A stretch of 6,971 nt of DNA, from positions 1 to 6,971 of the forward strand of contig JAEZEN010000515.1 in the NCBI GenBank assembly GCA_023433185.1, given 5' to 3'. Shown one piece after another: positions 1 to 6,971 of the stretch. How positions within the stretch are numbered: the stretch's first letter is position 1; the number at the start of each line of letters is the position of its first letter. Position numbers and translations under genes: made by a program. The DNA is from Pseudomonadota bacterium. GTDB lineage: Bacteria > Pseudomonadota > Alphaproteobacteria > Rhizobiales > Kaistiaceae. The notes under the pieces were generated by a model. The model worked only from the letters and a program-made list of their open reading frames with translations. It was not told the origin of the DNA and searched no databases.

Positions 1-1
1 C

Positions 2-886
2 CGGCGCGCCCCCGCCGGGCCGGCAGAAGGCGCCGCCGCCGGTCTCATCGACCGCACCGCCAAGCTCTATATCGGCGGCAAGCAGCAGCGGCCGGACGGC
101 GGCTACTCGCGGCCCATCGCCGGCGCCGACGGCAAGGTCGCCGGCGAGATCGGCGAGGGCAACCGGAAGGACGTCAGGAACGCCGTCGAGGCCGCCCGGA
201 AGGCGACCGGCTGGGCCCGGGCCAGCGAGCACAACCGGGCGCAGGTGCTCTACTACATCGCCGAGAACCTCGCGGTGCGCGGCGACGAGTTCGCCGCCCG
301 GCTCGCGACCGTGAGCGGCGCCCGCCGCGGCGCCGCGAAGGCCGAGGTCGACGCCGCAGTCGCCCGGCTCTTCACCTTCGCCGCCTGGGCCGACAAGTAC
401 GAGGGCGCCGTCCACAAGCCGCCTTTCCGGGGCCTTGCGCTCGCCATGAACGAGCCGGTCGGCGTGGTCGGCATCGTCGCGCCCGAGGCGCCCCGCCTGC
501 TCCCCTTCGTGACGCTGATGGCGGCGGCGATCACGGCCGGCAACACCACCGTGATGATCCCGTCCGAGCAGGCGGCGCTGCTTGCCACCGACCTCTACCA
601 GGTGCTCGACACCTCCGACGTGCCGGGCGGGGTGGTCAACATCGTCACCGGCGACCGCATGAAGCTCGGGCTCGAACTCGCGAAGCACGACGCGGTCGAC
701 GCGATCTGGGCCTTCGGCCCGCGCGACATGGCGGAGGCCTTCGAGAAGGCCTCCGCCGGCAACCTCAAGCAGACCTGGTGCGAGACGGTCGCCCGCGACT
801 GGAGCGACGACCGCATCTCGGCCGGCCGGGACGTGCTCGCCCGCGCCACCCAGGTCAAGAACATCTGGGTGCCCTACGGGGAGTAG
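2..886 (+). CDS. Aldehyde dehydrogenase family protein, C-terminal pseudo-ALDH domain (5' end outside window)
   Basis: The frame is open from base 2 to the TAG at 884-886, giving 294 residues with no convincing start, so the gene begins upstream. The GTG at 245 lies inside the domain and is not a start. The first 14 residues are Ala/Gly/Pro-rich and look like an interdomain linker. Then comes an ALDH N-terminal pattern: LYIGGKQ, PVGVVGIVAPEAP, AGNTTVMIPSE, VPGGVVNIVTGD. The Lys normally found in the KPSE motif is Ile. The Asn of the usual PWN motif is absent. The segments carrying the catalytic Glu (ELGGK) and Cys are missing: the chain passes from HDAVDAIWAFGP to a short tail ending KNIWVPYGE. 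In ALDH16-type two-domain proteins a catalytic first domain is followed by a shortened, inactive second ALDH domain, and this matches. I infer that the first domain lies left of the window and does the NAD-dependent aldehyde oxidation. The substrate is unknown. Confidence 0.85.
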   Translation, partial: RRAPAGPAEGAAAGLIDRTAKLYIGGKQQRPDGGYSRPIAGADGKVAGEIGEGNRKDVRNAVEAARKATGWARASEHNRAQVLYYIAENLAVRGDEFAARLATVSGARRGAAKAEVDAAVARLFTFAAWADKYEGAVHKPPFRGLALAMNEPVGVVGIVAPEAPRLLPFVTLMAAAITAGNTTVMIPSEQAALLATDLYQVLDTSDVPGGVVNIVTGDRMKLGLELAKHDAVDAIWAFGPRDMAEAFEKASAGNLKQTWCETVARDWSDDRISAGRDVLARATQVKNIWVPYGE

Positions 887-902
887 GGGGCGACGGCGCC
901 CC
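887..902 (+). terminator. Short GC hairpin just after the aldehyde dehydrogenase stop
   Basis: GGGGCG (887-892) pairs perfectly with CGCCCC (897-902) around a 4-base loop, starting one base after the TAG stop. No T-run follows, so intrinsic termination is not assured. It sits directly against the first CRISPR repeat and could insulate the array from readthrough of the gene on its left. Confidence 0.3.
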
Positions 903-903
903 T

Positions 904-1116
904 CGTGCGGTCCCCGCGCATGCTGGGAACACGCGCCGGCGTGCTCGGCGGTCGACGAGTTCCTCGGTTCATCCCTGCGCATGCGGGGAACACTCGTTCC
1001 TGATCCGGCGCGAGACCTCCAATGTCGGTTCATCCCCGCGCATGCGGGGAACACGTGGAGGAGGTCGATCAGAAGGGCGGTCGTCGGCGGTTCATCCCCG
1101 CGCATGCGGGGAACAC
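904..1116 (-). CRISPR. Type I-E CRISPR mini-array, four repeats and three spacers
   Basis: Four 29-bp repeats lie at 904-932, 965-993, 1026-1054 and 1088-1116. Spacers are 933-964 (32), 994-1025 (32) and 1055-1087 (33). The plus strand of each intact repeat begins CGGTTCATCCCC and ends GGGGAACAC. The minus strand therefore has the I-E form GTGTTCCCCGC-loop-GCGGGGATGAACCG, with a CCCCGC/GCGGGG stem and an 8-base ATGAACCG end that matches the usual I-E 5' handle. The 29/32-33 geometry is typical of I-E. Repeats at 1026 and 1088 are identical, the one at 965 has one change, and the one at 904 is degenerate in its plus-strand 5' part and stem. A degenerate terminal repeat marks the leader-distal end, so the leader is on the right and transcription is leftward. 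No cas1/2/3 or Cascade gene is in the window, so function would depend on genes elsewhere. Confidence 0.93.
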
Positions 1117-1160
1117 TCTTCCCGGAAGTCATTGAAACGGCATCCGTTTCACGATGTCAA
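1117..1160 (-). promoter_or_regulatory. Presumed CRISPR leader and promoter with internal palindrome
   Basis: On the minus strand, TTGACA (1160-1155) is followed after 18 bases by TTCAAT (1136-1131), a perfect -35 and a 4/6 match to -10. The spacer holds most of a perfect 8-bp inverted repeat, TGAAACGG-CAT-CCGTTTCA (1133-1151). TTTCAATGACTTC (1137-1125) matches the IHF consensus WATCAANNNNTTR at all but two of its nine specified positions. It lies about 9-21 bases from the first repeat, where the E. coli I-E leader has its IHF site. These are pattern matches only. A start site near 1124 would leave a very short transcribed leader, so the true promoter could lie further right. Confidence 0.4.
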
Positions 1161-1195
1161 ACAGCGCACCGGAGTTTCCGGTTCGTTCCCGGCGT

Positions 1196-1219
1196 CGGGC
1201 CCGCGGCGATCCGGGCCCT
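1196..1219 (-). terminator. Hairpin overlapping the curlin-like stop codon
   Basis: GGGCCCG (1197-1203) pairs with CGGGCCC (1212-1218) around an 8-base loop, at the very end of the curlin-like gene. A second smaller hairpin, ACCGGA/TCCGGT (1168-1173 and 1177-1182), follows in the direction of transcription. Neither has a T-run, so they may only weaken readthrough into the CRISPR array, which is read in the same direction. Confidence 0.25.
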
Positions 1220-1628
1220 ACCAACCCCACTGGAAGACGGCGCCGGCATTGCCGTTGCCGCGCTGGGTGACCGCGGCGTCGGTGCGCTTGCCGAACTGGA
1301 AGATGCCGTAGGCGTTGCCGTTGCCGGCCTGGTCGAGCGTGCCGGAATGGCCGCGGCCCTGCTGGTGGACGACGCCGAAATTGCCGCCGCCGCCGCTCTG
1401 GGCGATGGCGCCGTTGTTGTTCTTGCCCTTCTGGCGGACGCTGGCGCTGCCCTTGATGTCCTGCGACAGCGCGTAGATCGCGAGACCGGTCTGGAGCAGG
1501 CGGGTCTGCTGCTGGTTCTGCGGGTTGACGCTGAGCGAGATCGAGCCGCCCGCGGCAGCGGGCGCGGCCAGCGCGGCGGTGATGGCGGCGGCGGCGAGGG
1601 CGGTGCGGATGGGGCGGATGGTGGTCAT
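1218..1628 (-). CDS. Secreted curlin-repeat (CsgA/CsgB-like) protein
   Basis: A 136-residue protein. Residues 1-26 are a Sec signal peptide: basic start, Ala/Leu-rich core, and an APAAA-GG cleavage site. A Gln/Asn-rich segment (about 35-46) follows. Residues 61-136 then carry seven Q-x-G motifs at Q66, Q77, Q89, Q100, Q111, Q122 and Q133, spaced 11, 12, 11, 11, 11, 11 residues apart, often with Asn five or six residues later. This is the half-repeat of curlin (S-x5-Q-x-G-x2-N-x-A-x3-Q), in which each strand-turn unit stacks into a beta-helical amyloid. The size is close to CsgA and CsgB (about 150). It is probably an extracellular amyloid subunit or nucleator. No csgE, csgF or csgG lies nearby, so the export partners must be elsewhere. 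The chain ends in Trp-Gly-Trp inside the last motif. The start is supported by AAGGAGG (1640-1634), five bases before the ATG. CsgA versus CsgB role cannot be assigned. Confidence 0.82.
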   Translation of the reverse strand: MTTIRPIRTALAAAAITAALAAPAAAGGSISLSVNPQNQQQTRLLQTGLAIYALSQDIKGSASVRQKGKNNNGAIAQSGGGGNFGVVHQQGRGHSGTLDQAGNGNAYGIFQFGKRTDAAVTQRGNGNAGAVFQWGW

Positions 1629-1682
1629 GGTGGCCTCCTTGTCTCTCGTGTGTCGGGGAGACCATGCCGGACGCCGGCGGAA

Positions 1683-1725
1683 GGGGGCCTGAACCGGGCG
1701 TTCATTCGCGGTTCAGGAGGCCCCC
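1683..1725. repeat. Long imperfect inverted repeat upstream of the curlin-like gene
   Basis: The 14-base arm GGGGGCCTGAACCG (1683-1696) pairs fully with 1709-1725, whose reverse complement is GGGGGCCTCCTGAACCG, leaving a 3-base bulge and a 12-base loop. It lies about 55 bp before the curlin-like ATG. It may end transcripts from the SH3-like gene, sit in the curlin-like gene's 5' leader, or bind a regulator. A T-run is lacking in either direction. Confidence 0.5.
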
Positions 1726-1779
1726 GTCTCTCCACGGCATAAGAGGCTGCCCCTTCCCCCCGCACCGCTGACGCCGGAC

Positions 1780-1824
1780 GCGGGAAGGAAGGCGCCCGGC
1801 GCAGCCAAGCGTCTTCCCTCCCGC
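1780..1824 (-). terminator. Large hairpin downstream of the SH3-like gene
   Basis: A 12-base arm at 1780-1791 pairs with 1813-1824 with a single mismatch. The 21-base loop contains GCGCC and GGCGC, which can pair further. It begins about 42 bases after the SH3-like stop codon in the direction of transcription. There is no T-tract, so it could act as an RNA 3'-end stabiliser or Rho-assisted terminator rather than a classical intrinsic one. Confidence 0.4.
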
Positions 1825-1865
1825 AGCCGGACGGGCGTGACCTGGGGCGGCGGAGACCCGCGGTC

Positions 1866-2240
1866 TCAGAGCGGCGCGATGTACTTGCCGTAGACCCAGG
1901 CGGTGCGGAACTGGCCGGAACCGGCGGGATCGACCCACGCCTCGCACCACACGTAGCGGACCGCCTCGCGCTGCTTCCACTTCGGCCAGCCGGCGATGGC
2001 GTCGAGCCGAACGCCGCCGGTGCACTTGCCGGTCATCGACAGGGCCACGCCGTTGGGATAGGCGACGAGGATCTTCGAATTGCTGCTCGGCCAGGCCCGG
2101 ACGTTGAGCGTATCCCACGTCGGCACGTCGGCGACCCGCCAGCCGAAGAAGGCGGAGGCGCTGCCGGGCACGGCCGAGCCCAGAAGGGCCGCGGCGGCGA
2201 CCAGCGCGGCGGCGACGGACATCACGATCTTGTTCAGCAT
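1866..2240 (-). CDS. Small secreted SH3-like domain protein
   Basis: A 124-residue protein. Residues 1-30 form a signal peptide: MLNKIV start, long Ala/Leu/Val core, SASA cleavage site. The mature part has the hallmarks of a bacterial SH3 (SH3_3/YgiM-like) domain: LNVRAWPSSNSKILVAYPNG at 45-64, then a distal GQFRTAWVYGKYIAP (109-123). The usual LNVRsgPs.. and GWV...yl motifs are recognisable. Cys73 and Cys99 are the only cysteines and could form a disulfide in the periplasm. Such domains commonly bind cell-wall or protein ligands; no enzyme domain is attached and the ligand is unknown. The ATG at 2240 is chosen because GGGAGA lies about 7 bases upstream and the signal peptide begins there. 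The open frame extends further upstream but without signal-peptide logic. Confidence 0.8.
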   Translation of the reverse strand: MLNKIVMSVAAALVAAAALLGSAVPGSASAFFGWRVADVPTWDTLNVRAWPSSNSKILVAYPNGVALSMTGKCTGGVRLDAIAGWPKWKQREAVRYVWCEAWVDPAGSGQFRTAWVYGKYIAPL

Positions 2241-2261
2241 CTCATATCTCCCGTGTTCCGG

Positions 2262-2281
2262 GGCGCCTCCCCCGAGGCACC
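2262..2281 (-). other. Hairpin in the leader of the SH3-like gene
   Basis: GGCGCCTC (2262-2269) and GAGGCACC (2274-2281) form an 8-bp stem with one mismatched position (a G-U wobble on the minus-strand RNA) around a CCCC loop. It lies 22 bases before the SH3-like ATG and about 100 bases after the MBL-fold stop. It could end MBL-fold transcripts or act in the 5' leader; no T-run is present. Confidence 0.25.
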
Positions 2282-2383
2282 GCGACATGAGCCAACCCTT
2301 CGCCCGCGACCCTCGCGCCGGCGCGCTGAATGGTGGCTGAACAGGGGACGCCGCGATGTGGCGGGCGTCACAGCCCAACGGGA

Positions 2384-3202
2384 TCAGTAGCCGGGCAGCA
2401 CCATCAGCGTTCGCATCCGGGGGAGGGTGGCGCGGGACAGCGTGACGACCGGCAGCGGGCTCATCTCGATCGCATAATGCTCCTCGAGCCGGTTGATGAA
2501 CGTGGCGAGCGTCGAGGCACCGAAATAGTGCATCGGGATGACGAGCGGCGCGTTGATCTGGTCGAGCACCGAGATCATGTCCTCGACGTTCAGCGTATAG
2601 CCGCCGTCGACCGGCACCAGCACCACGTCGATCCGCCCGAGCGCATCGAGATGCGCCGGCGTCAGCGTGTGGTGAAGGTGGCCGAGATGGGCGATGCACA
2701 GTCCCGACACCTCGAACACGAAGATCGAGTTCATGTCGCGCTGGAGATCGCCCGACATGCCGAAGCCGCCGCGGATGTTGGTGGTGACGTTGCGGATCCA
2801 GACATCGTCGACGGTGAGGTCGTGCTGCGCCGGGGTGCCGTCCTCGCCCCAGCCGTGGAGCACGTGTCCGATGCCGGGATCGGGATTGAGCGTGTAGTGC
2901 GTGATATGCGCCCGGTTCATGGTGGCGATGGTCGGGGTCTCGGCCGGCCGGGTGCCGTCGCTGTAGTCGGTGACGATCGACACGCCCGCCGGACTTTCGA
3001 TCAGGAAGCTCGCATGGCCGATGAAGGTCAGCCGCACCTCGCCATCGGCAAGCTGCGCGACCTCGAAGGCGGCGGGGATCACCCGTGCCTCGTGGCCGGC
3101 GATGAAGCGCGGGCAGCGCTCGGGCTCGACGAAGGCCTGGGCGGGCATGACGGCAAGGGCGCCGAAAGCGACGGCGAAGGCCAGGCAGGCGCGGCGGATC
3201 AT
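2384..3202 (-). CDS. Exported metallo-beta-lactamase-fold protein (UlaG-like) with altered metal site
   Basis: A 272-residue protein with a signal peptide (1-23, cleavage after PAQA), so it is probably periplasmic. The fold is recognisable: FIGHASFLIES (60-70) with the first-strand pattern of UlaG-like MBL hydrolases, VTDY (77-80), AHLGHLHHTLTPAHLDALG (171-189), DVVLVPVDGGYTLN (192-205) and VIPMHY (221-226). In typical relatives the metal loop reads HxHxDH and the later motif reads HLGDLGH. Here the loop is THYTLNP (101-107) and the later motif is HLGHLHH (172-178), so several usual ligands are replaced while His-rich positions remain. Either the metal site is reorganised or activity is changed; the substrate is unknown. 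GGGGAG sits about 8 bases upstream of the ATG. It follows the CorC gene by 90 bp on the same strand. Confidence 0.8.
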   Translation of the reverse strand: MIRRACLAFAVAFGALAVMPAQAFVEPERCPRFIAGHEARVIPAAFEVAQLADGEVRLTFIGHASFLIESPAGVSIVTDYSDGTRPAETPTIATMNRAHITHYTLNPDPGIGHVLHGWGEDGTPAQHDLTVDDVWIRNVTTNIRGGFGMSGDLQRDMNSIFVFEVSGLCIAHLGHLHHTLTPAHLDALGRIDVVLVPVDGGYTLNVEDMISVLDQINAPLVIPMHYFGASTLATFINRLEEHYAIEMSPLPVVTLSRATLPRMRTLMVLPGY

Positions 3203-3262
3203 CGGCTGCTCCCCGGGGCCGGCGGCTCCGGAATGGCGCCGCCTCCGGAGGAACCTAGTGCG

Positions 3263-3289
3263 GCACGCCGCGGCTTCGAGGGGGCGTGC
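3263..3289 (-). terminator. Hairpin just after the CorC-like gene
   Basis: GCACGCC (3263-3269) pairs with GGCGTGC (3283-3289) around a 13-base loop, beginning four bases past the CorC stop codon in the direction of transcription. It lacks a T-run. It may mark the end of the aroK-aroB-corC unit before the MBL-fold gene. Confidence 0.3.
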
Positions 3290-3292
3290 GGC

Positions 3293-4570
3293 TCAGGCGC
3301 CGCCGGCTGCGTCGCGGGCCAGGGGCGTGATGTGGAGCGCCGTGATCCGGTTCCGGTTCTTGCGCAGCACCTGGAAGCGGAACCCATGGAAGGTGAAGGC
3401 CTGCCCCGGCTCCGGGATGATGCGCGCCTCGTGGATGACGAGGCCGGCGACCGTCGTCGCCTCGTCGTCGGGCAGCTGCCAGCCCATGGCGCGGTTGAGG
3501 TCGCGGAGCGGCACCGCGCCGTCGACGTTCACCGAGCCGGCGGGCTGGGGCCGCACGCCCTGGACGACGATGTCGTGCTCGTCGGAGATCTCGCCGACGA
3601 TCTCCTCGATGATGTCCTCGAGGGTGATGAGCCCCTGCACCTCGCCATATTCGTCGACCACCAGCGCGAAATGCGACTTCCGCTTGAGAAAGGCGTTGAG
3701 CTGGTCGGAAACCTCGGTGGTTTCCGGGATGAACCACGGCTTCTTGGCGATCCTGCGGATGTCGAGGAGGGTCATGTCGTCGCCGGTGCCCTTGAGGGCG
3801 CGGACGAGGTCCTTGGTGTGGACGACGCCCACGATGTTCTCGGGCTCGCCCTCCCACAGCGGAACCCGCGTGTAAGGGCTCGACAGGATGCCGTCGACGA
3901 TCTTCTCCGTCGGCTCGCCGAGATTGACGGCGTGCATGTCGGTGCGGTGGACCATGATGTCGGAAACCGCGAGTTCGCCCAGGTCGAGAAGGCCGCCGAG
4001 GCGGTCGCGGTCGCTCTTGACCACGCTGCCTTCGGCGTGGAGCAGGTCGACCTGGCCGCGGATCTCGTCGGTCGCCGAGAGCACGGTATCACCCGACCCC
4101 CCCCATCCGGTGGCGCGGAGGATGAGCCGGACGAACACCTGGACGCCGTAGACGATCGGGGAAAGGACCGTCACGAGGACGCTCACCACGGGCGCCACGC
4201 CGCGGGCGACGCGGTCGGGCGCCCCGATCGCCAGCGTCTTCGGCAGGATCTCGCCGAAGACCAGCACGAGGAGCGTCATGCCGATCGTGGCATAGGCGAC
4301 GCCGGCCTGGCCGAACAGGGTGAGGAGAACGCTGGTGGCCAGCGCCGAGGCGAGGATGTTGACGACGTTGTTGCCGAGGAGGATCGCCCCGATCAGCCGT
4401 TCGCGATCGCCGATCAGCCGGGACACGATCGCCGCGCGGCGGTCACCCGACTTCTCCAACTGATGCATGCGCGCCTTCGAGGCGGCGGTGAGCGCCGTCT
4501 CCGATCCCGAGAAGAAGGCCGACACGGCGACCAGGAGGAGGATCGCCGCGATGATGAGCCAGAGCGTCAT
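3293..4570 (-). CDS. CorC/HlyC-family (CNNM-like) membrane protein with DUF21, CBS pair and CorC_HlyC domains
   Basis: A 425-residue protein. Residues 1 to about 150 are a DUF21 membrane domain with several hydrophobic segments and the signature FFSGSETAL (19-27), GNNVVNIL (66-73) and FGEILPKTL (105-113). Residues about 200-260 and 280-335 are a CBS pair (VSDIMVHRTDM; FALVVDEYGEVQGLITLEDIIEEIVGEI). Residues about 345-420 are the CorC_HlyC domain. This family handles divalent cations, chiefly Mg2+ export or Mg2+/Co2+ homeostasis, at the inner membrane; haemolysin labels are historical. The ATG overlaps the TGA that ends the aroB frame (ATGA), with only a weak ribosome site, which implies translational coupling to aroB. 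An amber codon in aroB 95 bases earlier would disturb that. A run of eight G's (minus strand, 4104-4097) encodes part of the GWGGSG linker. Confidence 0.93.
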   Translation of the reverse strand: MTLWLIIAAILLLVAVSAFFSGSETALTAASKARMHQLEKSGDRRAAIVSRLIGDRERLIGAILLGNNVVNILASALATSVLLTLFGQAGVAYATIGMTLLVLVFGEILPKTLAIGAPDRVARGVAPVVSVLVTVLSPIVYGVQVFVRLILRATGWGGSGDTVLSATDEIRGQVDLLHAEGSVVKSDRDRLGGLLDLGELAVSDIMVHRTDMHAVNLGEPTEKIVDGILSSPYTRVPLWEGEPENIVGVVHTKDLVRALKGTGDDMTLLDIRRIAKKPWFIPETTEVSDQLNAFLKRKSHFALVVDEYGEVQGLITLEDIIEEIVGEISDEHDIVVQGVRPQPAGSVNVDGAVPLRDLNRAMGWQLPDDEATTVAGLVIHEARIIPEPGQAFTFHGFRFQVLRKNRNRITALHITPLARDAAGGA

Positions 4571-4665
4571 CGCATCTGTTCCGAGAGAAACTCCCTGACG
4601 GCGTCGACCGCTATGTCCTTGGCGATGAAGGCGCGGCCGATGCCCTTGACGAGGATGAAGGTAAG
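4567..4665 (-). pseudogene. aroB: Orphaned C-terminal tail of aroB after an in-frame amber codon
   Basis: Directly after the TAG at 4668-4666, the same frame stays open for 32 codons to a TGA at 4569-4567. It encodes a stretch beginning LTFILVKGIGRAFIAKD, which matches the conserved AroB ending (a G-K-L-x-F-x-L-x-x-G-I-G pattern after DKK). The codons are GC-rich at third positions like the rest of aroB. The final TGA overlaps the corC ATG by the usual ATGA arrangement. With the tail the protein would be 378 residues including whatever replaces the TAG, a normal size. A family Lys is expected at that codon, and AAG differs from TAG by one base. Confidence 0.85.
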
Positions 4666-5703
4666 CTAGCCGCGCGACACCTTCTTGTCCTGGGCCATCA
4701 GGTCCAGCAGCGCGTCGACACCGAAGCCGCCGCCCGGGATATCGGCGATGCGGGTCGGCAGGCCGACGTCCTTGAGGTGGGCCTCGACCCGCTTCACGTC
4801 CTCGGGCTGGCAGTGGCCGAGCTTGGCCGAGAACCGGAACGCCAGCACCATGCCGATGGCGACGGCCTCGCCATGCAGCAGCCGCCCGTCATAACCCGCC
4901 ATGGCCTCGAGGGCGTGGCCGAACGTATGGCCGAGATTGAGCAGCGCCCGGACGCCGCTCTCGCGTTCGTCGGCGGCGACGATCGCCGCCTTGGCCCGGC
5001 AGGCGGAAGCGATCGCCTGCTCGCGCTCGGGCCAGCCGGCGGCGACCGCGCGCCAGTTGGTCTCGAGCCAGGCGAAGTAGTCCGGCGCGCCGATCAGGCC
5101 GCATTTCGCCACCTCGGCATAGCCGGCATTGAACTCGCGTTCGGGCAGCGAATCGAGGATGCCGCTGTCGGCCAGAACGAAACTCGGCTGATGGAACACG
5201 CCGAGAAGGTTCTTGCCGTGGGCGGTGTTGATGCCCGTCTTGCCGCCGATCGAGGAATCGACCTGGGCGAGGAGCGTCGTCGGCAGCTGGACGAACCGGA
5301 TGCCGCGGAGCACCGTGCCGGCGGCGAAACCGGCGAGATCGCCGACCACCCCGCCGCCGAAGGCGAGCACCACGTCGTTGCGCTCGATGCGCGCTTCGAG
5401 CAGCGCCTCGATCACCGTCTCGAAGGCCGCGAAGCTCTTGGACGCCTCGCCCGGCGGCACGACGATCGAGACATGCTCGATGTCGGAGAAGTCGAGCGAT
5501 GCGGTCAACCGGTGAAGGTGGTGCTCGGCGACGGTCTCGTCGGTGACGATCGCCATCCGCGCCCCGGGCAGACGCGTCGCCAACTCGTGGCCGACCGTAT
5601 CGACGAGATCGCGGCCGATGAGGATGTCGTAGGAGCGGCTGCCCAGCTCGACATGGACCTTGGTCGGCGGCCGCCGCGGCACTTCGGGCGCTGTGTCGCT
5701 CAT
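4666..5703 (-). CDS. aroB: 3-dehydroquinate synthase, C-terminally truncated by an amber codon
   Basis: This enzyme converts DAHP to 3-dehydroquinate, the second step of the shikimate pathway, in the cytoplasm, using NAD and a divalent metal. The 345-residue frame has the NAD-binding GGGVVGDLAGF (116-126), LPTTLLAQVDSSIGGKTGIN (140-159), the metal ligands Glu197 (AEVAK), His259 (NLGHTFGHALE) and His277 (LLHGEA), plus Lys155, Lys200, Lys238, Arg252, Asn256 and His263. These correspond to active-site residues of the Aspergillus DHQ synthase domain. The DKK motif (339-341) is retained. The frame stops at TAG two codons after SR of DKKVSRG, and the normal last 32 codons follow in the same frame (see 4567-4665). 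Folding stability is therefore in doubt even though the catalytic residues are present. The start lies seven bases beyond the aroK stop, so the two genes are cotranscribed. Confidence 0.93.
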   Translation of the reverse strand: MSDTAPEVPRRPPTKVHVELGSRSYDILIGRDLVDTVGHELATRLPGARMAIVTDETVAEHHLHRLTASLDFSDIEHVSIVVPPGEASKSFAAFETVIEALLEARIERNDVVLAFGGGVVGDLAGFAAGTVLRGIRFVQLPTTLLAQVDSSIGGKTGINTAHGKNLLGVFHQPSFVLADSGILDSLPEREFNAGYAEVAKCGLIGAPDYFAWLETNWRAVAAGWPEREQAIASACRAKAAIVAADERESGVRALLNLGHTFGHALEAMAGYDGRLLHGEAVAIGMVLAFRFSAKLGHCQPEDVKRVEAHLKDVGLPTRIADIPGGGFGVDALLDLMAQDKKVSRG

Positions 5704-5709
5704 CGCCTG

Positions 5710-6318
5710 TTACACCCGTTCGGCGGGATGGGCCTCGAGCCACTCGGCAAGGGCGGCGAGGATATCGGCCATCACGATCTCGTGAGCGACGTCCCTGGAT
5801 TGCACGTGAATGTTCGCCTCCGCATAGATGGGATTGCGCGCCGCGAGGAGCCCGTCGACCGTCGCCTCGGGATCGGCCGTCTTGAGCAGCGGGCGGTTCG
5901 AGCGGCGCTTGACGCGCTGCAAGATGAGGTCGCGCTCGACCATGAGCCAGATCGACACGCCCGCGGCGGCGATCGCGGCCCGCGTCTCGGGATTGACGAA
6001 GGCGCCGCCGCCGGTCGCCAGAACCTTGGGCCGGCCATCGAGGAGGCGCTGGATCACGCGGCGCTCGCCGTCCCGGAAATAGGCCTCGCCGTGGATCTCG
6101 AAGATCTCCGGAATGCTGGCGTTGGCGGCATGCTCGATCTCGGTGTCGGCGTCGACGAAGGGCAGGCCGAGACGCGCCGCGAGCCGGCGCCCGACCGACG
6201 ACTTGCCCGCCCCCATCATTCCGACCATCACGATGCTCCGGCCGCCCAGAAGACGGGTGATCCGGGCCTGGGTTGGCTCGTCGGCTTCGAGGCTCGTCAA
6301 TTCTCGGGCTGTCGCCAT
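5710..6318 (-). CDS. aroK: Shikimate kinase
   Basis: This enzyme phosphorylates shikimate with ATP to shikimate 3-phosphate, the fifth step of aromatic amino acid biosynthesis. The 202-residue protein shows the Walker A loop GMMGAGKSS (33-41), FVDADTEIE (54-62) with the shikimate-binding Asp58, FRDGER (81-86) with Arg82, GGGAF (103-107), the lid RRSNRPLL (138-145) with Arg142, and R161 in ARNPIY. All expected residues are present. The N-terminal extension of about 25 residues before the kinase core is common in Hyphomicrobiales. AAGGG lies close before the ATG at 6318. It is the first gene of a minus-strand unit with aroB and the CorC-like gene. Confidence 0.95.
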   Translation of the reverse strand: MATARELTSLEADEPTQARITRLLGGRSIVMVGMMGAGKSSVGRRLAARLGLPFVDADTEIEHAANASIPEIFEIHGEAYFRDGERRVIQRLLDGRPKVLATGGGAFVNPETRAAIAAAGVSIWLMVERDLILQRVKRRSNRPLLKTADPEATVDGLLAARNPIYAEANIHVQSRDVAHEIVMADILAALAEWLEAHPAERV

Positions 6319-6341
6319 TTCCCTTGTCCGTCGACGGTCGA

Positions 6342-6371
6342 GCTAGAGCCGCTTTCCGGCCTTGATGTCAA
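6342..6371 (-). promoter_or_regulatory. Candidate promoter of the aroK-aroB-corC unit
   Basis: On the minus strand, TTGACA (6371-6366) is a perfect -35 hexamer and TCTAGC (6347-6342), 18 bases later, is a weak -10 (3/6). Transcription would begin near 6335, leaving a leader of about 17 bases before the aroK ATG. The -35 lies in a small palindrome, CTTGA-TG-TCAAG (6361-6372). Alphaproteobacterial -10 elements are often poor matches. Confidence 0.35.
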
Positions 6372-6463
6372 GGCAGCGTCGCCCTCCGCGCTTGAAACCG
6401 TGCGGCCGCTGACCGAAAACAGGGTGGGATCCGCTGGTTGTCCGGCACGCGCCGGCGGCCGCA

Positions 6464-6483
6464 GGTCCCGCCATACCGGGACC
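6464..6483 (+). promoter_or_regulatory. Hairpin covering the ribosome-binding region of the small membrane protein
   Basis: GGTCCCG (6464-6470) pairs perfectly with CGGGACC (6477-6483) around the loop CCATAC. It ends three bases before the ATG at 6487. The only Shine-Dalgarno-like bases (GGGA, 6478-6481) lie in the 3' arm, so folding would hide them and could limit translation of this gene and the coupled xerD. Confidence 0.4.
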
Positions 6484-6486
6484 GTC

Positions 6487-6717
6487 ATGCCAACGATCTT
6501 CCGTTTCCTGATGTCCCTGGCCGTGATCGCCACCGTGCTTGCGGTGATCGTGTTCGCGCTGGGGAACTTCGTCGAGCCGAACACCCGGTCGATGACCATC
6601 CGGCTGCCGCCCGGCCGGCTCGAGCCGCGGCCGGTCGCGCCGCCGCCGGCCCCGGCGCCGCCGGTCACGGCGGTGGAGGGTGACGCGGTCGCCGGTACGG
6701 AGAGCGCCGCACCATGA
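6487..6717 (+). CDS. Small conserved membrane protein preceding xerD
   Basis: A 76-residue protein with one membrane segment near its start (about residues 7-27), then [21 protein letters not shown], then a Pro/Ala-rich tail. The pattern of membrane helix, FVEP and a short MT(I/V)R(L/I)P segment is one I recall from small proteins encoded just before xerD in Hyphomicrobiales; the function is unknown. The N-terminus is probably cytoplasmic and the Pro-rich tail periplasmic, judged only from the short basic start. Its TGA overlaps the xerD ATG (ATGA), so the two are translationally coupled. The start has a weak ribosome site inside a hairpin. Confidence 0.8.
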
Positions 6718-6971
6718 CGGCGAAACGGGCCCGGTCGACGGGGTTCCATCACATCGAGGCGTTCCTCGAGATGATGAGCGCCGAACGCGGGGCGGCGGCC
6801 AACACGCTCTCCGCCTACCGCCGCGACCTCGAGGACTACGGCGCCTTCGTGGGCGGCTTCGAGGGCGCCCGGACCGCCGACGTGCGGGCCTATCTGGTCG
6901 ACCTCGCCGGCCGCGGCTTTGCCGCACCGTCGGTCGCCCGCCGCCTCTCGGCGGTGCGCCAGTTCCACCGC
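6714..6971 (+). CDS. xerD: Tyrosine recombinase XerD, N-terminal part (runs off the window)
   Basis: The 86 visible codons encode the SAM-like core-binding domain of XerD-type recombinases: a first helix [20 protein letters not shown], then [15 protein letters not shown], then [31 protein letters not shown]. The LSAYRRDL and [14 protein letters not shown] segments are hallmarks of the family. The catalytic Arg-His-Arg-Tyr domain lies beyond the window. XerD works with XerC at dif to resolve chromosome dimers. Position next to the small membrane protein and divergent from aroK favours housekeeping XerD rather than a mobile integrase. Confidence 0.9.

Follow-up and report, generated by a model that had tools for sequence, protein, structure and literature searches.

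The window, that is, the whole stretch of 6,971 nucleotides that was analysed, carries on its minus strand, in this order, a shikimate kinase gene (6318-5710), aroB with its ATG at 5703-5701 and a CNNM/CorC-type gene (4570-3293). The aroB frame meets a TAG at 4668-4666, continues for 32 codons and ends at a TGA (4569-4567) that overlaps the ATG of corC (4570-4568). These positions bear out what an earlier note on this DNA had described, an in-frame amber codon with an intact tail behind it and corC adjoining. The features under discussion are the following; P0001 is the first of the 120 proteins listed by a search and the 10,784-bp contig is the longer of the two that it stands for.

4666..5703, minus strand: aroB (3-dehydroquinate synthase) up to the TAG, 345 amino acids; PF01761, PF24621 and TIGR01357 above cut-off
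4666..4668, minus strand: in-frame TAG, codon 346; all 120 listed proteins and all 80 kept loci have a sense residue here
4567..4665, minus strand: AroB C-terminus, 32 codons past the TAG, and TGA; 32 of 32 residues equal to those of P0001
3293..4570, minus strand: CNNM/CorC-type transporter gene (corC); its ATG shares bases with the TGA that closes the aroB frame
5710..6318, minus strand: aroK, shikimate kinase gene, upstream of aroB; residue 66 differs from that of the 10,784-bp contig
3539..3541, minus strand: CorC codon 344, Ala in the window alone; Asp in 119 of 119 listed relatives
3506..3508, minus strand: CorC codon 355, Leu in the window alone; Ile (97) or Val (22) in 119 of 119 listed relatives

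The aroB frame and the C-terminus of the enzyme

The 345 residues encoded before the stop pass the curated cut-offs of AroB (TIGR01357; PF01761 together with PF24621), scoring 348.3 bits in TIGR01357 against a cut-off of 305. The TIGR01357 model is matched to 314 of 344, and the remaining tail, which would give the complete C-terminal end, is encoded past the stop. That tail shares 22 to 28 of its 32 residues with each of six compared relatives, for which identity over the part before the stop (345 residues) is 82-90%; judged by these residues, the 32 codons past the TAG are genuine AroB sequence.

The 345 residues were compared with about 5.8 billion proteins, of which 8,000 were scored and the best 120 listed. 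The first-listed protein, P0001, has 378 amino acids and stands for two contigs, the longer one of 10,784 bp. Of its 378 residues 377 agree with the window frame; the only difference is at the position of the stop codon, where P0001 has Lys. Hence, while the window frame is broken at codon 346, P0001 is unbroken and identical elsewhere, and the earlier suggestion that the stop lies one base from a Lys codon holds. The source label '-' of P0001 marks proteins encoded by the window, but it was left unused as a sign that the database copy of the window encodes the full-length protein, given that the 3-member cluster may include the 345-residue form.

An AlphaFold2 model of P0001 (30 sequences) has a mean pLDDT of 93.0 and matches solved DHQ synthases, with 6lla and 3zok as the best Foldseek matches and 5eks among the others. 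Past the position of the stop the model contains a strand (346-352), a second strand (358-364) and a terminal helix (366-377); the pLDDT is 84 for the block of residues 341-350 and 94 to 97 in the blocks from 351 on. P0001 matches 18 PDB sequences; in thirteen of them the alignment extends beyond position 346 (to 372 in 5eks and to 364 in 3zok), and the best stretches of the other five (1ujn, 4p53, 5tpr, 1kq3 and 9h4x) end before it. On the basis of the model, loss of residues 346-378 would probably leave the enzyme unfolded or inactive. The DKK motif located just before the stop, invariant in 30 aligned proteins and presumably with a role in substrate binding, is kept.

Relatives at the stop column and TAG as a terminator

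No stop was found at the column of codon 346 among the best 120 of the 8,000 scored proteins or among the best 80 of 325 genome loci, and aroB has no internal stop in any of 11 genomes chosen from those that carry the 80 kept loci. The best 120 proteins have there K (67), R (26), Q (17), E (3), S (3), A (2), L (1) and T (1), and the best 80 loci have A (51), K (18), T (4), R (3), Q (2), S (1) and L (1). The earlier statement that Lys is the usual residue of the family agrees with the proteins and fails with the loci, where Ala prevails. Past this column 29 to 44 residues follow in 119 of the 120 listed proteins and 30 to 37 in all 80 loci; the remaining protein, P0005, has a single one. Relatives all ending at this codon, which had been proposed as an observation that would overturn the amber reading, are not what is seen: none of the relatives compared shares the stop.

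P0005 is an AroB relative of 347 amino acids, 89% identical and encoded on a contig of 1,715 bp, whose final residues cease to resemble the family just ahead of this region; its end looks like a frameshift or an assembly break. Since these residues depart from the family, the L that P0005 contributes to the column is unreliable.

A close species was not found in the scan of genome_contigs, in which identity is 66% for the best-ranked locus and reaches at most 67% in the list, and an exact 23-base probe beside the stop gave 0 matches in viral_contigs. The matches that carry organism names belong mostly to Rhizobiales/Hyphomicrobiales, several of them to Bauldia, with about 66-78% identity in the three proteins. 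The source bacterium looks like a member of the Hyphomicrobiales.

The distance between the two genes was estimated in the best 80 loci. The aroB-corC gap is 0 to 35 nt in 58 of them, a one-base offset as in the window occurs in two and a larger gap in seven; nine loci had a split alignment that gave no usable estimate, and four gave no match. Close spacing of aroB and corC is common among the 80 loci.

Whether TAG acts as a terminator in this DNA can be read from an aldehyde dehydrogenase gene at 2-886 of the plus strand, which starts cut off by the contig start and ends with TAG (886). Close homologues (55-57% identical) were present in five of ten genomes searched, and all five end where the window gene does, two of the alignments stopping one residue short with one codon following; their terminators are three TAG, one TAA and one TGA. 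Since the gene ends at TAG at the end point of its homologues, TAG is an ordinary stop here. The open frames that hold the five homologues are 802-871 amino acids long, and ahead of the homologue the query matches a second time. Within the window there are no tRNA genes, and no Rfam family was matched at the gathering threshold.

Adjoining the end of the aldehyde dehydrogenase gene are four CRISPR-like direct repeats (904-1126), with a core of about 29 nt, a start-to-start distance of 61-62 nt and a degenerate first copy, which we take to resemble type I-E repeats. No cas gene was found among the seven ORFs of the window searched against Pfam. Near the repeats, a gene for a curlin-repeat protein (PF07012) occupies positions 1218-1628 of the minus strand, and its frame likewise ends in TAG.

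The stop creates a CTAG tetranucleotide, which the earlier note had described as scarce in many proteobacteria. The window contains three CTAG against a mean of 4.75 in shuffled versions, and at least three were found in 171 of 200 shuffles; because the count is not unusual against the shuffles, the remark carries no weight here.

Differences between the window and its sister contigs

P0121, a CorC protein identical to that of the window, is recorded on one contig of 6,971 bp, and because the two lengths coincide the window was taken as the whole contig. Two CorC proteins are nearly identical to it: P0122, from a 5,418-bp contig, with two differences, and P0123, from a 10,784-bp contig, with three. 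The shikimate kinase of the 10,784-bp contig, P0241, has one difference from that of the window, and P0001 was assigned to this contig as its AroB on the matching length of 10,784 bp. Across aroB, corC and aroK, the 10,784-bp contig departs from the window in five of 1,005 codons. At AroB 346, CorC 344 and CorC 355 it is the window that stands apart; the sister contig does so at CorC 377, where it has His against Leu in 118 of 119 listed proteins, and at shikimate kinase 66, where it has Thr against Asn in 119 of 120; in both columns the sister itself is the exception. Each difference is therefore odd in one contig alone and breaks a residue, a residue pair or a sense codon that the relatives keep. 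The 5,418-bp contig agrees with the 10,784-bp contig at CorC 344 and 355 and with the window at 377. The two private changes of the window in corC (3506-3541, minus strand) are 11 codons apart.

Over the three genes, 302 of the 1,005 columns (30%) have one residue in at least 99% of the sequences. Of the four missense differences, three lie in such columns, and the chance of three or more doing so at random is 0.084, for which reason the clustering was graded as suggestive rather than strong. With private odd changes on both sides, both contigs look as though they contain consensus errors or unselected changes. The window has further rare residues (AroB 167, 209, 268 and 272; shikimate kinase 17 and 63) in common with the 10,784-bp contig; these are therefore traits of the lineage and not private.

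The base changes were deduced from the sister proteins and the codons of the window, so that the visible differences are protein changes only. All five implied one-step changes are transversions; three read A-to-C in coding-strand terms, equivalent to T-to-G on the opposite strand. As two thirds of random changes are transversions and protein changes alone are visible, five out of five says little. Swaps between A and C and between G and T are given as the commonest substitutions of HiSeq (PMC3334598), which may not be the platform of this contig. For metagenomic Illumina data, biased substitution errors are described in which G is often the wrong base, and C rarely, in first reads (PMC4787001). 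Certain sequence motifs are also described as preceding Illumina errors. The change in aroB is deduced to be A/T, outside the class of A/C and G/T swaps.

About 2.1% of the single-base changes in these genes create a stop, from which the chance of one nonsense change among four to five random substitutions is about 8-10%. A scan that looks for oddities would presumably meet such stops regularly, and its selection of oddities may offset this chance.

Origin of the stop codon

The TAG is probably a sequencing or assembly (consensus) error in a short metagenome contig, and not biology. A base-calling or assembly slip would have put it into the contig consensus, and the organism would most likely have an ordinary full-length DHQ synthase of 378 residues with corC close behind. 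What is directly seen is the TAG, the intact tail, the nearly identical full-length protein and the other private changes, and from these we infer that the change arose in the data rather than in the cell. Single-base consensus errors in short metagenome contigs, the class to which the stop would belong, likewise appear as private changes at conserved sites, between contigs that are nearly identical elsewhere and free of frame decay. Sequence error had been offered earlier as one alternative, and it is now favoured by the Lys of P0001, by the lack of a stop in the 120 proteins and 80 loci and by the two private changes in corC; the readings as a truncated enzyme, as lost coupling or as suppression give way to it on this evidence. 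Weighed against an error are the A/T change in aroB, which lies outside the commonest swaps, and the chance of only about 8-10% for a nonsense change among random errors. Moreover, real strain mutations that are unselected or recent would equally look private and would equally fall at conserved sites.

A private null allele is the serious rival to the consensus error, although it is considered unlikely. It would be a real nonsense allele in a natural strain, a recent aroB null whose enzyme would be cut short and probably unstable, and which would either persist under a supply of aromatic amino acids or soon be purged. The TAG is present in the sequence, and as corC also differs from the sisters the contig could come from a distinct strain. 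The identity of the rest of the aroB frame with P0001 fits a recent event, and the lack of further decay is compatible with a recent null allele, which need not show any. However, the full-length form exists on other contigs, and the loss of the two modelled strands and the terminal helix should be costly. The companion changes in corC, moreover, stand at sites kept by 119 of 119 listed relatives, and selection would rarely pass them.

Two further explanations are both very improbable. According to one, the truncated 345-residue enzyme would work and be favoured by selection, and the coupling of corC to aroB would be lost. Retention of the DKK motif before the stop agrees with this, but none of the 120 listed proteins ends there, P0005 with its departing tail being merely near, the tail past the stop is identical to that of P0001, and most of the matched PDB sequences (13 of 18) extend beyond position 346. 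According to the other, just as hard to credit, the TAG would be decoded as an amino acid through an amber suppressor tRNA, a change of the code or programmed read-through, for which the intact frame and tail past the stop would speak; against it, TAG ends the aldehyde dehydrogenase gene where five of five close homologues end, the relatives carry sense codons at the aroB column, and neither a tRNA gene nor an Rfam match at the gathering threshold was found within the window. Least probable of all is a strain-specific amber in aroB that a suppressor would read through at some rate, with two forms of the enzyme and altered coupling to corC.

If the TAG is, as preferred here, a consensus error, its lesson is one of caution: before gene loss is read from an isolated premature stop in a short contig of a metagenome, the sister contigs need to be checked, and private changes in the neighbouring genes deserve checking as well. 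If it were real, one strain would carry a naturally occurring null allele of aroB, implying an outside supply of aromatic compounds.
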